Positions 1 to 24,381 of a DNA stretch of 24,381 bases are shown piece after piece. Where the stretch lies: the IMG/VR virus record IMGVR_UViG_3300028598_000008, positions 1 to 24,381 of that record. One strand, written 5' to 3'. This DNA comes from a virus. Under the pieces are notes generated by a model. That model was not told the DNA's origin. It made no database searches and saw only the letters and a list, made by a program, of their open reading frames with translations. Every line of letters begins with the position of its first letter. Position 1 is the stretch's first letter. The position numbers and the translations under genes are program-made.

Positions 1-459
1 AAAAAGGGGAAGGGTGCAGCCCGTAAAGCCTACGAAAAAGTCATGACCGGCAACGATGAGGCGGCCTTGTTCAAGGATATGGAATTGGCCTTGGAAGCCC
101 AGAAGCGCTACCGGCAAGAGGCAAGGTCAAGTGGGGAATTTATTGCCCCTTGGAAGCATCCCTCAACCTGGTTGAATCAGGAATGCTGGTTGGATGAGAT
201 TGGCTCACATGCAGACCTGAAGCAAAAGGCGGAACTCGCTCAATGTTCAATGGCAGGCTGTGAGTGCGAGGTACACGGTCCCCGGTTTGATCATTGTGCT
301 TACCACCTGGAGTTTGACGAAAAGGATCATCTGCGGGATGTCCTGATGGCCCCGGAGTTGAGGAAATACTATAACGATCACCCTGAGATCCAAGGGTTGA
401 AAGGTGCCGAGGCAATGAAGTGGATGAAAGACAAGATACGAAATATTGTTAATCGGTGA
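1..459 (+). CDS. Phage replication protein, C-terminal part (5' end cut by window)
   Basis: The frame is open from the first base, so this is the end of a longer gene; the first ATG at 43 is probably internal. Residues around 130-200 of the window frame read RYRQEARSSGEF then HPSTWLNQECWLDE. That 'HP-T-WLNQ-W-DE' pattern is typical of the C-terminus of phage replication/replisome-organiser proteins whose N-terminus carries a winged helix. After it come clustered Cys and His residues (CSMAGCECEVH and HCAYH) that could bind zinc, then a helical tail. It is followed at 34 bases by the next + strand gene. The replication role rests on the motif and on the early-region position; the DNA-binding part lies outside the window. 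Confidence 0.6.
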   Translation, partial: KKGKGAARKAYEKVMTGNDEAALFKDMELALEAQKRYRQEARSSGEFIAPWKHPSTWLNQECWLDEIGSHADLKQKAELAQCSMAGCECEVHGPRFDHCAYHLEFDEKDHLRDVLMAPELRKYYNDHPEIQGLKGAEAMKWMKDKIRNIVNR

Positions 460-492
460 AGATCGGGGGACAACTATGTCTAGGAGAAAGCG

Positions 493-810
493 ATGGGATT
501 TATAAGAATACAGATTCAGCCATTTGAACACCCTGGACCAAGGGATATAGACAGGGCTTTCCCAATTTCAGGAGAGATGGCGAGAAAGACTTTTGAGCCA
601 TTGGATCTGCCCCATCTTAATGCGGACGGGCTGGAAAGAATGCTATGCACAAACCCTGTAACCATCAGAGAAGTAATGGTTAACAGGGGAAAATGGGCAA
701 AAATGATAGCCGATCATGTGGTTGATGTTCTGATGGATTCAATGGAATTTGATGATACAGAAATGGGATATAAGCACGATGGGCCGACAAAATACGGCAA
801 CGCGAGATAG
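493..810 (+). CDS. Hypothetical early protein, 105 aa
   Basis: A soluble 105-residue protein with no family I recognise. The ATG follows a good ribosome site (AGGAGA, about 6 bases upstream). The N-terminal half is rich in proline and aromatic residues, the middle has a helical stretch (around residues 45-80), and the tail is acidic then basic. It sits between the replication gene and other small genes in the same direction, so it is probably co-transcribed with them. A mini-ORF starting AACTATGTCTA at 471 overlaps its start (see findings). Confidence 0.7.
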   Translation: MGFIRIQIQPFEHPGPRDIDRAFPISGEMARKTFEPLDLPHLNADGLERMLCTNPVTIREVMVNRGKWAKMIADHVVDVLMDSMEFDDTEMGYKHDGPTKYGNAR

Positions 811-845
811 GCCAACTATGTCTAACAGAACAGAACAGGAAGGAA

Positions 846-1070
846 ATGATGAATCAGTTTAAGCCGAAAAATGAGAAAGGCGAAGAATGCTGTGAGTGCA
901 GTTGGTATCAGGCAAGCCAGGAGGCTTTAACCGAGGCCCTGCAATCCAACAGGGAAACATGGGAACAGCTTTCAAATGGGCGCGATTACCTAATGACTGT
1001 GGATGCTGATGAGGTGACTGTCGAGGATGCGCTGGAGGCATTTGGCTTTGGCCGTAATGGGCTAGGTTAA
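846..1070 (+). CDS. Hypothetical early protein, 74 aa, Cys-containing N-terminus
   Basis: A short acidic protein starting MMNQ, with AGGAAGG just upstream. Either of two adjacent ATGs (846 or 849) could be used. Residues 14-19 carry ECCECS, three cysteines close together that could coordinate metal, though no second Cys pair follows. The rest looks helical and acidic. A 14-codon mini-ORF beginning AACTATGTCTA at 814 runs across its start. No function can be assigned. Confidence 0.65.
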   Translation: MMNQFKPKNEKGEECCECSWYQASQEALTEALQSNRETWEQLSNGRDYLMTVDADEVTVEDALEAFGFGRNGLG

Positions 1071-1106
1071 TGATTATGGATAGGCTGGATAACGAGAGGA
1101 TGTGAT

Positions 1107-1382
1107 ATGCCTATAAAATATGACGAGGACTTGCCTTTGGCTGTGGAGCTTCAAAAGAATTGCTTTATTCCTCTAGACGACGAGCAGGCCCCGGTCTTGG
1201 TTGAAATAACAGACAAGGAGGCAAAATTCAGACATCAAGCGTGGGCGCTAGTCTTAAATGAAATGTTGGCGCTCAGTTTTTATAATGATATGACTGTGGA
1301 TGTTGATGGATACAGAGTTCAAATAAGAGCTAAATTACTTAAATATCCGCCTATCGGGATTGAGCCTAACAACAAAGGATAA
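1107..1382 (+). CDS. Hypothetical early protein, 91 aa
   Basis: A soluble 91-residue protein starting MPIKYDED. A GAGAGG site lies 7-8 bases before the ATG. Two acidic segments flank a helical centre (around residues 40-60), and the C-terminal part looks beta-rich, ending in a Pro/Gly/Asn tail. It lies in the same-direction series of small early genes; no family recognised. Confidence 0.65.
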   Translation: MPIKYDEDLPLAVELQKNCFIPLDDEQAPVLVEITDKEAKFRHQAWALVLNEMLALSFYNDMTVDVDGYRVQIRAKLLKYPPIGIEPNNKG

Positions 1383-1407
1383 CACCTAACACATTAGGAG
1401 TAGATAG

Positions 1408-1635
1408 ATGAATAAATGGCAGATTGCGGTGCAGGACTTCAAAGATATGTTTCCGCATGGTGTTGAGCACCCACCGGCTGCAATTGCATTATTTGAGTTG
1501 GGGGATGAAATGTATGATGCGCTGGCTGAGTTGGTAGCACTTAAGGAAATAAAGGACGTGCTTGGTAAAACGACGGAATATGCAAAACGTCAGCCTATTG
1601 CATGGAATATAGCCAAGAAGATTATTAACACATAG
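1408..1635 (+). CDS. Hypothetical early protein, 75 aa
   Basis: A 75-residue, mostly helical soluble protein. The start is well supported by TTAGGAG, 7 bases upstream of the ATG. No cysteine cluster, membrane segment or recognisable motif is visible. It is 25 bases after the preceding stop in the same-strand series. Function unknown. Confidence 0.65.
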   Translation: MNKWQIAVQDFKDMFPHGVEHPPAAIALFELGDEMYDALAELVALKEIKDVLGKTTEYAKRQPIAWNIAKKIINT

Positions 1636-1650
1636 TCCAATATATCTATT

Positions 1651-1857
1651 ATGTCACTCCTGCCAAAAAAGAATCCAAGAAATGAGCCCCGGATAACTGA
1701 GCTGAATTGGTATGCAAGATACGGGAAATATCCTGATCGGATTGCCCACACATCAATTGGCAAAGAGTACATGGAAGGCGACTGGAGTTGGAACCGGCGA
1801 AATCCAGATAAAATTGAATATGTAGAAAGGTTGATCAAATACATGGAATATATTTAA
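1651..1857 (+). CDS. Hypothetical early protein, 68 aa, weak ribosome site
   Basis: A 68-residue basic and aromatic-rich protein (several Trp and Tyr, a WYARYGKYPD stretch, WSWNRRNPD near residue 46). Its amino-acid makeup looks like a real protein. The 15 bases between the previous stop and this ATG contain no Shine-Dalgarno sequence, so translation may depend on termination of the gene before it. No family recognised. A reverse-strand reading frame over the same place has neither a ribosome site nor plausible composition. Confidence 0.55.
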   Translation: MSLLPKKNPRNEPRITELNWYARYGKYPDRIAHTSIGKEYMEGDWSWNRRNPDKIEYVERLIKYMEYI

Positions 1858-1877
1858 CAAATAAGGGGTTAATTATT

Positions 1878-2198
1878 ATGCTGAACTCCACGTCACTTTA
1901 CGAAAAGGCAATGGAAGCCGCCGAGGACTATGCCGACAAGGAACACGCTGCCGGAGTCTTAGAAGACGCCCTGGACGCCCTGAAAGGCTCACTGGTGGCG
2001 AAGTACAAAGCCAAAGGGGAAGCAGTGACGATCATTAATAATCTGGTCAAGGACGATCCTGAATATAAGCTGATGGCAACCCAATGGCGGGATGCGGTAA
2101 AAGCCTACCGAATTGCTAGACTGAAGTATGATCAGATATGCCGTTATCAGGATAACGAGAAGACCAACGAAGTGACGGCGAGGCAGTTGACGACATGA
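1878..2198 (+). CDS. Hypothetical phage protein, helical, 106 aa
   Basis: An alanine- and lysine-rich, almost wholly helical protein of 106 residues. A site of the form AAGGGG lies 10 bases before the ATG. The layout (helix, KDDPEY turn near residue 58, then a second amphipathic helix with many Arg/Lys) resembles small phage proteins found beside recombination or single-strand-binding genes, but I cannot name a family. It lies upstream of the methyltransferase and NinG-like genes. Confidence 0.7.
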   Translation: MLNSTSLYEKAMEAAEDYADKEHAAGVLEDALDALKGSLVAKYKAKGEAVTIINNLVKDDPEYKLMATQWRDAVKAYRIARLKYDQICRYQDNEKTNEVTARQLTT

Positions 2199-2223
2199 TA
2201 TTGGGTGAAGTGAGGGCGATCAG

Positions 2224-2427
2224 ATGAAAGACGATAGAAAAGATTATATGCGTCGATTAATTGCAGAAATCCGTGAGGACATGGCAGACGATCCAGACAT
2301 TAAGAAATATCGTGAGCAGTTTGGCGAGGATGTTGTTACTGGGAAATGGGTAAATATATCCCTGCTTTGTGATGTTGTTGAAAACGAAGTGCTAGTTGAG
2401 GAAACCATGAGCGAGGATCAACGTTAA
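2224..2427 (+). CDS. Hypothetical early protein, 67 aa
   Basis: A small acidic protein of 67 residues with charged helices at both ends and a short hydrophobic middle (WVNISLLCDVV). GAGGGCGATC lies just before the ATG. Its stop shares a base with the start of the next gene in a TAATG overlap, so it is probably translationally coupled to the methyltransferase-like gene at 2427. Function unknown. Confidence 0.65.
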   Translation: MKDDRKDYMRRLIAEIREDMADDPDIKKYREQFGEDVVTGKWVNISLLCDVVENEVLVEETMSEDQR

Positions 2428-3014
2428 TGCAATCAATCACTGAACTACCCTATAAACGAGTAGAACAGAATAAAGTTATGAGAATGACGCGGGTTTGGGC
2501 TATGCCTAACGGTGAAACCTTTGATATTCCGCCAATAGGGGATTTTGTGAGGCACTTTATAGAGAAATCTACGGTGAGTATTGACCCATTTTCACGGAAT
2601 AAGCGATGGGCGGCCTATACCAACGATTTGAACCCTAATACTGAGGCGCAGCATCACATGGAATGCGAGGAATTTCTGTCCATGCTGGTTGATGAGGGCG
2701 TTAAAGCGGATCTGATGATTCTTGACCCGCCATATAGCCCAAGGCAGGTAAAAGAATGTTATGACTCCATCGGATTAAAAATGGCACAGGAAGACGCAAT
2801 GGGTGGCGCAGCCAGGAAGCGAAGACGTGAACTGATCAACAAGATCATTGGAAAGGATGGCATTGTCCTAACCTTTGGGTGGGATACTAACGGCATGGGC
2901 GGAAATGAATGGCAGATAGAAGAAATTATGCTGGTGGCGCATGGCTCAGACCATAACGACACAATTTGTATGGCGGAACGAAGGCGCACCGAGCAAGGCC
3001 GTTTATTTGAGTAA
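2427..3014 (+). CDS. DNA adenine methyltransferase-like protein (DPPY motif)
   Basis: The protein has ILDPPYSP at residues 98-105, the catalytic motif IV of amino-methyltransferases that modify adenine N6 or cytosine N4. The segment SIDPFSRNKRWAAYTNDLNP at 51-70 is consistent with cofactor-binding and substrate elements of phage adenine methylases. The C-terminal half has a beta-strand (GIVLTFGWDTNG) and an RRRTEQGRLFE tail. Its 195 residues make it a small, stand-alone modification enzyme without a recognisable specificity domain. It is joined upstream by TAATG coupling and followed after 18 bases by a second methyltransferase. The likely role is protection of phage DNA or regulation by methylation; the target sequence is unknown. 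An alternative is a catalytically weak relative, since a classical motif I glycine loop is not obvious. Confidence 0.75.
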   Translation: MQSITELPYKRVEQNKVMRMTRVWAMPNGETFDIPPIGDFVRHFIEKSTVSIDPFSRNKRWAAYTNDLNPNTEAQHHMECEEFLSMLVDEGVKADLMILDPPYSPRQVKECYDSIGLKMAQEDAMGGAARKRRRELINKIIGKDGIVLTFGWDTNGMGGNEWQIEEIMLVAHGSDHNDTICMAERRRTEQGRLFE

Positions 3015-3032
3015 CTATGGAGGATATAGGTA

Positions 3033-3683
3033 ATGGTTGAGTTGTTAAATATAGACTGCATGGAATACATGGCAACTCAGCCGGATAATGCGTTTGATTT
3101 GGCGATTGTTGATCCGCCTTATGGGATAGGTAGTTGGGTGAGGGACTCATACACAAGCAAAGGCGGAAAAGGGCCAAGAGTTCCCAATACATCATCATGG
3201 GCAAAAGGCGTGAAATGGAACGATGAGATTCCGCAGGAAAGCTATTTTGCAGAATTAAGGAGAATTTCAGATAGACAACTAATATGGGGCGCGAATTACT
3301 ATAATTGTTTTAACGGCGGGGCTTTAATCTGGTACAAGGGCGATCAAGCCAAAACGGTTTCACATGCGGAGATCGCAAGTTTATCATTTCAAAACCGTGT
3401 TGACCTAGTGCATATAAATTGGCAACCAGGATTCTATAGGAAATTGCATGGCGAGCAGATTCATCCTTGTCAGAAACCCGTAAAACTTTATGAATGGATA
3501 TTAAAAAATTACGCCGAATCCGATCAAAGAATATTAGATACCCACTTAGGAAGCGGATCGAGCGCCATTGCTGCCCACTACTTCGGATGTGACTTTGTAG
3601 GGTGCGAGATTGATCCAGATTATTACCAAGCCGCAAAGCAACGGTTTGACAACGAGACTCGGCAGATGAGTTTGAGGGTGTAA
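3033..3683 (+). CDS. DNA (N6-adenine or N4-cytosine) methyltransferase
   Basis: A 216-residue enzyme with motifs in the beta-class order. DPPYG (27-31, catalytic motif IV) comes first, then HPCQKP (144-149), then the SAM-binding LDTHLGSGS (168-176), and finally GCEIDPDYY (190-197), which places the acidic residue that contacts SAM. All key residues are present, so it is probably active. It transfers a methyl group from S-adenosylmethionine to DNA bases. It sits directly after another DPPY protein with no restriction nuclease nearby, pointing to an orphan phage methylase used against host restriction. The ATG follows GATATAGG, and the gene ends in a TAATG overlap with the NinG-like gene. Confidence 0.88.
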   Translation: MVELLNIDCMEYMATQPDNAFDLAIVDPPYGIGSWVRDSYTSKGGKGPRVPNTSSWAKGVKWNDEIPQESYFAELRRISDRQLIWGANYYNCFNGGALIWYKGDQAKTVSHAEIASLSFQNRVDLVHINWQPGFYRKLHGEQIHPCQKPVKLYEWILKNYAESDQRILDTHLGSGSSAIAAHYFGCDFVGCEIDPDYYQAAKQRFDNETRQMSLRV

Positions 3684-4285
3684 TGCCTAAACGGTGCAAA
3701 CAATGTAAGACCGAGATCGTTGATCCGACACCCTGGCGGAAACCCTTCTGCTCATACCAATGTGGTATCCAGTATGTGAGGGCCAAGGATCAGGAGAAGA
3801 AAGCCAAGAAGCAGCGCAAGGAAACACGGGAATGGAAAGAGGCCAACAAAACCAAACCACAATTAATCAAAGAGGCGCATCAAGATGGCTTTAATCCTTA
3901 CATCAGAATCAGAGACAAAGACAAACCGTGTATTAGTTGCGGGCGTCACGAATGGGAGATCCCGGACAAATATACAGGGGGCAAGTGGGATTGCGGGCAC
4001 TATCTATCAGTCGGGTCGTGTCAAGAGCTCCGGTTCCATGAAGATAACGCTCATAAGCAGTGCAAGGAGTGTAACGGAGGCTCCGGTAAGTACGCTCGAA
4101 AGAATCGCACAGTCAGGGAAGAATACAGGGAAAGGCTCATTGAGCGGATTGGATTAGATCGCGTGGAATGGCTCGAAGGCCCTCACCAAACCCAAAACCT
4201 CACCCATGAAGACATTAGAGAAATAAAGCAATACTACAAAGACAAGATCAAGGTACTAAAGGGGAACGACAATGAAAAGACGTGA
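3683..4285 (+). CDS. ninG: NinG/Rap-like recombination nuclease
   Basis: A 200-residue, lysine-rich protein with zinc ligands in two places. Near the N-terminus are C5-x2-C8 and C23-x3-C27. In the core are C83-x2-C86, DCGHYLS (103-109) and AHKQCKECN (123-131). The GHY...CHxxCK-C-N arrangement and the length match the lambda NinG (Rap) family, which acts in phage recombination by processing branched DNA. It begins in a TAATG overlap with the methyltransferase and its end overlaps the next gene by 14 bases. Placement in the early module just before a Q-like gene is the lambdoid nin-region order. Family assignment is confident; the exact cleavage activity is inferred from relatives. Confidence 0.88.
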   Translation: MPKRCKQCKTEIVDPTPWRKPFCSYQCGIQYVRAKDQEKKAKKQRKETREWKEANKTKPQLIKEAHQDGFNPYIRIRDKDKPCISCGRHEWEIPDKYTGGKWDCGHYLSVGSCQELRFHEDNAHKQCKECNGGSGKYARKNRTVREEYRERLIERIGLDRVEWLEGPHQTQNLTHEDIREIKQYYKDKIKVLKGNDNEKT

Positions 4286-4586
4286 GTTTCTCACCATCAG
4301 CCTGAAATTGGGTGCAGTGGCGCTAATCCCGCAGCCTGTGCTGGCCGGGACCGAGGCATTTGAGGAATATTCAACCACTTTGACCATTGGCGGGATTGAA
4401 GAAGGATCACGCATTACTATCTATCAGGGCAATGAAGCGGACGGCTATGAGCATGTGGAAACCCGGCTGATAAAAGACACCGGAGACACTCAGATCCACG
4501 AAATCACCATGAAGGAACCGCCACCTCAGCCGATCATAATACGTCAGACAAAACCAGGCGCAAGGTATATTTATGAGTCTCCATAA
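4272..4586 (+). CDS. Small secreted protein with twin-arginine signal peptide
   Basis: The N-terminus reads KRREFLTIS (residues 2-10), a very good match to the Tat consensus (R-R-x-F-L). It is followed by a moderately hydrophobic stretch ending PVLAG at about residue 26, a plausible signal-peptidase site. The mature part (about 78 residues) is beta-rich and acidic, with TLTIGGIEEGSRITIYQG near residues 36-53 and a proline run (EPPPQP) later; it has no cysteine pairs. It is predicted to be exported folded to the periplasm. The ATG overlaps the end of the NinG-like gene and follows AAAGGGGAACGACA. Phage proteins with a clear Tat signal are uncommon. A role at the cell envelope (exclusion, receptor masking) is only a guess. 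Confidence 0.75.
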   Translation: MKRREFLTISLKLGAVALIPQPVLAGTEAFEEYSTTLTIGGIEEGSRITIYQGNEADGYEHVETRLIKDTGDTQIHEITMKEPPPQPIIIRQTKPGARYIYESP

Positions 4587-4728
4587 AGAAATCGAACAGG
4601 AAGCGGCCAAATATCAATGCCCATGCGGGAAAGACGCGCACCACCATTGCTTTGCCGAAGAAAAAGAATATCACCTATGCGATGACTGTTTTATTGAGAG
4701 GATGAAGAATGAGCGTCTACACCGATAA
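4573..4728 (+). CDS. Small Cys/His-rich protein, 51 aa (likely zinc-binding)
   Basis: A 51-residue reading frame starting MSLHKEIEQE. It carries C16-x-C18, a HHHC cluster (23-26) and C36-x2-C39, a pattern that fits a small zinc ribbon or treble-clef fold. It overlaps the Tat-signal gene by 14 bases and the following gene by 20, consistent with the packing here. AAGG about 8 bases upstream is a modest ribosome site. The Cys/His spacing makes a chance frame unlikely; no function assigned. Confidence 0.6.
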   Translation: MSLHKEIEQEAAKYQCPCGKDAHHHCFAEEKEYHLCDDCFIERMKNERLHR

Positions 4729-4999
4729 GCAAGAGATTGTCAGCATGATCAAGGCTTACCTCTTGTGTGATGACCGGGTCTACCTACATTACAACAAAAC
4801 GGACGATTTCTACATTAAAACCCGTCAATATTCCGAGGATACCGACTACCTTCGCAGTTTTACCCGTGATGATACCGATAAGGAGATATGGGAGCGGGTA
4901 AATTATATCGTGGAAACCATGATAAACGGGTCGGGGCGGGTTAAGAGCAGCCTGGAGCCCTGTTTAGAAGTCATGCGAAATAATGACATATCCGAATAA
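4709..4999 (+). CDS. Hypothetical protein, 96 aa
   Basis: A soluble 96-residue protein rich in Asp, Tyr and Arg. The start is supported by GAGAGGATG upstream. The N-terminal part (EIVSMIKAYLL) is helical and the middle is polar and aromatic. It begins inside the end of the small zinc-type gene and is the last gene before the promoter-like sequence and the Q-like gene. No family recognised. Confidence 0.65.
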   Translation: MSVYTDKQEIVSMIKAYLLCDDRVYLHYNKTDDFYIKTRQYSEDTDYLRSFTRDDTDKEIWERVNYIVETMINGSGRVKSSLEPCLEVMRNNDISE

Positions 5000-5010
5000 T
5001 CTACTATACT
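4983..5010 (+). promoter_or_regulatory. Candidate sigma70-type promoter upstream of Q-like gene
   Basis: ATGACA (4983-4988) and TATACT (5005-5010) are separated by 16 bases and match TTGACA and TATAAT at 5 of 6 positions each. Transcription would begin near 5017, just after the stop at 4999 and before the small frames leading into the Q-like gene. Prediction by eye only. Confidence 0.4.
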
Positions 5011-5024
5011 AATAGCGGGTAACT

Positions 5025-5138
5025 ATGAACTATCGAGAATTGATAGCAATGAACCATGAACATTCAGAACAAAGACATACGGTATTTGCCGCTTTGGTGT
5101 GCGTCTTGCAAAAAGACGTACTCTGGATGGGTGTATAA
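5025..5138 (+). CDS. Possible leader ORF, 37 codons, coupled to Q-like gene
   Basis: An ATG in the context TAACTATGAAC opens a 37-codon frame whose TAA overlaps the Q-like ATG at 5138 in a TAATG junction, the same overlap used at several confident gene pairs in this window. The peptide starts MNYRELIAMN and shows no motif. It may serve to bring ribosomes to the Q-like start rather than make a useful protein. It overlaps the zinc-ribbon frame at 5056, and both may not be expressed. Confidence 0.35.
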   Translation: MNYRELIAMNHEHSEQRHTVFAALVCVLQKDVLWMGV

Positions 5139-5238
5139 TGGCGAGTCCCCAGGCTGCCCAACGTGTAAAGAAAAGGAAGCCCCGGGATCTGCACGACCTG
5201 TTATGGGCATGGGGAAAGTGGCGCAATACGCTTGCTAA
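5056..5238 (+). CDS. Small zinc-ribbon protein, 60 aa
   Basis: The frame encodes C15-A-S-C18 and C34-P-T-C37 separated by 15 residues, a standard zinc-ribbon spacing with Trp/Tyr residues between, so it is probably a real protein. The ribosome site is weak (no clear AGGAG before the ATG). It overlaps the Q-like coding sequence by about 100 bases in another frame, which is long even for this genome. The alternative is a chance frame, but a four-Cys ribbon arising by chance is unlikely. Confidence 0.5.
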   Translation: MNIQNKDIRYLPLWCASCKKTYSGWVYNGESPGCPTCKEKEAPGSARPVMGMGKVAQYAC

Positions 5239-5521
5239 GGGGCTCGGTTACTCAGACGCCTCAAACATACACAGAGCCATTGTCTACGGCGCTTATCTCC
5301 CTTGCGGGACGACTAACATCGTTCCGCTTTACTTTCCCGACCATGAAGTAACCCAGTTAGACCAGCAGATCATCAAACTCCCCAAGCAAGATAAGGAAAT
5401 CCTAATGTATAGATATATTGGGGGATGCTCGTTCGCGGATATCGGCTATTACATCAATAAATACAAGTCCTATGCTCAATACCAGTTAAGGCGAATTGAG
5501 CGCAAATTACACCTTCCCTAG
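5138..5521 (+). CDS. Q-like antiterminator / late transcription regulator
   Basis: A basic N-terminus (KKRKPRDLHD), then LLWAWGKWRNTLAKGLGY (21-38), the W-G-W/GLGY signature seen in Q-type antiterminators of lambdoid phages. Then comes a sigma region-4-like helix-turn-helix: LPKQDKEILMYRYIGG (81-96), SFADIGYYINK (98-108) and a recognition/anchor helix with QLRRIERKL (116-124). Relatives act with RNA polymerase near a late promoter to let it read through terminators. I chose the ATG at 5138, within TATAATG and after GGATGGG, over an upstream in-frame GTG at 5099 because of spacing and the TAATG junction. A strong terminator follows about 95 bases after the stop. The target promoter is not identified. 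Confidence 0.7.
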   Translation: MASPQAAQRVKKRKPRDLHDLLWAWGKWRNTLAKGLGYSDASNIHRAIVYGAYLPCGTTNIVPLYFPDHEVTQLDQQIIKLPKQDKEILMYRYIGGCSFADIGYYINKYKSYAQYQLRRIERKLHLP

Positions 5522-5589
5522 TTGCAAAGTTTATACGGTTTTGCTAGGTTTAACGTAGGGTAGAACACTGCCCCCCGAATAAATCCACT

Positions 5590-5606
5590 GGTGCCTTTCC
5601 CGCACC
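5590..5606. repeat. Inverted repeat (small hairpin) before the main terminator
   Basis: GGTGC and GCACC flank a 7-base loop. It has no T-run on either strand, so alone it is not an intrinsic terminator. It lies between the Q-like gene and the terminator at 5614 and could be a pause or processing hairpin. Confidence 0.35.
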
Positions 5607-5613
5607 CTTCCCC

Positions 5614-5638
5614 AACCCGCTCCCCAGCGGGTTTTTTT
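5614..5638 (+). terminator. Rho-independent terminator after the early module
   Basis: AACCCGCT and AGCGGGTT form an 8-bp stem around a CCCC loop, followed by a run of seven T (5632-5638). This is a textbook intrinsic terminator for rightward transcripts leaving the Q-like gene. On the other strand there is no T-run after the stem, so it should not stop the leftward operon. The 115 bases from 5522 to 5636 hold only this and the small hairpin at 5590. Confidence 0.88.
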
Positions 5639-5705
5639 ATATGAGTTGGACGATCAGAAGCAAGATCGCCAGCACTAACAAGAGAAAGTAGATTCTATTG
5701 CCCAT
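5637..5705 (-). CDS. Single-membrane-segment micropeptide, 22 aa
   Basis: A 22-codon frame: MGNRIYF followed by an unbroken run of Leu/Val/Ile/Ala. It is essentially one transmembrane helix. It overlaps the end of the 94-residue gene by 11 bases, and its ATG is preceded by a purine-rich stretch. It would be the last product of the leftward operon. Very short hydrophobic frames can arise by chance, so the evidence is only the clean membrane segment and the coupled position. Confidence 0.35.
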   Translation of the reverse strand: MGNRIYFLLLVLAILLLIVQLI

Positions 5706-5979
5706 CCCAGTGCCCCGGCCTGTCAGGCTGCGGTACAGGCTTTGGAGCCCCCGGTAAGGGTTTACCCCTATCCGGCCGAAAAGTCCCTTCACGGGCTTCC
5801 CAAGCCCGCCCCTGGTGGTCGATATAAACCCGAGGTTTGGAAATATCAGGCCGGTTAGACTTGGGATGTGGATCGTAAAGGATCTCAGCCCAGCTTGAGG
5901 CAGACAGAATAAACAGGGCCAGCATGATCAGGCCATAGATCGACACGGCTAGTAGCGCGTCTTTGATAAGATTCAGCAT
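5695..5979 (-). CDS. Small secreted or membrane-anchored protein, 94 aa
   Basis: Residues 1-31 form a hydrophobic N-terminus (MLNLIKDALLAVSIYGLIMLALFILSASSWA) that could be a signal peptide with cleavage after SWA, or a membrane anchor; the following 60 residues are polar, Pro/Arg-rich and beta-poor (for example PLPGAPKPVPQPDRPG). AAGGAG lies 8 bases upstream of the ATG. A proline-rich periplasmic tail on one membrane segment is a layout seen among Rz-like spanins, but no lysis genes are adjacent and there is no coiled coil, so I do not assign that role. Confidence 0.65.
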   Translation of the reverse strand: MLNLIKDALLAVSIYGLIMLALFILSASSWAEILYDPHPKSNRPDISKPRVYIDHQGRAWEAREGTFRPDRGKPLPGAPKPVPQPDRPGHWDGQ

Positions 5980-5985
5980 AATGGA

Positions 5986-6165
5986 TTACTCCTTAATGAT
6001 TTCATCACCGAAAGCATGGAGAACCAGACCATTTTCGAGCCGTATCTTGAACATAGGCCCGACTTCAATCAGATCGTATTCTTTTTCCGGTAGTGGCTCG
6101 ATAATTTCCAAGGCCATACCCGAGTATTTGCTGTAATTGGTTTGAACGGAATGAAAAGTTAGCAT
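5986..6165 (-). CDS. Hypothetical protein, 59 aa (leftward operon)
   Basis: Encodes a 59-residue beta-rich acidic protein (MLTFHSVQTN at the start, AFGDEIIKE at the end). The start is fixed by AAGAGGATC upstream, the leader type shared by its neighbours. Just 6 bases separate its stop from the next start, whose AAGGAG lies inside the 3' end of this gene. No family recognised. Confidence 0.65.
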   Translation of the reverse strand: MLTFHSVQTNYSKYSGMALEIIEPLPEKEYDLIEVGPMFKIRLENGLVLHAFGDEIIKE

Positions 6166-6178
6166 AGCGGCGATCCTC

Positions 6179-6319
6179 TTAATAAATTAGCTTTACATCA
6201 TAGATATTTTCGTCATACTTCATACGCGTGAGCATTTCCTTATATTGCTCTAAAGTGCCGTTAATAATACGGCGCTCTTGTATATCGTCAGACCATATTT
6301 TCTTATATTGAATGTGCAT
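6179..6319 (-). CDS. Hypothetical protein, 46 aa (leftward operon)
   Basis: A 46-residue charged, aromatic-rich protein starting MHIQYKKIWS. An AAAGAGGG ribosome site lies upstream in the recurring leader. The Tyr/Ile/Arg makeup and clean spacing to both neighbours support a real gene. Function unknown. Confidence 0.6.
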   Translation of the reverse strand: MHIQYKKIWSDDIQERRIINGTLEQYKEMLTRMKYDENIYDVKLIY

Positions 6320-6339
6320 TGCTTTACCCTCTTTAGTTA

Positions 6340-6528
6340 CTAATCTTTAACAGCATGATAACCATGCAATTTAGTCAGGCGTAAATCCTGGCGCATTACA
6401 TGGCATTCTTCGCCGTTATAGACTTGATCATTAAATTCAAACTCGCAGGGAAACCCGCCAAAGTGAACAAAATGATCAATCGCATAATCAGCATAAGCTA
6501 ATAAAACATCTTGGGAATAGTTAGCCAT
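6340..6528 (-). CDS. Hypothetical protein, 62 aa (leftward operon)
   Basis: I place the start at 6528 (MANYSQDVLL) because AAAGAGGATC lies 7 bases before it. A longer frame beginning at 6561 would overlap the previous gene and lacks a ribosome site. The product is a 62-residue acidic, aromatic-rich protein with two cysteines (PCEF and ECHV). No family recognised. Confidence 0.65.
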   Translation of the reverse strand: MANYSQDVLLAYADYAIDHFVHFGGFPCEFEFNDQVYNGEECHVMRQDLRLTKLHGYHAVKD

Positions 6529-6554
6529 TGTTAGATCCTCTTTAGTTATACCCA

Positions 6555-6713
6555 TTACCAAGGAGTGTGTTGCAGCTCGGCAGTGGATTCATATTCCGAT
6601 TTGATTAGTTCGCTAATTTTCTCAGCGCCTTCTGAATCACTGCCGTCTTGATATATTTCGATATATTTCAATATATCCAAGTTTTCGTCACGGATTTCGA
6701 TGCGTAAGTCCAT
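6555..6713 (-). CDS. Hypothetical protein, 52 aa (leftward operon)
   Basis: A 52-residue acidic protein (MDLRIEIRDE) with a predicted N-terminal strand and a helix around residues 28-46. AAGAGGATC lies upstream of the ATG. It is separated from the 170-codon gene before it by an inverted repeat at 6740-6765. Function unknown. Confidence 0.6.
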   Translation of the reverse strand: MDLRIEIRDENLDILKYIEIYQDGSDSEGAEKISELIKSEYESTAELQHTPW

Positions 6714-6739
6714 TATTTGATCCTCTTAGTAATGTCTAC

Positions 6740-6765
6740 AAAGCCCACTAAAGATAATGGGCTTT
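6740..6765. repeat. Inverted repeat between leftward genes (attenuator-like)
   Basis: AAAGCCCA and TGGGCTTT form an 8-bp stem with a 10-base loop, 10 bases past the stop of the 170-residue gene. In the leftward direction only TTT ends the stem, so complete termination is unlikely. It may reduce read-through or protect the mRNA end between the operon's two halves. Confidence 0.45.
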
Positions 6766-6774
6766 AGGGGATTA

Positions 6775-7287
6775 CTAGGAAAACAGGCTGATAACTTCAC
6801 CTGGAGCCGGAGCGCGCCCGTTTAGCTCAGACATAGGCGTGACTATTGGCGGCGGATTGTCGGTTGTATAGCCCCACTGGGCTTCCTCATAACCCGGCAA
6901 GCGATTAATGCACTCTTTACGGATAGCAGTAATAACCTTGTGAGCCGTTGATTTGTGCCAGTCGTCATACTCGCAGGACTGATACTCGAAACAACTACAT
7001 GATTTCAGGATTTCAACGACAGGGACCGACCATGCGCGCTTAGCTTCCTGTTTGCATTCCGTGATATACTGGCGTTTAGGCATTCCCATAAAGGATGCAG
7101 CCGGATCTTGATCATCCGGATAGCGAGCCGCGAGACTGATTAAATTGGATCTAGTGAGTGCTTCAACCACTTGATCGGTTGTTTCCAGGTTTAGCCCGTA
7201 GCATTCGCCATAATGGGACGCCTCGGATTCAACCGCGAAATGGGCTAAAAGCCCGACAGTTTGTTGATCCATTAAATATGCAGACAT
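6775..7287 (-). CDS. Hypothetical protein, 170 aa (mobile-element type family)
   Basis: This is the largest product of the leftward operon. The start is set by TAGGAG about 9 bases upstream. Features are an N-terminal helix (MSAYLMDQQTVGLLAHFAV), a Cys-containing middle (LKSCSCFEYQSCEYDDW near residues 93-109) and a helix ending in INRLPGYEEAQWG. The 'K-x-C-x-x-YQ...LP-Y--A-WG' layout reminds me of an uncharacterised family seen in gammaproteobacterial plasmids, integrative elements and phages, but I am recalling the pattern, not comparing sequences. There are no membrane segments. Function unknown. Confidence 0.65.
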   Translation of the reverse strand: MSAYLMDQQTVGLLAHFAVESEASHYGECYGLNLETTDQVVEALTRSNLISLAARYPDDQDPAASFMGMPKRQYITECKQEAKRAWSVPVVEILKSCSCFEYQSCEYDDWHKSTAHKVITAIRKECINRLPGYEEAQWGYTTDNPPPIVTPMSELNGRAPAPGEVISLFS

Positions 7288-7312
7288 ATCATTTACTCCT
7301 AGTTAATAAACC

Positions 7313-7522
7313 TTAAGGGTTTCCGCGCCTCATATGGCAATGTTCAGCGGATCGCGGGAATTGCTGACTATGGAAAATAATGTGCCCGCCGTCTGGCGTA
7401 TCTATCAGGATATATCCGGCACTATCCATATGGTAATTAATGACTGGCATGTTACGGATAACGCCTTGTAAATAACGGCGATTAGTTGAGACTGTATTCC
7501 CGTTAATATCGCGCTTTCTCAT
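7313..7522 (-). CDS. Hypothetical protein, 69 aa (leftward operon)
   Basis: A 69-residue basic, beta-rich protein starting MRKRDINGNT. GAGGTGGAG lies just upstream of the ATG. The C-terminus (HCHMRR) has clustered His and Cys, too few for a clear zinc site. It lies between genes with the same kind of leader. Function unknown. Confidence 0.6.
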   Translation of the reverse strand: MRKRDINGNTVSTNRRYLQGVIRNMPVINYHMDSAGYILIDTPDGGHIIFHSQQFPRSAEHCHMRRGNP

Positions 7523-7555
7523 GTCTCCACCTCATTAAATAGGTTGTAGGGTTAG

Positions 7556-7726
7556 TCAGTGGTTATGGTTTAACAGGTGTTCTGCATTATCTATGCACTC
7601 AGGGATAGATTTGCCCACAGAGCACCACCACAGGCCAACCGCACTAAATCGGTTGTTTATGCGATAAATCGGCAGACCTAAAAAGGATCCATGTGTTGTT
7701 GCATTTGGAACTATTGTGGATTTCAT
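7556..7726 (-). CDS. Hypothetical protein, 56 aa (leftward operon)
   Basis: The likely start is 7726 (MKSTIVPNAT), 8 bases after GGGAG. A longer frame back to 7888 would overlap two genes that have their own good starts, so I reject it. The product has a Trp pair (GLWWCS) and ends in a His/Asn-rich tail. No family recognised. Confidence 0.55.
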   Translation of the reverse strand: MKSTIVPNATTHGSFLGLPIYRINNRFSAVGLWWCSVGKSIPECIDNAEHLLNHNH

Positions 7727-7731
7727 AATAT

Positions 7732-7815
7732 TTACTCCCATATCCATCGACCCATCACTACGCAGTGAGCGCATAGCACCAGGCCGATAATGGTTAATAG
7801 TAAGAAAATAGACAT
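7732..7815 (-). CDS. Single-membrane-segment micropeptide, 27 aa
   Basis: Twenty-seven codons: MSIFLLLTIIGLVLCAHCVVMG, then a short RWIWE tail, which is one membrane helix with a positively charged aromatic end. AAGAGG lies upstream. It fits exactly between two genes, with gaps of 5 and 2 bases, and its start context AACTATGTCTA is also found at 472 and 814. The exact fit in a packed operon supports it despite the size. Confidence 0.5.
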   Translation of the reverse strand: MSIFLLLTIIGLVLCAHCVVMGRWIWE

Positions 7816-7817
7816 AG

Positions 7818-8066
7818 TTAAATGACCTCTTGATGGGTATAAACCTCAGCCAATATGGGCGCATCCACTTCAACGTTATTAGCGCCACAGTGACCGCACT
7901 CGAATTCCCAGCAGGAAGCTGCGCCTACATGGGCAATCTCGCCGGGATTCGCGTCAAGTCGGTACTCACTGCGGGCAGTAACAAGATCAAATGAATAGGC
8001 GGATAACTCACCACAAGCTGCACATTCAACAATGTCACCGGATTCGATAAGTGATTCAGTATCCAT
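7818..8066 (-). CDS. Zinc-ribbon protein, 82 aa (leftward operon)
   Basis: C15-A-A-C18 and C57-G-H-C60 form two CxxC knuckles about 38 residues apart, the usual zinc-ribbon plan; the intervening part is acidic and beta-rich. ATGAGGTATGAGTT precedes the ATG. An acidic body makes nonspecific DNA binding less likely than protein contact. The specific role is unknown. Confidence 0.7.
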   Translation of the reverse strand: MDTESLIESGDIVECAACGELSAYSFDLVTARSEYRLDANPGEIAHVGAASCWEFECGHCGANNVEVDAPILAEVYTHQEVI

Positions 8067-8076
8067 AACTCATACC

Positions 8077-8373
8077 TCATTTAATAAACCAAACATGAGT
8101 GCAAGGTTTATGGTTTATAGAATTTACATCTGATTCTTGTTTGGCTAGTTTCCACTTGCCTTTTGTATTGTCATGCTTGCGGCATATATCCAGAATCTGA
8201 TCATCGGTAGGCATACCCAGACCCCAAACATGATCAATGCGGGCATATAAGGCAATTTGATCTAATCCTTCGTCATATTGTGGCAAAGTAGTCATAACGC
8301 GATCATGCAACCCAAAGTGAGTACATATATCGTCATGATCCTTTCGTTTTGTATTAAAATGACCTTGATACAT
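8077..8373 (-). CDS. Hypothetical protein, 98 aa, His-rich (leftward operon)
   Basis: A 98-residue soluble protein starting MYQGHFNTKRKDHDD, with scattered His and Cys (CTHFGLHD, CRKHDN, HKPCTHVW). Their arrangement suggests metal binding, but I cannot match a known finger. CTGAGG precedes the ATG in the operon's recurrent leader. It is the second gene from the leftward promoter. Confidence 0.65.
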   Translation of the reverse strand: MYQGHFNTKRKDHDDICTHFGLHDRVMTTLPQYDEGLDQIALYARIDHVWGLGMPTDDQILDICRKHDNTKGKWKLAKQESDVNSINHKPCTHVWFIK

Positions 8374-8406
8374 AACTAAATACCTCAGTTAATAAGTAAG
8401 AAAGGG

Positions 8407-8628
8407 TTAAACTTCCCAGTTTATGTGGATAGTGCATTCGCCTTCACAGCAGTTAAACCCGTAGGTTATGCCTTGACTGTTCAACTCTTTGGCTTTGGCC
8501 TCGGCTTTTTGCTCAGTGTCAAACCAGTTATAAACGTAGTTGCCTTCTTCGCCGCCGACATAGTGAGCAACAACATAACCGTTATTGCCGTCTTTATCGG
8601 TGTACCACTTGTCCATTGCGCGGGCCAT
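8407..8628 (-). CDS. Hypothetical protein, 73 aa, first gene of leftward operon
   Basis: I choose the ATG at 8628 (MARAMDKWYT) because AAGGAG lies 10 bases upstream; the frame continues to 8649, but that start would place the ribosome site inside the gene. The product is aromatic (YVVAHYVGG, YVYNWFDTEQKA), then has a Lys/Ala helix and an FNCCEGEC cysteine cluster near the end. The W-F-D-T--KAE-A-KELN layout resembles small phage proteins that read 'sticky' aromatic strands into a helix. It should be made first and most after leftward promoter firing. Confidence 0.65.
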   Translation of the reverse strand: MARAMDKWYTDKDGNNGYVVAHYVGGEEGNYVYNWFDTEQKAEAKAKELNSQGITYGFNCCEGECTIHINWEV

Positions 8629-8666
8629 TTGTGCTATACTCCTTAACATATCGTGATAAATTAATT

Positions 8667-8689
8667 ACACTCTGTATGCTATAAAGTGT
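8667..8689. promoter_or_regulatory. Operator-like imperfect palindrome 1
   Basis: A 23-base sequence with ACACT at one end and AGTGT at the other; 8 of 11 opposed positions are complementary around a central G. It covers the leftward -10 and the rightward extended -10, so a bound repressor would block both. It is a good candidate site for the adjacent helix-turn-helix protein. Confidence 0.5.
8677..8685 (+). promoter_or_regulatory. Rightward extended -10 for the helix-turn-helix gene
   Basis: TG-C-TATAAA matches an extended -10 (TGn plus TATAAA, 5 of 6). No good -35 is present at the expected distance. Transcription would start near 8692, giving a 27-base leader before 8719. Confidence 0.4.
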
Positions 8690-8703
8690 AAAGTATTTTT
8701 ACA
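8687..8703. promoter_or_regulatory. Operator-like palindrome 2
   Basis: TGTAAA and TTTACA are separated by 5 bases, a perfect 6-bp inverted repeat. It overlaps palindrome 1 by three bases and covers the leftward -35. Two adjacent palindromes between divergent promoters are what a small phage switch would have. Confidence 0.5.
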
Positions 8704-8718
8704 GTATGTCAAGGGGAA

Positions 8719-8916
8719 ATGGTGGACAGAAACGAAGAAAGGGCCAAAGAATTCGAGGATCTCACTGAAAAGCTCGGATTCACGCCGACATTTTTAGCGA
8801 ATCGGTGGGAAGTCTCACGCCCTACTATCTACAATTGGAAGAAGAACGGACCCCCAAAGTATGTCCTGGATTATCTTAGACAGACTGCAAGGATATTCGG
8901 ATTCACTACCAAATAG
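8719..8916 (+). CDS. Small helix-turn-helix regulator, 65 aa
   Basis: Residues about 15-55 form a compact helix-turn-helix (LGFTPTFLANRWEVSRPTIYNWKKNG), with the T-I-Y-N-W recognition-helix pattern of XRE/Cro-like proteins, followed by a YVLDYLRQTARIFGF helix that may dimerise. AAGGGG lies only 2 bases from the ATG but 5 from the next codon, a GTG at 8722, so translation may begin at that GTG. It is divergent from the leftward operon with palindromes between them, and probably represses that region and itself. A second copy-like protein is encoded at 10009. Confidence 0.75.
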   Translation: MVDRNEERAKEFEDLTEKLGFTPTFLANRWEVSRPTIYNWKKNGPPKYVLDYLRQTARIFGFTTK

Positions 8917-8969
8917 ATAACCGCAAAGCTAATCTATAGTTAGTAACTACTTACACCATAGGTGACACC

Positions 8970-9377
8970 ATGCCTAGAACCGGCAGACCCTCAAACTATA
9001 AACCAGAGTTTAACGACCTGGCACTCGATTACATTGATACCTATAAGGACAAGTACGATCACCAGGTTCCCAGTGTCGTCGGGTTAGCCGTTATCATAGG
9101 ATGTGCTGAAAGAACCCTTTATAATTGGGGGAATAAACACCCTGACTTTATGCACACGTTACGTGATATCGTGTCAGCTCAGAAGTTTGCACTGACTAAT
9201 GGGGGCTTAGGTAATGACTTTAATTCCAATATCTGCAAGCTTATGCTGGCTAATCATGGGTTTAGCGAGCGTACACAAGACGTAACAGGCCAGCAGTGGA
9301 ATGAAGAAGAAAACAAGTGGGAGATCGAGGTTACACATACCCAAGTCGCTGATAAGCAAGAGGAAACCAGCGAATAG
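8970..9377 (+). CDS. Terminase small subunit (gp3-like)
   Basis: The protein starts MPRTGRPSNYKPEF, then has a helix-turn-helix near residues 35-62 (SVVGLAVIIGCAERTLYNWGNKHPDF) and the segment ALTNGGLGNDFNSNICKLML (73-92). The order 'K-P-Y-PEF ... P-V-GLA--I-----TLYNW---HP-F ... A--NG-L---FN--I-KLML---G' is that of P22 gp3-type small terminases. These bind the packaging site in DNA and deliver it to the large subunit. The AGGTGAC site precedes the ATG. Length (135) is normal. The large subunit lies 2.4 kb away rather than next door. Confidence 0.8.
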   Translation: MPRTGRPSNYKPEFNDLALDYIDTYKDKYDHQVPSVVGLAVIIGCAERTLYNWGNKHPDFMHTLRDIVSAQKFALTNGGLGNDFNSNICKLMLANHGFSERTQDVTGQQWNEEENKWEIEVTHTQVADKQEETSE

Positions 9378-9481
9378 CCTGGCCAGTCCCTTACATTAAC
9401 TATCGAGCCTAAGTCATTGATAACCACTATCCATTATCTGCATATCAATAACTCCAATGTAATCAAAGGGATAGACTGAAT

Positions 9482-9514
9482 AGTATTTAACATAATAACT
9501 ATTATACGAATACT
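9482..9514. repeat. AT-rich nested inverted repeat
   Basis: An outer pair AGTATT / AATACT (9482-9487 and 9509-9514) encloses an inner pair ATAATA / TATTAT (9492-9497 and 9500-9505) around nearly the same centre. It could extrude as a cruciform or bind a dimeric protein. Confidence 0.5.
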
Positions 9515-9644
9515 CAGGGGTATCAATAGAACTAATGCCAGCAAGGTTGCATCCCTGGCTCCCCGCTATTCCCTCAAGTCCTACCTGAACATCCCTATCC
9601 ATGCGGCATGACAGCCCCGCTAACGGCCTAACACCTCGAAGCAA

Positions 9645-9668
9645 GGGGTAGGCACAGGGTAGGGGTAG
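9645..9668 (+). repeat. Short GGGGTAG repeats, possible G-quadruplex
   Basis: GGGGTAGG is followed after CACA by GGGTAGGGGTAG. Four G-runs of 4, 2, 3 and 4 lie within 24 bases, so a two-layer quadruplex on the + strand is possible. Confidence 0.4.
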
Positions 9669-9698
9669 ACACGCCCATGTAGTCCCTCAGACAGCCCT

Positions 9699-9721
9699 GG
9701 AAAAGGGGGGGGGAGGGGGAA
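9699..9721 (+). repeat. Homopurine tract with nine consecutive G
   Basis: From 9699 to 9721 every base is A or G, including G9 (9705-9713), one A, then G5. Such tracts can form triplex DNA, stall polymerases and vary in length. In a lytic phage genome this composition stands out. Confidence 0.7.
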
Positions 9722-9895
9722 TGAGAGGAAGGCGGTGGGTGATGGAGCGTACGGCTCAATCTTTCTCCTAACTAGCTTTTAATCATCAGCATCTTCTAAT
9801 ACAGGGAGGGTTTTAACCGGTAACGGCTGGATTTACAGGCCAAAACCTACTAATATGTTGATACTGTATTAACTATTTGTGGGGATGACATCACG

Positions 9896-10012
9896 ATGAG
9901 AGACAAGTGGGCTAGATTCATTGAGTGGCGAGGCCCCGCCCTTGCCCTGATAGGGCTTTGGTTATCGGCCGTGTTCATCGGGGTGGGCCTGTCCCATCTG
10001 ATAGCGGGATGA
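9896..10012 (+). CDS. Single-membrane-segment small protein, 38 aa
   Basis: The peptide has a charged N-terminus (MRDKWARFIEWRG), then one hydrophobic helix (about residues 14-37, LALIGLWLSAVFIGVGL). The stop overlaps the next ATG by 4 bases (ATGA), the junction used down the whole cassette, which supports it as a real gene. The ribosome site is weak (TGGGGATG, distant). It could be a holin-like or regulatory membrane peptide, but there is no direct evidence. Confidence 0.55.
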   Translation: MRDKWARFIEWRGPALALIGLWLSAVFIGVGLSHLIAG

Positions 10013-10164
10013 GCGAACTCCTTGAGCGGATGGGCTGGTCCCAACGCTTCTTTGCCAACCACATTGGGGTGTCAGAGCAGACTGTGACCCGCTGGAACCG
10101 GGAAGGGGCCCCCGAATATGTCCTGGTGTATCTGAGACAGTGCGTGAGGTTACTGGGGTTATGA
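10009..10164 (+). CDS. Small helix-turn-helix protein, 51 aa (paralogue of 8719 gene)
   Basis: I start at 10009 (MSELLERMGW), whose ATG overlaps the preceding stop, rather than at an upstream in-frame start at 9925, which would run through the membrane peptide in another frame. The helix-turn-helix is WSQRFFANHIGVSEQTVTRWNREG, followed by a YVLVYLRQCVRLLGL helix. By eye about 19 of 44 aligned residues match the 65-residue regulator at 8719, including ANxxxVSxxT, the G-x-P and YVLxYLRQ. It is probably a DNA-binding regulator of a second promoter. Its stop overlaps the next ATG in ATGA. Confidence 0.7.
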   Translation: MSELLERMGWSQRFFANHIGVSEQTVTRWNREGAPEYVLVYLRQCVRLLGL

Positions 10165-10397
10165 GGCCATATAATCCAAAGGCATATCTTGGCAGGCAGC
10201 ACGGGAAAAGCACCTTTAATCGTATTGCGATGGAGTGTGCCTTAGACGCTGGTAAGACCGTGCTTATCTATAAACCGGGACATGCTGAACTGATGAAGCG
10301 GAAAGGTCATCTCACTTCAATCAAGACCATTAATTATAAATCACCCTCATCGGAAGAAATGATGACATGGTTTGATGAATGGAAGGACGAACCATGA
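10161..10397 (+). CDS. Small P-loop protein, 78 aa, GRQHGKST motif
   Basis: The start chosen is 10161 (MRPYNPKAYL), whose ATG overlaps the preceding TGA. Residues 10-17 read GRQHGKST, close to the SRQLGKTT-type Walker A of phage terminase ATPases, in which Arg precedes the loop. A helix and a beta-strand follow (GKTVLIYKP, 32-40), as in a P-loop fold. The protein ends after one more strand and helix, with no Walker B acidic pair visible, so it may bind but not hydrolyse nucleotide, or work as a fragment. It lies between two terminase genes, yet is too short to be a terminase. Confidence 0.6.
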   Translation: MRPYNPKAYLGRQHGKSTFNRIAMECALDAGKTVLIYKPGHAELMKRKGHLTSIKTINYKSPSSEEMMTWFDEWKDEP

Positions 10398-10543
10398 CCT
10401 TCGACGAATGGCTTGAACAGGAATACGGGGAGGACGCCGATTGGTATGAAGGCTGGAATAAGGGCGATATGCAGAAAGCCTTTGAGGCCGGGGCCGAGCT
10501 GGAGCGCAAATTTATCCAGGACCACGAATCGGGTGAGCCATGA
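10394..10543 (+). CDS. Small acidic protein, 49 aa
   Basis: A 49-residue acidic protein starting MTFDEWLEQEYG, with several Trp/Tyr and a C-terminal helix (KAFEAGAELERKF). It overlaps both neighbours by 4 bases (ATGA), so it is almost certainly translated from the cassette mRNA. It looks like small protein-protein adaptor or inhibitor peptides, but this is an impression from composition only. Confidence 0.6.
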   Translation: MTFDEWLEQEYGEDADWYEGWNKGDMQKAFEAGAELERKFIQDHESGEP

Positions 10544-10872
10544 TCACCTGGTTCTACGGTAACACGGACTCGGGTAAATCTTCGATTTCCAGCGCCTATG
10601 CCCAGATGACCGAGGCCATCCATTTAGACGGGGATGAACTTAGGAAGATTTGGCCCGAACTGGGGCTGGATGAAAGAAGTCGAAGAACCCAGAACACCCG
10701 GGCGATGAATTTAGCTATGTACCTGGAGTCCCAAGGCTTTGATGTGGTGGTATCCACCATCTGCCCTTATCGGGACCAACGGAGCGAGATTTACGACACA
10801 CTAAATTGTAAATTCGTCTATATCCACGGGGGAAAATCTGGATCGGATTACCCCTTTGAGCGCGGAGAGTAA
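10540..10872 (+). CDS. Adenylylsulfate (APS) kinase-like protein, short form
   Basis: This is a P-loop kinase fold: GNTDSGKSS at residues 7-15 (Walker A, with G7, G12, K13, S14), LDGDELR (29-35, the APS-kinase acidic substrate motif), RSRRTQNTR (46-54) and VVSTICPYRDQR (70-81). The order and spacing match APS kinases, which phosphorylate adenylyl sulfate to PAPS. It is only 110 residues against about 200, and the C-terminal part with the lid and second substrate contacts is shortened to KFVYIHGG...DYPFERGE. The substrate could differ, for instance another nucleotide or nucleoside. ATGA overlap with the gene before. A possible user of PAPS, the sulfotransferase-like protein, is encoded at 23725. 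Confidence 0.7.
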   Translation: MITWFYGNTDSGKSSISSAYAQMTEAIHLDGDELRKIWPELGLDERSRRTQNTRAMNLAMYLESQGFDVVVSTICPYRDQRSEIYDTLNCKFVYIHGGKSGSDYPFERGE

Positions 10873-10873
10873 A

Positions 10874-10936
10874 ATGGGCTGTAAAGGCAAGAAAAAGAAA
10901 GGTAAGGGTAAACGGAAGAAATATGTACGATCATGA
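10874..10936 (+). CDS. Lysine-rich micropeptide, 20 aa
   Basis: Twenty codons, 11 of them Lys or Arg (MGCKGKKKKGKG...). GGAGAG lies 5 bases upstream, an excellent ribosome site, the main support for expression. It probably contacts nucleic acid by charge. It overlaps the next small frame by 14 bases. Confidence 0.45.
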   Translation: MGCKGKKKKGKGKRKKYVRS

Positions 10937-11039
10937 CCGCCTGTTGAAAGAGGCCCGGAGACGGATCATGCGACACCGGACCTCCCGAGCCCGTCAAACG
11001 ACCTATTGGTTTCTCTACGGAGTCAGATATGGCCGGTAA
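10923..11039 (+). CDS. Basic small protein, 38 aa
   Basis: A 38-residue Arg-rich protein (RRRIMRHRTSRARQ), with a Tyr/Phe/Trp-rich C-terminus (TTYWFLYGVRYGR). ACGGAAG precedes the ATG. It overlaps both neighbours, and all three consecutive frames here are strongly basic, which suggests shared DNA-related roles. Chance is possible for a frame this short. Confidence 0.45.
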   Translation: MYDHDRLLKEARRRIMRHRTSRARQTTYWFLYGVRYGR

Positions 11040-11295
11040 GAAAACCAAGAAGAAGCTGGTTCCGCATCGGCTACAGAAGAAGCAGAACCGCTGGCAAAAG
11101 GCACTCGATGAGTCCAATGTACGCCAAGGCGAGATGAGCCCCCGTTACAAGTCTCGGTTGGATGAACAGAAACGCATTGAGGACGGGACCCTTAAGAGGG
11201 CCCGCGCCAACCAGGCCAAACGAAAGGCGGTGACGCGGAAAAAAGCCGCCAAAGGGACCGCCACCAAAAAGAAGAAAAAGAGAGCAAACAGTTGA
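11029..11295 (+). CDS. Highly basic 88-aa protein (histone-like tails)
   Basis: Strongly basic from end to end: a KKTKKKLVPHR start, a QNRW/KSRLDEQKR centre and an Ala/Lys C-terminus (KAAKGTATKKKKKR). GGAGTCAGAT lies before the ATG. The composition is like the Ala-Lys tails of histone H1-type proteins, which condense DNA nonspecifically. A packaged virion protein or DNA-compacting protein is possible. A terminator follows after 20 bases, so this ends the cassette. Confidence 0.65.
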   Translation: MAGKKTKKKLVPHRLQKKQNRWQKALDESNVRQGEMSPRYKSRLDEQKRIEDGTLKRARANQAKRKAVTRKKAAKGTATKKKKKRANS

Positions 11296-11315
11296 TTCTA
11301 AAACGTGAAACCATG

Positions 11316-11334
11316 CCCCTAACGGGGTTTTTTT
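11316..11334 (+). terminator. Intrinsic terminator before the virion genes
   Basis: CCCC and GGGG form a short, GC-only stem around TAAC, followed by seven T (11328-11334). It may be lengthened by outer AAA-TTT pairing. It is weaker than the 5614 terminator, and a Q-like antiterminator might read through it to reach the terminase and portal genes. Confidence 0.55.
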
Positions 11335-11353
11335 ATGCCTAACAGGAAAGCCA

Positions 11354-11746
11354 ATGGAAAAAATTAACAGTACCCTCTATGCCAGTGCCGCCCGCACGGC
11401 GACCCCCACGGCGGAAAGTATTAGTCTGGTGGCCTATAACGGGCCGAGTCATCTCCACGGGATCAGGATCATCCATGTGGTTATTGATGTCACCGCCATT
11501 ACCTTAACCCCCAGTGTCGTGCCGACGATTGACTATTATGACGACACTTCGGGCAAGTGGTATAACGTGCTCACGGGAGCGGCCATTACCGCCACTGGGA
11601 CCACGGTGTTGAGGATTGGCGAGAGTATGCCCGCATCGGCCAATCTGATCGCCACCGATGCGGTGAGTGACAACGTAAGAGTCACGATGACCCACGGGGA
11701 TACGGATTCGATTACCTACAGTGTCGGGATCAACCTGTTCCGCTAA
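11354..11746 (+). CDS. Small beta-rich virion protein, 130 aa (decoration-like)
   Basis: A Thr/Ala/Val-rich beta protein with STLYASAARTATPTAESI at 6-23, then repeated strand pairs, ending TMTHGDTDSITYSVGINLFR. This layout is common among small uncharacterised phage structural proteins thought to decorate heads or fibres. I call it structural from composition and place, not from a family match. AGGAAAGC precedes the ATG. It ends in a TAATG overlap with the large terminase gene. Confidence 0.6.
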   Translation: MEKINSTLYASAARTATPTAESISLVAYNGPSHLHGIRIIHVVIDVTAITLTPSVVPTIDYYDDTSGKWYNVLTGAAITATGTTVLRIGESMPASANLIATDAVSDNVRVTMTHGDTDSITYSVGINLFR

Positions 11747-13176
11747 TGCCAAAGCTCACGGTTCCGCATAAGCTCGAACCCTTTTTAACCAAGCGCAAAC
11801 GCTTCAAGATCGCTTACGGTGGACGGGGAGGCACGAAGTCCCAGACCTTTGCGGATCTGCTCTTGTTTTTAGCCCAGACCCAGAATCACAAGGTGGGGTG
11901 TTTCAGAGAGATGCAGAACTCCATTGAAGACTCGGTGTACTCGCTGTTGAAAGACGAGATCACGAGGATGGAGCTGGAAGGGTTCACGGTCCAGAATAAT
12001 AATATCTTCCACCGGGACGGCGGCGAGTTTCGTTTTAAGGGTCTGGCAAGAAACCCCGATGCGATCAAGTCCATGCACGGTTTTTCCCGATTCTGGGTGG
12101 AGGAAGCCCAGAGTATTAGTGAGGAATCCTTACGTAAATTAACGCCAACCCTGCGAACGGATGACTCGGAAATCTGGTTTAGCCTGAATCCACAGAGTTC
12201 AGAGGACCCCATTTCCCGGCGATTCTTAAAACCCTTTGAGCGGGCTTTAGTGAGAGACGGGTACTACGAGGACGATCTTCATTTAATCATTAAAGTGAAT
12301 TACCTGGACAACCCGTGGTTTCCCATCACATTAGAACGGGAACGGCAGTGGGATTATGAGAATATCTCCCGAGCCGAATACAACCATATCTGGTTGGGGG
12401 ATTATAACGATTACGTCGAAAACGCCTTAATTCCGGCGGAGTGGTTCGATGCGGCGGTAGACGCCCATGAGAAATTAGGTTTCGAGCCGAGAGGGGCCAA
12501 GGTAGCCGCGCACGACCCCAGTGATTCCGGGGATGCGCGAGGGTATGCCCTACGCCACGGATCGGTCATTCTGGATGTGAGAGAGAACACCCGGGATGAT
12601 GTCAATGACGCCTGTGACTGGGCAATGGATTTAGCGATAAATGCCAATGCGGATTTATTCGTGTGGGATGGGGACGGTTTGGGAGTTACTCTAAAGCGCC
12701 AAATCGGGGAGTCCTTAAAGGATAAGAAAATCGACTATTTGATGTACCGTGGGTCTTCAAAAGTTGAACATCCCAAACGCTATTATGAACCTATCGGTCG
12801 GGAAGACTCGGATCAGAAGAAACAGAACAAAGACACCTTCAAAAACAAACGTGCCCAGTACCATGTGAAATTGCGAGATCGGTTCCACAATGCGTACCTG
12901 GCGGTGGAAAAAGACCAGTATATTGATCCTGATGAGATGATCTCCATCTCCTCCAAGATCGAGTGTTTAGATAAATTGAGATCCGAAATTTGTCGTATCC
13001 CCCTAAAACCCAATGGGGCGGGCCTCATTCAGATCATGAGCAAGATTGAAATGAAGAATAAGTACAATATTCTCTCACCCAATGTGGGGGAGTCGGTCAT
13101 GATGACCCTGGCTGAAAAGGCTAAGGATAACGACTTCATGCAACCGCTCCATGCCGAAAGGAAATACGTGGTTTGA
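11746..13176 (+). CDS. Terminase large subunit
   Basis: The 476-residue length and domain order fit PBSX/P22-type packaging motors. The ATPase has a Walker A GGRGGTKSQT (25-34), Walker B RFWVEEA (115-121) and a coupling motif SLNP (146-149). The nuclease domain has AHDPSDSGDA (255-264) with the first acidic residue and FVWDGDGLG (305-313) with the second; a later NKRAQYH (367-373) and SPNVGESVMMTLA (444-456) complete the expected layout. It translocates and cuts concatemeric DNA at the portal. Odd point: the Walker A has GTKS where most have GSGKS or GGGKS. The start is a TAATG overlap, and the stop shares bases with the TTG start of the portal gene. Confidence 0.92.
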   Translation: MPKLTVPHKLEPFLTKRKRFKIAYGGRGGTKSQTFADLLLFLAQTQNHKVGCFREMQNSIEDSVYSLLKDEITRMELEGFTVQNNNIFHRDGGEFRFKGLARNPDAIKSMHGFSRFWVEEAQSISEESLRKLTPTLRTDDSEIWFSLNPQSSEDPISRRFLKPFERALVRDGYYEDDLHLIIKVNYLDNPWFPITLERERQWDYENISRAEYNHIWLGDYNDYVENALIPAEWFDAAVDAHEKLGFEPRGAKVAAHDPSDSGDARGYALRHGSVILDVRENTRDDVNDACDWAMDLAINANADLFVWDGDGLGVTLKRQIGESLKDKKIDYLMYRGSSKVEHPKRYYEPIGREDSDQKKQNKDTFKNKRAQYHVKLRDRFHNAYLAVEKDQYIDPDEMISISSKIECLDKLRSEICRIPLKPNGAGLIQIMSKIEMKNKYNILSPNVGESVMMTLAEKAKDNDFMQPLHAERKYVV

Positions 13177-15506
13177 ACAACGAAACGCTCTTAAACATCA
13201 TCCGGGAGTACCGTAAAGACGCCCTGGGACCGGATTATAAAACGTTGACCTCTGAAAGAGCCGAGGCGATGGACCGCTATCACGGTCGCCCCTACGGGAA
13301 TGAGGAACCGAATCGATCTCAAATCGTGACCAAGGATCTCTCCGAAACAGTCGATTGGATCATGCCGTCTGTGATGCGTGTCTTCCTTCAATCCGGGGCT
13401 TTGGTCGAATTTACCCCCGTGGGTGATGATGATGAAGACAAGGCCCGCCAGGAAACGGCGGGGGTCAATCATGTAATGTTAAAAAAGAACGATGGGTTCT
13501 TCCTCCTCTATGACACGTTCAAAGATTCTCTGTTATTGAAGAACTGTTATGCGAAACACTGGCATGACGAGACGGAAAAGACGACAGAGAGAGAGTACAA
13601 AGACCTCCCCGAAGACGATTTAGTGCTTTTGGTCGAGCGGTTGAAGGAAAAATGGGACGATCTGGAAACCCTTTGGTCCGAGGAGGAGACAAGAAACGGC
13701 ATTAAATACACTTCCATGCGGGTGCGACTCACCCGAACGGAAAAATGTAACAAAATCGAAGCCGTCCCCCCTGAAGAAATTAGAATTTCCAATAAATGCC
13801 GGGGATCGGTGCAGGATTCCATCTTTACCGAGCACTTGCCGGTGAAAACCCGTTCCGATTTGATCGAAATGGGCATGGATAAAGACTGGGTGATGGATCT
13901 GAACGCCAAAGGGACCACGGAAACCCGCGAAGCCACGGCAAGAGACTCCATCTCTGACGAAAACGACGATCAACGCTCCCTTGATAAAGCAATGGAGGAG
14001 GTCGAATACGGCGAAATCTACATCAAAGTCGATTATGACGACGATGGGATCGCAGAACTGCGAAAAGTCTACGTGGTGGACGAGAAGATCCCCGAAGGGG
14101 AGGAATGGAATCAGCCGATTGAAACCGTGGAGATCACCGGCGGGGTTACTAAAAGGGTCCCGCACCGTCATTTAGGGGAATCTTTGAATGACGAACTGGA
14201 TGACCTCGCCTTAATCCACACCACCCTGATGCGCCAGTTGTTAAATAACGTGTACAACACCGTCAACACGGAGTACATGATCAACGAACGGGCCAATCTG
14301 GACGACTTCTTGATCTCGGCCGATGCGGGAGTGAAACGCATTGAAGGGGATGAACCGGTACAAAACGCCGTGGCTCCCGTCCCGTCTCAACCCATATTAG
14401 ACCAACTGATCCCTGCGATTGACCTAATCAACACCAACAAAGAGTCTCGAACAGGGGTCAATGAAGCCAATACCGGTGTTGACCCGAACGCGCTACGAGA
14501 AACGTCCCGTGGAGCCTACATGGAAAATTTGAACAGAGCCTCCCAAAAGGTCGAAATGTTCATCCGTGTCTACGCGGAGAGCTTTTTGAAAGAAGCCTCC
14601 TTACGAATCCATGAATTGATGATCAAATACCCCGATAAGGAACTGATGATCAAGTTGAATGGGCAGTACGTCCAGATCGACCCGGAAGAATGGGAAGATC
14701 GGGATGATCTCACGATCAAAGTGGGTCTGGGAACGGGTTCGAGCGAAGAAAAACTCATGAAGCTTGAGTTGCTTCAACGGATGCAGAAAGAAATCGTGGA
14801 TATGGGTCTGGTGGGTCCGGATGAGTCCTACGCTTTATTTGAAGACATGGCCCGGGAATTGGGAGCTAATGCAGTAGAGAAATACGCCATCAATCCTCAA
14901 AGTCCCGAGTTCAAGGAAAACAAACAATACATCCAGGGTCTTGCGGCTCAACAGCAGGGTCAACAGAACCCCTTGGCCGAAGCCGAGCAGATCAAGGCCG
15001 AAGCGCAGATCATGGTCAAGCGGGCCGAATTTGAATTGCGCGAAAAAGAACAGCAGACCGATGCCTTGTTACAGCATCAGAAACAGGAAGCCGACCAGGC
15101 CCTCAAGTCCCAGGACTTGTTGATCAAAGAACGTGAGTTGGTGTTGAAAGAGCAAGAGATTTTACTGAAAGAGAAAGAGATCGCGGCCAAGTTGGAACAA
15201 GCCCGGTACAAGACCGATCTGGAGTTCTCCGCCAAGATGGCAACCGAACGGATGAAACAAGGGGCCTCGTTAGAGGAAGCCCTGTCTGCGGCCGTACCTG
15301 AAATCGCAAGACAGAATGACGAAGTGATGACCTCTATTGTGAACAGCATGTTGGACAACATGAATATCATGCGGAAAGAGGATCAGGCCAACTTCTCCGT
15401 GATTACACAAGATTTCAACAGTCAGTTGGCGGAAGTCGTGGGGCAAATGAACAAACCCAAGAAAGTCATCTATGACGAGAACGACAACCCGATAGGGGTT
15501 GAATAA
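13173..15506 (+). CDS. Portal protein
   Basis: A 777-residue protein directly after the large terminase. Early segments NRSQIVTKDLSETVDWIMPSV (about 46-66) and ETAGVNHVMLKKNDGFFLLYDTFKDSLLLKN (about 95-125) match my memory of SU10-like/podoviral portal families. A middle region with PEEIRISNKCRG (about 201) and KTRSDLIEMG (about 227) continues that family's pattern. Residues about 590-690 form a long Glu/Gln/Lys coiled coil, an extended C-terminal barrel or tail seen in some portals. Portals form the ring at the unique head vertex. The start is a TTG at 13173 whose TTGA overlaps the terminase stop; AAGGA lies 10 bases upstream. No good ATG occurs nearby. Confidence 0.85.
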   Translation: MNNETLLNIIREYRKDALGPDYKTLTSERAEAMDRYHGRPYGNEEPNRSQIVTKDLSETVDWIMPSVMRVFLQSGALVEFTPVGDDDEDKARQETAGVNHVMLKKNDGFFLLYDTFKDSLLLKNCYAKHWHDETEKTTEREYKDLPEDDLVLLVERLKEKWDDLETLWSEEETRNGIKYTSMRVRLTRTEKCNKIEAVPPEEIRISNKCRGSVQDSIFTEHLPVKTRSDLIEMGMDKDWVMDLNAKGTTETREATARDSISDENDDQRSLDKAMEEVEYGEIYIKVDYDDDGIAELRKVYVVDEKIPEGEEWNQPIETVEITGGVTKRVPHRHLGESLNDELDDLALIHTTLMRQLLNNVYNTVNTEYMINERANLDDFLISADAGVKRIEGDEPVQNAVAPVPSQPILDQLIPAIDLINTNKESRTGVNEANTGVDPNALRETSRGAYMENLNRASQKVEMFIRVYAESFLKEASLRIHELMIKYPDKELMIKLNGQYVQIDPEEWEDRDDLTIKVGLGTGSSEEKLMKLELLQRMQKEIVDMGLVGPDESYALFEDMARELGANAVEKYAINPQSPEFKENKQYIQGLAAQQQGQQNPLAEAEQIKAEAQIMVKRAEFELREKEQQTDALLQHQKQEADQALKSQDLLIKERELVLKEQEILLKEKEIAAKLEQARYKTDLEFSAKMATERMKQGASLEEALSAAVPEIARQNDEVMTSIVNSMLDNMNIMRKEDQANFSVITQDFNSQLAEVVGQMNKPKKVIYDENDNPIGVE

Positions 15507-15508
15507 TT

Positions 15509-15522
15509 GATCCTTCGGGATC
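15509..15522. repeat. C(UUCG)G tetraloop hairpin after the portal gene
   Basis: GATCC and GGATC close a TTCG loop, a very stable RNA tetraloop. No T-run follows, so it is not a terminator. It begins two bases after the portal stop and may act as an RNA stability or processing element that sets the balance between portal and downstream genes. Confidence 0.5.
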
Positions 15523-15575
15523 GGTTGGGCGGGACGGCAGGATGCTGACGGGAACGTAAACCATAAGGAGAAGAT

Positions 15576-15674
15576 ATGAAACTCAAGGAAGGCGATCAAG
15601 TCCCTAAGATGAAACTCAAGGACTTCCAGAAACAGCAGGAGAAGCGCCGAGAGACTGAGCGGAGGGGCAAATAA
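15576..15674 (+). CDS. Charged small protein, 32 aa
   Basis: A 32-codon frame (MKLKEGDQVPKMKLKDFQKQQ...) with a near-ideal ribosome site, AAGGAGAAGAT before the ATG. It ends in a TAATG overlap with the next gene. MKLK-E/D occurs twice, 11 codons apart, from a 14-base direct repeat. It may be a small virion or leader peptide; nothing further can be said. Confidence 0.55.
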   Translation: MKLKEGDQVPKMKLKDFQKQQEKRRETERRGK

Positions 15675-16273
15675 TGGCTACCGCCGTACTCAGACAAGGC
15701 GAATTTATCGACCAGTACAAGATTGACGATCCGGGCAATGCCTCGGGATTCGACAATAATCTGTTCTTTATTTCCTTTCAGGTTCAGGAAGTGGTGAGAC
15801 AGACCAGTTCGGTCAACTTTCACACCTTCAAAGAAGACCTCCTGTGTTGGGATAATTCAGAAGAACCCACTTGTCCCTGTGATTCAGACGGTCAGGGGGG
15901 TCAATTATCCGCTGGATTGTGTTTTCTCGATTCCATCATGCTCGCAGGTGGCGTGACGGTGGGCGCAGATCTCACCGTTGCCGCTGAGGAAATGGTCTAT
16001 CTCGCCTTCTGGCATGAGTATCGAACTCAGAACCAGATGCAAATCATGTTAGACCAGATGACCGTGGAAGGCTTGAACGACCTCCAGAAAGTCCGTGGGA
16101 TGAAATTTGCCTACATGAGTCAGGGGGTTGATATCACCACCGCCAACAGTATTGCCCAGGCGTGGGTGAACACCGCGACTCTGCCGGTTTACACCGATTA
16201 TGGACTCACGCGCATTCCACAACATGACATCCGTTTACTGAAACTGTTTGGGCATACCGGCTGGTTTAGTTAA
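15674..16273 (+). CDS. Hypothetical virion-module protein, 199 aa
   Basis: A 199-residue protein between the portal and the large appendage genes. It has a Cys-rich loop (LLCWDNSEEPTCPCD, about residues 56-70), a Gly/Ala patch (LAGGVTVGADLTVAAEE), a helical C-terminal half (MQIMLDQMTVEGL), and ends RLLKLFGHTGWFS. No family recognised. Position suggests a connector or head-completion role, but the sequence itself does not show it. TAATG overlaps on both sides couple it to its neighbours. Confidence 0.65.
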   Translation: MATAVLRQGEFIDQYKIDDPGNASGFDNNLFFISFQVQEVVRQTSSVNFHTFKEDLLCWDNSEEPTCPCDSDGQGGQLSAGLCFLDSIMLAGGVTVGADLTVAAEEMVYLAFWHEYRTQNQMQIMLDQMTVEGLNDLQKVRGMKFAYMSQGVDITTANSIAQAWVNTATLPVYTDYGLTRIPQHDIRLLKLFGHTGWFS

Positions 16274-18498
16274 TGGCAATCACGTATTCCGCAGGTACGG
16301 GGACGACAATCACGACTCATGCGATGAATGAGACGTGTATTAACCAGACGGACCAGACTAACAACAATACGATTATCGTCTCAGATGACCTTTCCACAGC
16401 GGGGAACGGTCAGATCGGAGATGGCTCCAACGGCATTGGCAACAGTTATGTCGGGCGTTTAATCATTGTGGATCTGGGGCTTTCTACCGAACAAAGACGG
16501 TTCTGTATCGCAGAAACCGACCTGGCCGGTGGCGGCACGGTGGTCAATTCCTTTCGTCTGACCGTCCATGAGGATTGGGATACCAACCCCGTTGTGACGA
16601 CGGATACGGTGCATGTCCCTTATGAGGCCGCTGACATTGAAGATGGCGGGGTCAGTTCAGGGGTAGGCTATACCACCCGAACCGGAATTTTTACCTTTTC
16701 CAATGATTTAACCATCGCTAGTACGGGCGGATTACAAATTGCCAGCGGGACAGGCTGGGAGCTGGATGAAACCGGCACGAATATCACCTTATTCCATCAA
16801 TCTGGAGGTTATTTCTACTCCGGCTTTGAAAGTGGCGGGAAATACATCAATGGTGGGCAGATCCTCTCGGTGAATAACGGCACCGGGGAACCCGCGATCC
16901 AGCGTCAGAGCGGATCATTAGGCTATGTCTATGATTGCTTATTCTGGGCGCAATTGGTGGACATGCAGTACGAACACGCCAACGGCGCGGGATTAGAGTA
17001 TTACGGGACTAAATGGCTTAACCAGACGGATGAGTTACATTTGTTTGATGCCACGGTGGTGGATTGTGCCGCGATTGGTAAAGGCGCAACCACTTCGATT
17101 ATCCGGGTGGATGCCGGGACCGTGTGTAACGGATTTGCCGTGTCTACCGTGGATACTTTGGAAACGACTTCAGGCGATACGACCACCGAAACGATCACCT
17201 TAACGGATGTGACGTTTACCGATGTCACCGACTTGATCACATTGGTTAATAATAAAACCTGGGATATGATCGACCCGTCATGGACCGCCACGACATCCTC
17301 GGACTTTAATGATTCAGCGGTCACAGGTACAGCGGCGATCAATGATCGAACCTCTGTGACTGCAACGGTACAGACCGCCGCAGGAACCGCGCTACAAGAT
17401 GCTTTGGTCAATGTGTATGAAAATACCCAGACTGCCGATTTAGTTTTAGAACTCACGACAGACGCCAATGGGGAGGCGAGCGATTCTTTTCTCTACTTAG
17501 CGCATAGTTGGACCACCGGCACGGGATCGACCACGACCTATGGAGGCCACGCTCTACAGTGTGGCAAGTGGCTCTATTTACCTCTGGTCTTCAGTCAGAG
17601 CACCACAGATAAGTTCGATGGGGTGATCACCCTTTCACCGGATAACAACATTGTCCAAACCACGCAAGCCACGGCCTTAACGGATGGATCGGGGATCACC
17701 TGGTCAGAACCGACCAACCCGACAGAGTTGGTTGATTTTACCTCCGGCTCAGGCACTCTAGCAGTCGGGATGATCTTAACTTTCACGCCCTCTGGAGCGG
17801 TGGGAACACTGAGAGAATCGGCTTCCGGTGACTCCACCGCAGGCGAGTTGTATCTGGATACCCGTACTTCCACGGCGATTGCCAATGGAGATACGTTCTC
17901 TCGTACTGGTGGGACGGCAGGCACGTTCTCCGGGACGTACACGAATGATACGAAGCAACCGTTCAGTATCTCGATCAATGGAAATTCAAAGAGTTTACAA
18001 GTTGAATACGATTACCTCGCGGCCAAACAGACCGAGACTACGTTATCAGCCGATGGTGAGTTGATATGGGAGTGGTGCCGTTCCGCTGAAACCCAGCCAC
18101 TTTACGCCACGGGTTCGAGTTTCTACACTGAACAGAGTAACAGTAAAGGGATCTACATCTATGGTCGGGGCGCAGGAACGATTGATTACCTGACCGATGA
18201 TTCCGGTACGACTTGGGTGCCGCCCACCTCCACCACCTTTCAGGTGACAGTGAAAAACGGCACCACAGCCTTAGAAGGCGTGGCAGTCAGGTTTGAGGAA
18301 ACGGACGGAACAGACATTACGGACGGCACAACGAACAGCAGCGGGGTATTCAGTTACGCGGATACCCTGGGTAACAGGACGATTAACTGTGTGGTCAGAA
18401 AGAAAGGCTACAAGTATCAAGAATTCAATATTGTGGTAACAGGCGATTTCGATATTCCGGTTTCTTTTATTAGAGATCCTTCAGTGAACATACCATGA
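16273..18498 (+). CDS. Large beta-rich virion protein, 741 aa (fibre/appendage type)
   Basis: A Thr/Ser/Gly-rich beta protein. The N-terminal 330 residues include repeated short turns that could be a beta-helix. Two carboxypeptidase-regulatory-like/Ig-type domains are visible: about 360-406 (TSVTATVQTAAGTALQDALVNVYE...TDANGEASDSF) and about 656-720 (FQVTVKNGTTALEGVAVRFEE...NSSGVFSYAD). Around 490-560 are 'G-LAVGMILTF' and 'TAIANGDTFSR' strand repeats. It ends IRDPSVNIP, almost the same ending as the next large protein. Such proteins are usually virion spikes, fibres or head fibres. No enzymatic motif is seen. TAATG start coupling. Confidence 0.7.
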   Translation: MAITYSAGTGTTITTHAMNETCINQTDQTNNNTIIVSDDLSTAGNGQIGDGSNGIGNSYVGRLIIVDLGLSTEQRRFCIAETDLAGGGTVVNSFRLTVHEDWDTNPVVTTDTVHVPYEAADIEDGGVSSGVGYTTRTGIFTFSNDLTIASTGGLQIASGTGWELDETGTNITLFHQSGGYFYSGFESGGKYINGGQILSVNNGTGEPAIQRQSGSLGYVYDCLFWAQLVDMQYEHANGAGLEYYGTKWLNQTDELHLFDATVVDCAAIGKGATTSIIRVDAGTVCNGFAVSTVDTLETTSGDTTTETITLTDVTFTDVTDLITLVNNKTWDMIDPSWTATTSSDFNDSAVTGTAAINDRTSVTATVQTAAGTALQDALVNVYENTQTADLVLELTTDANGEASDSFLYLAHSWTTGTGSTTTYGGHALQCGKWLYLPLVFSQSTTDKFDGVITLSPDNNIVQTTQATALTDGSGITWSEPTNPTELVDFTSGSGTLAVGMILTFTPSGAVGTLRESASGDSTAGELYLDTRTSTAIANGDTFSRTGGTAGTFSGTYTNDTKQPFSISINGNSKSLQVEYDYLAAKQTETTLSADGELIWEWCRSAETQPLYATGSSFYTEQSNSKGIYIYGRGAGTIDYLTDDSGTTWVPPTSTTFQVTVKNGTTALEGVAVRFEETDGTDITDGTTNSSGVFSYADTLGNRTINCVVRKKGYKYQEFNIVVTGDFDIPVSFIRDPSVNIP

Positions 18499-18508
18499 GG
18501 ACGGCACG

Positions 18509-21500
18509 ATGGCGGTTACAGACGACTGGCAATTAGACTACACGGGCGCAAGTTCCGGTGGTGTGCCGGTATTACAACATATCGACGGGCGCGTTAATTA
18601 CGACACCTTGACGGGGAATGCGCCGTCGCTGGGGGATTACATTATCTTCAGTAACTCCGGCGTGACCGCCAAAGTCATCGGCGGCGACGATCTGGGGGGA
18701 ACCACTGCCACGGGCTACCTGGATTTAACCAATGTCACCGGGTTAATCGAAGACAACGACCCCTTCGAGGTTTTATCCACATTAGGATTCGATACCGTCA
18801 CCAATGGCGGGTTCGTCATTGGCGACACGATTACCGGCCCCACCACTGAATCCATCACGGTCAGAGCGGTTGAATACAACATGACCACCACGCAGGGCGC
18901 GGGGACGATCTACGGGGATACGGTCACAGCCGGATTTTTGAATAACGATGCCCTGAGTAATGATGGTGGTACGACTACCGTTTCTCTCGCCACCGGCGCG
19001 GAAACCGACAATTCCGGTGTGGTCACAACAGGCCAGACCGCAGGACAGCTTTCTCCTCCCGGTACGGCTAACACCAACAACGCAGCGATCATTCATTATG
19101 ACGCAGGCTCTATCGACATCCCGCATGAGGCGGCCCTGGCTGACGCAGTTACAGGCGCGACAGGTAAAGCCCAACGGTTATACGGGGACACCACCACCGG
19201 CTCGATTTACATTGTTAACTCCGATACTACCGGGGGGTCATGGACGGACAACAATACACTCAATATTGAGGATTGTGTTCAATACGACACCCTTGTTTCG
19301 GGTAAGGTCTGGGCGATTGGCGACGTACTGAAAGGCGTGACCTCATTGGTTGAGGCGCGGGTGATCGGGATCATTGTCGATACTTCGACTACGGGTAAGT
19401 TGATTCTCGCAGGCTCACCGGGTACGTTCACCAACCTTGAGAACCTGGATCGCCTCCTGGCCGATGATACCTATGAAAATGTGGCGCGAGTGGCTAACCT
19501 GACCTCAATTCTCGCCGCCGCGACCTTAAATATTCCCGCCGCCACGCCGATCATCACGACCCAACGCGCCAGTGAAGGCGGGATTTACGGCTCCGGCTCA
19601 CTCAATATTGTCCGTGACTGGGTGGAAATGTACTCCTACGTAAAAGGGGTAATGGACGACACCCTCCAACTGGATGACAAACAATCCCTCGATGGCCAGG
19701 TTAAGGACGTGGCTTACACCGTGCTTGATCCGTGGAAAATCCCTCACCTGTCACAACGCTCACTCATGAATGGTGGCTCGCAGGATGAGGCCGGGAATAA
19801 CATTTTCGTCAACATCCAGTCAGCAGGCTCCATGTACGGTGTGGGGAATCACGGATTCATCACGGATGCCACGAATCCCACCCCGCAGCCGGATTTGTAC
19901 ATCGAGCAGGACGACACGGTTATTCCGCAGTATTGGTTGAAAGGGCACATTAATACGCTGGTATTAAAGAAAACCAACCGCGATCCACAGTACATCGACG
20001 GCACGGTAGATGGATTGGGGCAGCTCATTGATAACGGTGACATTGCGGTCCATAGCCGGGAATATTTAAGAACCTACGCCTCAGCAGACAACGCCACGGT
20101 AAATGCTACAGTCGCCCCGGTGTTCTTGCAGACCATTGATGACTCCGGCAATAGCACAGGCCAGTATCGGTTTGCGTACACCACCGGATCGGGTTCGTTT
20201 ACCGAGGGCGAGGAAATCACCACCGGATCGGGCAACACCCAGAAAGTCGGGATTGTCACCGCTGACTCCGGCACCACCACGGGTAACGTGGATTATGTGC
20301 TGAAAACCGGGACCGATTTTGTTGCTACGGATGTGATTGTCGGGGAAGTCTCGGGTAAAAATGCTACCTTAACCGGCACTGTCACTAACCTAGTCGCCGG
20401 TTACGGCACGGACGTTAAGGTGATGACGGTTCAACGCCGCTTCACGGGCGGGTCCACGACTGTCGCCACTTACATCCTGGGTGAGCTTATTACCCAGACC
20501 GGCACCAATGCGACGGGTTACTTCATGGAGGATGACGGGGGCACGATTTATATTGAAGAAGAAGACATCTCGACCCCGTTTAACGGGACAGGGCTTCTGA
20601 CTGGTGGGACCTCGGGGGCACTCAATACCCCAACCGCCACCGCGACCTTCTCCACTGTACCTAAAGATATTGGCGATGGGGTGGATAATGATTATGTGGC
20701 CGCTGCTACCGCGAACCTGACCAACGGCTCTGCCCAGACCACCACTGTATGTTATGAGTGGACGAAGTTTCTGGACAGAAAAGAATCCACCATTGGTATT
20801 GCGGGGATTGGATCGGGAACGGCAGACGTTGAAGGCCGGTTCTTCCGCAAGTTCAAATCCACCTACGGGACGGCGAACAACTGTCCTCACGGATCGTTTG
20901 CTTCACCTAAAATCTTTGCCGCACAAGGCTTGTTCTGGGAGAAAGGCACTCTCGCACCGGCCAACCTGCAAGACATTCAGCTCATTGATGATGCAGGGGT
21001 AACGGAAGATCCACCTAACGTACAGCCTATTTCCATGACGGGGTTAAGTGCAGGCATGGGCGCAGGTCTGTTCAGGGCAACCGGCGCAGCAGGCGGCGGA
21101 TCGTTGGATATTCTCTCAACTGAATTTACCATTGCAGCGGGGAATCTCGCCGCTAATACGACAATCGTGTTGGCCGCAGGCACCCGATCCGTCAGCCCGA
21201 CACCGCAAGACGTTCCCGACTCCGGGGTGTTGAAGTGTGAAGATCCGAACCTGGCGGCAAGTTTCCTGAGTTTCCCGTATAGCTCAGTGGACCGATCTAC
21301 TAATACTTACACCTTAACCTCGGGGACCATTGGAGACGTGACTGGCGCTACGGCATTAACCTCAACCGAAGATGCGTTTGTGGCCTTTAACCTGGAAGTC
21401 GCGGCAGGCAGCAGCGTTTCAAACTCTGTCGAGTACGTCTCTGACTTCCCGATTGTGGGCATTGCCCGTATCAAAGGGAAAAAAGCGGATTCGTTCTCGG

Positions 21501-21571
21501 GTGACTTTACCAACACGGGCGGCGCGATTGGCGCGGTATTCTCCACCGATCCGGCGGTGAACCTACCCTGA
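18509..21571 (+). CDS. Large beta-rich virion protein, 1020 aa (fibre/appendage type)
   Basis: The largest protein in the window. The first 350 residues are tandem strand repeats of the 'F-x-x-G-D-x-I-x-G ... G-x-L-x-L' sort (for instance FVIGDTITGPTT and KVWAIGDVLKGVTS). A different domain spans about 365-530, with helical DWVEMYSYVKGVMDDTLQL, then IPQYWLKGHINTLVLKK and IAVHSREYLRTYAS. From about 560 the repeats resume (GSFTEGEEITTGSGNTQKV). It ends VFSTDPAVNLP. GAGG lies before the ATG. It is probably a fibre or appendage protein; the central domain may be the one that anchors or binds. Confidence 0.7.
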   Translation: MAVTDDWQLDYTGASSGGVPVLQHIDGRVNYDTLTGNAPSLGDYIIFSNSGVTAKVIGGDDLGGTTATGYLDLTNVTGLIEDNDPFEVLSTLGFDTVTNGGFVIGDTITGPTTESITVRAVEYNMTTTQGAGTIYGDTVTAGFLNNDALSNDGGTTTVSLATGAETDNSGVVTTGQTAGQLSPPGTANTNNAAIIHYDAGSIDIPHEAALADAVTGATGKAQRLYGDTTTGSIYIVNSDTTGGSWTDNNTLNIEDCVQYDTLVSGKVWAIGDVLKGVTSLVEARVIGIIVDTSTTGKLILAGSPGTFTNLENLDRLLADDTYENVARVANLTSILAAATLNIPAATPIITTQRASEGGIYGSGSLNIVRDWVEMYSYVKGVMDDTLQLDDKQSLDGQVKDVAYTVLDPWKIPHLSQRSLMNGGSQDEAGNNIFVNIQSAGSMYGVGNHGFITDATNPTPQPDLYIEQDDTVIPQYWLKGHINTLVLKKTNRDPQYIDGTVDGLGQLIDNGDIAVHSREYLRTYASADNATVNATVAPVFLQTIDDSGNSTGQYRFAYTTGSGSFTEGEEITTGSGNTQKVGIVTADSGTTTGNVDYVLKTGTDFVATDVIVGEVSGKNATLTGTVTNLVAGYGTDVKVMTVQRRFTGGSTTVATYILGELITQTGTNATGYFMEDDGGTIYIEEEDISTPFNGTGLLTGGTSGALNTPTATATFSTVPKDIGDGVDNDYVAAATANLTNGSAQTTTVCYEWTKFLDRKESTIGIAGIGSGTADVEGRFFRKFKSTYGTANNCPHGSFASPKIFAAQGLFWEKGTLAPANLQDIQLIDDAGVTEDPPNVQPISMTGLSAGMGAGLFRATGAAGGGSLDILSTEFTIAAGNLAANTTIVLAAGTRSVSPTPQDVPDSGVLKCEDPNLAASFLSFPYSSVDRSTNTYTLTSGTIGDVTGATALTSTEDAFVAFNLEVAAGSSVSNSVEYVSDFPIVGIARIKGKKADSFSGDFTNTGGAIGAVFSTDPAVNLP

Positions 21572-23115
21572 TGGCTGAATTACCCAGCATCACCTATACG
21601 CTGGTCACGTCACCACGTATTGCGGAAAGCCCCTCCACCGTGGATGAGGTCACGGTACAGGACGCTTTGGATACCTTATCGGCAAAACAGGATGACATTG
21701 ATGTGATCGGAGCAACGCCCGCCGTGGATAACACGGTGCTTGTTTCTGGATCGGGGAAAGACGATCTGGGGGGTGGGGTGTCTGTTGGGATAACCTCGAC
21801 CTTCGATAACCTCCAGTGGGCCTTTGCGTCTGATTACACTGCGGCTGTCACCGGGACGGCTGACGCAACTGGCACCACGACGTTGCAAGATGTGGGCGCA
21901 AACTTTGTTACCAATGGGGTTAAGCGTGGCGATGTTATTATTAATTACGACGATAAGAGCATTACAGAAGTTTTAACGATTGTCGATGAAGATAATTTAA
22001 CGCATAGAGCATTAAACAACGGAACGAATAATGATTGGTCGATTGGTGATAACTACACCATTCACCCAATAGTTCAGAAAAACTTAACAGGCGGGAATCA
22101 GGTTGCCACGGACAGCGCCGGGGACCCTATTTCACCCGTTTATCCCACGGCGTTTACGCAGGTGGTTCTGACGGCTTCCAGTTCAGCGACCTTACAGAAT
22201 CAGGAAGAACTGGAAGCCTCGACCTTCATTGGCAAGGAAGGCACCGGCGTCACGTATGACGCGGTGAACGGGACGGATGGAACGGCCTTCCCTTATGGCA
22301 CACGGGAAACGCCTTGTAAGACCGAAGCTAATATCGAAACCATCACGGATAATCGCGGCTTCAAGAATGTCTATCTGGCGAGCGACATCACGATTACTGC
22401 CGATCATTCGGCGCATCCCCATACGTGGTTTGGCGACAATCCCCAGACCATTACGATCACGCTGGATAATGCTTGCGATGTCACCGGGAACAAGTTCCAG
22501 GATTGTTATATTACCGGGAAACTGGATGCCGCCAATATTATCTGGGAAAGTATCGTCAACGGGATCACGAATGCCAACGGATTTATCTACCAATCCACTA
22601 TAGTCGGCCCGATCACCTTCTCGGCGGATACCAGTATAGAACGGTGTTGGTCCGCGCCCAGTGCGGCCTCTGATCTGGTCACATTGGATTTTGATAATCA
22701 AGTGATCGATGTCCAATTATCAAGCTGGAACGGAGGTCGGCTCTTAGTGAAGAACATGCCATCCGGGGCCTGGGTTCACCTACATGGATCGGGTCATGTA
22801 GAGTTTGATAATACCAATGCGAATGGAGCCAATGTCACGGTTTATCCCGGATTCCACTATCATGATAATTCCGGGGCTACGTGGGGCGAGTTCCATGACC
22901 ATACTATTTCCGGCGAGACTTGGGAGAAAGAAATCGAGGCCGAAGGGAATATCACTGCCGAGCAGGCCATGAGTATCGGACTAGCTGCGTTAGCAGGTGA
23001 AGTGTCGATCTCCGGCAATACCATTACCTTCAAGACGCCGAACGGGAACGTGACGCGCATGGTCTCGACCACGGATGACACGGGCCAGAGAACCAATATT
23101 GCCTTGTCCCCATGA
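21571..23115 (+). CDS. Tailspike/fibre-like protein with probable beta-helix, 514 aa
   Basis: The N-terminal 50 residues (TVDEVTVQDALDTLSAKQDDI, 22-42) are helical and could be an attachment or trimer element. Residues about 215-400 look like a right-handed beta-helix: regularly spaced short strands (NVYLASDITITAD, QDCYITGKLD, IYQSTIVGPITFSAD). The end has a His-rich bend (HDHTISGETWEKEIEAEG) and a beta-rich final 50 residues that may be a trimerisation tip. It may bind the host surface, but no catalytic motif is apparent. TGATG overlap with the preceding gene. Bases about 21930-22080 are more AT-rich than the rest. Confidence 0.7.
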   Translation: MAELPSITYTLVTSPRIAESPSTVDEVTVQDALDTLSAKQDDIDVIGATPAVDNTVLVSGSGKDDLGGGVSVGITSTFDNLQWAFASDYTAAVTGTADATGTTTLQDVGANFVTNGVKRGDVIINYDDKSITEVLTIVDEDNLTHRALNNGTNNDWSIGDNYTIHPIVQKNLTGGNQVATDSAGDPISPVYPTAFTQVVLTASSSATLQNQEELEASTFIGKEGTGVTYDAVNGTDGTAFPYGTRETPCKTEANIETITDNRGFKNVYLASDITITADHSAHPHTWFGDNPQTITITLDNACDVTGNKFQDCYITGKLDAANIIWESIVNGITNANGFIYQSTIVGPITFSADTSIERCWSAPSAASDLVTLDFDNQVIDVQLSSWNGGRLLVKNMPSGAWVHLHGSGHVEFDNTNANGANVTVYPGFHYHDNSGATWGEFHDHTISGETWEKEIEAEGNITAEQAMSIGLAALAGEVSISGNTITFKTPNGNVTRMVSTTDDTGQRTNIALSP

Positions 23116-23426
23116 ACCATTTTGCCAGCAACCACTGGGCCTCAGACCATTGGGCTAGCGAGCATTTTAGAGGACTTGGGGTTGCGGTAGAGGAGATTGA
23201 GCGCAACCGGCTCATTACCTCAACCTCCATCCCGTCACCGGTTGAGTTCCAGATTTTCTACGAACCCGGGGCGAAGAAACTCAAGAAAGTCGAGTACACC
23301 CGCAGTTACAAGGTTATCGAAAACCGTACCTTACGGGCCAAGCTGGAAAGCATTGAAGAAGAAGCCCGTTACAAAGCACGTAAACGCCGCAACAAGGCCA
23401 TTGCCTTACTACTCCTGGAGCGATAA
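23112..23426 (+). CDS. Small virion-module protein with HW repeats, 104 aa
   Basis: The N-terminus is a tandem aromatic repeat, NHFASNHWASDHWASEHF (2-19), where W/F-A-S-x-H recurs. Similar W/Y-repeat N-termini are seen in small phage virion proteins. The remaining residues include a beta segment (FQIFYEPGAKKLKKVEYT) and a Lys/Arg/Glu helix (about 72-104). The ATG overlaps the preceding stop in ATGA, and it ends in TAATG. The role is not known; association with the spike protein is suggested by order. Confidence 0.65.
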   Translation: MNHFASNHWASDHWASEHFRGLGVAVEEIERNRLITSTSIPSPVEFQIFYEPGAKKLKKVEYTRSYKVIENRTLRAKLESIEEEARYKARKRRNKAIALLLLER

Positions 23427-23728
23427 TGGATAAAGTGGAAGCTGGACTCGCCAAGATTGACGGGGCGCAAGCCGAAGCCCTCAAAGCCAATCCTGTGTGG
23501 AATGACATTCAAAAGCGCATGAGGCACAAGCTGGAGGTGAAGCGACTCTCCTGCAAGACCGCGACCGAACCGGAGTTGGCCGCAGACATCATCCGGCTTG
23601 AACAGTTGTTAAGCGGGATGCTGCGGGAGATCGAGCGGGTGATTCAAAACAAGAACCTGGCCGAACTCAAGCTGGTCGATCTGGAAAAGAAAGCGAAGCG
23701 AGCAGAACCCAGGCAAATCAAACGTTGA
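23426..23728 (+). CDS. Coiled-coil small protein, 100 aa
   Basis: Almost entirely helical: Ala/Glu/Lys heptad-like stretches from about residue 48 (ELAADIIRLEQLLSGMLREIERVIQNK) to the basic tail. Two earlier helices include RMRHKLEVKR. It looks like a virion-module coiled-coil factor (for example a bundle or chaperone subunit), with no specific family recognised. Its stop shares bases with the next TTG start (TTGA). Confidence 0.65.
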   Translation: MDKVEAGLAKIDGAQAEALKANPVWNDIQKRMRHKLEVKRLSCKTATEPELAADIIRLEQLLSGMLREIERVIQNKNLAELKLVDLEKKAKRAEPRQIKR

Positions 23729-24195
23729 AGGATCTCATTGTCTCGACCATCTGGCACACCGGTTCTCACTCGATCATGGCGATCCTCCAGGCCGATCCGG
23801 CCAACGAGGGCAGGAAAGTCACCCTGCATCACTGCAACAAGTCAGCGGAGAAGATTGCCAAGGGCGGGAAACATGAGATCGTCACGACATTCCGCGATCC
23901 CTACCGAATAGCCGCCTCCTGGTTCAACCGGGACCGGGTGAAAACCTACCCGAGAGAATGGCATACCCAGTGGGATCACTGGTCCCGGATCGCGCCTTTA
24001 GCAAGAGTGGTCCGGGTGGAGATGATCCCGAAGAAACTGAATACCCATGAAGATACCTACCAACTTCATGCCGCGTTAGACAGAGGAGATTTAGATTATT
24101 TCTATGAACGTGTCCCGATTGCCTATATTGATTACGCCAAACACATAGTCAATATAGTCAACGATTCACAAACGATTTCACTAACCGGAGAATAA
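23725..24195 (+). CDS. Sulfotransferase-like protein, 156 aa
   Basis: Two segments in the right order and spacing recall sulfotransferases. VSTIWHTGSHSIMAIL (6-21) resembles the 5'-phosphosulfate loop (G13, S14). TTFRDPYRIAASWFNRD (54-70) resembles the 3'-phosphate motif (R57, D58, S65), which binds PAPS. At 156 residues it is far shorter than the usual 250-300, and I cannot pick out a catalytic His. It may be a minimal form or a lost-function relative. The start is TTG at 23725 overlapping the previous stop. It lies between a coiled-coil gene and the acidic gene, in the virion module. The APS-kinase-like gene at 10540 could supply PAPS. Function by similarity only. Confidence 0.5.
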   Translation: MKDLIVSTIWHTGSHSIMAILQADPANEGRKVTLHHCNKSAEKIAKGGKHEIVTTFRDPYRIAASWFNRDRVKTYPREWHTQWDHWSRIAPLARVVRVEMIPKKLNTHEDTYQLHAALDRGDLDYFYERVPIAYIDYAKHIVNIVNDSQTISLTGE

Positions 24196-24197
24196 CG

Positions 24198-24381
24198 ATG
24201 GACGAGAAACCTACCCTCGATGAGGGCGCGAGTATCGAGTCTGATACAGACGAAACCGCCGAAATTGAAGCATCAGAACTTGATGGTTTGATGGAGGAAC
24301 AGGGGGACGAACTTTCAGAGGAAGACGAAAGTAAGTCCGACGAAGGCGATGCAACGAAAGATCAAGAGGAGCAGATCACCA
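24198..24381 (+). CDS. Acidic protein, N-terminal part (possible scaffold; cut by window)
   Basis: The gene runs off the right edge; 61 codons are visible. It starts MDEKPTLDEGASIESD, and nearly 40 percent of the residues are Asp or Glu. GGAG lies 7 bases upstream. A highly acidic, disordered N-terminus just before the expected capsid gene is typical of phage scaffold proteins, but the rest is missing, so this is only inference. Confidence 0.55.
   Translation, partial: MDEKPTLDEGASIESDTDETAEIEASELDGLMEEQGDELSEEDESKSDEGDATKDQEEQIT

Follow-up and report, generated by a model that had tools for sequence, protein, structure and literature searches.

APS kinases are already known in phages, and short viral forms of the enzyme (CysC) have been reported before. 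Viruses of the Challenger Deep encode CysC proteins of about 109–135 residues, which were modelled as APS kinases, stand apart from prokaryotic CysC and were read as assimilatory sulfur genes (PMC9529941). Viral cysC is usually read in this way (PMC9529941, PMC10914622). A short, lid-deleted APS-kinase-like domain is also present in PHROG 10255 ('kinase') and in protein WRQ05410 of Xanthomonas phage AhaSv. A search of the open-licence PMC literature, mostly judged by title, found no report in which viral APS kinases are connected with sulfotransferases or with an ATP sulfurylase that resembles NMNAT.

The gene described here is located in a 24,381-base phage fragment, which is one whole IMG/VR record and is referred to below as the window. 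Its product, P0001, has the same P-loop kinase fold over its full length as APS kinase (CysC, PF01583; Archaeoglobus fulgidus 7yq0/7yq1, APSK domain of human PAPSS1) and shares with it the Walker A, DGDxxR, R..xN, I-x-P-x-R and D-x-P-(Y/F)-E motifs. Unlike CysC, P0001 is ~60 residues shorter, and the lid (E. coli-type DPKGLYKKARAGE..NFTG) is absent in its entire subfamily. The PHROG 10255 profile and the AhaSv protein have an extra nucleotidyltransferase domain, whereas the window gene has none. Compared by description, the Challenger Deep proteins differ from the P0001 subfamily in context, the latter being accompanied by sulfotransferases and no CysH. The following features of the window are relevant:

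2427-3014 and 3033-3683, two adjoining DNA methyltransferase genes, with a NinG homologue coming next
8970, small terminase gene
10140-10397, ORF of 85 aa on the 5' side of the kinase gene, containing a P-loop-like GRQHGKST
10394-10543, plus strand, 49-aa ORF (sequence and translation), its stop overlapping the kinase start
10540-10872, plus strand, lid-deleted APS-kinase-family gene, P0001, 110 aa (Pfam PF01583, AlphaFold2 model, 41-member alignment)
10874-10936 and 11029-11295, small ORFs directly following the kinase gene and very rich in Lys (MGCKGKKKKGKGKRKKYVRS; MAGKKTKKKLV...)
11746, large terminase (TerL) gene
13173, portal gene; structural genes are also present
23725-24195, plus strand, candidate divergent sulfotransferase, P0002, 156 aa, starting with a TTG that overlaps the stop codon before it
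24198-24381, start of a strongly acidic, scaffold-like ORF (MDEKPTLDEGASIESDTDET...) just after the 23725 gene, running off the record

The ATG of the kinase gene overlaps the TGA of the 49-aa ORF, and the two are probably translationally coupled. Pfam and PHROG give no match for the 85-aa ORF. The products of the Lys-rich ORFs possibly bind nucleic acid. Absences within the window carry little weight because the record is a fragment.

A lid-deleted APS kinase subfamily

The first-pass annotation had placed an APS-kinase-like gene at 10540-10872. The ORF lies exactly there on the plus strand, is intact from ATG to TAA and encodes 110 aa. The Walker A, LDGDELR and CPYRDQR motifs that had been cited are present with the residues as claimed. 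Walker A occupies residues 7–14 (G7-N-T-D-S-G-K13-S14) and is followed by L29-DGD-EL-R35 (DGD at 30–32), R48 and N52; the C-terminal half contains C75-P-Y-R-D-Q-R81 (I74-C-P-Y-R78 and R81) and Y104-P-F-E107. Alignment with canonical CysC indicated that P0001 retains Walker A, DGDxLR, the R..QN region, I-C-P-Y-R and the terminal D-x-P-(Y/F)-E, with DGD, R35, R48, N52, I74, P76 and R81 conserved at the canonical positions. The conserved DGDxxR, R, N and I-x-P residues are those which we take to contact APS in APS kinases. The stretch from the FVDTP strand to GIDDPYE, which forms the lid, is missing from P0001 in this alignment.

The Pfam search returned APS_kinase (PF01583) at 4.8e-12, with 46.6 bits against a curated cut-off of 21.1, and PHROG 10255 was matched at 3.4e-9. 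The PDB sequence search gave APS kinases only (APS kinase 2.9e-7). The score against the NCBIfam equivalog TIGR00455 apsK (CysC) was 46.9 bits, far below the cut-off of 138.7. Because of this score and the missing lid, P0001 is assigned to a lid-deleted APS-kinase subfamily and is not filed as CysC.

The AlphaFold2 model of P0001, built with the 41-member alignment, has a pLDDT of 94.2, and APS kinases come first in both the Foldseek and VIA searches. The best match is 7yq0 (Z 15.1, rmsd 2.0 over 110 residues), and the first 27 entries of the VIA ranking are all either APS kinases or PAPS/ATP-sulfurylase enzymes with that domain (Z 12.4–15.1); gluconate kinase is next in the ranking (Z 12.2). 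According to the model, P0001 is a compact protein with the APS kinase fold and not a broken or truncated relic. It had initially been described as shortened to 110 residues; the protein is indeed short, but this is a trait of the whole subfamily and not a truncation. The assignment as an APS kinase is supported: the profile matches, the fold, the residues of the APS site and the context of the family all agree with it.

Full-length relatives of P0001 were found in ~25 IMG/VR phage records (31–60% identity). GTDB added 24 contigs, of which the great majority belong to Peribacteria/Peregrinibacteria and other Patescibacteria (CPR). Alignment-based scans were required for this; tblastn of annotated phages with the single sequence of P0001 or P0002, and scanning IMG/VR by 8-mers, gave nothing or weak matches. 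Thirteen columns are invariant over the 41 lidless kinase sequences, the APS-contact positions among them, as are W4 and N8. One reservation is that residue 10 in Walker A of P0001 is Asp, whereas Gly occupies this position in the other 40 of the 41 members; M56 is also unusual in the alignment. Two further matches were put aside, one to Streptomyces phage Percastrophe, which lies on the strand opposite a long annotated gene and was put down as chance, and one to a Salmonella WGS record, which is the host cysC.

Sulfotransferases and a nucleotidyltransferase in the company of the kinase

Sulfotransferases (PF13469 or PF00685, searched over whole records) are present in 17 of the 24 kinase-bearing phage records; PF13469 (E <= 0.1) accounts for 15 and PF00685 brings two more, some of the matches being weak (E up to 0.1). 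With the near-identical pair G022/G036 counted once, the figure is 16/23. By comparison, neither family was matched in any of 18 kinase-less phages related to the window phage (Fisher 2e-6). Another 12 phage records, a non-random set chosen by motif pattern or earlier matches and searched with PF13469 only, yielded one weak match. On inspection, most of the distant sulfotransferase ORFs have the expected motifs, the second ORF in G040 being doubtful.

The sulfotransferase gene directly adjoins the kinase in six non-redundant records (L027_5299, L029_3145, L030_1754, L031_5317, L035_2402 and L037_5368; Pfam Sulfotransfer_1/3 matches, some under the curated cut-off) against 1.1 expected for a random position (simulated P 3e-4, gene number taken as length/750). 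The near kinase relatives of P0001 in L027 and L108 have a sulfotransferase adjoining or one gene away. The general idea of the initial annotation, a phage APS kinase working with a sulfotransferase, is thus strongly supported in related phages (17/24 versus 0/18), and the gene content suggests that these phages bring their own kit for sulfate attachment during infection. No Pfam-level sulfotransferase (PF00685/PF13469) was detected in the window itself. As a separate observation, one phage ORF of 413 aa (L170; G026 37200-38700) apparently joins a sulfotransferase domain to one that is methyltransferase-like.

The second frequent companion of the kinase is a ~110-aa nucleotidyltransferase (NTase) of the HIGH superfamily, with the motifs GRFQPFHxGH ... 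ISATxIR, which matches PF01467 and weakly PF01747 and resembles NMNAT/cytidylyltransferases. Of the 24 kinase-bearing phage records, 13 encode it, and in most of these its gene directly adjoins the kinase gene or forms a fusion with it; among 23 cellular genomes with the lidless kinase, 18 encode it. Adjoining or fused pairs occur in the Patescibacteria contigs L131, L132, L137, L139, L140, L143 and others. The window does not encode this NTase, and neither do the records of the nearest kinase relatives (L026, L027 and L108).

Classical ATP sulfurylase shows a distribution complementary to that of the NTase, being found in 5/5 NTase-minus cellular genomes (CysD-type in G043, G048, G049 and G060; Sat in G055) versus 1/18 NTase-plus genomes, the exception being G063. 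The Fisher test gives 1.8e-4 (6.8e-4 if the Nitrosomonas genome is left out); given the incompleteness of the MAGs and the kinship among the genomes, these P values are indicative only. Weak PF01507 matches in ORFs of 368–944 aa in other genomes were excluded as CysD by our judgement of score and length. Two NTase-minus genomes of Patescibacteria, G048 and G049, contain the lidless kinase fused to CysN (L135/L136), with CysD just upstream in L136. These fusions are similar to the bifunctional PAPS synthetases and CysN-CysC fusions; many other relatives differ from the latter in pairing the kinase with the ~110-aa NTase and not with Sat or CysN.

These gene associations are most simply explained if the NTase takes the place of ATP sulfurylase and the lidless kinase acts as an APS kinase. 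With slightly better than even confidence, we read the pairing and fusion with the NTase, the complementarity with ATP sulfurylase and the CysN fusions as pointing to an undescribed minimal PAPS synthetase of CPR bacteria and phages that feeds sulfotransferases. The NMNAT-like NTase would be a new ATP sulfurylase, converting sulfate and ATP to APS, and would act together with the lidless kinase; the window phage would keep the kinase only and borrow host APS. By way of the lidless kinase, the analysis arrives at a candidate for a new kind of ATP sulfurylase, present in CPR bacteria and phages, and at a putative PAPS synthetase composed of two ~110-aa domains.

The 23725 gene as a candidate sulfotransferase

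The first-pass annotation had also proposed that the 23725 gene encodes a sulfotransferase and is the partner of the kinase. P0002 resembles sulfotransferases (PF00685/PF13469) in having a 5'-PSB-like loop, T8-I-W-H-T-G-S14 (TIWHTGS), followed by a 3'-PB-like RDPxxxAxS motif, R57-D-P-Y-R-I-A-A-S65-W (FRDPYRIAASW). It differs from them in its length of 156 aa, in the His that replaces the catalytic Lys/Arg and in the lack of a Pfam match; the NCBIfam and PDB sequence searches with P0002 were also negative, as was Pfam for its relatives. Motif and alignment scans found three phage relatives (L161/L163, L164 and L160/L165) with 30–40% identity. The family has the common motifs T-x-x-H-[TS]-G-[TS] and TT-[YF]-RDP-x-R-[VI]-AASW-x-NR.

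The hhalign comparison of the P0002 family with 11 phage sulfotransferases extended over 136 columns (P 1.7e-4, probability 49.5), with both PAPS-site motifs in register. Its score was 32.7, and the maximum in 60 column shuffles was 21.5. R57-D-P...S65 is invariant in the four family members and in register with the 11 sulfotransferases. The 5'-PSB loop is aligned as well, but all members have His where sulfotransferases have the catalytic Lys/Arg. The single P0002 sequence gave nothing in hhalign against six sulfotransferases. The AlphaFold2 model of P0002, built from three sequences only, is weak (pLDDT 71), and its Foldseek/VIA matches are mixed Rossmann-like folds with Z of at most 5.2, among them the sulfotransferase chains SULT1A3, SULT7A1 and TPST-2.

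On the strength of the aligned motifs, the balance tips a little towards P0002 being a divergent sulfotransferase. The proposed function is supported by the alignment of both motifs with phage sulfotransferases, but not by Pfam, NCBIfam or PDB matches. Its partnership with the kinase is moderately supported. No APS kinase was found near the three P0002 relatives in the stretches searched, so, by the test which the first-pass annotation itself had named, P0002 and the kinase are not obligate partners; host PAPS could serve the relatives without a kinase. A match between the C-terminal half of P0002 and a small-terminase-like ORF upstream of the L002 TerL gene (E 0.001 in a small database) lies outside the PAPS-site-like motifs and was judged to be chance.

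Possible role during infection

The reading that we prefer, with a probability of about 0.6, is that P0001 is a minimal APS kinase which makes PAPS, the activated form of sulfate in cells, during infection for a sulfotransferase whose acceptor is a component of the virion or a glycan of the host envelope. P0001 would use ATP to phosphorylate adenosine 5'-phosphosulfate (APS) at its 3'-hydroxyl, yielding PAPS. The PAPS user would most likely be the 23725-24195 product in the window phage, and an ordinary phage sulfotransferase encoded beside the kinase in related phages. Since the window lacks the NTase partner of many relatives, its kinase would depend on APS supplied by the host ATP sulfurylase or by a gene located beyond the 24-kb fragment. 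A late product is a possible acceptor, given that the kinase gene is located between the terminase genes and the 23725 gene among structural genes of the same strand. Against the preferred reading weigh the missing lid and the low CysC score, the Asp at residue 10 of Walker A, and the window's lack of both a Pfam-level sulfotransferase and the NTase. The His in P0002 and the kinase-free surroundings of its relatives, in the stretches searched, also weigh against it.

The published interpretation of viral cysC, which includes the short viral CysC (PMC9529941, PMC10914622), would make the gene an assimilatory one, boosting host sulfate reduction to cysteine via APS, PAPS and CysH, and the PAPS made could indeed feed the host's own CysH. 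Against this, PF01507 (PAPS reductase CysH/CysD) was matched neither in the 24 kinase-bearing phage records nor in the window, all of which are fragments, whereas 17 of the 24 records contain a sulfotransferase. This combination argues for sulfation over sulfate assimilation, and we regard the assimilatory role as quite improbable. The company of sulfotransferases rather than PAPS reductase points to phage-driven sulfation, as virion or host-surface decoration, which would change how viral cysC is counted in sulfur-cycle surveys. Activity on another substrate is also unlikely. The cytidine diphosphoramidate kinase of Campylobacter is an APS kinase homologue, and P0001 might be similar to it or be a NadR-like NAD-salvage partner of the NMNAT-like NTase; the missing lid, a CysC equivalog score that falls well short of the cut-off, the resemblance of the NTase to NMNAT/cytidylyltransferases and the rank of gluconate kinases directly after APS kinases are all in line with such a role. 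However, the APS-contact positions are invariant in the family, and sulfotransferases are its neighbours. The CysN fusions in L135/L136 and the complementarity of the NTase with ATP sulfurylase disfavour NadR-type NAD salvage for the NTase-kinase pair as well.

It is doubtful, though less so than either of these alternatives, that the kinase makes PAPS but has no connection with P0002, which would be some other late protein, the real sulfotransferase being a host enzyme or encoded outside the fragment. The lack of Pfam matches, the His common to all family members and the mixed fold matches would fit this view, as would the relative that sits just upstream of terminase genes, with the kinase absent from the stretch read. 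It is opposed by the PAPS-site motifs, which align in register over 136 columns with a score above all 60 column-shuffled controls, and by the three sulfotransferase chains among the weak fold matches.

Some observations concern the phage itself. The products of window 4272-4586 and L003 4759-5211 both have a twin-arginine-like signal at the N-terminus (MKRREFLTISLKLGAVALIPQPVLA; MKRRNFLKRVAIAPLALVAPKLFA), which suggests that they are exported proteins of related phages. The kinship between the window and other records is mosaic. The TerL proteins of L002–L006 are 62–63% identical to that of the window, and their structural genes are divergent. The L021 TerL is distant (30% identity), and the 1020-aa structural protein encoded at L021 12223-15279 is 87% identical to that of window 18509-21571.
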